Positions 1-35,265 of a DNA stretch of 35,265 bases are shown in pieces; the first letter of the stretch is position 1; every line of letters begins with the position of its first letter. The notes under the pieces were generated by a model, which worked only from the letters and a program-made list of their open reading frames with translations, had not been told where the DNA came from and made no database searches. Origin of the DNA: an uncultured Bacteroidota bacterium (lineage in GTDB: Bacteria; Bacteroidota; Bacteroidia; Chitinophagales; Saprospiraceae); assembly GCA_937861115.1 (NCBI GenBank), contig CALMBD010000038.1, forward strand, positions 1 to 35,265, written 5' to 3'. The translations under genes were made by a program, and so were the position numbers.

Positions 1-2806
1 AGGCTGCTTCCGCTACGTTGGCTGTGCCGCTTTCCAGCAACGCTCTGGCGTTATTCAGGCGATGGGTACGGATCAGGTCGGATGGCGCCAGGTCGGTCAG
101 CGCCTTCATTTTGCGGAACAACTGCGAGCGGCTCATTCCCATTTTCCGGCACAGCTGCGGCAGCCCAAAATCCTCCTGCCGGTAGTTGGTTTCCACTATA
201 GCGCGCACCTTTTGCAGGAAACTGTCTTCCGGGTCGTCGGCCTGTACTTCTGGCGCAGCAGGTGACAGCACGTTTTGCTGGTATTTCAACTGCAATTTCT
301 TGCGGCTTTCGAGCAAGTTGGCCACCGTGAGCAACAATTCTTCCTGATGAAAGGGTTTGGACAGATAGGCATCCGCACCGCGCTGCAATCCGGCCAGGCG
401 ACTCTGCACATCGGCTTTGGCCGTCAATAAAACTATGGGAATATGGCTGCTGAACTCGTTGTTTTTCAAAGTTTCCAACACCTCAAACCCATCTTTGACG
501 GGCATCATCACGTCGCTGATAATGAGGTCGGGTACCGATTCGAGCGCTTTTTCTATGCCGGCCTCCCCATTGTAGGCAAATTCCAGGCTGTATGCCCGCC
601 CGCCGTAGTCGGTATCTCCCTGCAAACAAGTTGTCAGGTATTCCACCACATCGGGATTGTCCTCGATGAGGAGGATGGAGTAGCCATCGGTTTCTTCCCC
701 GGATGGGGTGGGTAGCGGACTGGTCATGGCAGTATTGACGCCTGCATTTACCAGATCGACCCAAGGCATTTCCTCCGGTTCACCGTGCTGTGTCACGGGC
801 AGTCGAACCCTGAATGTACTCCCTACCCCGACGGTGCTTTCCACCGAAATGTCGCCGCCCATGGCTTTTACCAGTTCTCGGGTCAGCGAAAGTCCGATAC
901 CGGTACCGCCTGCACCGGAGTGATCCTGATTGTTGGCCTGAAAATATCGTTCGAAAACATGCGGCAATGCTTCCGGTGGAATACCTGCACCGGTGTCCTC
1001 AACCGAAATATTGAGCCATTGCTCCACCAGGTCAACCCTCAACAACACTTTCCCGCCGGAAGGCGTGAATTTGATGGCATTCGACAGCAGGTTGTGTATA
1101 ATCTGTAACAAGCGCTCCGGGTCGTAGTCCATCACAATTTGCGCTTGTGCACTTTCAACCTTTACCAGCAGGTTTTGGGCGTTTGCCAGCGAGTGCAGAC
1201 TTTCGGCGATATACCGGATAAATGCCAGGACGTCGCCCTGAATGTACCGGAATTTCAAGGTATTGGACTCCAGTTTGGCCAGGTCGAGTATCTGGTTGAC
1301 AAGCCGCAGCAGGTTTTGGCCACTGCGTTGAATCAGCCTCAGTTGGCTGAGTTTCCCGGCATCGTTTTCCACTTTGGCCAATTGCTCGCCCATCCCCAGG
1401 ATCACCGTCAGGGGCGTCCGGAATTCATGGGTGATATTCGTAAAAAAGCGGCTTTTAAAATTATCCAGTTCCTGGAGGCGCTCCGCTTTCTCCTGTTGTT
1501 TTTCCTGAAGCAACCTGCTTTCCCGAAGTGCAAATTCGGCCTTTTGCTTCGCCTCCACCTGCTCTTTTTGCCGATAGGCCAAACCCAATGAAAATATCAG
1601 GATTTCAGCGATCGTGCAAACCTTGAGATAACCGACGGTGAAATCTGTTTGGAAAATCCTCGAAAACAAGGTCAGCAAGAATCCCAGGCAGATCACACCA
1701 ATCCCCGCTGTGATAAAATATCCCTTCGGGTCTCTGGTCCGGTACAAGGGGTAGATGAACAGGAACCCCGAAATGGTGACCAGTGCGATGTAGAAAATGG
1801 TCACACGGTCGTCAATCACATAGCTGAAATCATAGCGAAAGGCCAGGTAAATAAAAAGCACTATCAAAGGCGCACCAAGCCATATTACATACCGGAAATA
1901 CCGGTCCCACTTTGGAAGCAGGTGTTCCAAATCCAGAAAACTTCGGATGAACGCCAGCCAGGACATCAACCCCAGGTAAATGGCGCCTTTGAACAGGTTG
2001 AAATAGGCAGGATGGTCCGAAAAGACAAAGCCACCAATCCAGTCTTCCAGATCTTCGGAGATGTACGTCGTATAAACCACTACCATCAGCAGATACCCGG
2101 AATAGTAAATGTAGCTGCGGTCCTTGACGATGAAGAACTTGATGAGGTTGTAGAGCAACATCATCAGCACCAGACCGGCGAACAGGGCATTCATTGCCTT
2201 GGAATGCGCCAGTTTATGGTAAAAGACCGACAGGGGCTGCACATAGGTATTAAAAGTAGGTGGCAGGGCACTCCGTTCGCTCTCGCCCCGGAAGTACAGC
2301 GTCACTAACTCGCCAGGAGGGAGCTGCAATTTGAACCAGGTGCCATTTCTTGTCGGGGCAAATTTTTTCCGGTGGGCAGGGACAAAAGTGCCGTTGACTT
2401 CGGACGTCCAGGTTCCATTTTCCGCCAATCTGTAAAGCGTGATTTGGGTGAACGTATTGGTAAAATTCAGCACCCATTCGCTGTGCATCTCCCCCTCGGG
2501 CAAGCGGTTCTCCAATTGTATCTTGCCCCAGTAAATCTGGTGGCTCTGTGGCTCGAATGTTTTGTCGGGAAATGCCACAAACCGGTCTTGCAACCGCGGC
2601 TGCACGATGTCCCCGATGGTGTATCTTCTGTCATCGTCGGGCAAAATCTGTATGAACTCCCGGATACCGTGGTTGTTGGAGTTGTTCAGGATGAGGGTTT
2701 GGGAACTCGGGCCGGTTGTGGGGCCGGGGTCAGAAGGGGCATTGCAACCGACCAACAGCAACGTACAACCCAAAAAATAATAAATATTTTTTCCGAACAT
2801 GGACAT
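1..2806 (-). CDS. Hybrid 7TM-DISM sensor kinase / response regulator / AraC protein, 3' end cut by window edge
   Basis: One open frame runs from an ATG at 2806 to base 1 with no stop, giving 935 residues; the missing end is probably the last part of the AraC DNA-binding domain. Order of parts: a lipoprotein-like signal with the lipobox LVGC (Cys21); a periplasmic 7TMR-DISMED2-like beta domain (about 30-180); about seven membrane helices (about 195-400); a short coiled coil; a HisKA domain with the H-box HEFRTPLT (His460); a HATPase domain with the N-box around Asn576 and the G-boxes DTGAGIP and GTGIGLSL; a receiver domain with phospho-acceptor Asp765 in SDVMMP; and an AraC helix-turn-helix starting near 875. 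Such one-piece systems sense a periplasmic or membrane signal and directly regulate genes, usually neighbours. The target would lie left of the window or upstream at 3058. Start choice: a second in-frame ATG at 2800 is equally possible. A lipobox in front of a 7TM kinase is unusual. Domain order is certain, the ligand unknown. Confidence 0.93.
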   Translation of the reverse strand, partial: MSMFGKNIYYFLGCTLLLVGCNAPSDPGPTTGPSSQTLILNNSNNHGIREFIQILPDDDRRYTIGDIVQPRLQDRFVAFPDKTFEPQSHQIYWGKIQLENRLPEGEMHSEWVLNFTNTFTQITLYRLAENGTWTSEVNGTFVPAHRKKFAPTRNGTWFKLQLPPGELVTLYFRGESERSALPPTFNTYVQPLSVFYHKLAHSKAMNALFAGLVLMMLLYNLIKFFIVKDRSYIYYSGYLLMVVVYTTYISEDLEDWIGGFVFSDHPAYFNLFKGAIYLGLMSWLAFIRSFLDLEHLLPKWDRYFRYVIWLGAPLIVLFIYLAFRYDFSYVIDDRVTIFYIALVTISGFLFIYPLYRTRDPKGYFITAGIGVICLGFLLTLFSRIFQTDFTVGYLKVCTIAEILIFSLGLAYRQKEQVEAKQKAEFALRESRLLQEKQQEKAERLQELDNFKSRFFTNITHEFRTPLTVILGMGEQLAKVENDAGKLSQLRLIQRSGQNLLRLVNQILDLAKLESNTLKFRYIQGDVLAFIRYIAESLHSLANAQNLLVKVESAQAQIVMDYDPERLLQIIHNLLSNAIKFTPSGGKVLLRVDLVEQWLNISVEDTGAGIPPEALPHVFERYFQANNQDHSGAGGTGIGLSLTRELVKAMGGDISVESTVGVGSTFRVRLPVTQHGEPEEMPWVDLVNAGVNTAMTSPLPTPSGEETDGYSILLIEDNPDVVEYLTTCLQGDTDYGGRAYSLEFAYNGEAGIEKALESVPDLIISDVMMPVKDGFEVLETLKNNEFSSHIPIVLLTAKADVQSRLAGLQRGADAYLSKPFHQEELLLTVANLLESRKKLQLKYQQNVLSPAAPEVQADDPEDSFLQKVRAIVETNYRQEDFGLPQLCRKMGMSRSQLFRKMKALTDLAPSDLIRTHRLNNARALLESGTANVAEAA

Positions 2807-3057
2807 TTGTATAAAAGCAATTTGCCCAGGTATGAACCCTGATCACTTAAAGTTAAAACAAATATCTGAAAACAACCCGCATGCACTTGTCTTTTTGCGG
2901 AACTGTCCGCTCTCTCAACGATGCGCATAGGATCAAAAAAAATCAGACACATGGCATTTATCCAAATTCAGCATACTTTTGGAAGCACCCAAACATAACT
3001 CCGGCATGACAAAACCAATCCAATCTCCAAAGATTTTTCACCCAAAAAAGCGATTAA

Positions 3058-3534
3058 ATGCAGGAATTTCCCAGATTTTCGTGCAGTTACTTCAAAAAAG
3101 ACCAGGGCATGCAGTCCAGCCAAATGTGGTGGGTGTGGCTGGTCTTTGCCCTCTCGATCATTTTGACCGGGGTGCTTGAAAGTTTTGTTTTTGCACTCCT
3201 GGGCTTTGGAGGGCTGATTTTCTCTTACTGGAAAGTATTTGGCGGTCACACTTCCAAAGCCGTTTTCCAGGTCGAAAGCAGGGGATTTACCATCGACATC
3301 TTATCGGCGAGCAAAGAAGTCGAGGTTGGGAAACACCGGTTTTTGTGGGAAGAACTCGAGTCTTTCTCCTTTTATTCAGGGGAAAATAACTCGGACGATG
3401 AACTATTGCTAAAATATTTCTCGGGAGAAGAAATAAAATTGTCGGGCGAGGAAATGAAACTTTTGAATGATTATTTAAAGAGCAATTTTCCCGAAAAAAG
3501 GGAAAAAAATACCTGGAACACCCCGTTTACATAA
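3058..3534 (+). CDS. Small two-helix membrane protein, PH-like cytosolic part
   Basis: Encodes 158 residues, or 141 if the in-frame ATG at 3109 is used, which places the membrane hairpin right at the N-terminus. Two closely spaced hydrophobic segments (about 24-40 and 42-60) are followed by a soluble part rich in beta strands that ends in a helix. This layout resembles small YcxB-like or bacterial PH-domain membrane proteins, but I do not recognise a family with certainty. The codon and base use is AT-rich, like the metallo-beta-lactamase 62 bases downstream on the same strand, so the two may have arrived together or be co-transcribed. No function can be given. Confidence 0.65.
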   Translation: MQEFPRFSCSYFKKDQGMQSSQMWWVWLVFALSIILTGVLESFVFALLGFGGLIFSYWKVFGGHTSKAVFQVESRGFTIDILSASKEVEVGKHRFLWEELESFSFYSGENNSDDELLLKYFSGEEIKLSGEEMKLLNDYLKSNFPEKREKNTWNTPFT

Positions 3535-3596
3535 AAAGGAGAATCAGGCAGATAAAAAAGGACAACTTCACGATAGCCAATAAAAGAAATCCGACA

Positions 3597-4334
3597 ATGA
3601 ATCCAGGAATGTACATTATAGTAATCCTTCTTTCAGTTTTTCTATGCTGCAAGATTCAGAAGAGCATTTCAATTTATGAAAGCCCCAATTTAAAAGTAGA
3701 AAAACTGACCGGGCATACTTTTCGGCACATATCTTATCTTTCAACAGAGGATTTTGGAAAGGTCAGTTGCAACGGAATGATAGTTATCGATGGCAGCGAA
3801 GCATTGGTTTTTGATACGCCCACAAATGACCGTGACTCCAAAGAACTCATAGAATGGGTAGAGAAAACCCTGGATTGCAAGGTAATTGGCGTTGTTGTCA
3901 CCCATTTTCATGGCGATTGCCTGGGTGGTTTAAACGAATTTCATCAAAGAAATATCCCTTCGTATGCTTCTTTTAAAACGATTGAACTGGCAAAATCAGA
4001 CAGCGTTCAAATCCCGCAATATGGATTTGAGCACTATCTGGAGATACAGGTTGGAGATAAAAAAGTAGTAAATGAATTTTTGGGAGAAGGACACACCAGC
4101 GATAACATTGTATCTTATTTTCCGGATGAAAAAGTGTTGTTTGGCGGGTGCCTGATTAAAGCATCCGGAGCAAGTAAAGGATATTTAGGAGATGCCAATA
4201 CCAGTGAATGGTCGAATACCGTTCAGGCAGTAAAATCCAGGTATGGAAAAGCAAGGGTAATTATTCCGGGTCACGGCGATCCGGGTAATTCGGACTTACT
4301 GGATTACACTATTGAGTTGTTTAAAAAAGAATAA
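3597..4334 (+). CDS. Subclass B1 metallo-beta-lactamase (CcrA-like)
   Basis: A 245-residue protein with an N-terminal hydrophobic export signal (about 5-19), expected in the periplasm. All six B1 zinc ligands can be placed: His103, His105 and Asp107 in the motif THFHGDCLGGL, His166 in GEGHTSDNIV, Cys185 in LFGGCLIK, and His226 in IPGHGDPG. Lys188, three after the Cys, matches the B1 substrate-carboxylate lysine. The HFHGDC...GGL and GHxSDNIV blocks recall Bacteroides CcrA. At the position where CcrA and IMP carry Asn (in GN-L/I-x-DA), this protein has Tyr196 in GYLGDA, as I recall for BlaB/IND enzymes. The length is typical of B1 enzymes. The gene is AT-rich compared with its flanks (about one third GC in the first line of the gene), which suggests transfer. 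No mobile element is visible beside it. Hydrolysis of carbapenems is likely from the family but not shown by sequence alone. Confidence 0.92.
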   Translation: MNPGMYIIVILLSVFLCCKIQKSISIYESPNLKVEKLTGHTFRHISYLSTEDFGKVSCNGMIVIDGSEALVFDTPTNDRDSKELIEWVEKTLDCKVIGVVVTHFHGDCLGGLNEFHQRNIPSYASFKTIELAKSDSVQIPQYGFEHYLEIQVGDKKVVNEFLGEGHTSDNIVSYFPDEKVLFGGCLIKASGASKGYLGDANTSEWSNTVQAVKSRYGKARVIIPGHGDPGNSDLLDYTIELFKKE

Positions 4335-4409
4335 GAGTCCATAACAAGGTATATGGAATCACTCCCTCAGCGACCTTATCAGCCGACAGGATGCAATGGA
4401 ATGATGCTA

Positions 4410-5324
4410 TCACTTTTTCAATATCCGTTGCAACTGCCTGGCCGTTTTAAACCCGCATTTTGAGGCGATGTACTCGATGGTATATTCGGGGTTGTTCAGC
4501 ATCGTACTGGCATATTCCCTACGCAACATGGTCAGGTATTCCAGAACGGTAGAACCGGTCTTTTCCTTAAAAACCCTGCTCAGGTTTCTCGGGCTCATGC
4601 CCACATGAGCGGCAAGCGATTCAATACTGTTTTCCTTTGAAAGGTTGTCTATCATGTAATCCTGTACTTCGTGGACCTGCGGGTTGATATGATTCCTGTA
4701 GTCGAGGTAAACACTTTGCTGTTTGTGTCTTCCACTTCTTCGGTGGTACACGACAAGTCCCCGCGCCACCTTGTGCGTGAAAAGCGCCCCTTTCAGGCTC
4801 TCCAGGACGGCGAGCGCCAAATCGATACCGGCGCTGATGCCGGCACTGGTGTAAACATTGTTGCTTTTCACATACAGGATATCCTCAACCACCCTCGCCT
4901 CCGGAAATTGTTGTTGCAGCTCATGCACCCTGCGCCAGTGCGTGGTGCATTCTGTATTTGTCAGCAAACCGGCATGGCCCAGGGCGAATGCCCCGTTGCA
5001 TATCGAGCAGACGGTGATGTGGTTGTCCGAGCATTCTTTCAGCCAGTCAAAAAATGCCCTTTCCGCCTTAAAGGAGATACTCCTGACGTATTCGCAGTCC
5101 ATGCCGGGCACAAAGACATAATCGCCTTCCTTCAATTTTGCCTCTTTAAAACTTGCCAGTTTCCCGAATCCAAGACCCGCGGTGCTGACCGGGGTTTCCT
5201 GAAATTGATAAAACTCAAGTTCCGTCTCGAAACCATAAAATATGGCTTCGGTGAATACCTGTACAGGGCCCGCCAAATCGAGCAGTTCAACGGTAGGCGG
5301 TATGATAAAGGCCATTTTTCTCAT
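4410..5324 (-). CDS. GlxA-type regulator: DJ-1/PfpI domain plus AraC helix-turn-helix
   Basis: Encodes 304 residues from the ATG at 5324; an upstream in-frame ATG at 5375 would add 17 residues of no recognisable character. Residues about 1-185 form a DJ-1/PfpI (class I glutamine-amidotransferase-like) fold. Cys109 lies in the nucleophile-elbow motif VCSICNGAFALGHAG, followed by the TTHW motif with His129. Residues about 210-304 carry an AraC-type DNA-binding domain with both helix-turn-helix units (SLAAHVGMSPRNLSRVFKE and IEYIASKCGFKTARQLQ). In the GlxA/FtrA/CdhR family the DJ-1 part is a ligand sensor rather than an enzyme. The gene converges on the metallo-beta-lactamase and is transcribed away from the exported-protein gene at 5457. 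Its regulon is unknown. Direct GGACAA repeats at 7014-7040 are one conceivable AraC-type site in the window. Confidence 0.92.
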   Translation of the reverse strand: MRKMAFIIPPTVELLDLAGPVQVFTEAIFYGFETELEFYQFQETPVSTAGLGFGKLASFKEAKLKEGDYVFVPGMDCEYVRSISFKAERAFFDWLKECSDNHITVCSICNGAFALGHAGLLTNTECTTHWRRVHELQQQFPEARVVEDILYVKSNNVYTSAGISAGIDLALAVLESLKGALFTHKVARGLVVYHRRSGRHKQQSVYLDYRNHINPQVHEVQDYMIDNLSKENSIESLAAHVGMSPRNLSRVFKEKTGSTVLEYLTMLRREYASTMLNNPEYTIEYIASKCGFKTARQLQRILKK

Positions 5325-5456
5325 GCTGTTTGAATTATTGCCGCGCATCGGCGCCGTATAAAAGGGTTGCTGCAAACTAAATGATATTCCGACGGATGTG
5401 AATTATCAGGAGACACTGAAGGACACATGCCAACCTCTTCAGCGTCTCGCTGACCA

Positions 5457-6071
5457 TCAGATTATTTTTATACCGATTCCAAACTCCAGTGCAATATTAT
5501 CCATATTTCCGTCCAAATATTGAACATCAGAACCTTTAACAGGCCAGGGGTATAGCGGCACATACACTCGCCAGGTGAAGAAATATTTTTTCCATCCCCG
5601 CTTCATGCTATACATCATGCCATAGTCGGGACTGAAAGCGGTGATGGTAGCACTCACCTTGTCAAAACGCTCGTCATCCAGCGTTTCCTTGTAGGTGGTG
5701 TACTTGACGCCAACCATCAATAAAAACGTATGCGAGTGTTTTTTTGAATAAAACGTCGTGCCGACACCGATTTTCTGGTTGATCGAATAATTGTAACTCG
5801 TTTTTATATGATTAAAATACCGCTGGGTTACATTGTTGATATTAAAGGAAGTATGTGCCGCAAGGCTAAGGTGCCTGCGCGGGTTCCATTGTATCAGATT
5901 CGTAACAAGGAGGTCCGTACCGAAATTTGTATGAATCCCGATGGCCGGTTCCACAGTTAATAGTCGCGCCTTTGAAGGCTCGTTTATCTCTACTGTAGTG
6001 CCTTTTTGAGCCACCCCGCAGGCGCCGGGCAAAAGAAAAACCAGGAGGAAAAAATATTTCAGAAAGTTCAT
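5457..6071 (-). CDS. Exported beta-rich protein, likely outer-membrane barrel
   Basis: A 204-residue protein with a clear Sec signal (about 1-21, cleaved after GVAQ or nearby). The mature part is built of short amphipathic strands with alternating aromatic and polar residues (for example HLSLAAHTSFNIN, KIGVGTTFYSKK, TFLLMVGVKYTTY). It ends in a strand rich in Ile and Gly. This pattern fits a small 8-stranded outer-membrane beta barrel of the kind common in Bacteroidota. I do not recognise a named family. It follows the esterase gene by 42 bases on the same strand, so the two are probably co-transcribed from upstream of 6938. Function unknown. Confidence 0.8.
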   Translation of the reverse strand: MNFLKYFFLLVFLLPGACGVAQKGTTVEINEPSKARLLTVEPAIGIHTNFGTDLLVTNLIQWNPRRHLSLAAHTSFNINNVTQRYFNHIKTSYNYSINQKIGVGTTFYSKKHSHTFLLMVGVKYTTYKETLDDERFDKVSATITAFSPDYGMMYSMKRGWKKYFFTWRVYVPLYPWPVKGSDVQYLDGNMDNIALEFGIGIKII

Positions 6072-6113
6072 GATTTGTATTTTAAAGATTTTTGAAAAGT
6101 GTGGACATCAGGG

Positions 6114-6938
6114 TTACCTGTTTTGAAAATAGTAGTTCAGTCCTTTGATCATGTTCGGATGTTCCGAGCCGCGGTGTCCCAGGTCTTCCTCTGTATTTTT
6201 CTCCAGTTTGATCTGTGTGTAGTTGTCGCGAAGCAATTGGTAAAACGCCTCAAAAGGCGCCTGCATCCTGCCGGCATTTTCGGCCCCGCCTATTCCCATG
6301 AATACCAGTTGGGCCCTGTCTTTATTTTCGGCCCGGTTGTCCTTTTCAAACTGGAGCGACACCAGGTCGTCAAACCACAGCGACGGGCTGAGCAAAATGT
6401 AGTTGCCGAACAATTTATTGCCGGTACAAAAAGCGTAGGCCCCAAACAGGCCTCCATAGGAATGGCCTAGAATAACGCGGCTGCTGCGAGCCGTATCCAC
6501 GGCAAGGTTCTCCTCCATCTCCGGAATCAACTGTTTTTCAATAAAATTCAGGAATTCCGGGCCGCCGCCGGTTACGGAACTGACTTTTGTCGGGGTGTAA
6601 TCGATGCTCCGGTCCTTTCCGTAGCCGATACTTATCACCACGGCGTTCGCCACGGCAAGTCGGTCCGAAATTTCCCGGCACTTGTTGGATACAAAATCGA
6701 AATTTTCCTCCCCATCCAGAACATAGATGGAGGCGTACTTTTCAACTCCGGGATTGTAATTCGAAGGCAGTCCCACCTTGATGTTGTACGTTGCGCCGTT
6801 GGCGGTTGACTGAAGCACAAATTCACGCGTCAGCGCAGGGTCGAATGCCTCCTTGTTGCAGGAACTGAACAGGAAAACAAGCATCAGGGCACTCGCGAGC
6901 AAAGGCATTGCTTTAAACATTACTGCATGGTATTTCAT
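6114..6938 (-). CDS. Lipoprotein alpha/beta-hydrolase, esterase D/Fes-like family
   Basis: Encodes 274 residues. The N-terminus carries a lipoprotein signal with the lipobox FSSC (Cys27). The rest has the fold signature of the putative esterase family (Fes/IroE/YbbA-like): an early beta-sandwich-like strand region, the strand IYVLDGEENF near 71-80, and the nucleophile motif GHSYGG with Ser160. The likely catalytic His260 follows in GSEHPN near the C-terminus. This family cleaves carboxyl esters such as siderophore trilactones or acetylated substrates. Here the enzyme would sit on the periplasmic or outer-membrane face as a lipoprotein. It is the first gene of a probable two-gene unit with the barrel protein at 5457-6071. 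A promoter-like CACCTTTG lies on the minus strand at 6984-6991. The substrate is unknown. Confidence 0.87.
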   Translation of the reverse strand: MKYHAVMFKAMPLLASALMLVFLFSSCNKEAFDPALTREFVLQSTANGATYNIKVGLPSNYNPGVEKYASIYVLDGEENFDFVSNKCREISDRLAVANAVVISIGYGKDRSIDYTPTKVSSVTGGGPEFLNFIEKQLIPEMEENLAVDTARSSRVILGHSYGGLFGAYAFCTGNKLFGNYILLSPSLWFDDLVSLQFEKDNRAENKDRAQLVFMGIGGAENAGRMQAPFEAFYQLLRDNYTQIKLEKNTEEDLGHRGSEHPNMIKGLNYYFQNR

Positions 6939-7251
6939 ACTTATTTTAATTTGAAATGGTTTAGTTTGTCACCATTGACGATGCAAAGGTGAGGCCTGCA
7001 AAAGCGCATAAAAGGACAAGTACAGGTCAGAAACGGACAACTTGTCTTCCGGCGCCTTGCGGGACATATCGGTACACGCTTCTGGATTTGTAAGCAGTGT
7101 TCCCAATACGTCCAAAATCATTTTTATATATTTGGGATATGTAAGGGCCCTGGATCAGAGGCGATCCGGCCTGTGCGGCGCGGTGTGGGGAGTGGCCGTA
7201 CCGGAAGGATCAGGAATCAAGCAATTTTATATTGCGATAAACTTGTTAGCC
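6939..7251. promoter_or_regulatory. Divergent control region between esterase and cupin genes
   Basis: These 313 bases hold no convincing gene. An open frame in phase with the cupin extends back to 7042, but it lacks cupin-like or signal-like sequence and overlaps promoter-like DNA. On the minus strand CACCTTTG (6984-6991) resembles the Bacteroidota -7 box for the esterase. On the plus strand TATATTTG (7127-7134) is a full match for the cupin. Two direct copies of GGACAA start at 7014 and 7035, exactly 21 bases apart, a spacing typical of AraC-family half-sites. GACAAGT and ACTTGTC (7015-7021 and 7039-7045) also form a 7-bp inverted pair. Confidence 0.45.
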
Positions 7252-7794
7252 ATGTCAGTTAAAACGCTCAAAATCAACAAAAACGGAGAGATTCTCATCA
7301 TCACAACGTCAGGCTCGGAAAACGGCGGCGCGATGACTGAATTTGAAGGAAAAGACGAACCGGGCATAGGCCCGCCTATGCATATTCACTTTTTGCAGGA
7401 GGAGAAGATAAAAGTGCTGAAAGGAAGCATGAGGGTAAAGTCCGATTCGGAAGAATTCAGCATGAAAGCCGGTGATGAACGCATATTTGCAGCCGGGGTG
7501 GCGCATCAATTCTGGAACGACGGGAAGGAACAAAATCATTATGCCGGCTACCTGAAACCTTCGTACAACTGGGAGTACATCATTGAGCGCGTTTATGACT
7601 CCGCAAATGCCTCCAACGATATCAAACCTGCCCCTTTTGACGCCGCATTTCTGTTGACCAGGTACAAGTCCGAGATTGATTTACTGGTGATACCCAAACC
7701 TGTAAAAATGTTTGTCTTTCCGGTTCTGTACCTGCTCGGAATGTTACTGGGCAAGTTTAATAAATATAAAGGCGCCCCTGCGCCGTTCAGGTAA
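7252..7794 (+). CDS. Cupin-domain protein with C-terminal membrane segment
   Basis: A 180-residue protein from the ATG at 7252. The frame is open further upstream to 7042, but the cupin fold begins right at MSVKTLKI and the upstream stretch contains a promoter-like box. Residues about 10-110 form one cupin barrel: the PPMHIHFLQEEKIKVLKGSM block supplies two His and a Glu of motif 1, and AGVAHQFWND supplies the His of motif 2, so a metal site is likely. After the cupin a region with a hydrophobic helix (about 145-165, PVKMFVFPVLYLLGMLLG) may anchor the protein in the membrane, which is uncommon for cupins. It is followed 38 bases later by the DinB-like gene. No specific reaction can be assigned. 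Confidence 0.85.
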   Translation: MSVKTLKINKNGEILIITTSGSENGGAMTEFEGKDEPGIGPPMHIHFLQEEKIKVLKGSMRVKSDSEEFSMKAGDERIFAAGVAHQFWNDGKEQNHYAGYLKPSYNWEYIIERVYDSANASNDIKPAPFDAAFLLTRYKSEIDLLVIPKPVKMFVFPVLYLLGMLLGKFNKYKGAPAPFR

Positions 7795-7832
7795 TCTTTA
7801 GTGTCTTCTGCAACAATCTGAACAACCACAAT

Positions 7833-8357
7833 ATGCTCCTTGCCGACTTTAATAAAACACTCGATATATGGATGGAAGCACTCCCGCATTACGACATTGA
7901 ATCGCTGCGGATGAAGCCGACCCCTTCGGACTGGTCGATGGGCCAACTTTATATGCATATATTAAACGAGACAACCTGGTATTTTGAGCAAATCGGGTTA
8001 TGTTTTTCCCAACCCGAACATGCGGACGAGGAAATGCTGGAAAGCGCAAAAACGATGTTTCATAACAATTCGTTTCCAGACGAAATCATAAAAGGGGATC
8101 CCTTGCTTTCGGAAAACGTAAAACAGCCTGAAGACATTCAGTCTTTACTGTACGCATTTCAACAACTCAAGGCAAACGCGACTGATATTTGGGCAAAAAT
8201 TAAGACGTCGGAAATTTACGGAAAATCCCGACATCCCGGATTTCAGTTTTTAGATCCCGGGGAATGGTTTCAGTTTGCTGAAATGCATATGCGGCACCAC
8301 CTGAAACAAAAAAGCAGAATCGATGCCTTTCTGGGTAGTCAACCTAGCCCATATTGA
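7833..8357 (+). CDS. DinB-like four-helix metalloprotein
   Basis: A 174-residue, almost entirely helical protein. The family pattern of DinB/DfsB-like proteins is visible: an N-terminal helix ending in the W-S-M-G-Q-L-Y-M-H block with His42, and a late helix with EMHMRHHLKQ (His152 and His155/His156). These give the three-His metal site of the family. The length is typical (150-180). Characterised relatives are thiol-S-transferases that use bacillithiol or mycothiol, but many members are unassigned. It lies 38 bases after the cupin on the same strand, and the two could share a transcript. It is unrelated to DNA polymerase IV, which is also called DinB. Confidence 0.85.
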   Translation: MLLADFNKTLDIWMEALPHYDIESLRMKPTPSDWSMGQLYMHILNETTWYFEQIGLCFSQPEHADEEMLESAKTMFHNNSFPDEIIKGDPLLSENVKQPEDIQSLLYAFQQLKANATDIWAKIKTSEIYGKSRHPGFQFLDPGEWFQFAEMHMRHHLKQKSRIDAFLGSQPSPY

Positions 8358-8444
8358 GCGGGTGGAGACCCTGCCGGATCTTCTGTCGGGCAAGATCAAA
8401 TAAGGCAAGTTGGAAATATCCGGGAAAATCCCCTCCCAAAGCCG

Positions 8445-8452
8445 TACCTTTG
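8445..8452 (+). promoter_or_regulatory. Promoter -7 box (TACCTTTG) for ABC-F gene
   Basis: TACCTTTG is an exact match to the Bacteroidota -7 consensus TAnnTTTG and lies 31 bases before the ABC-F start codon. No convincing -33 element at the normal spacing was found. Confidence 0.55.
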
Positions 8453-8483
8453 CGGCCGTTTTCAAAATCATATATCCACTTCG

Positions 8484-10121
8484 ATGCTATCAGTGAACAA
8501 TTTGGCCGTGCAGTTCGGCAAGCGTGTATTATTTGATGAGGTCAACCTTAAATTTGTAAAGGGCAATTGTTACGGTGTCATCGGCGCCAACGGCGCCGGC
8601 AAATCGACTTTCCTGAAAATCCTGTCCGGCGAGATCGACAGTACCCAGGGCTCTATCGAGATAACGCCCGGCGAGCGGATGGCCGTGCTCAGCCAGAACC
8701 ACTTTGCTTTCGACGACTATCCGGTGATGGATACGGTGATCATGGGCCATCGGCGGCTCTACGACATCATGCAGGAGAAAAACGCCATCTACGACAACCC
8801 CAACGCGACCGAAGCGGAATCCATGCGCGCTGCCGAACTCGAAAGCGAGTTTGGTGAAATGAACGGCTGGATGGCAGAAACCGACGCATCCGAACTGCTG
8901 AGCAACCTGGGCGTCCGGGAATCCCTGCACTACAAACTGGTAAAGGAACTCGACGGTTCCGACCGCGTGAAGGTGCTGCTCGCGCAGGCGCTGTTCGGCG
9001 CGCCCGATATCCTGCTCATGGACGAGCCGACCAACGACCTGGATGCGGAAACGGCAGACTGGCTTTGCAATTTCCTGGCGGATTATCAGAACATCGTCAT
9101 CGTGGTCTCCCACGACCGGCATTTCCTGGATATGGTTTGCACCCATGTGGTCGACGTCGACTTCGGCAAAATCCGGATGTTCACCGGCAACTATACCTTC
9201 TGGTACGAGTCCAGCCAACTCCTGGCGCGCCAGATGGCCGATAAAAACAAAAAAGTGGAGCAAAAGCGGCAGGAAATGATGGACTTCATCGCCCGCTTCT
9301 CGGCCAACGCCTCCAAATCGAAACAAGCGACCAGCCGGAAAAAGGCACTGGAAAAACTAAACCTGGAAGAACTGCGGGTCTCCAACCGGCGCTATCCCTA
9401 CATCGTGTTCAAGCCCGAACGCGAGCCGGGAGATGTTATACTTGACATCGAAAACCTGTCGAAAAAGGATGTAAGTGGCGAGTACCTGTTCAGAAAACTG
9501 TACCTGCGGTTCAACAAGGGTGAAAAAATCGCCGTGCTCAGCCGCAATGCGCTCGCCGTTACTGCCTTGTTGAACATCCTGTCCGGAGAAGACACCGATT
9601 TTGAAGGCGGGTTCCAGTACGGCCAGACCATATCGACACAGTACCTGCCGAACGACAACAGCGCCTATTTCTCGGGCGATCAGGATATGAGCCTGATGGA
9701 CTGGCTGCGGCAGTATTCAAAAGAAAAAGACGAAGGCTTTATCCGCGGGTTCCTGGGCCGGATGTTGTTCGCCGGCGAAGAGGTGTTCAAGCGCTCGGGG
9801 GTATTGTCCGGCGGTGAAAAAGTGCGCTGCATGATGTCCAAGATCATGCTCGCCAATCCGAATTTCCTGATCCTCGACGAGCCGACCAACCACCTCGACC
9901 TGGAATCCATCACTGCGCTGAACAACGGCATGCGGGACTTTACCGGGAATATGATCTTCACCTCCCATGACTACCAGATCCTGGACTCCGTGGCCAACCG
10001 CATTATCGAGATCACGCCGAACGGCCTGATCGACCAGCACATGTCGTACAGCGAGTACCTGCACAGCGACAAGGTCCATCAGATGCGCGAGCAAATGTAT
10101 GGCGAGGCGGTAATGGCATAA
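8484..10121 (+). CDS. ABC-F family ATPase (YbiT/EttA-like) with degenerate second P-loop
   Basis: A 545-residue soluble protein of two ABC ATPase modules with no membrane part. NBD1 has an intact Walker A (GANGAGKST, Lys40), the signature position reads LDGSDRVKVLLAQAL instead of LSGGE, Walker B is ILLMDEPTNDLD and the switch is VVSHDRHFLD. A charged linker (about 250-300) matches the P-site tRNA-interaction motif region. NBD2 has a canonical signature LSGGEKVRCMMSKIML, Walker B FLILDEPTNHLD and switch FTSHDYQILD, but its Walker A position reads LSRNALAVTALL, so the P-loop Gly and Lys are gone (Val359 replaces Lys). ABC-F proteins bind the ribosomal E site and relieve stalling or protect against antibiotics. 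Loss of one P-loop suggests asymmetric nucleotide use. Whether this is family-wide among Bacteroidota relatives cannot be judged here. It has its own promoter box and stands apart from the DinB gene. Confidence 0.93.
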   Translation: MLSVNNLAVQFGKRVLFDEVNLKFVKGNCYGVIGANGAGKSTFLKILSGEIDSTQGSIEITPGERMAVLSQNHFAFDDYPVMDTVIMGHRRLYDIMQEKNAIYDNPNATEAESMRAAELESEFGEMNGWMAETDASELLSNLGVRESLHYKLVKELDGSDRVKVLLAQALFGAPDILLMDEPTNDLDAETADWLCNFLADYQNIVIVVSHDRHFLDMVCTHVVDVDFGKIRMFTGNYTFWYESSQLLARQMADKNKKVEQKRQEMMDFIARFSANASKSKQATSRKKALEKLNLEELRVSNRRYPYIVFKPEREPGDVILDIENLSKKDVSGEYLFRKLYLRFNKGEKIAVLSRNALAVTALLNILSGEDTDFEGGFQYGQTISTQYLPNDNSAYFSGDQDMSLMDWLRQYSKEKDEGFIRGFLGRMLFAGEEVFKRSGVLSGGEKVRCMMSKIMLANPNFLILDEPTNHLDLESITALNNGMRDFTGNMIFTSHDYQILDSVANRIIEITPNGLIDQHMSYSEYLHSDKVHQMREQMYGEAVMA

Positions 10122-10195
10122 GCGATTGATAGCCCGAATCAGGCACAAATAGATCGTTCTGCCCAAGGGGTCAGGGCAATTTCAAAAAACATCCC

Positions 10196-10203
10196 GACTT
10201 TTG
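10196..10203 (+). promoter_or_regulatory. Probable -7 box (GACTTTTG) for methyltransferase
   Basis: GACTTTTGCCCC resembles the Bacteroidota -7 element, with GA in place of TA. It overlaps the in-frame TTG at 10201, which argues that translation begins at the ATG at 10228 instead. Confidence 0.35.
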
Positions 10204-10227
10204 CCCCGCACCAAACCGGGTAAACCG

Positions 10228-11847
10228 ATGTTCCTGACCAAACAAGAAAAATCCGAACTCCGCTCCACCATATTCCGCCACCTCGACGGTATCGCCACGG
10301 CGCCCACGGCGTATGCCCTGCTCGAAAAGGGTGTGCTGGATGCGCTGCTGAAGCAGGGCGAGGTCGACATTTCGGCCCTTGCCGCAGATTTCAAGGCCAA
10401 TGAGGGCTACCTGAATGTCGCCCTGCGCATTCTCAGTTCGCAAGGCTGGCTGGACGCTACTGTAGACAACCACAAAAACGAGGTGCGCTACCGGACAAAT
10501 GCCAACAGCGCCACGGCATTTGAACTCTGCGCATTGTACAAGGACGTCGTGGAACTCCTGCGCTTTTCCGGCCGCTTCCACAAGCGGAAGTTCGAACGCG
10601 CGCCTTTTACCGTGCTGGAAAAGATATTCCGCAAATACCGGGAAAACTACGGCATCGAATTTTCAGGCGATACCAATACCCGCCGCATCCAGGAACAGGT
10701 GCTCAAACACATCGAAGGCATCGTGATCGGCCCGACGATCGTTTCGCTGGGCATGGGCGGCATGTTTCACAAATACTTCATGGAGGCTTCCTTCAAACCC
10801 GAAGAATTCCATGAAGACGCCGACAGTTTTGAAAAAATACTGGACTTTTTTGCGTTTCTGGGTTGGTTCGACAAGAAAAACCAGACCTATCGATTTACCG
10901 ACAAGGGATTGTTTTTTGCCCGCCGCGCCAGCGCCTACGGCGTCACCGTGTCGTACATTCCCACCTTCCGCAACCTGGACGAACTGATCTTTGGCAACCC
11001 GGAAGTGCTTTGGGATGTGCCCCAGGGGGCGCCCGAGCAACATGTCGACCGTGAAATGAACGTCTGGGGCAGCGGCGGCGCCCACGCCACCTATTTCAAA
11101 AAGATCGACGAGATCATCATCGACCTGTTCAACAAGCCACTGGAAGAGCAGCCCAAGGGCATTGTCGACATGGGTTGCGGCAACGGCGCCTTTCTCCAGC
11201 ATATTTTCGAGGTGATCGACCAGCGTACCCTGCGCGGTGAAATGCTCGACGAGCATCCGCTTTTCCTGGTCGGCGCCGACTTCAACGAAACGGCCCTGCG
11301 CGTTACCCGGGCCAACCTGACCAAGGCCGATATATGGGCCAAGGTGATCTGGGGCGATATCGGCCGACCCGACCTGCTGGCCAAGGACCTCCGCGACGAC
11401 TACGGCATCGAACTCAACGACCTGCTCAACGTCCGCACCTTTCTCGATCACAACCGCATGTGGGAAGCGCCCGACGCGCAATCGGAGCACCCCGTAAGCA
11501 GTTCGACCGGCGCCTATGCCTACCGCGGCAAACGCCTTTCCAATACAGACGTGGAGGCCAGCCTGCGCATGCACCTGAAGCGATGGGCGCCATACGTGCG
11601 CAGGTTCGGCCTGCTCGTCATCGAACTGCATACCGTGCCCCCTGCCCTGACGGCCGCCAACCTGGGCCGCACCGCCGCCACGGCCTACGACGCCACCCAC
11701 GGATTCTCGGATCAGTATATACTCGAAGTGGATATTTTCAACCGGATCGCCGGAGAGGCAGGGCTCTACCCGGATGAGCAGTATTTCCACAGATTTCCGG
11801 ATTCCGGGTTGGCAACCGTGAGTATCAACCTGCTGAAGGAGCGGTAG
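10228..11847 (+). CDS. Large class I SAM-dependent methyltransferase, resembling polyketide-synthase-type MT
   Basis: A 539-residue protein from ATG 10228. The N-terminal half contains two winged-helix-like segments (about 5-80 and 150-235, with the similar phrases HLDGIATAPTAYALLEKGVL and HIEGIVIGPTIVSLGMGGMF). These resemble the dimerisation or substrate lid of O-methyltransferases. The C-terminal half is a Rossmann methyltransferase: motif I VDMGCGNGAFL (from 311), an acidic strand end VGADFNETAL, then GDIGRPDLLA, and the distinctive LNVRTFLDHNR (405-410 region). The last block resembles, from memory, the AprA/GphF-type methyltransferase domains of polyketide synthases, which normally sit inside megasynthases. 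Here the protein is free-standing with no PKS or NRPS gene nearby. The substrate is therefore unknown, and the AprA relationship is a moderately confident inference. The family assignment as a SAM-dependent methyltransferase is firm. Confidence 0.8.
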   Translation: MFLTKQEKSELRSTIFRHLDGIATAPTAYALLEKGVLDALLKQGEVDISALAADFKANEGYLNVALRILSSQGWLDATVDNHKNEVRYRTNANSATAFELCALYKDVVELLRFSGRFHKRKFERAPFTVLEKIFRKYRENYGIEFSGDTNTRRIQEQVLKHIEGIVIGPTIVSLGMGGMFHKYFMEASFKPEEFHEDADSFEKILDFFAFLGWFDKKNQTYRFTDKGLFFARRASAYGVTVSYIPTFRNLDELIFGNPEVLWDVPQGAPEQHVDREMNVWGSGGAHATYFKKIDEIIIDLFNKPLEEQPKGIVDMGCGNGAFLQHIFEVIDQRTLRGEMLDEHPLFLVGADFNETALRVTRANLTKADIWAKVIWGDIGRPDLLAKDLRDDYGIELNDLLNVRTFLDHNRMWEAPDAQSEHPVSSSTGAYAYRGKRLSNTDVEASLRMHLKRWAPYVRRFGLLVIELHTVPPALTAANLGRTAATAYDATHGFSDQYILEVDIFNRIAGEAGLYPDEQYFHRFPDSGLATVSINLLKER

Positions 11848-11914
11848 CAGCAGGGGATGATTGTGCTGTGCGTTTGCATTTGGTGACAACCACAGCGAAA
11901 ACTAACCCGTAAGC

Positions 11915-12388
11915 CTATTCCCTCTTATACACTTTCAATTCCTTGTATGTCGTCGCCGGATCAGTTTCTCTTTTAAAAATCAGCCCCCCGGCTTCGCCGA
12001 TGACAATCTCTGCCGTTGTATAGATCAGGTTGCCGTCGAGCAGATGCCCGCCAATGGTTGTTCCAATGCTGTCGGACAGGGCTATGTGCAAGTGCGCACC
12101 GTCGGGCGACAGGGTGCCGGTGAGCGAGACGATCTCGAACTTTTCCACACGGGTAATCGCACCGGGCTGGTTGGCAAGGCGCAGAATGGCCTGCTGCAGG
12201 CTGCCCACGCAAGTGACAATGAATGCAGCCTGCAGGTTCTTTTCCCGCACAAAGGCGGTCAGTTCTTTTTTAAGGTCCTGGCCGGGGCTGAGGCGAATAG
12301 CGTAAAGCGTCATTTCAGGAAGGTGTTTGGTGGATGTACAGGCCGCCAACTGAACTATGGCAGTGAAAAGCAGTATATATCGGGTCAT
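11915..12388 (-). CDS. PPC/DUF296-domain lipoprotein
   Basis: A 157-residue protein. The first 17 residues form a lipoprotein signal ending in LAAC (Cys17). The remainder is a single PPC (DUF296) domain: LRLSPGQDL-like entry, the strand AAFIVTCVGSLQQA, EIVSLTGTLSPDG, then HLHIALSD and GGHLLDGNLIYTTAEIVI. The last two are the His- and Gly-rich signature of the domain. PPC domains in plants are joined to AT-hooks, and bacterial ones are usually cytosolic trimeric proteins. An exported lipidated form is unusual and argues against DNA binding. The gene faces the methyltransferase tail to tail and is divergent from the small membrane protein at 12504. Function unknown. Confidence 0.87.
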   Translation of the reverse strand: MTRYILLFTAIVQLAACTSTKHLPEMTLYAIRLSPGQDLKKELTAFVREKNLQAAFIVTCVGSLQQAILRLANQPGAITRVEKFEIVSLTGTLSPDGAHLHIALSDSIGTTIGGHLLDGNLIYTTAEIVIGEAGGLIFKRETDPATTYKELKVYKRE

Positions 12389-12503
12389 GGTAAATTTTGA
12401 TCCGGCGAATTTACCGGTTTGTGTCTGCCGGAATAAACCCGTCCGTGAATTATTTGTTGGTTGATCTGTACATGCTTGTTCAAATCAAAACAGAGACCGC
12501 TTT

Positions 12504-12713
12504 ATGCTGAACAAAATTCAAGGCAAACCAATCTGGTACAAGTTATGGGCGATCAGTGTAGCCCTGGCTGCCATTTACTACCTGATCAAATTCTTTTTCT
12601 TCGAACCCGATGCTTCCGACAGGCTGATCGAGGTGTACGCACTGCTGTCCCTGTTGCTGGATTATCTGATATATCCCAAAACGGGCAACACGGCTGACCA
12701 GGGCAGGCATTAG
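12504..12713 (+). CDS. Small two-helix membrane protein
   Basis: A 69-residue protein with two hydrophobic helices (about 13-29 and 40-57) separated by an acidic loop, a basic N-terminus and a short polar tail. No family is recognised. Support for its reality is the clean membrane topology and its position in an otherwise empty space between the divergent lipoprotein and the propeller gene. Confidence 0.55.
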   Translation: MLNKIQGKPIWYKLWAISVALAAIYYLIKFFFFEPDASDRLIEVYALLSLLLDYLIYPKTGNTADQGRH

Positions 12714-12804
12714 ACGCTCGTCCCCGTATTCCTGCGCTCCTACCATTTCCCTTGGCCCAAGACTTTGTTACAGTGCATTTTTGGGCATAAAACAATTGAT
12801 AGCG

Positions 12805-13818
12805 ATGCGCAGAACACTCTTGACAACGGCGATTTTGGTGCTGTACGCCTTCGCGCTTGCCGCCCAATACCAATGGCGCCTGCTGCCGGAATCACCGCAA
12901 AACGGTCAGAAACAGGACGACGTGTTTTTCCTGACCCCCGAGACCGGCTGGAGCGTCAACGGCTCGGGACGCATATATAAAACTACGGATGGCGGCGCCT
13001 CCTGGACAAAACTGATCGACCAGCCCGGCACTTATTTCCGCTGCATCGGCTTCCGGGATTCGCTGCACGGCTTCGCCGGTAATATTGGCATGGACTACTT
13101 CCCGAATGTCAGCGACGCTACCCCACTCTACCGCAGCGACGACGGCGGCTTGAGTTGGCAACCTGTGACCACCATCAGTGGCGATACGCCGACGGGCCTT
13201 TGCGCCATTCAGGTGGTCACGCCGGATGTAATCGTCGCCGGAGGGCGGGTGGGCGGCCCCACGCACCTGCTTCGCAGCAACGATGGCGGCGCCACCTGGA
13301 CCAGTAGCAGCCTGGAAGGCCTGATTGCCATGATCACCGATGTTTATTTTTCCAGTCCGGATACCGGCTTTGTATTTGGCGGCACCGATGCCAATATCCA
13401 GTTGGCCCATGCCATAATACTGCGCACAGTGGATGGCGGAGCAAACTGGACGGCAGTATACGAGTCGGCACGCCCGTTCGAGATCATCTGGAAAGCCCAT
13501 TTTCCAACGCCTGAAACGGGGTACGCCACGCTGCTCAGCTATGCGCCCAATACGCTAGAACGCTTCGTCGCCAAAACCACGGATGGCGGTCTGTCGTGGT
13601 CCGACCGGCCCCTCGCCGGTAACGGCGCCAAGGCATTCGGCATCGGGTTTCTTACTGAAAATACAGGCTGGGTCGGCTGTGACAACTCCATCTACGAAAC
13701 TTCCGACGGCGGCGAGACATGGACGCCCAAACAGGTCGGACTATACGTCAATAAAATCCGGGTAATCGGCAAAACAGCCTACGGTATCGGCGTGCGCATA
13801 TACAAAATGGAACCCTGA
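12805..13818 (+). CDS. Secreted YCF48/BNR-type beta-propeller protein
   Basis: A 337-residue protein from ATG 12805, which begins a good signal peptide (MRRTLLTTAILVLYAFALAA, cleavage about 20). An in-frame TTG at 12781 gives a poorer start. The mature part is made of repeats of about 45-50 residues with the YCF48/BNR hallmark: a T-GW or T-GF turn followed by KTTDGGASWTK, RSDDGGLSWQP, RSNDGGATWTS, RTVDGGANWTA, KTTDGGLSWSD and ETSDGGETWTP. That gives six recognisable blades. These folds are extracytoplasmic and often involved in assembly or binding. Unlike its relative at 29664 it has no T9SS sorting tail and ends in the last strand, so it may stay in the periplasm. The M50-type protease follows 30 bases downstream and may be co-transcribed. 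Confidence 0.88.
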   Translation: MRRTLLTTAILVLYAFALAAQYQWRLLPESPQNGQKQDDVFFLTPETGWSVNGSGRIYKTTDGGASWTKLIDQPGTYFRCIGFRDSLHGFAGNIGMDYFPNVSDATPLYRSDDGGLSWQPVTTISGDTPTGLCAIQVVTPDVIVAGGRVGGPTHLLRSNDGGATWTSSSLEGLIAMITDVYFSSPDTGFVFGGTDANIQLAHAIILRTVDGGANWTAVYESARPFEIIWKAHFPTPETGYATLLSYAPNTLERFVAKTTDGGLSWSDRPLAGNGAKAFGIGFLTENTGWVGCDNSIYETSDGGETWTPKQVGLYVNKIRVIGKTAYGIGVRIYKMEP

Positions 13819-13848
13819 CATCCGGTCATCCGAAACAACGTATCACTG

Positions 13849-15033
13849 ATGAAAAAACAACAAAAATCGCCCTGGAAGGCCCTGGCTACTGCCCTGTTGA
13901 TGGGCGGAGCGGGAGCCCTGTTCGGCTTTTACGGGATCACCCTGATCAAGTCGTACCTGCCCCTTCAGTGGTTTGCGCCGCAAAGCGCAGGCGAAAAAAT
14001 CGGGATTATCGCCCTCGGCTTTTTTGCCGTATGGTTTTCGATCGCCATTCACGAACTCGGACACCTGGGCGCCGGATTGGCGCAGGGGTTTCGGGTGGCG
14101 CTGTACACCGCCGGTGTACTGGGTGTGCGCGGGAAAGAACGCGGCGTACGTTTCTTTTTTAACCGTCAGGTGAGTCTGATGGGCGGCGTGGCAGCAACCT
14201 TTCCCGAGCAACTGGAAAGCGGACCGGAACTGCGGCGAAAGTTTGTGCGTATCGTGGCCGCGGGTCCGCTGTCGAGCCTGCTGCTGAGCGCTGTGGCCTT
14301 GCTGGCGCTTTATTTCATCCTGCAACATCCGGCAGGCACACCTTCCCTTGCGGCTCGTTTCAGTGTGTTTTTCCTCCTGATCACCGGATTGGTATCCGGG
14401 GTGATTTTTCTGGCTACGATGATCCCGAGCAGCGGCGGCGGATTCATGTCGGACGGTGCACGGCTGCTTTCCCTGCTCAACGGCGGCGAAAAGAGCCGCT
14501 ATGAAGAGGCGACCCTGTCGATAATGGCCTTGCTGGGCGCGGGTAAACTGCCCGGCGAATATCCGGTCGATCTGCTGGAGCGGCTGATGACCCGCTCCCC
14601 CGACTCCCTTCTGGGTCTGAACGGCCACTTTGTGGCCTTTACCCACTACTTCGACCGGGGCGATACGGAACGCGCTTTGCCCCTGGCACACCTTATTCAG
14701 GATCATATTGCAGCTGCTCCGCCGGCATTTCAGGCATATTACCTGAAGGATGTGGCGTTTTTCCATGCTTTTTTTGCAGGCGACACCGAAGCAGCCCGAA
14801 ACTGCTGGGAAGATATCCGGAAACAGGCCGAACGCGACCCTGACCCGGGCACTTTTCGGGTAAAAGCGATCCTGGCATTGCTGGACGGGCAACCGGAGGC
14901 TGCTGAAGACCTGGTGCAAAAGGGTTTGGCAAAGATCACCGAACTGCCCTTCGAGGGCCAGCGCAGGTTCGAGGAAAAATGGCTGCGGATTGTGCTGGAA
15001 AAAGTAGGACGGCAGCAAACTGCGGTACATTAA
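13849..15033 (+). CDS. M50-like integral membrane metalloprotease
   Basis: A 394-residue protein with several membrane helices in the first 210 residues (about 12-40, 50-70, 137-160, 170-192). The zinc motif HELGH (His68, Glu69, His72) lies inside a membrane helix, as in site-2-protease/M50 enzymes. A second conserved segment AAGPLSSLLLS follows. SDGARLLSLL supplies the third ligand candidate, Asp202, in the place of the usual NPDG/LDG motif. The C-terminal 180 residues are soluble and helical, with a TPR-like look (TERALPLAHLIQDHI, DTEAARNCWEDIRKQ, QPEAAEDLVQKGLAK), and may bind a partner. No PDZ domain is visible. M50 enzymes cut membrane-bound anti-sigma factors or other substrates; none is encoded nearby. 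The LytS-type kinase follows after 98 bases. Confidence 0.88.
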   Translation: MKKQQKSPWKALATALLMGGAGALFGFYGITLIKSYLPLQWFAPQSAGEKIGIIALGFFAVWFSIAIHELGHLGAGLAQGFRVALYTAGVLGVRGKERGVRFFFNRQVSLMGGVAATFPEQLESGPELRRKFVRIVAAGPLSSLLLSAVALLALYFILQHPAGTPSLAARFSVFFLLITGLVSGVIFLATMIPSSGGGFMSDGARLLSLLNGGEKSRYEEATLSIMALLGAGKLPGEYPVDLLERLMTRSPDSLLGLNGHFVAFTHYFDRGDTERALPLAHLIQDHIAAAPPAFQAYYLKDVAFFHAFFAGDTEAARNCWEDIRKQAERDPDPGTFRVKAILALLDGQPEAAEDLVQKGLAKITELPFEGQRRFEEKWLRIVLEKVGRQQTAVH

Positions 15034-15131
15034 CTGTAAAAAGTATTTTTAGCCCGTTGTAAGTACCCGAACGAGATTTTTAAACCTCCGCCTCAACAAC
15101 ACCTTTTACCTTAAGCAAGTCAGAAACCAAC

Positions 15132-16178
15132 ATGCCCATATCATTGTCCAAACACCAGGCCTACTGGGGTTGCCAGATTTTCGGCTGGAGCGCCTTCGTG
15201 CTGTACGAGATCGTCAACCTGCTGGGTCTGGGTTTTTTCAGTTGGAAAAACGCGTTGCTCATGTTGCTTGCAGCACCGCTGGGTATCGGCATCACCCATG
15301 CATACAGGGCGGCACTGATACGATGGCAGGTGCTGGAGATGACGTTTGCAAGAATGGCCCTGCTGGCACTGGCGGCGGTATTCGGGCTTTCCCTTGTGTT
15401 GTTTTCCGGACTTACCATCATTGCATGGGCGGTAGAGGGCAAGGCGAACTGGGCGGAGATCAGCCTGAACTATATCTTTATGTCGGTGCTCAACTGGTCG
15501 CGCTACCTGTTTGTCTGGGTGCTCACGTATCATTTATTCGGACTGATGGAACGGGTAAACCGGACGCAGATCGAGCGTTTGTCGTATGAAAACCAGCTCA
15601 AAAACGTCGAACTGCAAAACCTGAAGGCCCAACTCAACCCGCATTTTTTGTTCAACGCCCTCAACAGCGTCAAGGCCCTCACCCACAGCGACCCCGTGCG
15701 GGCCGGCGACGCGGTGATGCTTCTGTCCGATCTGCTGCGCTACTCCCTGAACTATGAAAAACAGACCCTTGTACCCCTGGCCGACGAACTCGCCGTGACA
15801 CGCGACTACCTCGCCCTGGAAAAGATCCGCTTCAACCAGCGCCTCGAATACACCCTCGATATCGAACCGGCTGCCGAAAAATGGCTCATACCGCCAATCC
15901 TGCTCGTGACACTTGCTGAAAATGCCATTAAACACGGCATCGCGCAGTCGCTGCAGGGCGGGTTGGTCCGCATTTCTGCCAAAGTTGACAAGGGCCACCT
16001 GCAAATCGACGTGTCCAATACGGGCTGTTATTCGCCCCGGCCCGACCGCCAGGGTATAGGGTTGACCAACATCCGCCGCCGGCTCGATATGCTTTTCGGT
16101 GGCAAAGCCGTTTTTCACATACACAACAACACAGAACAGAACACCGTAACGGCTTCGGTGTGCATACCGGCCCTCTGA
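15132..16178 (+). CDS. LytS/YehU-type sensor histidine kinase
   Basis: A 348-residue protein. Four hydrophobic segments occupy residues about 10-140. They are followed by a short coiled coil (MERVNRTQIERLSYENQLK) and a His_kinase (PF06580-type) domain: LNPHFLFNALNSV with phospho-acceptor His171, then an HATPase part with LAENAIKHGI (N-box) and QGIGLTNIRRRL (G-box). This class signals to LytTR-domain regulators. The next gene is exactly that, starting one base after the stop codon, so the two form a cognate pair on one transcript. The input signal is unknown because the membrane domain has no recognisable ligand fold. Confidence 0.95.
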   Translation: MPISLSKHQAYWGCQIFGWSAFVLYEIVNLLGLGFFSWKNALLMLLAAPLGIGITHAYRAALIRWQVLEMTFARMALLALAAVFGLSLVLFSGLTIIAWAVEGKANWAEISLNYIFMSVLNWSRYLFVWVLTYHLFGLMERVNRTQIERLSYENQLKNVELQNLKAQLNPHFLFNALNSVKALTHSDPVRAGDAVMLLSDLLRYSLNYEKQTLVPLADELAVTRDYLALEKIRFNQRLEYTLDIEPAAEKWLIPPILLVTLAENAIKHGIAQSLQGGLVRISAKVDKGHLQIDVSNTGCYSPRPDRQGIGLTNIRRRLDMLFGGKAVFHIHNNTEQNTVTASVCIPAL

Positions 16179-16179
16179 T

Positions 16180-16920
16180 ATGGAAATCCGCACCCTGCTC
16201 ATCGACGACGAAGACCTTGCGCGCCAGGAGATGCGCCACCTGCTCGGCGCTTTCCCCGACCTGCACATCGTGGGTGAGGCCGCCGACGCAGTCGAAGCGG
16301 CGGCCCGGATACGCGAGCTGCGGCCCGATCTGATCTTTCTGGATATCAATATGCCCGGTAAAAGTGGATTCGACCTGTTGGCCGAACTCGACGAAAGCCC
16401 GCGCGTGGTATTTGTCACTGCCTACGACGAGTTTGCCGTCCGCGCCTTCGAGACCAACGCGCTCGACTACCTGCTCAAGCCGGTCCGGCCCGAACGGCTG
16501 GAAAAAGCCGTCGAAGCCGCCCGGGAAGCCATACAGAACCAATCCGGACAGCAGGCCGCAAGCGCATCTGCACAGCCTTACGTCTTGCGCCCCGACAGCC
16601 TGGTCTTTATCAAAGACGGGGAAAAATGCTACTTCGTCCGCCTGACCGATATATTTCTGTTCGAAAGTGAAGACAATTACGTCCGGGTATACTTCGGCAA
16701 GGAGAAGCCCTTGCATCGAAAAAGCCTTAATGCACTGACGGAAAAACTCCCGCCCGAACTGTTTTTTCGCGCCAACAGGCAGCAGATCATCAACCTGGCG
16801 AACATTGCCGATATTGAACCGTTTTTTAACGGCACCCTGCGCGTTACCCTGCACAGCGGCATGCGTGTCGAGATTTCAGTGCGGCGTGCCGGGGAGTTCA
16901 GGGAGCGCCTGAGTTTGTGA
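16180..16920 (+). CDS. LytTR-family response regulator
   Basis: A 246-residue protein. The receiver domain (1-120) has the acidic pair Asp9/Asp10 (IDDED), phospho-acceptor Asp55 in [10 protein letters not shown], the conserved Thr in VFVTAY and Lys in LLKPV. A linker of about 20 residues leads to a LytTR DNA-binding domain (about 140-246) with [14 protein letters not shown] and the block [15 protein letters not shown]. LytTR proteins bind paired direct repeats upstream of target promoters. Its stop is five bases before the DUF2256 start. The most likely partner is the LytS kinase directly upstream. Targets are not evident. Confidence 0.96.
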
Positions 16921-16925
16921 AATAC

Positions 16926-17069
16926 ATGAAAAAACAGCACCTGCCATCCAAAATCTGCCTTGTCTGCGGAAAACCCTTTTCCTGGCGCAAAAAATGGGAA
17001 AAGGTGTGGGACGAAGTGCGGTATTGCAGCGAGCGGTGCCGGAAAAACAAGGCAGGTACAACGATCTGA
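16926..17069 (+). CDS. DUF2256 small zinc-ribbon-like protein
   Basis: A 47-residue open frame, five bases after the response regulator stop. It has the DUF2256 pattern: basic N-terminus, [20 protein letters not shown], then [10 protein letters not shown]. Four Cys in CxxC (residues 11 and 14) and CxxxC (34 and 38) form a likely zinc site. The family is small, widespread in bacteria and of unknown function. Close spacing suggests translation from the LytTR transcript. Confidence 0.88.
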
Positions 17070-17145
17070 TCCGGCCGGCAGTTTTTCTCCTGTCCAATCC
17101 CCAACTGGGATACTGCAGACACATGGCAATTCGGCCAAATTTCAT

Positions 17146-17153
17146 TATCTTTG
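17146..17153 (+). promoter_or_regulatory. Promoter -7 box (TATCTTTG) for cold-shock gene
   Basis: Exact match to TAnnTTTG, 97 bases before the cold-shock start codon. The implied leader of roughly 90 bases contains a small hairpin. Confidence 0.55.
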
Positions 17154-17158
17154 TAAAT

Positions 17159-17174
17159 CTCCGTTAAATCGGAG
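17159..17174 (+). other. Leader hairpin upstream of cold-shock gene
   Basis: CTCCG, six-base loop TTAAAT, then CGGAG, located just after the predicted transcription start. Structured leaders are a known control point for cold-shock mRNAs. The stem is only five pairs, so its role is tentative. Confidence 0.35.
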
Positions 17175-17250
17175 GTTTGGGCGGATATTTTGACACCATG
17201 CGCCGTGAACCTGATTCGGAACGGGGGATTTTTTTAACTAAAATTGACAA

Positions 17251-17709
17251 ATGGCCAGATCGCAAGATTCGTTTAACAAAAAAGAAAAAGAAAAACTACG
17301 CAGAAAGAAAAAGCAGGAAAAAGTGGAGCGCCGGGAGCAGCGCAAAGTCGAAAAAGCCGAAGGCGGCGTCAAGACTTTTGAAGAGATGCTCTCTTATGTA
17401 GATGAGAACGGCCACCTCACGTCTACACCCCCCGATCCCGCCAAAAAGAAAAAGTTCAAGGCCGAAGATATCATTCTTGGTGTATCGCCAAGGGATGCTT
17501 CGCCCGAAGAGACCATACGCCAGGGCCAGGTCAAGTTTTTCAACGATGAAAAAGGCTACGGCTTTATCATCGATGCGGAAACAAAAGACAGCGTCTTTGT
17601 GCACATCAACAATCTCACCGACCCGCTCCGGGAAAACGATCGCGTGACTTTTGAAGTGGAAATGGGCCCTAAAGGCGCAAACGCGGTGAACGTTAAACTG
17701 GTGAAGTAG
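17251..17709 (+). CDS. Cold-shock-domain protein with long basic N-terminal extension
   Basis: A 152-residue protein in two parts. Residues 1-45 are a highly charged Lys/Arg/Glu helix (KEKEKLRRKKKQEKVERRE) and 46-88 a linker with another Lys patch. Residues about 89-152 are a cold-shock domain: GQVKFFNDEKGYGFI (RNP1 with the aromatic triad) and DSVFVHINNL (RNP2), ending in the strand NAVNVKLVK. The domain binds single-stranded RNA or DNA. The extension roughly doubles the normal 65-70 residue length, and this extended form occurs in Bacteroidota. It has its own promoter-like box and structured leader. Likely an RNA chaperone. Confidence 0.93.
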   Translation: MARSQDSFNKKEKEKLRRKKKQEKVERREQRKVEKAEGGVKTFEEMLSYVDENGHLTSTPPDPAKKKKFKAEDIILGVSPRDASPEETIRQGQVKFFNDEKGYGFIIDAETKDSVFVHINNLTDPLRENDRVTFEVEMGPKGANAVNVKLVK

Positions 17710-17850
17710 CGATTGGGGCTACATGCCCCGTTTCAAAACAGCATACCTTTCATTATGCCTTCCTGGTGCGGCTCATACCCGTAGCGGGATGTTTGCGTAT
17801 GTACTGTAGGCCACGGTCCATAATTGGAATGAAGCACTGAACCCTACTAA

Positions 17851-17930
17851 GGCGCCGGCTTGCTTGTTTAGTGGCAATCATGAGCGGGGCGCATTAACAT
17901 CCGCATACTGACAAACAGCAAGCAAGCCGC
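17851..17930. repeat. Imperfect inverted repeat (GGCTTGCTTG arms)
   Basis: CCGGCTTGCTTGTTT (17855-17869) is echoed in inverted form by AAACAGCAAGCAAGCCGCCGG (17913-17933). Each arm shares GGCTTGCTTG, with about 50 bases between the arms. It lies just beyond the icd stop, next to a stronger hairpin. It may be part of a small repeat element. Confidence 0.4.
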
Positions 17931-17968
17931 CGGATTTTGAAGGAGAATGACTCCGCAAAACCCGGCGG
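17927..17968. terminator. Strong hairpin after icd, possible factor-independent end
   Basis: CCGCCGGATTTTG (17927-17939) pairs with CAAAACCCGGCGG (17956-17968) at 12 of 13 positions. The loop itself contains GGAG/CTCC. It starts 29 bases past the icd stop on the minus strand. No long U run follows on either strand, so a terminator call is tentative; a repeat element is the alternative. Confidence 0.4.
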
Positions 17969-17996
17969 TACAAGAAGAAGCGATAGTGTTTGTTTT

Positions 17997-19433
17997 CTAT
18001 TGTCCCTGTCCCAGCGAAAATGCCGGCTTCCCGTCGAAGGAATAAAGGTTTTCCGTTTTGATGGTGTCGATGTTTTTGTCGATGGCCTCGGTAAGCAGGT
18101 GAACGATGTGCTGTTTGCTCATCGAGTCGCTTTCTGCCGGTTTGAACCGGCAGCGCCAGTGATCCGTGCAGAAGGTTTCGCTGAAACCTTCCGGCCAGAC
18201 CTTTATCCCCCTGTTGGTGATCATGGAGAGTTTCAGGGCATTCGTTTCGATTTGTTTCAGTTTGGCCGCCAGTTCATCGGGGTTGTCGCCGCTCCAGTGT
18301 ACGAATACGTCGACGCCCACCAGTTCCTTTTTGGAGGCCGTTTTCCTTTTGTACTTCGGCAGGTTCAGGGCTGCACTGCCGGCATAGGAAACGGATTTGA
18401 GCATGGCCGGTTTTTGCCCCAGATTGGCGATGACGGCATCGGCGAATTCATTGGTGCCGACTTTTTTCCGGCTGGTGCCTTCCTTGAAGATGTCGTAGGT
18501 GTGGATGCCGTCTTCGATGGTTTTAAGCCAGGCATTCTGGACTTTTTCAGCCACTTCCGTTTGTCCGATATGGTTCAGCATCATCACTGCGCCTTGCAAT
18601 AACCCGGAAGGATTTGCCATATTCTGGCCTGCCCTGCGCGGCGCCGATCCGTGTATGGCCTCAAACATCGCGCACTCTTCCCCGATGTTGGCCGATCCGG
18701 CCAGGCCGACCGACCCGGCGATCTGGGCCGCCACGTCGGACAGCACATCGCCGTACAGGTTGGGCATCACGATCACATCGAACGCTTCGGGCGTGTCGGC
18801 CATTTTGGCCGCGCCGATATCGATGATCCAGTGTTCGTTTTCGATTTCGGGATATTCCCTTGCAATTTCTTCAAACACCTGGTGAAACAAGCCGTCCGTT
18901 TGCTTCATGATATTGTCTTTGGTAAAGCAGGTCACCTTTTTCCGTCCGTATTGCCGGGCGTATTCAAAGGCGTAGCGGACGATCTTTTCACATCCCGGCC
19001 GGCTGATCAGTTTCAGGCACTGGATCACCTCGTCGGTCTGCTGGTGTTCGATACCGGCGTACAGGTCCTCTTCATTTTCCCGGATGATGACGATGTCCAT
19101 CTCGGGATGTTTGGTTTTTACAAAAGGATGCAGGCTGACGCAAGGGCGTACATTGGAGTACAAACCAAGGAACTTGCGCGTGGTGACGTTCAGGCTCTTG
19201 TAGCCGCCGCCCTGCGGTGTGGTGATCGGCGCTTTCAAAAATACCTTGTTCCGCCGTACTACATCCCACGACTCCCTGGCGATACCGGCAGTGTTGCCTG
19301 CCAGGTACACCTTCTCTCCTACTTCAATTTCTTCGATTTCGATTTTGGCGCCTGCGGCCATGATAATTTTGAGGGTGGCATCCATGATTTCGGGGCCGAT
19401 CCCGTCGCCTTTTGCTACTGTTATTTTTTGCAT
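17997..19433 (-). CDS. icd: Isocitrate dehydrogenase, Thermus-type long form
   Basis: A 478-residue protein from ATG 19433; the frame is open upstream to 19517, but the fold starts at MQKITVAKGDGIGPEI. It oxidises isocitrate to 2-oxoglutarate in the TCA cycle in the cytosol. Visible features of the beta-decarboxylating dehydrogenase family: the N-terminal GDGIGPE; the substrate loop SLNVTTRKFLGLYSNVRP; IIRENEEDLYAGIEH; the Lys region FTKDNIMKQTDG; the metal-binding NLYGDVLSD; and the cofactor loop HGSAPRRAGQNMANPSGLL. The C-terminal domain of about 140 residues is characteristic of the longer Thermus/Rickettsia-type enzyme. Tartrate or isopropylmalate dehydrogenases are shorter and lack this tail. 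The Arg-Arg in the cofactor loop may favour NADP, but that is inference. It is divergent from a LysR regulator 95 bases away, with GATCTTTG on the minus strand as a plausible -7 box (around 19463-19470). Confidence 0.93.
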   Translation of the reverse strand: MQKITVAKGDGIGPEIMDATLKIIMAAGAKIEIEEIEVGEKVYLAGNTAGIARESWDVVRRNKVFLKAPITTPQGGGYKSLNVTTRKFLGLYSNVRPCVSLHPFVKTKHPEMDIVIIRENEEDLYAGIEHQQTDEVIQCLKLISRPGCEKIVRYAFEYARQYGRKKVTCFTKDNIMKQTDGLFHQVFEEIAREYPEIENEHWIIDIGAAKMADTPEAFDVIVMPNLYGDVLSDVAAQIAGSVGLAGSANIGEECAMFEAIHGSAPRRAGQNMANPSGLLQGAVMMLNHIGQTEVAEKVQNAWLKTIEDGIHTYDIFKEGTSRKKVGTNEFADAVIANLGQKPAMLKSVSYAGSAALNLPKYKRKTASKKELVGVDVFVHWSGDNPDELAAKLKQIETNALKLSMITNRGIKVWPEGFSETFCTDHWRCRFKPAESDSMSKQHIVHLLTEAIDKNIDTIKTENLYSFDGKPAFSLGQGQ

Positions 19434-19496
19434 GATTCTTTTGTTTAAGTAAATTGACGGGGCAAAGATCGGAGTAGCATTACATACTTTTTTATT

Positions 19497-19504
19497 TATC
19501 TTTG
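19497..19504 (+). promoter_or_regulatory. Promoter -7 box (TATCTTTG) for LysR gene
   Basis: Exact match to TAnnTTTG, 24 bases before the LysR ATG, inside the 95-base space shared with icd. LysR proteins commonly bind in such shared spaces and control both directions. Confidence 0.55.
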
Positions 19505-19528
19505 TTATCTTAAACATAAATATTTTTT

Positions 19529-20461
19529 ATGAATTTCACGCTGCACCACCTCCAGGTCTTTCTGGAAATCACTCATACACAGAGCATTACAAAAGCCGCA
19601 GAAGCGCTTCACCTGACCCAGCCTGCCGTCTCGATCCAACTCAGAAATTTTCAGGAACAGTTTGATATTCCGCTGACGGAAGTCGTCGGCAGAAAACTTT
19701 TTATCACCGACTTTGGAAAGGAGATCGCGCTCGCCGCAGAGAAAATCCTGAATGAGGTATACCATATCAACTACAAGACCATGGCCTATAAGGGCCAGTT
19801 GACGGGCAGGCTAAAGATTTCGGTCGTATCCACCGGGAAATACGTCATGCCCTATTTTCTGACCGATTTTTTGAAAGACCAGCACGGGATTGAGTTGATG
19901 CTCGATGTGACCAATAAAGCCAAGGTGCTGGAGAGTCTGGAAAAGAACGAGGTAGACTTTTCACTGGTGTCCGTTTTGCCCGAAAACCTCAAAATCGAAA
20001 AGGTGGAACTGATGCAAAACAGGCTGTATCTGGTCGGCAACAGACAGCAACAGTTTGCCCGGAAACAATACGACAAAAGTATACTGGAAGACTTGCCGCT
20101 GATCTACCGGGAGCCGGGTTCCGGCACAAGGCATACCATGGAAAGTTATATCGAGCAAAACAACCTGCCGGTGCGAAAAAAAATGGAACTGACCTCCAAT
20201 GAAGGGGTGAAACAGGCCGTCATTGCAGGCCTGGGCTACTCCATCATGCCCCTGATCGGCATAAAAAACGAACTGACGAACGGCGACCTGCAGATCATCC
20301 CCGTGAAAGGCTTTCCGATCAAGACCGCCTGGAATTTGATCTGGTTGAAAAACAAAAACTTTTCACCCATCGCAGACGCATTTCTGAAATATGTGCAGGC
20401 AGAAAAGGACAATATTATCCGGGAGAAGTTTGAATGGTTCGACCGGTACCGGGAAGCATAA
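19529..20461 (+). CDS. LysR-family transcriptional regulator
   Basis: A 310-residue protein with the standard LysR layout. The N-terminal winged helix (1-65) shows LHHLQVFLEITHTQSITKAA and the recognition helix HLTQPAVSIQLRNFQ. The effector-binding domain (about 90-300) has two alpha/beta lobes, with LKISVVSTGKYVMP at its entry and GVKQAVIAGLGYSIMP in the hinge region. The sequence leans toward the CbbR/CysB side of the family. It sits divergent from icd, so control of icd or of a carbon-metabolism branch is the simplest guess. The inducer is unknown. Confidence 0.93.
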   Translation: MNFTLHHLQVFLEITHTQSITKAAEALHLTQPAVSIQLRNFQEQFDIPLTEVVGRKLFITDFGKEIALAAEKILNEVYHINYKTMAYKGQLTGRLKISVVSTGKYVMPYFLTDFLKDQHGIELMLDVTNKAKVLESLEKNEVDFSLVSVLPENLKIEKVELMQNRLYLVGNRQQQFARKQYDKSILEDLPLIYREPGSGTRHTMESYIEQNNLPVRKKMELTSNEGVKQAVIAGLGYSIMPLIGIKNELTNGDLQIIPVKGFPIKTAWNLIWLKNKNFSPIADAFLKYVQAEKDNIIREKFEWFDRYREA

Positions 20462-20469
20462 GCAAATAA

Positions 20470-21153
20470 TTACCCCGGGGCAATGATCCGCCCGTCTTCC
20501 ATCTCGATTACGCGGTCGGTATTGCCGGCAAAACCCTGGTCGTGCGTCACAATAAGCAGCGTCTGCCGGAATTCATCGGACAGCCGCCGGAATATATCGA
20601 ACACGATATCGCTGTTTTTCTTGTCCAGATTACCCGTCGGCTCGTCGCCCATGATAATCAGCGGGTCGTTGATCAGTGCCCTGGCAATCGCCACCCGCTG
20701 TTTTTCGCCGCCGGACAACTGGTTGGCTTTTTTCAGGGCCAGCCCGTCGATGTCGAGTGCGCGCAACCGCTCCATGGCGCGGTGCTCTACTTCATCCTCC
20801 GGGTATTTCCGGAGTTTCAGTCCGGGCAGCATGACGTTTTTCAACACGGTAAACTCATTCAGCAGGTAGTGAAACTGAAATACAAACCCGATCTTTTCAT
20901 TCCGGATACGCGCCAGTTGTGCTTCACTTTTTCCCCGCATGCTTTCGTTGTCGATATGCAGGTCGCCTTCGTAATCGGTATCCATCGTGGAGAGGATATA
21001 CAGCAGGGTGGATTTTCCACAACCGGATTTGCCGGTGACCGATACGAACTCCCCCCGGTCAACCGAAAAACTGAGGTCCTTGAGTACCTGTACCCTGACC
21101 GGGTCACTGAAATACTTGCTGACGTGGATGGACTGAAGTACGGTCTGTGCCAT
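20470..21153 (-). CDS. ABC transporter ATPase (LolD/MacB-type)
   Basis: A 227-residue single ABC module: Walker A GKSGCGKSTLL (Lys47), Q-loop FVFQFHYLL, signature LSGGEKQRVAIARAL, Walker B LIIMGDEPTGNLD and switch VTHDQGFA. The DEPTGNLD form and the sequence between Walker A and Q-loop place it with LolD/MacB/FtsE-type ATPases, which work by mechanotransmission with FtsX-like permeases. It is the last gene of a three-gene unit; its ATG follows the permease stop by two bases. The partner permease and fusion protein are immediately upstream. It probably exports a drug, lipid, lipoprotein or peptide. Confidence 0.96.
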   Translation of the reverse strand: MAQTVLQSIHVSKYFSDPVRVQVLKDLSFSVDRGEFVSVTGKSGCGKSTLLYILSTMDTDYEGDLHIDNESMRGKSEAQLARIRNEKIGFVFQFHYLLNEFTVLKNVMLPGLKLRKYPEDEVEHRAMERLRALDIDGLALKKANQLSGGEKQRVAIARALINDPLIIMGDEPTGNLDKKNSDIVFDIFRRLSDEFRQTLLIVTHDQGFAGNTDRVIEMEDGRIIAPG

Positions 21154-21155
21154 GG

Positions 21156-22415
21156 CTATTTTCCCCGTATGATAATGACCGGATCTACCTTGCTCGCTTT
21201 TCTTGCCGGGAAATATCCCGCCAGGTAGGTGGTCAGGAGCGCAAAAACGATCCCGATGACGTAAAAATACGGGTTGTAGTTTACCGGATAGGTTTTCACC
21301 GTGGGCAATGCCGCCGTATTAAAGGGAATCTGGTCGATCAGCAGGGAAAGCGAAAAACCCATCAACAGTCCCAGCAGGCCGCCCAGCAGGCCGATGCTCA
21401 GGGCAATGCCGAGAAATATCTTCCGGACATCGCCGCCCGAAAAACCGGTGGCTTTCAGGATGGCGATCGTGTCCATTTTTTCATAGATCATCATATTGAG
21501 GATGTTGTAAATGCCGAATCCGGCCACAATCAGCAACGTAACACCTACGACGTAGGAAATCAGGGTGCGGACGAAACTGCCCGTTTCAAACTGTGAGTTG
21601 GCGGTCTGGATATCCTCCGCATCGGCGCCAAAGCGTTGCGCATACTCCCGGGCAACGGCAGGCGCCATTCGGAGGTCGGTCAGTTTGACCTGGATATCGG
21701 TGATATAATTGTTCGGTTTTCCGAGCAATTTCTGCGCGGTCGCAATGGAGGCATAACTCTGCACCTTGTCCAGTTCCTGGATGCCGGACTGGAAAAAACC
21801 CACGACCTTGAGGGGCAGCCGACCGCCTTTCGAGGTTGTCACCTGCACGACATCTCCGATTTCCGCCAGGAGTTTGTCTGCCACACCTTTGCCCAGCACG
21901 ATGCTGTTGCCGACATTTTTCAGGTCGAGCGGCTCCCCCGCTGTGACGTAATCCCTGAAAAAAAACAGGTCGCTTTCGGCCACCACATCGATACCGCTGA
22001 CCGTGCCTGTGATATCAATCGTCCCGGCGTTGTACAAAACAGGAGCGATGATCTTGGGGGCAAAGCCCCGCACACGGGGATCGGCGCTGATCGCCTGCAT
22101 GATTGCGGCACTGTTATATATCTCGGGCCGGCTACCGCTCGATTTTACGGAGCGGATAAAATTGTAACTGCCCTTGAACTCGCCCGAAAGGTTGACGGGC
22201 TGGTCAAGGCTGGGCTTGATTTCGTTGAAAAGCCGGACATGCGGCGTCCGGTTCAGGATGAGGCCGTCCAGCAAATCATTCAAGCCGTTCATAAAGCCCA
22301 GCAGGGCGATAAACATGGTGATGCTGAACGTGACACCGATTGCCGCCACGAGCGACTGCCGCCAGCGCGCGAGCAAGAGTGATTTGGCGATATCTGCGAT
22401 AAGTACGTAGTTCAT
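21156..22415 (-). CDS. FtsX-like ABC transporter permease (MacB/DevC-type)
   Basis: A 419-residue membrane protein. One helix near the N-terminus (about 18-45) is followed by a large periplasmic MacB_PCD-like domain (about 50-280). Three more helices follow (about 284-310, 332-358 and 382-402), with the FtsX segment KMDTIAILKATGFSGGDVRKIF between them, and the end is basic. This is the four-helix topology of MacB/LolC/DevC permeases. Its ATG overlaps the stop codon of the fusion-protein gene (ATGA), and its own stop is two bases before the ATPase start, so the three are translationally coupled. Confidence 0.94.
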   Translation of the reverse strand: MNYVLIADIAKSLLLARWRQSLVAAIGVTFSITMFIALLGFMNGLNDLLDGLILNRTPHVRLFNEIKPSLDQPVNLSGEFKGSYNFIRSVKSSGSRPEIYNSAAIMQAISADPRVRGFAPKIIAPVLYNAGTIDITGTVSGIDVVAESDLFFFRDYVTAGEPLDLKNVGNSIVLGKGVADKLLAEIGDVVQVTTSKGGRLPLKVVGFFQSGIQELDKVQSYASIATAQKLLGKPNNYITDIQVKLTDLRMAPAVAREYAQRFGADAEDIQTANSQFETGSFVRTLISYVVGVTLLIVAGFGIYNILNMMIYEKMDTIAILKATGFSGGDVRKIFLGIALSIGLLGGLLGLLMGFSLSLLIDQIPFNTAALPTVKTYPVNYNPYFYVIGIVFALLTTYLAGYFPARKASKVDPVIIIRGK

Positions 22416-23497
22416 TGGTTGGGTTGAAGTATGGTCTCGTCTTTATTCAGACCCTCCGTTATTTCCACTTTCAGGTAATCTTTCAGCCCGGTAACGACCT
22501 TCCTTGGTTCCCTGTTTTCCATGATGACTACGGAGTCGCCGACCAGATACGAGCGGGGGATGGTCATGGCATTTTCCTTGACTCTGATCAGGATGTTGGC
22601 TTCTGTGGTCAGGTTTGGATAGAGCACCGGCGGCCTGTCGGTGAACTCGGCCTCGATGGTAAAGGTGCGGGAAACCTCATTCATGATCGGGTCGATCCGC
22701 GAGACCACGGCCTCGAACACCTGGTTTTTGTAACTGTCCAGGGTCAGCAAAACGCGCTGGCCTTTTTGAATACGCACGATGTCGTTTTCGTCGACCTGAA
22801 GTTCGGCCACAAAATCCTCCGCATCCCCGATCACCGCCAGCGGGCTTTGGGTACCGACGATTTCGCCGACTTCTCTGTCAATACTATACACACGCCCGTC
22901 AGTTTGGCTGCGGATGACATAATCCTGCGCCATATTTTTGCTGATGGCGAGCAGTTTTTTGCTTTGCGCGGCGGCGAAGTCCAGTTGCTTTTCCAGGTCC
23001 CGGTACCTGAAAACGGCAGCCTCGTAGTTGTTTACAGAAGCGGTATAGGCCAGTTCGCGTTGCTCCAGTTCAACCTTTGAACCGATCTGCTGCGCCCAAA
23101 GCCCGCGCTGTCTGACGAGCAGGATAGAATCATTGATCATCCTGCTTTTTGCCGTCTGTATCGCCCCTTGCAATTCCCGCAACCGGTCGCCGTTGGTATT
23201 CCGGTCGGCAAAATCAGCGGCCAGTTTGGCGTTCTCCGTATTCAACCGCGAAGTCTCGTTCCCGATCACAAACAAGGGATCGCCTTTTTTGACCACATCG
23301 CCTTCGCTGACCAATATTTTTTGGATCAGGCCCCCCACCGCAGCATACACCTGGTACTGGTTTTTGCTTTTGATCCTGCCCGAGGCATATACCGACTCGG
23401 ATATGTTTTCTATGACGGGTCGGGTGCCGGGAGTCGCCCTGCGGCACGCAAATACGGACATTGCGGCAAATAGAAAAAAGGTCAAATATCTCAACAT
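22412..23497 (-). CDS. Periplasmic membrane-fusion protein (MacA/HlyD-like) of ABC export system
   Basis: A 361-residue protein. A signal region ends in FACRR, and Cys18 is a plausible lipidation site. The HlyD/MacA layout follows: a first lipoyl half YQVYAAVGGLIQKILVSEGD, a long alpha-helical hairpin (about 90-190), then the second lipoyl half and beta-barrel (VIRSQTDGRVYSIDREVGEI, LAVIGDAEDFVAELQVDENDI), and a membrane-proximal domain to the end. It links the permease to an outer-membrane channel; no TolC-like gene is in the window. It is the first gene of the operon with 21156-22415 and 20470-21153. Export is inferred; the cargo is unknown. Confidence 0.93.
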   Translation of the reverse strand: MLRYLTFFLFAAMSVFACRRATPGTRPVIENISESVYASGRIKSKNQYQVYAAVGGLIQKILVSEGDVVKKGDPLFVIGNETSRLNTENAKLAADFADRNTNGDRLRELQGAIQTAKSRMINDSILLVRQRGLWAQQIGSKVELEQRELAYTASVNNYEAAVFRYRDLEKQLDFAAAQSKKLLAISKNMAQDYVIRSQTDGRVYSIDREVGEIVGTQSPLAVIGDAEDFVAELQVDENDIVRIQKGQRVLLTLDSYKNQVFEAVVSRIDPIMNEVSRTFTIEAEFTDRPPVLYPNLTTEANILIRVKENAMTIPRSYLVGDSVVIMENREPRKVVTGLKDYLKVEITEGLNKDETILQPNQ

Positions 23498-23822
23498 AGG
23501 GGAGTTTTATTCAGGTTAATTCCGGCTTACGCATCTTTAATGGATTACCCGGGCATATCATTCCGGTTTTCAATCTGCCAAATAACCCAGGAAATTTTAC
23601 AAAACAAAATAAATTTTGATTCCGGCTTTGTTTAAACAATATGGGGATTGACACGTTCCCTGCACACTCCCGGGCGCTTGTTTGATTTCAAGCAGCACTG
23701 CCGCCTGAATTTCCTGTTTTAGAGTTTACACACAAGCCTTTTGGTCGAAAAAGTATGGCATGCAGACCGCGCCCGTCTACTTTTCGGTTTTCGAAATAAT
23801 GTACCATCACACACCATTCAAC
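23498..23822. promoter_or_regulatory. Divergent intergenic region with 12-bp palindrome
   Basis: These 325 bases separate the export operon (left) from the TonB-type gene (right). I see no gene and no full TAnnTTTG box. The main feature is a perfect palindrome TTGTTTAAACAA at 23628-23639, next to AT-rich DNA, which could be an operator for either side. An open frame in phase with the TonB-type gene extends back to 23760 but carries no signal peptide or domain. Confidence 0.4.
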
Positions 23823-26252
23823 ATGCGATTTGCTCTTACCCTTCCACTATTCCTGGCGTTTTTCACTGCACAGTCCCAGACGGCTGTTATACACGGACGC
23901 CTGCAAGGCCCCGAAGGGGAATCGATCGCCTTTGCCAACGTAGCCCTGTTCAACACAGCAGACAGCAGCCTGTACAAGGCCGGCAACAGCGATGAAAAGG
24001 GTGTCTTTCACCTGGCCGGGCTTAGCGCGGGAAATTATTACCTCAAGGCGCTTTACCTCGGGCTGAAGGATCTGCAGCAAGCCGATATCCGGCTGTCCGA
24101 CGGCCAGCAACTGGACCTGGGTGTGCTTGCTTTTTCTGCCGGCTCCATCAACCTGGAGGAGGCTACCGTAACCGCTGCACGGGTGATGGTGGAGATCAAG
24201 CCCGACCGCACCATTTTCAACGTCGACGGCACCATCAACAGCGCGGGTTCGGACGGGATTGCACTGCTGCGCAAGGCGCCCAACGTGACGGTCGACAACA
24301 ACGACAATATCAGTGTGCTGGGCCGCTCCGGCGTGTTGCTGTATGTGGATGGCAAACGGCTGCCGCTTACCGGTCAGGACCTCACCAGTTACCTGCAAAA
24401 CCTGCCTGCCGAACAGATCGACCGCATCGAGATCATCACTAATCCGGGTGCGCGGTACGAGGCCGAAGGCAACGCGGGCATCATCGATATCCGGCTGAAA
24501 AAGGACAAAAACCTGGGCGCCAACGGCTCGGTCAACACCACCGTGAGCCAGGGCCGCTACCACCGCGCCAACCTGTCCGGCAGCGGCAATTACCGCAACA
24601 AACGGTTCAATACGTTCGGAACACTCGGCCTGGTCGATGGCGCCGGCTTCAATGAAATGAACTTCCTGAGCTACCTGAACAATATGGTGCAGGAGGAAAT
24701 AAACAACCACCGGAACGACTGGCGCAGTTACAACTACCGCGTCGGGGCAGACTTTTTCCTGTCGAAAAAACACACCATCGGCTTTCTGGCAGGCGGCAAC
24801 GTCAACCATGCCGGCAACAATTCATTCAACCGAATCACCCTGGCTCTGGAAGACACCCCTGATCTGATCGACAGCATACTGGTGGCCCGGAACACCGCCG
24901 ACAACGACCGGCGCCAGCAGACCTACAACCTCAATTACCGCTTCGACAACGGCAAAGACCGCAGCCTTAACCTGGATGTCGACTACGGCAATTACCGGAA
25001 TGGCAGCAAGCGATACCAGCCCAACCGCTACTACGATGCCGCCGAGCAGGTACTGCTTACCGAAATTATCAACCGTTTCGACACGCCGACCGATATCGAT
25101 ATTTATTCCGTGCAGGCAGATTTCGAAGATAAACTCTGGGACGGTACGGTCGGATTCGGCGCAAAACTGAGCAAGGTGGTTTCCGACAATACTTTCCTCT
25201 TTTACGTGGAAGAAAACGGCATTCCGGTGCGGAACGACCGCAAGTCCAACAATTTCCGGTACGACGAAAAGGTGTACGCCGGGTACTTCAGTTATGCCCG
25301 TTCGCTCGGGGAAAAATGGAAGTTCTATGCCGGACTCCGGGCCGAACAAACCGATGCTACCGGCGACCTCCAGGCATTTCTTCCCGAATTGCAGCAGGAC
25401 CCGGTGGAACTGAATTATCTCAGCTGGTTTCCCAATGCAGGACTCACCTGGCAGATAGCGCCCAAACACGTGCTGGCACTAAACGGCGGCCGGCGCATCA
25501 ACCGCCCGGATTACAATGTGCTCAACCCTTTTAACAACCAGATCAGCGAACTTTCCTATGAAAAAGGCAACCCCAGACTAAGCCCGGAAATCGTGAATAA
25601 CCTGGAACTGGGCTATACCCTCGCCTACCGCTACAACTTCAAACTCGCCTACAGCCGTACTACCGACCAGATCACCCGCCTGATGGCACCCGACGACACA
25701 GACCCGCGTGCAGGGTTCATCACCTGGGCCAACCTCGCCGACCAGACGATCGTCAGCCTGAACGTGAGCGCTCCCGTTCAGATTACCAAAATCTGGAACG
25801 CCTATTTCAACGCCAGCGCTTCACACCTCGACAACCAGGCCGACTACGGCGATGGCGGCATTGTGGATGTGCAGGCATTTACCTACAGCATTTACCAGCA
25901 GCACACCTTCGACCTTCCCTTCGGATTTAAAGGTGAGGTTTCGGGATATTACTCCGGCCCCGGCGTGTGGGGCGGTGTGTTTTTGTATGAATCCAGCTGG
26001 AGCCTCGATCTCGGTTTGCAGCGCAAGTTCCTGCAGAACCGGCTGAATGTCAGGCTCAGTGTCAGCGATATTTTCTACGAAACAGGCTGGGACGGCTACT
26101 CCGATTTCGACGGACTGTTGTCGTATGGCAGCGGGCGCTGGGACAGCCGGCGCGCCAGCCTGAGTGTCGGTTATCTTTTCGGAAACGAAAACGTCAAATC
26201 GCGCAAACGCCAAACCGGAATTGAGGCCGAAGCGGGCCGGGTCGGCGATTAA
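23823..26252 (+). CDS. TonB-dependent-receptor-like outer-membrane protein with carboxypeptidase-regulatory N-terminus
   Basis: A 809-residue protein from ATG 23823, chosen because it starts a good signal peptide (MRFALTLPLFLAFFTAQSQ); in-frame ATGs at 23799 and 23760 lie upstream. Residues about 20-100 are a CarboxypepD_reg-like beta domain (VIHGRLQGPEGESIAFANV). A plug domain follows (about 110-225), with DGIALLRKAPNVTVDNNDNI, GVLLYVDGKRLPL and IEIITNPGARYEAEGNAGIIDI. The rest is a large outer-membrane barrel of the OMP_b-brl_3 (outer membrane beta-barrel family) type, ending with SLSVGYLFG followed by a short basic tail. No SusD partner is adjacent, so a simple carbohydrate SusCD role is unlikely. 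The substrate is unknown. Confidence 0.92.
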   Translation: MRFALTLPLFLAFFTAQSQTAVIHGRLQGPEGESIAFANVALFNTADSSLYKAGNSDEKGVFHLAGLSAGNYYLKALYLGLKDLQQADIRLSDGQQLDLGVLAFSAGSINLEEATVTAARVMVEIKPDRTIFNVDGTINSAGSDGIALLRKAPNVTVDNNDNISVLGRSGVLLYVDGKRLPLTGQDLTSYLQNLPAEQIDRIEIITNPGARYEAEGNAGIIDIRLKKDKNLGANGSVNTTVSQGRYHRANLSGSGNYRNKRFNTFGTLGLVDGAGFNEMNFLSYLNNMVQEEINNHRNDWRSYNYRVGADFFLSKKHTIGFLAGGNVNHAGNNSFNRITLALEDTPDLIDSILVARNTADNDRRQQTYNLNYRFDNGKDRSLNLDVDYGNYRNGSKRYQPNRYYDAAEQVLLTEIINRFDTPTDIDIYSVQADFEDKLWDGTVGFGAKLSKVVSDNTFLFYVEENGIPVRNDRKSNNFRYDEKVYAGYFSYARSLGEKWKFYAGLRAEQTDATGDLQAFLPELQQDPVELNYLSWFPNAGLTWQIAPKHVLALNGGRRINRPDYNVLNPFNNQISELSYEKGNPRLSPEIVNNLELGYTLAYRYNFKLAYSRTTDQITRLMAPDDTDPRAGFITWANLADQTIVSLNVSAPVQITKIWNAYFNASASHLDNQADYGDGGIVDVQAFTYSIYQQHTFDLPFGFKGEVSGYYSGPGVWGGVFLYESSWSLDLGLQRKFLQNRLNVRLSVSDIFYETGWDGYSDFDGLLSYGSGRWDSRRASLSVGYLFGNENVKSRKRQTGIEAEAGRVGD

Positions 26253-26334
26253 AAACGTCTTTTCCAAAATTAATTGCCCTACCCTACCCAACCCGACCGG
26301 AAAAAGATTCGTGTTCCTTCAAAAAATCATTCTA

Positions 26335-29300
26335 ATGAAGAACCGAAACACAATCTTTTTCCTGGTGATTCTCGTCATGGCCGGCGTCCGGATGGATGCC
26401 CAGCAATTCTTTTTTTCACCCGTTCGGCCGGGTACGTGTAATGCCACCGACGGCATACTCACGATCGTGCCGACAAGGGGCGTCCCCCCCTTTACCTATC
26501 AATGGAGTACCGGCGCTACCGGGCTTAGCCTGAAAAACGTACCCAAAGGCACCTATACCGCCACGCTTACAGATGCGACCGGTGCAACGGCGGAGCACAC
26601 GCACATTTTGAACAGCGAGGCATTCGACCTTTACCTCTCCGATTCGAAGCCCGCGAGTTTTTGCAATGCCAATTCCGGCGCGCTGACCGTTGATCCGCTC
26701 GGTGGGGTTGCGCCGTTCACCTACACCTGGAGTACCGGGCAGACGGGTTCGACCGTACAAGGCCTGGCAGCGGGCGATTACTCGGTCACTGTAGTGGACG
26801 CGAGCGGCTGCTCTGCAGAGGGTGTTTTTACGGTTGAAACCACACCGTTCACCTATTACCCCCTCGCGCGAATTCAGCCCGTCGATGAACCGGACTGCCA
26901 AAACCCTTCCAACGGCGTCCTGGAAGCCGGTATGATAAACAGCAATTATTCACCTTTTACTTATGCCTGGAATACCGGCGCAACGACGCAAAGCATTAGC
27001 AACCTGCCGGAGGGCAACTACAGTGTTACCGTCACGGATGCACTCGGATGTTCCAACGCCATCAATTATGTGCTGAAAAACAAACTGACGTTAAACGGAA
27101 GTGTAGTCTGCACCGGCGGCAATACCGGCACAGCCAGCGCCCAACTGGCGGGCGCCACAGCGCCGGTGAGTTATGTCTGGAGCAACGGCCAGACAGGGCC
27201 GGGGCTGAGTAACCTGACAAGCGGCACGTATGGCGTAACGGCCACAGATGCCAACGGCTGTAACTCCTCCGGACAAACGATGGTCTCTATCCCGACTCTG
27301 GTCCTGAACGATTACTCTCCCAAGTGTTATGCCGGAAATACCGCTATCGCCTCCTGCTGGGTGCAGTACGATCAGGGCACGAGTTACCTTTGGGACAATG
27401 GCAGCACGGACTCCTGGAATACCACACTGAGCCAGGGCCAGCATACCATTACCGTGACAACGGCGCTCGGCTGCACCCTCACCGGCAGTATCAATATTGC
27501 TGCACCGCTAGCGCCCCCGATCACAATTGCCTATACGGCCAATCCGGCCGATTGTACCAGCGGGACAGGCGGCGCGCTGAATATTTCCATCACGGGCGGC
27601 ATACCGCCTTACACGTTTTATGCGTACGGGCCCGACAATTTTATTTCGTCCGATATCGCAAGCCTTCAAAATATCAAAGGCGGAGCATACAGCCTGTATG
27701 CCTATACCGCACAGCCTACTTCCTGCTATAGCTATGTTTCGGCAAGCGTGCCGGATGCAGGCGGGTTCGAGCCCGAACTGGTCGTGCAGGACATCGATTG
27801 CACCACCGGGTACGGATCGGCGGCTATAATCAACGTAACAACACCCGGCGCACAATACTCCTGGAACATGGGCGCTACAAGTCCCGCATTGTTTAACCTC
27901 ACGGAAGGCTGCTATTCGGCTACCGTGACTGCCGGGGGCGACTGCATTGCTTATTTTAACAACATCTGCCTGTTTGCCAGCGACACTATTCAGGCCAATT
28001 CGATTTGCTCGGGGCTGGCGACCGGCGTCCTCATCAACGACCTGGGTGTGGCCGGTTGCTCCGGCACGACCGGCATACCGTTCCAACTGATCCGCACGAT
28101 GCCTTCCGGCGCCTTGCATTTTACCGACGAGAACGGCGTGTACAACGCACACATGCCCAACGGAACCTTCGACATTGAAGCGCTGAGCTACGACCCGGCC
28201 GACATCGCCTGTCCGCCCGGCGGTTTCCACACGGTCAATTCCATAGTCGGCGTGACCACTTCCGGTCTGGATTTCCATTTTTACAACACCAATGCCACCG
28301 ATCACCGTGTCCGACAAAAAGCGCTGCGCACCGCACAGCCCGGCTACCCCTACTCCCTGCGATATGAAGTGTGCAACGACGGCAGCACCGCCAACGCCGG
28401 CGACATGGATCTGGCCTACGGCAATTTCTTCGGCAGCCTCGCCACGGCGGCTTTTCCCAGGCATCCGGGCGCCTTTACGCTGAACGGCGAGACTTCAGGC
28501 ATACCGGACAATACCGCGAATTTCGGGTTCCCCGCGATCACGCCTGGCGGCTGCGAAATGCTCCAGGTCGATTTCCTGACCCCGACCGTGACGCCTGTCG
28601 GCACGGAGTTTATCACCCGCGCCACGGTGTCGCCCTCCAGCGGCGATCCGACACCCGATAACAATGTATCCACCCTGTTCAACACCGTAACCGGTTCATT
28701 CGACCCGAACATCGTGCTGGCTTTCCCGGCGCGCAACGGCAATCCGCGCGACGGCGGCAGTATTTTGTGGAATATCGACCATACGCTGACCTACCAGATA
28801 TTCTTCCAGAATACCGGCAACGCGCCCGCGGATTTTGTCATGGTGCGGGACACGCTCGATATCGCCCTGAACGTGTCGACCATCCGGAACATGAGCACCT
28901 CGCATGATGTAGACATATCCCTGGAAGACGACAACAAGGTACTGGTGTTCAAATTCCCGAATATCGGCCTGCCCGATTCGACCAGCGATTTTGCGGGCAG
29001 TATCGGTTCCATTCAGTTCGACATAGATCTCCATCCCGGGTTGCCGCCCGGCACGGAGATCAGCAAGCAGGCCGCGATATATTTTGATTTCAACAGTCCG
29101 GTGATCACCAACAACAACGTGCTGAAAATCGTGTCGAATACCGGCACGAGTGCCGTTGCAAAGAACGCTCTGATCCTTTTCCCCAATCCTGCGGTGCAGT
29201 ACTTCGGATTCTTTACGGATACAGCCGCCGGGATGCGTATTTTCAACACCATGGGTGAGTTGATAAGCGTGCAGCAACTGGAGCCCGGAATACAACAGGT

Positions 29301-29391
29301 CTCAACCGAAGCACTGCCCGACGGTGTTTATTTTGTCCAGGTGGAGGCGAACGGCAAAATGCAAAGCGGAAAGGTTGTGGTGAGTCATTGA
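26335..29391 (+). CDS. SprB-repeat surface protein with T9SS C-terminal sorting domain
   Basis: A 1018-residue protein from ATG 26335 with a signal peptide ending near MDAQ (1-23). The frame is open back to 26164, inside the preceding gene, which is rejected. Residues about 34-560 hold around six SprB-type repeats, each with a Y-x-W-S/N-x-G turn and a GxYxVTVTDAxGC end (for example YTWSTGQTGST...GDYSVTVVDASGCSAE). A cysteine-poor module follows, with a DUF11/DUF7619-like domain (about 620-920: LTYQIFFQNTGNAPADFVMV, KQAAIYFDFNSPVITN). The last about 75 residues are a type A T9SS sorting domain (ALILFPNPAVQYFGFF ... DGVYFVQVEANGKMQSGKVVV). It should be exported across both membranes and attached to the surface. 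SprB-like proteins act in adhesion and gliding. The gene starts 82 bases after the TonB-type gene. Confidence 0.93.
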   Translation: MKNRNTIFFLVILVMAGVRMDAQQFFFSPVRPGTCNATDGILTIVPTRGVPPFTYQWSTGATGLSLKNVPKGTYTATLTDATGATAEHTHILNSEAFDLYLSDSKPASFCNANSGALTVDPLGGVAPFTYTWSTGQTGSTVQGLAAGDYSVTVVDASGCSAEGVFTVETTPFTYYPLARIQPVDEPDCQNPSNGVLEAGMINSNYSPFTYAWNTGATTQSISNLPEGNYSVTVTDALGCSNAINYVLKNKLTLNGSVVCTGGNTGTASAQLAGATAPVSYVWSNGQTGPGLSNLTSGTYGVTATDANGCNSSGQTMVSIPTLVLNDYSPKCYAGNTAIASCWVQYDQGTSYLWDNGSTDSWNTTLSQGQHTITVTTALGCTLTGSINIAAPLAPPITIAYTANPADCTSGTGGALNISITGGIPPYTFYAYGPDNFISSDIASLQNIKGGAYSLYAYTAQPTSCYSYVSASVPDAGGFEPELVVQDIDCTTGYGSAAIINVTTPGAQYSWNMGATSPALFNLTEGCYSATVTAGGDCIAYFNNICLFASDTIQANSICSGLATGVLINDLGVAGCSGTTGIPFQLIRTMPSGALHFTDENGVYNAHMPNGTFDIEALSYDPADIACPPGGFHTVNSIVGVTTSGLDFHFYNTNATDHRVRQKALRTAQPGYPYSLRYEVCNDGSTANAGDMDLAYGNFFGSLATAAFPRHPGAFTLNGETSGIPDNTANFGFPAITPGGCEMLQVDFLTPTVTPVGTEFITRATVSPSSGDPTPDNNVSTLFNTVTGSFDPNIVLAFPARNGNPRDGGSILWNIDHTLTYQIFFQNTGNAPADFVMVRDTLDIALNVSTIRNMSTSHDVDISLEDDNKVLVFKFPNIGLPDSTSDFAGSIGSIQFDIDLHPGLPPGTEISKQAAIYFDFNSPVITNNNVLKIVSNTGTSAVAKNALILFPNPAVQYFGFFTDTAAGMRIFNTMGELISVQQLEPGIQQVSTEALPDGVYFVQVEANGKMQSGKVVVSH

Positions 29392-29400
29392 TGAATGTTT

Positions 29401-29545
29401 CCCGCAGAGGTTACCCGCAGATGGCCGCAGAAAAATCACGCGGATCTTCGCAGATTCAACAAAATCTGCGCTTTTCTGCGCTTTTTTTCTGCGGGAAACA
29501 ACCCTTAAACGACACATGTTTTCTGCTACAATCTGCGGGAAACAA
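29401..29545 (+). repeat. CGCAGA-rich hairpin repeat after the SprB gene
   Basis: The segment has eight copies of CGCAGA or TCTGCG/TCTGC variants. They fold into one long stem-loop: CCGCAGAAAAA (29425-29435) with TTTTTTCTGCGG (about 29483-29494), and inside it CGCAGATT (29449-29456) with AATCTGCG (29463-29470) around a six-base loop. It starts within 15 bases of the stop codon. It may end transcription or be an interspersed repeat unit, of a kind often seen between Bacteroidota genes. Confidence 0.6.
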
Positions 29546-29572
29546 ATTCGGGATATCCGGTATTTTATTCGT

Positions 29573-29580
29573 TACTTTTG
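29573..29580 (+). promoter_or_regulatory. Promoter -7 box (TACTTTTG) for propeller gene
   Basis: TACTTTTG fits TAnnTTTG and lies 83 bases before the ATG at 29664, after the hairpin repeat. It supports separate transcription of the next gene. Confidence 0.45.
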
Positions 29581-29663
29581 TCACAGAGTGTCTGTCAGTC
29601 GCTTATACAGGGACAAGCATAAGACATCTGCAAAAGTTCACCTTACCAACCCGATCAGTCAAC

Positions 29664-30848
29664 ATGAACCGAATCAAAACTGTAGCAGTCGCTGCCCTGC
29701 TCCTTGGCAGCAACCTACCTGTTATTCTTGCCCAGTGGCTTCCCCTGAATTCCGGCTCCTCGGCCCGGTACGAATCCCTCTACTTTTTTGACGCCAACAA
29801 TGGCCTGGCCTCTTCCACCGCCAATGTGATCAGGACCTCCAACGGCGGCAGCACCTGGACCACCGTTAGTGTGAACGGCATCAGGGACATCGACTTTATC
29901 GACGCCAACAACGGATTTGCCGCAGGATACTCTTCCCAGGCCTTGAAAAAGACCACCAACGGCGGCGCCTCCTGGTCGCCCCTCACACCGGTCAATTCCA
30001 ACTCGTTGTGGGGCATTTCTGTCGTCAGCACCAGCACGGTCTATGCCAGCGGCACCGGCGGCGTGGTCTGGAGAAGCACCAACGGAGGCCTCAGTTTCAC
30101 GCCGGTCAACCTGCCGACCGTTTCCGACCTGGCAGTTGACCTCCAGTTCCTGAACGCCACGACGGGTTGTGTGCTGGGGCAGCCCGGCGATATCTGGCGG
30201 ACCACGAACAGCGGCGCCTCCTGGACGAAGACGCATACAACCCCTTCAGTAGCGTCCACCTCCATCTATTTTGTCAACGCCACAACGGGATTTGCCGTCG
30301 GCTCCGGCGGGTGGATCATCAAGACCACCGACGGCGGCATCAGCTGGACGACCCTGAACTCGGGTTCCACGGCCTACCTGCAATACGTACATTTTTACGA
30401 CGTCAACAACGGCATAACAGCCGGTATTGGCGGCGTTATCCTGCGCACCACGGACGGCGGAGCCACCTGGCAGCAGGAAATTTCCGGCACCACGGAAGAC
30501 CTGTACAGCTGCATCCTCCTGTCGCCCACGGTGGCCATAGTAGGCGGCAACAACGGCACCCTGCTCAAAAACACCAACCTGCAAACGGTGGGCGCCCATG
30601 AACCGGAACTGAACTGGACGCTCAGCGCATCGCCCAATCCGTGCAGCGGCGCCGTCACGATCGATCTGGGCGCATCCCGCGAGCAAGTCACCGCAGTCGT
30701 CAGCGATATATCGGGCAGCGTTGTCCGCAACGAAACCTTCCACCAGACGTCATCCCTGAACCTGAACCTGGAAGGCCCTGCAGGCATCTATTTTATCAGC
30801 CTGATCTCGGACGACCGGCGGGCCATGATCAAAGTGGTGAAGGAGTAA
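29664..30848 (+). CDS. YCF48/BNR beta-propeller with T9SS sorting tail
   Basis: A 394-residue protein from ATG 29664, which starts a signal peptide (MNRIKTVAVAALLLGSNLPV, cleavage near ILAQ). The open frame upstream to 29388 runs through the CGCAGA repeat and is rejected as coding. The propeller repeats carry the YCF48/BNR hallmark: RTSNGGSTWTT, KTTNGGASWSP, RSTNGGLSFTP, RTTNSGASWTK, KTTDGGISWTT and RTTDGGATWQQ, giving six blades. The last about 75 residues form a type A T9SS sorting domain (LSASPNPCSGAVTIDLG ... GPAGIYFISLISDDRRAMIKVV). The protein is therefore expected on the cell surface or released. It is similar in build to the propeller at 12805, which lacks the tail. Its binding partner is unknown. 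Confidence 0.9.
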   Translation: MNRIKTVAVAALLLGSNLPVILAQWLPLNSGSSARYESLYFFDANNGLASSTANVIRTSNGGSTWTTVSVNGIRDIDFIDANNGFAAGYSSQALKKTTNGGASWSPLTPVNSNSLWGISVVSTSTVYASGTGGVVWRSTNGGLSFTPVNLPTVSDLAVDLQFLNATTGCVLGQPGDIWRTTNSGASWTKTHTTPSVASTSIYFVNATTGFAVGSGGWIIKTTDGGISWTTLNSGSTAYLQYVHFYDVNNGITAGIGGVILRTTDGGATWQQEISGTTEDLYSCILLSPTVAIVGGNNGTLLKNTNLQTVGAHEPELNWTLSASPNPCSGAVTIDLGASREQVTAVVSDISGSVVRNETFHQTSSLNLNLEGPAGIYFISLISDDRRAMIKVVKE

Positions 30849-30995
30849 AAACCGGGTGCCCGGGCTCCGATGGATATCCGTTTGGCGACTTGGAATTATG
30901 ACGATGCAGCCATACATTTGGGGGCATCGTCAAACCACTGCCCTTGCATGACTGCCAGACACCTTATTACTGAACCCGGCTTTGGGCCGGGCGCC

Positions 30996-31042
30996 ATTGC
31001 GCAAAACCTGCCGGGAGCGGTGGTTTTGCGCAATGTTTTTTT
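30996..31042 (+). terminator. Rho-independent terminator
   Basis: ATTGCGCAAAAC (30996-31007) pairs perfectly with GTTTTGCGCAAT (31023-31034) around a 15-base loop, followed by G and seven T. It lies about 150 bases after the propeller gene and would end its transcript. Confidence 0.8.
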
Positions 31043-31125
31043 ATTGGGGCGGAGGGTGTGATGGCTGTTGCGGCTATTCAACTTGTTTGGCTGGATTGCC
31101 GCAACCGGAGGGGAGACAAAGGCGA

Positions 31126-31189
31126 TATTCCCGAAAACGAAAAAGTAAAAGACGCATTGCGGGTTTTTGCTTTTTCGTTTTCGGGAATA
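31126..31189. repeat. Perfect 20-bp inverted repeat before the nuclease-like gene
   Basis: TATTCCCGAAAACGAAAAAG (31126-31145) and its exact reverse complement (31170-31189) flank 24 bases. The repeat lies 80 bases before the start of the 1262-residue gene. It lacks a T run right after the stem, so it is less clearly a terminator than the one at 30996. It could be a recombination or protein-binding site, or a leader structure. Confidence 0.75.
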
Positions 31190-31268
31190 CAGTAGTTATG
31201 CCTCACCCTAAAAGACGACACGAACGACATTACGCAAAAAGATAAATGTAAGAAACCACGATTACAAT

Positions 31269-34200
31269 ATGAAACTCGTGACTAGAGATAATCTTGAAAG
31301 ATGGGCAGGCACTACCTTTTCAAAAGCTGCTCTACCTTATCTTATTTCAAGATTGGTAAGAGCAACTACACCTGCAAGTACCAAGGCAAATCTTCCTTCG
31401 GGTAGTGCAACCTACATAGGAGGTTGGGATGGAATTGTGAATTGCGAATCTGAAACAGCTTATGTTCCTAAAGGCACTTCTTTGTGGGAATTTGGTACAG
31501 ACGTAAATCCTAAAGTAAAAGCAGACAAAGAATATGACAAAAGAAAAAACAAACCATTAGGGTTTATTCCCAAGGATTCCATATTCGTCTTTGTCACACC
31601 GAGACTTTGGACAAAAAAAGTTGATTGGCTTGCTGAGAAAAAGGCTGAAAATCATTGGAGAGATGTTATTGTTTATGATTCAGTAGACTTAGAACAATGG
31701 CTTGATATTTCATTGCCTGTTTCAAAATGGTTCGCAGAAGAACCAGGTGTTAATGGGATTCCATTTGACGGTGTTTTAACATCAGATGAGTTTTGGAATG
31801 AATGGTCAACTGGCCCAATAAAATTAGAACCTGAAGTAGTTACTTCTGGAAGGGAATTTGAACAACAGTTATTGTTTGACATTCTTCAGGGGCAAGCATG
31901 TATCAAAGCAGTTAAGGCTTCAACCAAAGATGAAGCTACCGCATTTATTATTGCAACTGCTAAATTGTTTTCTTCTAACGAGTCAGAAATATTTTTCGCT
32001 AAATCATTAATCTCAGACAACAGTAATTGTTTCCGAACAATAAGATACAACACAAATTATCCTCTAAATTTAATTCCCAGGTTTAATGACGCAAGTCAAT
32101 TTTACTCAGCAACAGGAGAGAAACATCATGTACTTGTTCCACTTGGGGCTGACGATGATTTTAATCAAGACACTATCAACTTGCCAACAATCGACAGAGA
32201 CAGTCAAATTAATTCTTTAATAAAAAGTGGATTATCAAAAGAAGATGCTGAGAAATTCTCAAGAGAGTCTGGACGAAATATTACGATACTTAAAAAGCTT
32301 TTAAAATTCCCTTATTTCAAAGCAAAATGGATGGAGAAAGAAAACATTCGTGAGATAATTCCTGCCCTTATACTTGGAAGATGGAATGAAACATTTGTTG
32401 GAGATATTGAACTAATTGAAAATCTTTCTGAACAAAAATATTCTGATTATTTAGTTATCCTAAACAAATGGAAAAACTTTGAAGAATCGCCCATTATCCA
32501 AATAGGTGAAACTTGGAGGTTAACCTCACCTCTGGATTTATGGACAGCTCTTTCATCTCAACTTTCATCTAAAGACTTTCAGAACATTCAAGAGTGTTAT
32601 GCATTAGCATTCAAAAATGGGAATCCGATACTCGAACCTGCGGACAAAAACAGTTTCGCAGCTTACTTCAACAAAAAAAACAAATACTCTAATTGGTCAA
32701 GAGAAGGACTAACTCAATCTTTAATATTAGTAGGACGATTAAATGGAGTTAAAATCCCCAATCTTGACAATCCCCAAAATTGGGTTGATAATATCATTCT
32801 TGATTTACTAAATAATGCAAGAGGAGAAATGTGGATTTCCGTTGACCACGAATTACCACTTATTTCGGAAGCATCGCCAGAAAGTTTTCTCAAAGCAGTA
32901 AAAAATTCATTGGCAAAAGAGCAACCCGAAATAATGGATATGTTTAAAGAGGAAGATGGTTTTTTACACAAAACAAGTCACCACACTGGTTTGTTGTGGG
33001 CACTTGAAAACTTAGCCTGGTTGCCCGAATATTTAAGGGAGGCGAGTTTGATACTGCTTAAACTTTCAAGACTTGACCCTGGCGGTAGTTTATCAAACAG
33101 ACCAATGAATAGTATTTCAGAAATTTTCAAACCTTGGCATTATCAAACTCTCGCATCGTATGATGAAAGAATGGAAATTCTCAAATATATTACCGAAAAG
33201 GAAAAAGAGTCAGGTTGGTCTCTTTTAATAAGAATGCTTCCTGACCATCACGGAATAGCACATCCAACGCATAAAATGCGTTGGCGAATGTTTGATAAGA
33301 ATACCAATCTCCCTTACACTTATCAAGAAATATGGAATACGCATTCAGCAGTAATAGAAATGCTTATAAACCTTTTTAATAATGATGAAGAAAAATTTTC
33401 TCAACTCATAAAAGAAACAACCAATCTTTCTCCTAAAGACAGAAAAAGAGTTTTAGATTGGGCTAATGAAGTTTACCCAAATATCAAACAGGAAAAATTT
33501 ACAACTTGGGAAGCAATCAGGGGAATTTTAAATCATCACAGGTCGCATCCTGATACCGATTGGGCTTTACCCGAATCCGAGTTAGTACAGTTAGAAAATT
33601 TGTATAACAAACTTCAACCAACAGACATTATCCACAAATACATTTGGCTTTTCAATGAACATTGGCCTGAGTTTCCAGAAGGTTTCAAATACGAACCCAA
33701 TGAATCAGAAAAACGATACGATCAACAACAAAAGCGTATTGATGAAGCAAGAAAAACAGCAGTATCAGTTTTTCTTCAAGAATTAGGTTTAAACGCAACC
33801 TTAGAATTACGAAAACAAGTTAAAGAGTTTTGGCTTTTGGGCGGTGCTTTAGCTGGTGTAATCACAAATAAGGAAGATGTTATTACAGTTTGTGAATGTT
33901 TGTATGATGATAAAAACCTTATTAGTTTTGCTCACAACTTTATCTATCGTAAGTCAATTATTGAAAACTTTGATTGGATAAAATCATTATTCAATGAATT
34001 ACAAGAAAAGAAATATAGCAACAAAGCACTTTCTAATGTTCTAATTCCACTAAATCAAAATCAAAAATTGTGGAATTTTGTAGCTTCATTAGATGAAGAA
34101 ATTCAAAATGAATATTGGCAAAATATCAATCCGCATTTTTATCACATCACCGATGAAGAAAAGGCCATTGGAATTGAAATGCTTTTGAAATACAAAAGAT

Positions 34201-35057
34201 TCTTTTCTGCAATAGATATTGCTTCGCATTTCGCAAATGTAATTTCAAGTAATCTGCTTTCAGAAATGTTGAAAAAAGCAGCGACAGAGGAGGCAAATGA
34301 AACGCCACGTTTCAGAGGTTATGAAATTGAACGAGTTTTCGAAGAACTTGACAAGCGAACAGATATTGAGAAATCGACTCTCATTCATTTGGAGTGGCTT
34401 TATCTTCCAATTTTAGATTCATACGGAACAAGAAGAAACCCAAAGACTTTGGAAGAAGAATTGTCAAATAACCCTGAATTTTTTATTGAGGTTTTAAAAT
34501 GGATTTACATTCCAAAAGACAAAACATTATTGGAGAAAGAAAGAGAAGGTATTTCAGATGAAGCTATTCAAAATAGGGCAAAACAAGCCTACCATTTGCT
34601 TCATTCGTGGAAAAAAATACCGGGAATGAAAGAAGATAATTCTATAGATGAAAGAGTATTAAAAGATTGGATTTTAAAAGCGAGAACCTTAGCTGAATCA
34701 GTGAGCAGATTAAATGTTGCTGATTCAGAAATCGGGAAAGTATTAGCTGAATACCCTGAAAACATTCAAGAATGGCCACAAGAAAAAATATTTCAAATTA
34801 TTGAAGAAATAAACACTGACAGTTTGAAGAGCGGTTATTCTTCTGCGATGTTTAACAAAAGAGGATCTTCAACAAGAGGTGCTTTTGATGGTGGAGATAT
34901 TGAAAGAGGAAAAGCCGCCTACTTTGAGAAATTATCAAATGATTTTAAGAATAAATACCCAAATGTTGCGGAGATATTTAAACGAATGCAGCAAGGTTAT
35001 TTAGCAGATGCAAAACGAATGGATGAAGAAGCAGAAAGAAACAGGCTGGAATATTGA
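31269..35057 (+). CDS. Large multidomain protein: PD-(D/E)XK-like nuclease, STAND-like middle region, helical C-terminus
   Basis: A 1262-residue protein, AT-rich unlike the surrounding chromosome, which suggests transfer. Residues about 1-160 look like a PD-(D/E)XK nuclease fold: GGWDGIV with Asp54, SLWEFGT with Glu74, and Lys82/Lys84 in NPKVKADKEYDKR, where the active-site Lys may have moved to the next helix. It ends in LEQWLDISLPVSKWFAEE. Residues about 190-470 resemble the core of a signalling NTPase: GREFEQQLLFDIL, a strand then ACIKAVKASTKDEATAF, the strand LNLIPRFND, HHVLVPLG, a lid-like GLSKEDAEKFSRESGRNITILKKLL, and a winged-helix-like part ending IGETWRLTSPLDLW. I see no Walker A (GxxxxGKS/T). 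Residues 500-1262 are helical, perhaps repeats, ending in a charged RGKAAYFEKLSNDF...QGYLADAKRMDEEAE tail. From memory this matches an uncharacterised protein family; a defence role is inferred, not shown. No signal peptide or membrane segment is seen. Confidence 0.85.
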   Translation: MKLVTRDNLERWAGTTFSKAALPYLISRLVRATTPASTKANLPSGSATYIGGWDGIVNCESETAYVPKGTSLWEFGTDVNPKVKADKEYDKRKNKPLGFIPKDSIFVFVTPRLWTKKVDWLAEKKAENHWRDVIVYDSVDLEQWLDISLPVSKWFAEEPGVNGIPFDGVLTSDEFWNEWSTGPIKLEPEVVTSGREFEQQLLFDILQGQACIKAVKASTKDEATAFIIATAKLFSSNESEIFFAKSLISDNSNCFRTIRYNTNYPLNLIPRFNDASQFYSATGEKHHVLVPLGADDDFNQDTINLPTIDRDSQINSLIKSGLSKEDAEKFSRESGRNITILKKLLKFPYFKAKWMEKENIREIIPALILGRWNETFVGDIELIENLSEQKYSDYLVILNKWKNFEESPIIQIGETWRLTSPLDLWTALSSQLSSKDFQNIQECYALAFKNGNPILEPADKNSFAAYFNKKNKYSNWSREGLTQSLILVGRLNGVKIPNLDNPQNWVDNIILDLLNNARGEMWISVDHELPLISEASPESFLKAVKNSLAKEQPEIMDMFKEEDGFLHKTSHHTGLLWALENLAWLPEYLREASLILLKLSRLDPGGSLSNRPMNSISEIFKPWHYQTLASYDERMEILKYITEKEKESGWSLLIRMLPDHHGIAHPTHKMRWRMFDKNTNLPYTYQEIWNTHSAVIEMLINLFNNDEEKFSQLIKETTNLSPKDRKRVLDWANEVYPNIKQEKFTTWEAIRGILNHHRSHPDTDWALPESELVQLENLYNKLQPTDIIHKYIWLFNEHWPEFPEGFKYEPNESEKRYDQQQKRIDEARKTAVSVFLQELGLNATLELRKQVKEFWLLGGALAGVITNKEDVITVCECLYDDKNLISFAHNFIYRKSIIENFDWIKSLFNELQEKKYSNKALSNVLIPLNQNQKLWNFVASLDEEIQNEYWQNINPHFYHITDEEKAIGIEMLLKYKRFFSAIDIASHFANVISSNLLSEMLKKAATEEANETPRFRGYEIERVFEELDKRTDIEKSTLIHLEWLYLPILDSYGTRRNPKTLEEELSNNPEFFIEVLKWIYIPKDKTLLEKEREGISDEAIQNRAKQAYHLLHSWKKIPGMKEDNSIDERVLKDWILKARTLAESVSRLNVADSEIGKVLAEYPENIQEWPQEKIFQIIEEINTDSLKSGYSSAMFNKRGSSTRGAFDGGDIERGKAAYFEKLSNDFKNKYPNVAEIFKRMQQGYLADAKRMDEEAERNRLEY

Positions 35058-35265
35058 TTCCTATTTGCCTAAATAGATGTAATATGACAAAACTGGCACA
35101 GTTAAAAAGAAAGGCGAAGGCATAACAAAATGTCAACCCCATTAAGTTAAGCCCCCTACTCAAAGATAAAACGACATCAAAAAAAACAGTGATAAATCAT
35201 TCGACACTCTATAAACCAGGTATCGTTCGCTGACATACATAGCATTGCCAGGCCGTTTATTCGGC

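Follow-up and report, generated by a model that had tools for sequence, protein, structure and literature searches.

The gene at positions 31269-35057 (forward strand) of the window, which is the entire contig of 35265 bases, probably encodes a single-gene receptor-nuclease that is mobile and directed against phages or MGEs, a relative of the Avs and PD-λ-4 proteins that lacks the P-loop. The open reading frame is intact, starting with ATG and encoding 1262 amino acids with 0 internal stops, and, as the initial annotation had claimed, it lies on an AT-rich island: the GC content of the gene was 34.6%, compared to 52.7% for positions 1-31268, and in 1-kb windows it fell from 0.51-0.60 ahead of the gene to 0.33-0.40 within it. 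The readable neighbourhood of the gene is its left side only. An assembly artefact was ruled out by the presence of C-terminal parts with up to 93% identity in other named genomes.

Domain layout of the predicted protein

AlphaFold2 models (pLDDT 93 and 91) predicted a PD-(D/E)XK nuclease domain followed by an AAA/STAND-like domain, then a segment resembling a winged helix, and lastly a helical solenoid, which bears out the three-part layout proposed before (nuclease, middle, helical C-terminus). The features, all on the forward strand, are as follows.

31269-35057, forward: whole gene, encoding nuclease, P-loop-less STAND-like part and helical solenoid (open reading frame, relatives)
31269-31748, forward: PD-(D/E)XK nuclease-like domain, residues 1-160 (AlphaFold2 model, FokI/MspJI matches, conservation)
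31428-31430, forward: D54, conserved triad residue
31488-31490, forward: E74, conserved triad residue
31494-31496, forward: G76, a lysine in four homologues
31518-31520, forward: K84, conserved triad residue
31764-32303, forward: predicted AAA/STAND-like alpha/beta domain with lid helices and no Walker A, residues 166-345 (AlphaFold2, fold matches)
31902-31964, forward: putative place of the missing P-loop, residues 212-232 (DSSP of the model, alignment)
32322-32528, forward: winged-helix-like segment, residues 352-420 (DSSP: helices, then two short strands)
32529-35054, forward: all-helical superhelical solenoid, residues 421-1262, proposed sensor (AlphaFold2)

Conservation was assessed in an alignment of 98 rows, from which L039, L050, L077 and L087 were omitted for a broken frame or an open reading frame of <900 amino acids; L006 is the same locus as L068. 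Removal of nine rows of the QxK type or without effector, the HD-type L079 and L049, which has no N-terminal part, left 87 window-type sequences, and a set of 88 was obtained by adding L049 back.

The predicted structure contains the restriction endonuclease fold, and over residues 1-150 and 1-160 it shares the PD-(D/E)XK fold with the cleavage domains of FokI and MspJI. In contrast to these enzymes, the window protein has no known recognition domain, and its lysine is not part of an ExK motif but is placed in the helix following the E74 strand (K84). D54 and E74 were conserved in 87 of 87 window-type sequences and K84 in 81. Among the six sequences without K84, four carry a lysine at position 76 instead, giving the canonical ExK, and two of the 87 have neither lysine. 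The model describes a predicted PD-(D/E)XK nuclease with the triad D54, E74 and K84, in which the motif is completed by a relocated lysine. The triad had been given initially as Asp54, Glu74 and Lys82/84; K84 stood up to the comparison, but K82 is kept in only 50 of the 87 sequences.

The middle of the predicted model follows the STAND body plan, an AAA-like alpha/beta fold followed by a lid and a winged helix, the latter designation for residues 352-420 being suggested by our reading of the DSSP string. Structural matches of the STAND-like domain included ClpA, RFC, CED-4, Apaf-1 and Avs4. The motif GxxxxGK[ST] was found between residues 185 and 345 in 0 of 88 window-type homologues; outside this region, [AG]xxxxGK[ST] occurs in six of the proteins. 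According to DSSP of the model, a strand (residues 212-216) is linked by a three-residue turn (217-219) to a helix (220-232), and the fold suggests that this is where the P-loop would lie. The "NTPase-like middle" of the initial annotation holds for the predicted fold but not for the P-loop, and a middle that lacks Walker A is unlikely to use ATP in the ordinary way.

A constant C-terminal module begins around residues 352-420, where other N-termini are joined to it in relatives, either a QxK nuclease-like domain or an HD-CE domain. The QxK-type N-terminus resembled Cap4/DUF4297 at first sight, but a profile of six of the ten QxK loci matched no Cap4 chain; we call it QxK nuclease-like and no more.

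Relation to Avs, eukaryotic STAND proteins and PD-λ-4

The window protein gave no match at E ≤ 1 against Pfam, PADLOC, NCBIfam and PDB sequences. Profile searches against PDB sequences yielded nine matches for the N-terminal part, with E values of 0.1-1.2, which were taken for chance, and none for the C-terminal part. DruF2 and a type II restriction endonuclease were each weakly matched by one of 72 N-terminal parts (E about 0.005). In open-access PMC, the family was not named in the titles and abstract openings of the matches listed, a scope outside which most subscription papers fall, and no mention of six protein accessions was found in the open-access PMC literature.

At the structural level, the best Foldseek matches of the N-terminal part were Avs4, Avs5 and Apaf-1. 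Avs4 (AVAST type 4; PDB 8dgf) carries a PD-(D/E)XK-type nuclease at its N-terminus, STAND in the centre and a helical sensor at the C-terminus, and was the best match of residues 1-560 (E 1.8e-6), albeit with low TM-scores. The window family differs from it in the missing Walker A of the STAND-like domain and in the solenoid, whose model found its best matches, all weak, among generic HEAT-type proteins. No Avs-named model of the PADLOC library, which we take to contain Avs models, was among the matches of the window protein (E ≤ 1) or of family members. Apaf-1 and CED-4 are nucleotide-binding eukaryotic STAND switches; the window protein differs from them in that its N-terminal part is a nuclease-like domain. 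PMC12931631 describes the use of nuclease effectors by Avs1-4 and the loss of Avs5 immunity upon changes of Walker A residues.

PD-λ-4, whose protein A corresponds to PADLOC PDLC03991, is a reported anti-phage system, named in at least two papers of open-access PMC; PMC10952713 credits it to Vassallo et al. 2022 (PMC9519451, in whose searched text the name PD-λ-4 was not found) and lists it with a P-loop NTPase in Table 1. The PD-Lambda-4_A profile matched 7 of 15 full-length members at E ≤ 0.1, the matches being weak (best 5.4e-5), but gave no match at E ≤ 1 for the window protein and matched 0 of 72 N-terminal parts at 0.01. In the relative L137, a PD-Lambda-4_A match (3e-19) is joined to the solenoid segment, and hhalign aligned the C-terminal part with L137 (probability 77, E 2e-5, 17% identity). 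PD-Lambda-4_A relatives, namely L137 and the gene downstream of L022 (P-loop GASGLGKS), retain Walker A, whereas the window family does not. The PD-Lambda-4_A search was silent in genome G000, but also in 14 of 14 control genomes, and its silence thus shows no absence.

Spread, mobility and gene neighbourhood

The gene had been described as an orphan, which did not hold: a pattern scan of GTDB genomes confirmed 407 related stretches, of which the best 80 were returned. Their distribution is sporadic and extends over chromosomes and plasmids as well as viral contigs; they include a Gaoshiqia homologue (L027) and a QxK-type homologue in an E. coli prophage. The annotated plasmid regions were chosen by hand (six of 22 matches, plus three more). 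Phage records contained one partial match and no PD-λ-4_A match. A fixed housekeeping gene was ruled out, since only 1 of 36 other genomes of the same genus holds a relative, which is of the QxK type. In 13 relatives the DNA similarity is limited to the single gene. The gene is mobile among distantly related bacteria.

Defence genes (AbiE, Fic, R-M) are frequent among the neighbours of relatives, as the initial annotation had proposed to check. This comparison covered 75 of the 80 best loci, L039, L077 and three loci with >90% identity having been dropped, and took the nearest open reading frame of at least 120 amino acids on each side where present, 136 proteins in total. The control comprised all such reading frames in 20 hand-picked eight-kb stretches of eight relative-holding genomes, mostly not those of the 75 loci. 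Eight neighbours scanned singly were chosen mostly for size and not at random. Architecture, conservation, mobility and defence-gene context together support the earlier reading as a stand-alone defence or conflict protein, from which we infer a defence function.

Proposed mechanism and alternatives

In the proposed receptor-nuclease, an invader signal would most likely be sensed by the C-terminal solenoid (residues 421-1262). Once bound, this signal would rearrange the winged-helix-like segment and the STAND-like middle and assemble several copies, bringing together the N-terminal PD-(D/E)XK domains (D54, E74, K84, presumably metal-dependent), which would cut DNA and thereby stop the invader or kill the cell. 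As the middle, unlike that of Avs, has no P-loop, the switch should be either a ligand-driven assembly without ATP or use a P-loop partner in trans; with a central "ATP switch" that lacks the ATP-gripping part, defence may proceed by an unusual route.

Three alternatives were considered. An unlikely one is Type IV-like restriction, in which the solenoid or an HTH would sense foreign or modified DNA directly and the DNA would be cut, with neither a protein trigger nor cell death.

Still less likely is that this P-loop-less protein acts in a pair of receptors, the other being a PD-λ-4_A-type P-loop STAND protein that does the nucleotide switching, by analogy to paired NLRs. In agreement with this idea, PD-λ-4_A is the adjoining gene on the same strand at two loci, downstream in L022 (Rhizobium plasmid) and upstream in L062 (Saprospiraceae MAG), and in L067, L099 and L008 a short nuclease plus pseudo-STAND gene ends no more than about 40 bases from where the full-length gene starts. 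However, a one-query blastp search with the L022 neighbour found such a gene at 2 of 94 loci including L022, a count in which distant copies may be missed and flanks were often short, and the restriction of DNA similarity to the one gene in the 13 relatives also speaks against a pair.

A role in addiction or in plasmid or prophage maintenance, with a nuclease toxin restrained by its own HTH or middle so that the element is kept in the cell, is very improbable: relatives with HigA/XRE-type HTH fusions would fit, as would carriage on plasmids and prophages, the ParA/ParB-type genes that lie a few kb away at most on two Shewanella plasmids, and the ParB gene of an Arthrobacter plasmid, but the window form and most relatives examined have no fused HTH, simple addiction needs no conserved 900-residue solenoid, and defence models are common among the neighbours.

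For the receptor-nuclease reading, a broader proposition is put forward tentatively. The relatives could form a widespread bacterial immune receptor family (>400 loci, many phyla) that kept the STAND/NLR plan and dropped nucleotide binding, with the STAND remnant as a nucleotide-free assembly hinge and with N-terminal killing domains (relocated-lysine PD-(D/E)XK plus pseudo-STAND, QxK nuclease-like, HD-CE) swapped while the solenoid sensor is conserved. Descriptions of STAND/NLR immunity, whether in bacteria, animals or plants, usually centre on a switch between ATP and ADP. If confirmed, a large mobile family that shares this body plan but has no P-loop would suggest that signalling by the plan is possible without nucleotide, and the role of ATP could be tested directly. 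A further defence family would also be gained, one that the PADLOC 2023 models fail to recognise in the window protein. Ready-made tests are offered by the exchange of effectors on a single sensor, by the K76/K84 variants found in nature and by the two loci paired with PD-λ-4.

Extent, relatives and mobility of the gene

The gene of P0001 is a single uninterrupted reading frame on contig C38, which the window covers in full and which belongs to a 5.7-Mb assembly, and its stop codon lies 208 bases from the contig end.

Features of the gene and its surroundings (window positions)
31126-31189: 25-nt inverted repeat (96% complementary, 14-nt loop), ~80 bases 5′ of the start codon
31269-35057, + strand: gene for P0001, 1262 aa
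35134-35265: last ~130 bases or less of the contig, found again, 91-96% identical, right where three other contigs of this genome (C188, C58, C230) begin

The inverted repeat is perhaps a terminator. A multicopy element seems to have its edge ~77 bases past the stop codon, which may have caused the assembly break. The gene is AT-rich, as noted in the initial annotation, with a GC content of 34.6% compared to 52.7% in the preceding 31 kb. Gene GC was below flank GC in 53 of 81 loci with a mean difference of 2.7 points, and a contrast as strong as the window's is therefore not general.

P0001 gave no match at E ≤ 1 to family libraries or PDB sequences. The protein is nevertheless not the orphan it was first taken for, as 407 of 420 stretches found by a pattern scan of GTDB genomes were confirmed as relatives. 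According to record titles, hosts among the best 80 of these 407 include Bacteroidetes, Ignavibacteria, Pseudomonas, Bradyrhizobium, Paenibacillus, Actinobacteria, Acidobacteria, Planctomycetes, Verrucomicrobia, and a Methanosaeta MAG. Genome searches detected a relative in 1 of 36 other genomes of the same genus and in 15 of 395 genomes of the phylum sample, a figure that takes in the source genome itself and a marginal hit (G282, E 6e-4). Searches with the C-terminal alignment, the centre genome counted, matched 12/398, 7/299, and 2/296 genomes in the phyla to which the Bradyrhizobium, Aneurinibacillus, and Actinobacteria loci belong, respectively, two of these matches being distant kin (G570/L129 and G978/L137). 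Relatives also occur on 8 viral contigs and on 22 plasmids, of which 11 are typed as conjugative.

For 13 relatives with 65-86% DNA identity (L027-L029, L031-L038, L042, L044), the blastn alignment to the window gene opens ≤7 bases from the start codon and closes ≤8 bases from the stop codon. Their hosts include Chryseobacterium, Paludibacter, Cyclobacteriaceae, and an Ignavibacteria MAG. Because DNA similarity is bounded by the start and stop codons, the unit exchanged looks like this one gene, a point weakened by the fact that blastn alignments may stop early in diverged flanks. In Dyadobacter (L030) similarity runs ~70 bases past both gene ends. For L040 and L043 the alignment begins within the gene, and three loci are cut (L039, L041, L050).

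Predicted nuclease site and STAND-like domain

D54 and E74 were present in all 87 aligned window-type sequences and K84 in 81. Four of the six sequences without K84 (L047, L054, L072, L100), and no others among the 87, carry a lysine at position 76 and so have the canonical E-x-K; L038 and L067 lack a lysine at both positions. A FastTree of the C-terminal parts, rooted at the midpoint, places L100 away from the other three and L069 (G76 and K84) among them. Movement of the lysine with the triad left complete is the pattern expected of an active PD-(D/E)XK site.

The "NTPase" middle of the initial annotation needs correcting, as GxxxxGK[ST] was found within residues 185-345 in 0 of 88 window-type sequences. 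At the place expected for the P-loop, the predicted model has a strand (212-216), three residues, and a helix (220-232), and the usual sequence in the 185-345 stretch resembles VxASTKDEAxAFI. Walker A is retained by distant kin: L137 carries GEAGVGKT, and the gene adjoining the L022 homologue contains GASGLGKS and TLLIVDEC. In Avs5, exchange of Walker A Gly362 or Lys363 abolished immunity, as described in PMC12931631, whereas the STAND-like domain of 88/88 window-type relatives has no such motif. That all 88 window-type relatives examined combine a STAND-like body plan with the lack of a P-loop would surprise a specialist.

The PADLOC model matched by the largest number of full-length members was PD-Lambda-4_A (7/15 at E ≤ 0.1, best 5.4e-5). 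The C-part profile aligned with L137 over 380 columns (E 2e-5), and L137 matched PD-Lambda-4_A at 3e-19. PD-λ-4 is listed with a P-loop NTPase and credited to Vassallo et al. 2022 in Table 1 of PMC10952713, on which the attribution rests; the abstract of Vassallo et al. (PMC9519451) reports 21 systems from experimental selection for phage defence. The family of the window protein is best regarded as a distant relative of PD-λ-4 that lacks the P-loop, rather than as a member.

Exchanged N-termini and paired genes

The constant C-terminal module, from ~residue 351, is joined to different N-termini in other members.

Other N-terminal types
Type b: 280-residue N-terminus, NPFSTGGGG...GFDTDD...GQxKH, QxK nuclease-like motif (L002, L012, L014, L107-L111, L114, L128; L108, L109, L110, and L114 are 99-100% identical)
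Type c: HD-CE domain, PF24391, E 2e-9 (L079)
Type d: almost no N-terminus, adjoins a short ORF that has the HSGxGxNIxRD motif as well (L113)

At L113 (~9850-10050) the ORF before the member ends in NHSGTGDNIGRD, a motif that recurs in similar form (HSGAGHNIARD) in the N-terminus of the member itself. All three types nest among window-type members in the C-terminal tree (local supports 0.84-1.0; some deep nodes are weak, at 0.07-0.35). Two clades (10 and 7 members) and L105 have an XRE- or HigA-type HTH fused ahead of the window-type N-terminus. Short genes consisting of nuclease and pseudo-STAND parts without the solenoid (L067 7829-8911; L099 7667-8878; L008 upstream of 1486) retain the D/E/K residues, lie immediately upstream of the full-length gene with their ends ~40 bases or less from its start, and occur in two separate tree branches.

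PD-Lambda-4_A genes adjoining the P-loop-less gene (PADLOC)
L022: 11847-15689, 8.1e-66
L062: 4895-8704, 8.7e-253

In the simplest reading, assembly would be driven by ligand without nucleotide, with the solenoid as putative sensor, the middle domain as assembly part, and the nuclease domain as cutter. The data show the parts, the predicted fold, conservation, mobility, and genomic context, and these roles are inferred from them. Pairing of the P-loop-less protein with PD-λ-4_A or with the N-only gene, seen at a few loci, is a less likely rival reading.

Genomic neighbourhoods

The proposal of a candidate stand-alone defence or conflict protein is supported by the predicted fold, the kin, and the context. 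The suggested check of homologues' neighbourhoods showed that at 1e-10 the 136 nearest neighbours (75 loci) matched 323 PADLOC models and 131 control ORFs (20 stretches of eight genomes bearing a relative) matched 11, tallies of models rather than proteins, since dozens of models can match one protein. Pfam families among the 136 were AbiEi_4 (5), N6_Mtase (3), Eco57I (3), Fic (3), Methylase_S (2), and SIR2_2 (2), along with ordinary housekeeping families with one member each. A cluster of six XRE-type loci has a PADLOC-called AbiEi gene directly upstream, and five of these also have an AbiEii-like gene, named by eye. Eight hand-chosen neighbours included PD-Lambda-4_A twice; the remaining matches were TmtA, type IIG R-M, E1-E2/JAB, DrmMI, PDC-S02, and an OLD/GajA-like protein.

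In Shewanella and Arthrobacter plasmid regions, TA or partition genes were found and no clear defence system; two plasmid records examined lack annotation. On a Thalassospira plasmid, Abi, SIR2, RES/Xre, and AbiEii genes surround the relative, and on an R. tropici plasmid RT, SLATT, and Shedu genes lie at 3-6 kb distance. Of 5426 E. coli genomes, 8 carry the QxK type. In both of the cases looked at, the gene is located on the tail-fibre side of a prophage or prophage remnant; the opposite side has host genes, plus IS1 in one. L022, L048, and L073, from three unrelated hosts, have similar gene pairs upstream; the L022 annotation calls them Mu-transposase C-terminal and TniB proteins.
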